Assembly: GCA_035288405.1 (NCBI GenBank)
Contig: DATEAK010000009.1
Coordinates: forward strand, 1-5,331
Origin: JACPSX01 sp035288405 [NCBI: bacterium]
GTDB lineage: Bacteria; JACPSX01
Direction of reading: 5' to 3'
DNA: 5,331 nucleotides
In this document: positions 1-5,331 of the stretch, piece by piece
How the letters are laid out: the number at the start of each line of letters is the position of its first letter
How positions within the stretch are numbered: the stretch's first letter is position 1
Made by a program: the position numbers and the translations under genes
Notes under the pieces: model-generated
Told to the model about the DNA's origin: nothing
The model's input: the letters and a program-made list of their open reading frames with translations, nothing else
The model's database searches: none

Positions 1-247
1 GGGTCTCTTGTTCAATTTCTACCCGGTAATCCTCGATCACAGGATTTGCCAGAAGTTTCCGGCACATCTCCTCCAGGCGAGCTCTAGCCGCTGCTTGGTC
101 ACCCTCCTTGAGTGTAACCTCGATCACCTTGCCGACCCGTACGCTCTCTACCTCGGGATAACCGAGTGTCTCCAGTGCTCCCTGGATCGCCTTCCCCTGT
201 GGGTCAAGTACGGACCGCTTCAGCGTGACGAAAACTCTGGCCCTCAC
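1..247 (-). CDS. purS: Phosphoribosylformylglycinamidine synthase subunit PurS (3' end cut by window edge)
   Basis: PurS is the small subunit of the three-part FGAM synthase (PurS-PurQ-PurL), which converts FGAR, glutamine and ATP to FGAM in step four of cytoplasmic de novo purine synthesis; PurS bridges the glutaminase PurQ and PurL. Reading the minus strand from GTG at 247 gives 82 residues with hallmark segments: RVFVTLKRSVLDPQGKAIQ near the start, ALETLGYPEV, the SVRVGKVIEV strand, and EEMCRKLLANPVIEDYRVEI near the end. The family is usually about 80-85 residues, so at most a few codons are missing at the left edge. The GTG start is chosen because the frame has a stop (TGA) eight codons upstream and the protein begins as the family does. 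A GGGG run ends 5 bases before the GTG. The GTG overlaps the TGA of the small ORF upstream (GTGA), suggesting coupled translation. purQ and purL are expected next, outside the window. Confidence 0.95.
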   Translation of the reverse strand, partial: MRARVFVTLKRSVLDPQGKAIQGALETLGYPEVESVRVGKVIEVTLKEGDQAAARARLEEMCRKLLANPVIEDYRVEIEQET

Positions 248-345
248 CAGATCCCCATTTCCGTATCAGGACTGACAAACCCGTCGGTAGACCTCCTGAT
301 ACGCTTCTTCAATTTTCCTTCACAGATCTTCTGTCGCTTTCCCAT
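244..345 (-). CDS. 33-residue small ORF between purB and purS, function unknown
   Basis: This ORF fills the space between purB and purS. The ATG lies one base after the purB TAG, and the terminal TGA shares bases with the purS GTG start (GTGA). An excellent Shine-Dalgarno (AGGAG at 357-353) sits 7 bases before the ATG, inside the last purB codons. The product starts MGKRQKICEGKLKK, is strongly basic (nine Lys/Arg in the first 18 residues), and ends SPDTEMGIW. No membrane segment or signal peptide is visible. I do not recognise a family. In Bacillus-type pur operons purC sits here, and PurC proteins start with a YEGKxKK motif that KICEGKLKK weakly resembles, so this may be a purC remnant. It could equally be a real small protein, or a leader whose translation delivers ribosomes to purS. 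That it is translated is inferred only from the start signals and junctions. Confidence 0.5.
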   Translation of the reverse strand: MGKRQKICEGKLKKRIRRSTDGFVSPDTEMGIW

Positions 346-346
346 C

Positions 347-1651
347 CTAACTCTCCTCTCCCCCGAAGACTCGTTGGAAAATGGTGTCTACGTGACGCAT
401 AAAATAGTCCATGGAGAAACAATCCTCGATTTCCTTCTCCGAGAGGTGCCGGGTAATTCCCGGTTCTTTCTTCAAAAGGGCCTTGAACTCCCCCTCTCCT
501 CTCCAGGCAGCCATGGCACTTTTCTGCACGAGCTCGTAGGCATCTTCCCGTGAAATCCCCCTTTGAGTCAACGCCAGAAGCACCCTTTGAGAGAAAACAA
601 TTCCCTGACCTAGGTTCAGGTTAGCGGTCATTCGTTCCGGATACACGAGAAGCCGGTCGATCATTCCTGTAAGACGTGAAAGCATGTAGTCCAAGGCAAT
701 CGTGCTGTCCGGAAGGATCAAGCGCTCGACGGAAGAGTGACTGATGTCGCGCTCGTGCCAGAGAGGAATGTTCTCCAGAGCGGGAATCAGGTTTCCCCTC
801 ACCAGGCGGGCAAGCCCGCAGATCTGCTCGGCCCCAATCGGATTGCGCTTGTGAGGCATGGCAGAGGACCCTTTCTGCCCTTCCGAAAAAAACTCTTCCA
901 CCTCCAGCACTTCCGTGCGCTGTAAGTGACGGACTTCCGTGGCGATTTTTTCCACCATGCCGGCCACCAGTGCAAGCATGGCTACGAATTCTCCATGTCG
1001 GTCCCGCTGAACGATCTGTGTCGAAATGGGGGCAGGCTTAAGCCCCAGTTTTTGGCAAACGTACTCCTCAATCTCTGGAGGCACATGAGCAAACGTGCCG
1101 ACAGCCCCTGAGATCTTGCCGTAGTTGATGACCTCCCGAGCGCGCGCCATCCGCTCCCGGCTGCGCCCGGCATCCGCATACCAGAGGGCCAGTTTCAGGC
1201 CGAACGTCATGGGTTCGGCGTGAATCCCGTGGGTGCGACCCATGACGGGGGTGCGCTTGTGTTCGAAAGCACGGCGCTTGAGCACGCCCTCCAAACGCTT
1301 GAGGTCCTCCAAGATCAAGTCAGCTGCTTCCCGGAGTTGCAGGGCCAAAGTGGTGTCCAGCAGATCGGACGAGGTAAGCCCTATATGAATGAAGCGCGAA
1401 TCTTCACCAACTGATTCCGCCACGTTGGTTAAAAAAGAAATGACGTCGTGCTTGACGGTTTTCTCGATTTCATCAATCCGCCCGGCATCAAAGCGCGCGC
1501 GCTGACGGATCCGTTCCACTGCCTCGGAGGGAACCGCTCCCTGGCGGGACCAGGCTTCACAGCACAGGATCTCGATTTCGAGCCACTTCCTGTACTTATT
1601 CTCATCGGACCAGATGCGGGCCATGGCGGGCCGGCTGTATCGGGGAATCAC
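347..1651 (-). CDS. purB: Adenylosuccinate lyase
   Basis: PurB performs two beta-eliminations releasing fumarate: SAICAR to AICAR in IMP synthesis, and adenylosuccinate to AMP. The 434-residue product has the length of the Bacillus subtilis type and belongs to the fumarase/aspartase superfamily, which forms cytoplasmic homotetramers. Visible motifs are KHDVISFL (67-74), HIGLTSSDLLDT (89-100), GRTHGIHAEP (138-147) and the superfamily signature GSSAMPHKRNP (261-271). His68, His89, His141, Lys268 and Glu275 fall at the numbers of the known active-site residues of the B. subtilis enzyme, so the enzyme looks intact; the signature loop serine is at 262/263. The start is GTG at 1651, giving the typical opening MIPRYSRPAM, with GGAGG nine bases upstream. 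It lies 5 bases after the stop of the preceding gene, and its own stop is one base before the next ATG. Product identity is essentially certain. Confidence 0.98.
   Translation of the reverse strand: MIPRYSRPAMARIWSDENKYRKWLEIEILCCEAWSRQGAVPSEAVERIRQRARFDAGRIDEIEKTVKHDVISFLTNVAESVGEDSRFIHIGLTSSDLLDTTLALQLREAADLILEDLKRLEGVLKRRAFEHKRTPVMGRTHGIHAEPMTFGLKLALWYADAGRSRERMARAREVINYGKISGAVGTFAHVPPEIEEYVCQKLGLKPAPISTQIVQRDRHGEFVAMLALVAGMVEKIATEVRHLQRTEVLEVEEFFSEGQKGSSAMPHKRNPIGAEQICGLARLVRGNLIPALENIPLWHERDISHSSVERLILPDSTIALDYMLSRLTGMIDRLLVYPERMTANLNLGQGIVFSQRVLLALTQRGISREDAYELVQKSAMAAWRGEGEFKALLKKEPGITRHLSEKEIEDCFSMDYFMRHVDTIFQRVFGGEES
353..358 (-). promoter_or_regulatory. Ribosome binding site of the 33-codon ORF
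   Basis: The minus strand reads GAGGAG here, within the final Glu-Glu codons of purB and 7 bases before the ATG at 345. It is one of the best matches to the anti-Shine-Dalgarno sequence at any start in the window, which is the main reason to treat the small ORF as translated. Confidence 0.6.
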
Positions 1652-1656
1652 AGAAG

Positions 1657-2640
1657 CTAGCCTCCGGATTTCTGTGTCTTTTCCAGTTCTTCAACTACAA
1701 GTTGGTAGAGAATCGGGATCATGATTTCGTGGTGACCGATCAGGGAATACCCCCTTCCACCTCCAATGTTCGGGCGGTGGACTACGTTGGTCAGAGGACG
1801 ATAATGCGAGATCATATCGAGATTCACCGTGGTGAAATTCCGCACCGGAGACGCGAGATTGCGCGCCACGCTGAGGGCTTTTAAGAACACCTCCGGGAGA
1901 ACCACGGCGGAGCCTACATTCAGATAGACTCCCCCTTCCCCCATGCGGGTAACAACTCCTGTGAACAGCCGAAAATCGTTCATGCTCCCCAAACCAATGG
2001 TAGCTCCATCCGCACTCGGATGCATATGGACGATATCAGTCCCTACGGCCACATGAAGAGTCACCGGGATCCCCAAACGATAGGCATTCCCCACCAGGCT
2101 CAGTTCCCCATGCGGAAGAGATTGTTCCGACAATGCCCGCCCCAGGGCTTCCCCCAGGCCTACATCGTCTTTTACGTAACGTTTCCAGGCGCCATTTAGA
2201 AAGGTTCCCGTTTCTTCCCCCATTCCGAAGCGGCCTGTTTCCAATTCCGACGCTACGTCTTCCGAAGTTTGACCCATAAACGCCATCTCAAAATCGTGCA
2301 CGGCCCCGGCTCCATTCATGGCCAGGCAACTTACCGCCCCCCGCTTCATGAGATCGATGATCAGCGGGCTCAAGCCGCACTTGATCACGTGCGCACCCAA
2401 TCCCCACAGAACCGGCTTCCCGCTTCTTACTGCGCCGACGATCGCTTCCCGAACCTCTCTCAAATCCCTACCCTTCAAGATTTGCGGAAACAAGGAGGAA
2501 AGCGAGTCCACTTCTTGCCAGCGCGCCACTGGGGCCAGGTCTTCCCGGCGGACCAGGCTTTTCCGTTGCGCCACGGGATAGGTCTTCACCTTGCCGAGGT
2601 CTACAAGTTGAGAGGAAAATTTACCGCTCTCTTTTCCCAC
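1657..2640 (-). CDS. Conserved-looking protein of unknown function, between hldE and purB
   Basis: I cannot assign a function to this 327-residue protein. It has no signal peptide or membrane segment and looks like a soluble alpha/beta enzyme. Patterned segments are KPVLWGLGAHVIKCGLS (75-91), LAMNGAGAVHDFE (106-118), GMGEETGTFLNGAW (139-152), VAVGTDIVHMHPSADGA (197-213), GGVYLNVGSAVVLPEVFLKA (236-255), HRPN (288-291) and GHHEIMIP (302-309). Alternating hydrophobic strands and glycine-rich loops suggest a nucleotide- or cofactor-binding Rossmann-like fold; HMHP and GHHE could bind metal. The order of elements, especially residues 100-150, faintly recalls deoxyhypusine-synthase-like proteins, but I see no clear catalytic lysine motif, so this is only a lead. 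The start is GTG at 2640, overlapping the end of hldE by 20 bases, with a weak GGCGGA upstream; a later GTG at 2589 (VKTYPVAQRK) is possible. Placement between a sugar-nucleotide gene and purB suggests co-expression, not a specific role. Confidence 0.85.
   Translation of the reverse strand: MGKESGKFSSQLVDLGKVKTYPVAQRKSLVRREDLAPVARWQEVDSLSSLFPQILKGRDLREVREAIVGAVRSGKPVLWGLGAHVIKCGLSPLIIDLMKRGAVSCLAMNGAGAVHDFEMAFMGQTSEDVASELETGRFGMGEETGTFLNGAWKRYVKDDVGLGEALGRALSEQSLPHGELSLVGNAYRLGIPVTLHVAVGTDIVHMHPSADGATIGLGSMNDFRLFTGVVTRMGEGGVYLNVGSAVVLPEVFLKALSVARNLASPVRNFTTVNLDMISHYRPLTNVVHRPNIGGGRGYSLIGHHEIMIPILYQLVVEELEKTQKSGG
1661..1665 (-). promoter_or_regulatory. Ribosome binding site of purB
   Basis: The minus strand reads GGAGG, nine bases before the GTG start at 1651 and inside the last codons (Ser-Gly-Gly) of the upstream gene. 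It supports the GTG as the purB start over the in-frame ATG ten codons in (MARIW). Confidence 0.7.
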
Positions 2641-4144
2641 TGCTGATCCGCCGCTTGCGATTCTTTCCGGACGAATTGTACTTCTCCACGATAGCCTGTA
2701 CCAGGCCGCTGGTGGAACGCCCCTCCACCAGGGGAATTAATTCGACGAGTCCTCCGTAGGATTCCACAATGTTTCGTCCAACAACCTGTTCTCGTGTGTA
2801 GTCCGCCCCTTTGGCAAGAACGTCGGGTTTCAGCTCTGCAATGAGCTGTTCAGGAGTTAACTCCGAGAAAAGAGTAACATAATCGACGCAATTCAGCGCC
2901 GCCAGAATTCGAGCTCTTTCTTCCTGTCCGATCAAAGGGCGTTCGGGTCCTTTTAAGGCGCGCACGGAGGCGTCGTCATTGAGTCCCACGATCAGCAGAT
3001 CTCCCAGGCTGCGGGCTTGTTCGAGAAACTTGATGTGCCCCGCATGCAGGAGATCGAAGCAGCCGTTCGTAAAGACGAGCTTTTGTCCCCGGCTCAGGGC
3101 GGCATTGCGCACTCGCACGGCCTCCGGCCGCGACACCACCTTGCTCCGCGAGGTAGCGCCCTCCTCCCCCCAATGGGCTAACAGTTCCTCCCGACCGACG
3201 GTGGCGGTGCCGACTTTGCCCACCACGATTCCCGCGGCACCGTTGGCGAGATGCGCGGCGGTTTTCAAATCCGCCCCGGCGAACAAGGCAAGCGCAAAAA
3301 AGCTGATGGCCGTATCCCCGGCCCCGGTCACGTCGTACACTTCTCGAGCTGCCGCCGGAAGATGATAACCCTCAAGACCGCGAGTGCAAAGAGACAGCCC
3401 GTCCCGTCCCCTGGTAATCAATACTGCTTCCAATCCCAACGTGTCTATAAGGGACTGTCCTCCCTCCTCAATCTCCCGCTCCGACTGCAGCGGACGGCCG
3501 CAAGCAAGCTCGGCCTCCTTTAAATTGGGAGTCAAGACGTGGGCACCTCGATAGCGTCCGTAGTCCTTCCCCTTGGGATCCACCAGAAGCCATTTCCCCA
3601 TAGTCCTCGCCTGACCAGCAACGAAAGCGAGCACGGAAGGGCTCAAAGCTCCCTTCATGTAATCAGAACAGATGACTCCATGGACCCCCGGAAGAATATC
3701 GCCGATCCAGTCGATGAGTTCCTGCTCCACCTCTCCGGAGATGTCCCGATGCACCTCCCGGTCAATCCGCACGACTTGCTGGCTGTGCGCAATCACCCGG
3801 ACCTTGTGGGTTGTCGGTCTTTGCGGATCTTCGACGACTCCTTCGTGCTGAATGCCCCGGCCCTCGAGGAGCTTAAGAATCTGCTCACCTGGAGGGTCGG
3901 ATCCAACGATTCCGCCAACGATCACATGGACCCCGACAGCCGCCAAGTTGGCGGCTACGTTAGCGGCACCTCCGAGAACCCATTCACTACTTTGCCACTC
4001 CACGACCTGTACAGGAGCTTCCGGTGAGATTCGTTCCACCCGGCCCCACAGATACTCGTCCAGAATGAGATCCCCGAGTACCAGGATCTTCAGTTCCCCC
4101 GCCCGATCCAGAATCGGCTCGATTTCCGCGACCAACGGCTTCAT
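2621..4144 (-). CDS. hldE: Bifunctional heptose 7-phosphate kinase / heptose 1-phosphate adenylyltransferase
   Basis: HldE (RfaE) acts twice in cytoplasmic ADP-heptose synthesis for lipopolysaccharide core: it phosphorylates D-glycero-D-manno-heptose 7-phosphate at C1, and after the GmhB phosphatase step adenylylates heptose 1-phosphate. Residues 1 to about 325 are a ribokinase/PfkB-type kinase: GDLILDEYLWGRVERISPEA (24-43), LGGAANVAANLA (57-68), LVDPKGKDY (187-195), LTPNLKEAE (204-212) and DVTGAGDT (271-278), with Asp277 the likely catalytic base. Residues about 350-490 are the nucleotidyltransferase: TNGCFDLLHAGH (359-370) with its HxGH nucleotide-binding motif, GLNDDASVR, KGADYT (445-450) and GRSTSGLV. 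At 507 residues it is about 30 longer than E. coli HldE (477), partly through a basic tail (KNRKRRISSGKRER) that overlaps the next gene. Its ATG overlaps the gmhA TGA (ATGA). Both domains look complete. Confidence 0.97.
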   Translation of the reverse strand: MKPLVAEIEPILDRAGELKILVLGDLILDEYLWGRVERISPEAPVQVVEWQSSEWVLGGAANVAANLAAVGVHVIVGGIVGSDPPGEQILKLLEGRGIQHEGVVEDPQRPTTHKVRVIAHSQQVVRIDREVHRDISGEVEQELIDWIGDILPGVHGVICSDYMKGALSPSVLAFVAGQARTMGKWLLVDPKGKDYGRYRGAHVLTPNLKEAELACGRPLQSEREIEEGGQSLIDTLGLEAVLITRGRDGLSLCTRGLEGYHLPAAAREVYDVTGAGDTAISFFALALFAGADLKTAAHLANGAAGIVVGKVGTATVGREELLAHWGEEGATSRSKVVSRPEAVRVRNAALSRGQKLVFTNGCFDLLHAGHIKFLEQARSLGDLLIVGLNDDASVRALKGPERPLIGQEERARILAALNCVDYVTLFSELTPEQLIAELKPDVLAKGADYTREQVVGRNIVESYGGLVELIPLVEGRSTSGLVQAIVEKYNSSGKNRKRRISSGKRER

Positions 4145-4746
4145 GTCCTTTCAGGGTTCGGGGCCAGAAATGTATCGACCGCCGCACAGATGATGTGCCC
4201 CACTGTGATGTGAACCTCCTGAATGCGCGCCGTATTTTGGGAAGGAACCACGATGGCAATGTCCGCTTGGCGGGAGAGCTTTCCCCCGTCCTTCCCTGCC
4301 AGGGCAATGGTCTTGATCCCACGCTCCTTGGCCACCCGCACGGCCTCCAGGACGTTTGGAGAGTTTCCGCTCGTGCTCAGGCCGATCACCAGATCGCCCG
4401 GGCGAGCCAGGGCTTCGATCTGCCGGGAAAAGACTTGGTCAAAGTGAAAATCATTGCCTATGGCGGTCAAGATCGATGTATCCGTCGTCAGTGCCAGTGC
4501 GGGCAGTCCACGGCGTTCCCTCTCGAAACGTCCGACAAGCTCCGCGGCGATATGCTGGGCATCGGCGGCACTGCCCCCGTTGCCCATCAAAAGCACCTTA
4601 CCGCCCGCCTGCAGAGTCTCCACAACCAAGAGAGCGGCGCGCTCGATCTCGCCCGTCAGTTCCCGTGCAACCCGCACCTTCAGGTTCGCACTCTCCTCCA
4701 ATGATCTGACAATTTGCTCCTGCAAGTTCCCAGGGTTCCGGCTCAT
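4141..4746 (-). CDS. gmhA: Phosphoheptose isomerase (sedoheptulose 7-phosphate isomerase)
   Basis: GmhA converts sedoheptulose 7-phosphate to D-glycero-D-manno-heptose 7-phosphate, the first step toward ADP-heptose and the substrate-forming step for HldE next door. It is a cytoplasmic SIS-domain enzyme, normally a tetramer of about 190-200 residues; this one is 201. Seen are MGNGGSAADAQHIAAELVGR (54-73), STSGNS (124-129) in the sugar-phosphate loop, and TARIQEVHITVGH (172-184). His65, Glu69, Gln176 and His184 line up with the zinc ligands of E. coli GmhA (61, 65, 172, 180) at a constant offset. I chose ATG at 4746 over the in-frame GTG at 4752 because GAGAGG lies 7 bases before the ATG but only one base before the GTG, and because the ATG overlaps the radC TGA (ATGA), the same junction type as gmhA-hldE. 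The GTG would add Met-Ala. Confidence 0.96.
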   Translation of the reverse strand: MSRNPGNLQEQIVRSLEESANLKVRVARELTGEIERAALLVVETLQAGGKVLLMGNGGSAADAQHIAAELVGRFERERRGLPALALTTDTSILTAIGNDFHFDQVFSRQIEALARPGDLVIGLSTSGNSPNVLEAVRVAKERGIKTIALAGKDGGKLSRQADIAIVVPSQNTARIQEVHITVGHIICAAVDTFLAPNPERT

Positions 4747-5331
4747 CGCCACACCTCTCTCGCTGCGATTCCTCCACTCTGAAGATAGCCTTTATCCGCA
4801 AAACTCAAGTGACACCCGTCGCCGATGATAATATGGTCCAAGACACGAATGCCGATCAGGTCTCCCGCTTCCTGCAAGCGCCGGGTCAGTTCTCGATCTT
4901 CCCTGCTGGGGGTGGGATCACCGCTAGGGTGATTGTGGACAAACAGGACGGCAGCCGCCGAATCACGGATGGCCGGGTTAAATACCTCCCGAGGATGAAC
5001 CAGGCTCGCGTTCAGCGTCCCTTCGGAAACCGTTACATCGCGGATCAACTCATTCTTCGTATTCAACAGCAGAACCTTAAACACCTCTTTTTTCAGACTG
5101 CGAAGCTGGGGAATATAGCGGCTGGCCACCTCACGGCTCGAAGAAAACCCTCCTCGCTTTACAGGTTCAACGTCCTGCAAGCGCTTACCGACCTCCAGGG
5201 CCGCCTTAATCTGGGCCGCCTTGGCCGGTCCGATCCCTTTGATCCGGCACAACTCCCGAGGGCTTGCTTGCTCAATTCCCCGCAGGCCTTCAAATTCGGA
5301 GAGCAGCGCCCGGGCCAGATCGAGAGCACTT
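4743..5331 (-). CDS. radC: RadC family JAB/MPN-domain protein (5' end cut by window edge)
   Basis: The frame is open to the right edge. The first visible codons read SALDLARALLSEFEGLRG, matching the N-terminal part of RadC, so the true start is outside; a TTG at 5252 in LCRIKGIG is not the start. About 195 residues are visible against about 225-230 for the family, so roughly 30 are missing. Visible residues about 27-45 (CRIKGIGPAKAAQIKAAL) form a helix-hairpin-helix, a DNA-binding type motif. The C-terminal part is the RadC JAB/MPN domain, with FVHNHPSGDPTPSREDRELT carrying the metal-binding H-x-H and downstream S-x-x-D pattern of JAMM proteins. The name comes from an old repair phenotype in E. 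coli later attributed to recG; the real role of RadC is unsettled and JAB homology suggests a hydrolase. Its TGA overlaps the gmhA ATG, making it the first visible gene of the transcript. Confidence 0.96.
   Translation of the reverse strand, partial: SALDLARALLSEFEGLRGIEQASPRELCRIKGIGPAKAAQIKAALEVGKRLQDVEPVKRGGFSSSREVASRYIPQLRSLKKEVFKVLLLNTKNELIRDVTVSEGTLNASLVHPREVFNPAIRDSAAAVLFVHNHPSGDPTPSREDRELTRRLQEAGDLIGIRVLDHIIIGDGCHLSFADKGYLQSGGIAAREVWR
4754..4759 (-). promoter_or_regulatory. Ribosome binding site deciding the gmhA start
   Basis: The minus strand reads GAGAGG within the last radC codons. It is 7 bases before the ATG at 4746 and abuts the alternative GTG at 4752, so it favours the ATG. 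Confidence 0.6.

Follow-up and report, generated by a model that had tools for sequence, protein, structure and literature searches.

The heptose of the lipopolysaccharide (LPS) inner core is made by a textbook pathway in which HldD catalyzes the last step. In the window, by which we mean the whole stretch of 5,331 nucleotides that was analyzed, two genes of heptose synthesis share an operon with a gene here called X. The order on the minus strand is gmhA-hldE-X-purB, in which gmhA (4141..4752, minus strand; TIGR00441, 223.7 bits, cut-off 209.45) encodes sedoheptulose-7-phosphate isomerase, hldE (2621..4144, minus strand; TIGR02198, 368.4 bits, cut-off 345; second domain TIGR02199, 196.2 bits, cut-off 181.5) heptose-7-phosphate kinase / heptose-1-phosphate adenylyltransferase, X (1657..2640, minus strand) a protein of 327 amino acids starting with GTG at 2640 and ending with the stop codon 1657-1659, and purB (347..1651, minus strand; TIGR00928, 547.8 bits, cut-off 326.2) adenylosuccinate lyase. 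The open reading frame after purB, read by eye, is presumably purS. First in transcription order is a RadC-type JAB-domain reading frame (4743..5252, minus strand), the 3′ end of which reaches 10 nt into the start of gmhA; radC is likewise found upstream of gmhA at two of the homologous loci (L003 and L006).

A first-pass annotation, made from this sequence alone, had described X, giving no strand, as an enzyme-like protein fixed between ADP-heptose and purine genes, overlapping hldE by 20 nt and ending 5 nt before purB. Both distances agree with the coordinates, the overlap being with the 3′ end of hldE, and the four motifs that it quoted are all found in the translation of X.

The product of X is a member of the GSU2086 family (NF052581; 414.5 bits, cut-off 250, E 3e-124), with residues 13-313 matching profile positions 2-300 of 301; the NCBIfam name of the family gives no function. 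Among the matches listed for X at E values up to 1, none was to the HldD model TIGR02197. Below their cut-offs were the matches to deoxyhypusine synthase PRK00805 (20.3 bits, cut-off 434), TIGR00321 (15.3 bits, cut-off 304.25), PRK02301 (13.6 bits, cut-off 364), the Pfam family DS (PF01916; 18.2 bits, cut-off 27), ArgZ-like_C_2nd (17.2 bits, cut-off 27) and TIGR00300 (12.5 bits, cut-off 410.8, covering only profile positions 201-252 of 407). When relatives were sought in the PDB, the best E value was 1.1 with the single sequence and 0.002 with a profile (6juy, the match being confined to the first half of X).

A scan of genome contigs yielded 301 relatives, the best 80 of which served as the homologue set. 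Among these 80 the closest, L001 from a Tectomicrobia MAG, shares 83% identity with X and the others 47-56%; to judge from their record titles, they span Nitrospirae, Nitrospinota, Omnitrophota, Acidobacteria, Deltaproteobacteria, KSB1, Cloacimonadota, Zixibacteria and other groups. In 14 control genomes HldD was over cut-off in E. coli and Caulobacter, and X in none. Long frames at L141-L145, considered as fusions of X, run upstream of X across other genes out of frame with them and were rejected. The reading frame is genuine, and X is a conserved enzyme from an uncharacterized bacterial family whose fold is known (see below).

Among the best 80 of the 301 relatives, 46 have gmhA or hldE no more than 300 nt from X (gmhA at 29 loci, hldE at 18), and in two phylum samples gmhA is found within this distance at 24 and 20, respectively, of the 30 best-scoring X loci. 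By comparison, purB is found within 500 nt at only 3 of the 80 loci and is probably a neighbor of X outside its system. The heptose side of the proposed fixed position therefore holds, as does the link to sugar phosphates that had also been raised, while the purine side does not, and a link of the whole family to purine synthesis was rejected. At the other 34 of the 80 loci neither gmhA nor hldE is within 3 kb, some loci ending at contig edges. For 32 of these 34, 74 of the 109 neighboring proteins were scanned; the commonest among the 25 of 241 families listed were holA (6) and tgt, rseP, cmk and generic SDR epimerases (4 each). An SDR epimerase gene follows X after 45-48 nt at three of the 80 loci (L005, L009 and L013, all from Omnitrophota), and at two others a weak match to an SDR lies 2-4 kb away from X. 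At L005 and L013 a gene for a DUF3108 protein comes next after the epimerase.

For Geobacter sulfurreducens grown on electrodes, the sections of the Tn-seq study consulted give values of -3.2 for GSU2086, -3.1 for hldE (GSU2085) and -3.7 for gmhA (GSU2087), and list GSU2086 as a "hypothetical cytoplasmic protein in sugar biosynthesis operon" (PMC5585712). Insertions in GSU2086 could act via a polar effect on hldE, since the argument in these sections that read-through from the cassette relieves polar effects was made for another, essential operon and not for that of GSU2086 (PMC5585712).

Because X shares its operon with gmhA and hldE and no hldD was seen there, HldD (TIGR02197) was surveyed in genomes containing X, in four phylum samples comprising 502 genomes. 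Pooled, HldD is present in 13 of 228 genomes with X versus 135 of 274 without X. The two genes thus rarely occur in the same genome, 13 having both where 60.4 were expected (Mantel-Haenszel odds ratio 0.063, p 4.5e-25); the genomes being related and kinship uncorrected, this and the following p values overstate the avoidance. The phylum names of the samples are deduced from record titles. In the Desulfobacterota-type sample (118 genomes) 75 have X, 24 HldD and 7 both (expected 15.3; Fisher p 2e-4), in the Acidobacteriota-type sample (149 genomes) 43, 34 and 2 (expected 9.8; p 4e-4), in the Nitrospirota-type sample (118 genomes) 74, 24 and 1 (expected 15.1; p 2e-11), and in the Omnitrophota-type sample (117 genomes) 36, 66 and 3 (expected 20.3; p 7e-13). 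These samples further contain 26, 74, 21 and 18 genomes, respectively, in which both X and HldD fall short of their cut-offs, and since so many genomes are without either, the absence of HldD does not require X. The calling is clean, HldD matches between E 1e-60 and the cut-off being found in 0, 0, 0 and 2 genomes, and with a stricter HldD call (>330 bits) the odds ratio is 0.14 (p 3e-10). HldD matches in four genomes (G193, G219, G252 and G271) are near-full-length and carry one in-frame TGA or TAG each, which may reflect a pseudogene, a sequencing error or recoding.

Among 49 X genomes of a set that overlaps these samples, drawn from 50 of the 80 loci, HldD is over cut-off in one; the other 48 reach at most 156 bits (cut-off 274.6), and L001, the closest relative, has in its genome no HldD match above 116 bits. 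Four of the 13 genomes with both genes (G089, G151, G190 and G216) carry only a divergent form of X, named X′ (see below), and nine are unexplained. A tree of the HldE nucleotidyltransferase domain from 80 genomes of one phylum, which is weak, the domain being short, has at least 9 changes of the X state and at least 15 of the HldD state; as far as such a tree can be read, this speaks against a single split into X and HldD lineages. A paired test on the same tree is uninformative because genomes with neither gene were left out.

Other steps of the pathway were followed in one sample. GmhB-type matches (E ≤ 1e-20) are found in 67 of 75 X genomes versus 31 of 43 others, a positive association, with only 20 of the 118 genomes reaching the GmhB family's own cut-off, and X as a substitute for GmhB was rejected in view of the 67 genomes with both. 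Domain II of HldE is matched in 109 of 118 genomes at E ≤ 1e-20 and over cut-off in 99; of the 109 genomes with such an hldE-type match in one sample, 24 lack X as well as HldD.

In some relatives hldD occupies the operon slot after hldE that X has in the window. Of the 34 genomes with HldD in the Acidobacteriota-type sample, at least 9 have an hldD match that begins 26-71 nt past the one to hldE, and four loci chosen for the purpose (L222-L225) show this arrangement directly. Mostly hldD is distant. Neither gmhA nor hldE was found near it at 19 of 20 Desulfobacterota-type loci, at 11 of 12 from the Nitrospirota-type sample, where L218 with gmhA-hldD is the exception, or at 22 of 23 from the Omnitrophota-type sample, where the exception is L196 with hldD-hldE kinase.

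The structure of X was predicted with AlphaFold2 from an alignment of the window protein with 65 of the 80 loci (mean pLDDT 89.9, pTM 0.87). Foldseek comparison of this model with the PDB, a check that the first-pass annotation had proposed, returned deoxyhypusine synthases as top matches (7cmc_C, E 4.0e-9) and, lower down, ArgZ/AgrE and 3c2q. With VIA the C-terminal NAD domain of ArgZ/AgrE (6lrf_B; Z 21.3, 223 residues aligned, rmsd 3.3) and deoxyhypusine synthase (7cmc_D; Z 21.1, 263 residues aligned, rmsd 3.5) tie. On this predicted model the earlier guess of a deoxyhypusine synthase-like layout was right. The reference entries compared were PF01916, TIGR00321, 7cmc and 1dhs for deoxyhypusine synthase, and 6lrf, 6juy, 3c2q and TIGR00300 for ArgZ/AgrE ornithine cyclodeaminase and LOR/SDH-like proteins. 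Profile alignment with hhalign gave a probability of 92.5 (E 4.9e-7, a weak similarity) for four deoxyhypusine synthase-like proteins and of 92.1 for three TIGR00300-type proteins, both sets coming from the phylum sample of G023. The predicted fold of X is thus of the NAD type seen in deoxyhypusine synthase and ArgZ/AgrE, and from the model we infer that X may bind NAD. NCBIfam annotates TIGR00300 as nickel-pincer-nucleotide-dependent, and the hydride carrier of X may be something other than NAD; a literature search pairing the nickel-pincer nucleotide with ornithine cyclodeaminase found no paper.

Deoxyhypusine synthase, the substrates of which are spermidine and eIF5A, carries its catalytic lysine in an SWGK loop. 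In the global profile alignment this loop faces a gap in X, and residues 276-303 contain no conserved lysine among 70 homologues. Since the catalytic-lysine loop has no counterpart, X appears to form a separate family of the deoxyhypusine synthase fold rather than a deoxyhypusine synthase. HldD, by comparison, has an SDR fold, from which the modeled fold of X differs.

Conservation was determined in 70 homologues picked for their HMM scores and not through a peptide pattern, three genomes being counted twice, and considering polar and charged residues only. Conserved in all 70 are H84, H115, H196, D202, H205, E250, K254, H304 and E305, and also R26, S28, K87, N109, E118, T125, S126, E127, T144, S181, D222, S244, N261, N273, D275, Y280, R281, N285 and R289; D116 and H207 are found in 69 and H303 in 67. 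Residues 77-92 (2365..2412, minus strand; H84, K87, G89) are the first strand, turn and helix of the Rossmann-type half and align with the deoxyhypusine synthase-like and ornithine cyclodeaminase profiles. They are followed by the HDFE motif of residues 115-118 (2287..2298, minus strand), in which H115-D116 aligns with an invariant H-D in both the deoxyhypusine synthase-like and the TIGR00300-type set, the latter sharing with X the motif HDxE. Residues 196-207 (2020..2055, minus strand) form the motif HVAVGTDIVHMH with H196, D202, H205 and H207, residues 250-254 (1879..1893, minus strand) contain E250 and K254, and residues 303-305, HHE (1726..1734, minus strand), stand where the C-terminal helix begins, which in the model comprises residues 304-325. 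The enzyme-like motifs noted in the first pass are therefore kept in the family; two of its histidines, numbered 206 and 208, are correctly His205 and His207.

The divergent branch X′ consists of 10 sequences (L131-L140) which retain most of the invariant residues of X, E250 and K254 in 10 of 10, and depart from it at positions 28, 87, 126, 273, 280, 285 and 305, differences that suggest another substrate. HldE-like neighbors are found at 8 of the 10 loci and a GmhA-like protein at 4, and at L133 (5444-7048) X′ and an HldE-type nucleotidyltransferase are fused in a single frame of 535 amino acids. The two X′ clusters scanned most fully, L131 and L137, both contain an SDR epimerase, together with an O-antigen-ligase-type and a glycosyltransferase gene in L131 and a split transketolase in L137; they suggest an unusual heptose-like sugar pathway. 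At L138 an SDR was absent among the two neighbors scanned.

There is good support for a place of X in the heptose pathway. From the family, the predicted fold, the gene context and the avoidance of HldD, which rest on data, we infer the use of NAD, a reaction at C6 and the stage in the pathway, and propose, at what we judge to be an even chance, that X is a non-orthologous, NAD-dependent replacement of HldD with an unrelated fold. Deoxyhypusine synthase and ornithine cyclodeaminase, which share this fold, move hydride without net redox change, and to our knowledge C6 epimerization is the sole step of the heptose pathway to be both redox-neutral and dependent on a nicotinamide cofactor; together with the missing HldD this points to a C6 epimerase. 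On its deoxyhypusine synthase/ArgZ-type NAD-binding fold, X would replace HldD in the ADP-heptose pathway as follows: a tightly bound NAD+ would take a hydride from C6 of the D-glycero-D-manno-heptose intermediate, the 6-keto form would then present its opposite face, and the same NADH would give the hydride back to yield the L-glycero-D-manno form. The substrate would be ADP-heptose or, considered because gmhA and X are frequently paired, heptose 7-phosphate. For replacement of HldD we count the avoidance, its specificity in that GmhB is not avoided, the heptose-gene context, the operon slot shared with hldD in some relatives, the fusion of X′, the NAD-type fold and the Tn-seq values; against it count the 13 genomes with both genes, the genomes with neither gene, the co-occurrence of X′ with an SDR and the SDR genes after X at 3 of the 80 loci, the 34 loci with no gmhA or hldE within 3 kb, the mostly distant position of hldD, the few GmhB matches over their own cut-off and the uncorrected kinship.

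The main rival is that X acts in the heptose pathway toward another product, for example an oxidized, 6-deoxy or otherwise modified heptose or one formed by acting in another way on sedoheptulose or heptose 7-phosphate, and that HldD is absent as the cells do not produce the L,D-sugar. This would also make HldD dispensable and give the same avoidance; the X′ clusters with an SDR, in L137 with the split transketolase, resemble a pathway to an unusual sugar, and the SDR epimerase genes after X at 3 of the 80 loci and the genomes of one sample that have hldE without X and HldD (24 of 109) fit as well. We regard it as possible and rather doubtful, since hldD occupies the operon slot of X in some relatives and the redox-neutral hydride transfers of the fold suit epimerization. 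That X has no reaction of its own and is an accessory protein, regulating or scaffolding heptose synthesis, would explain its operon linkage and, in the sections consulted, a Geobacter Tn-seq effect resembling that of the pathway genes (PMC5585712), and is improbable given how many His, Asp, Glu and Lys residues of this cofactor-binding fold are invariant. A role in polyamine or hypusine metabolism, by which X would be a deoxyhypusine or homospermidine synthase-like enzyme next to heptose genes by chance, shares the fold and the weak profile similarity and was rejected as highly improbable, X scoring far below the deoxyhypusine synthase cut-offs and lacking the lysine loop, while a separate gene over such a cut-off (L152) is found in the same phylum sample and gmhA or hldE adjoins X in several phyla. 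At another locus, L154, a deoxyhypusine synthase-like gene (484-1554) is followed by what by eye is an agmatinase-type gene (1545-2459), a polyamine context unlike that of X; its genome, G103, carries X too.

Beyond the first-pass annotation, what is new here is the curated family assignment of X and its avoidance of HldD. Literature searches found nothing joining deoxyhypusine synthase with heptose, nothing on a non-orthologous ADP-heptose epimerase and nothing on the distribution of ADP-heptose or HldD, and the excerpts returned by searches on heptose and Geobacter did not contain the LPS chemistry of species with X; judging by these searches alone, the proposed role may be absent from print.

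Extended from X to the whole GSU2086 family, the replacement of HldD would make it a second, non-SDR epimerase acting at C6 of ADP-heptose or heptose phosphate in many genomes from at least four phyla, with X′ serving in parallel heptose-like pathways, for which we put the chances at slightly short of even. If this is true, a widespread family of another fold would complete the heptose pathway in a large number of environmental and uncultured lineages, the deoxyhypusine synthase fold would gain sugar epimerization, and the GSU2086 family, which has a name and no function, would get a simple and decisive test.
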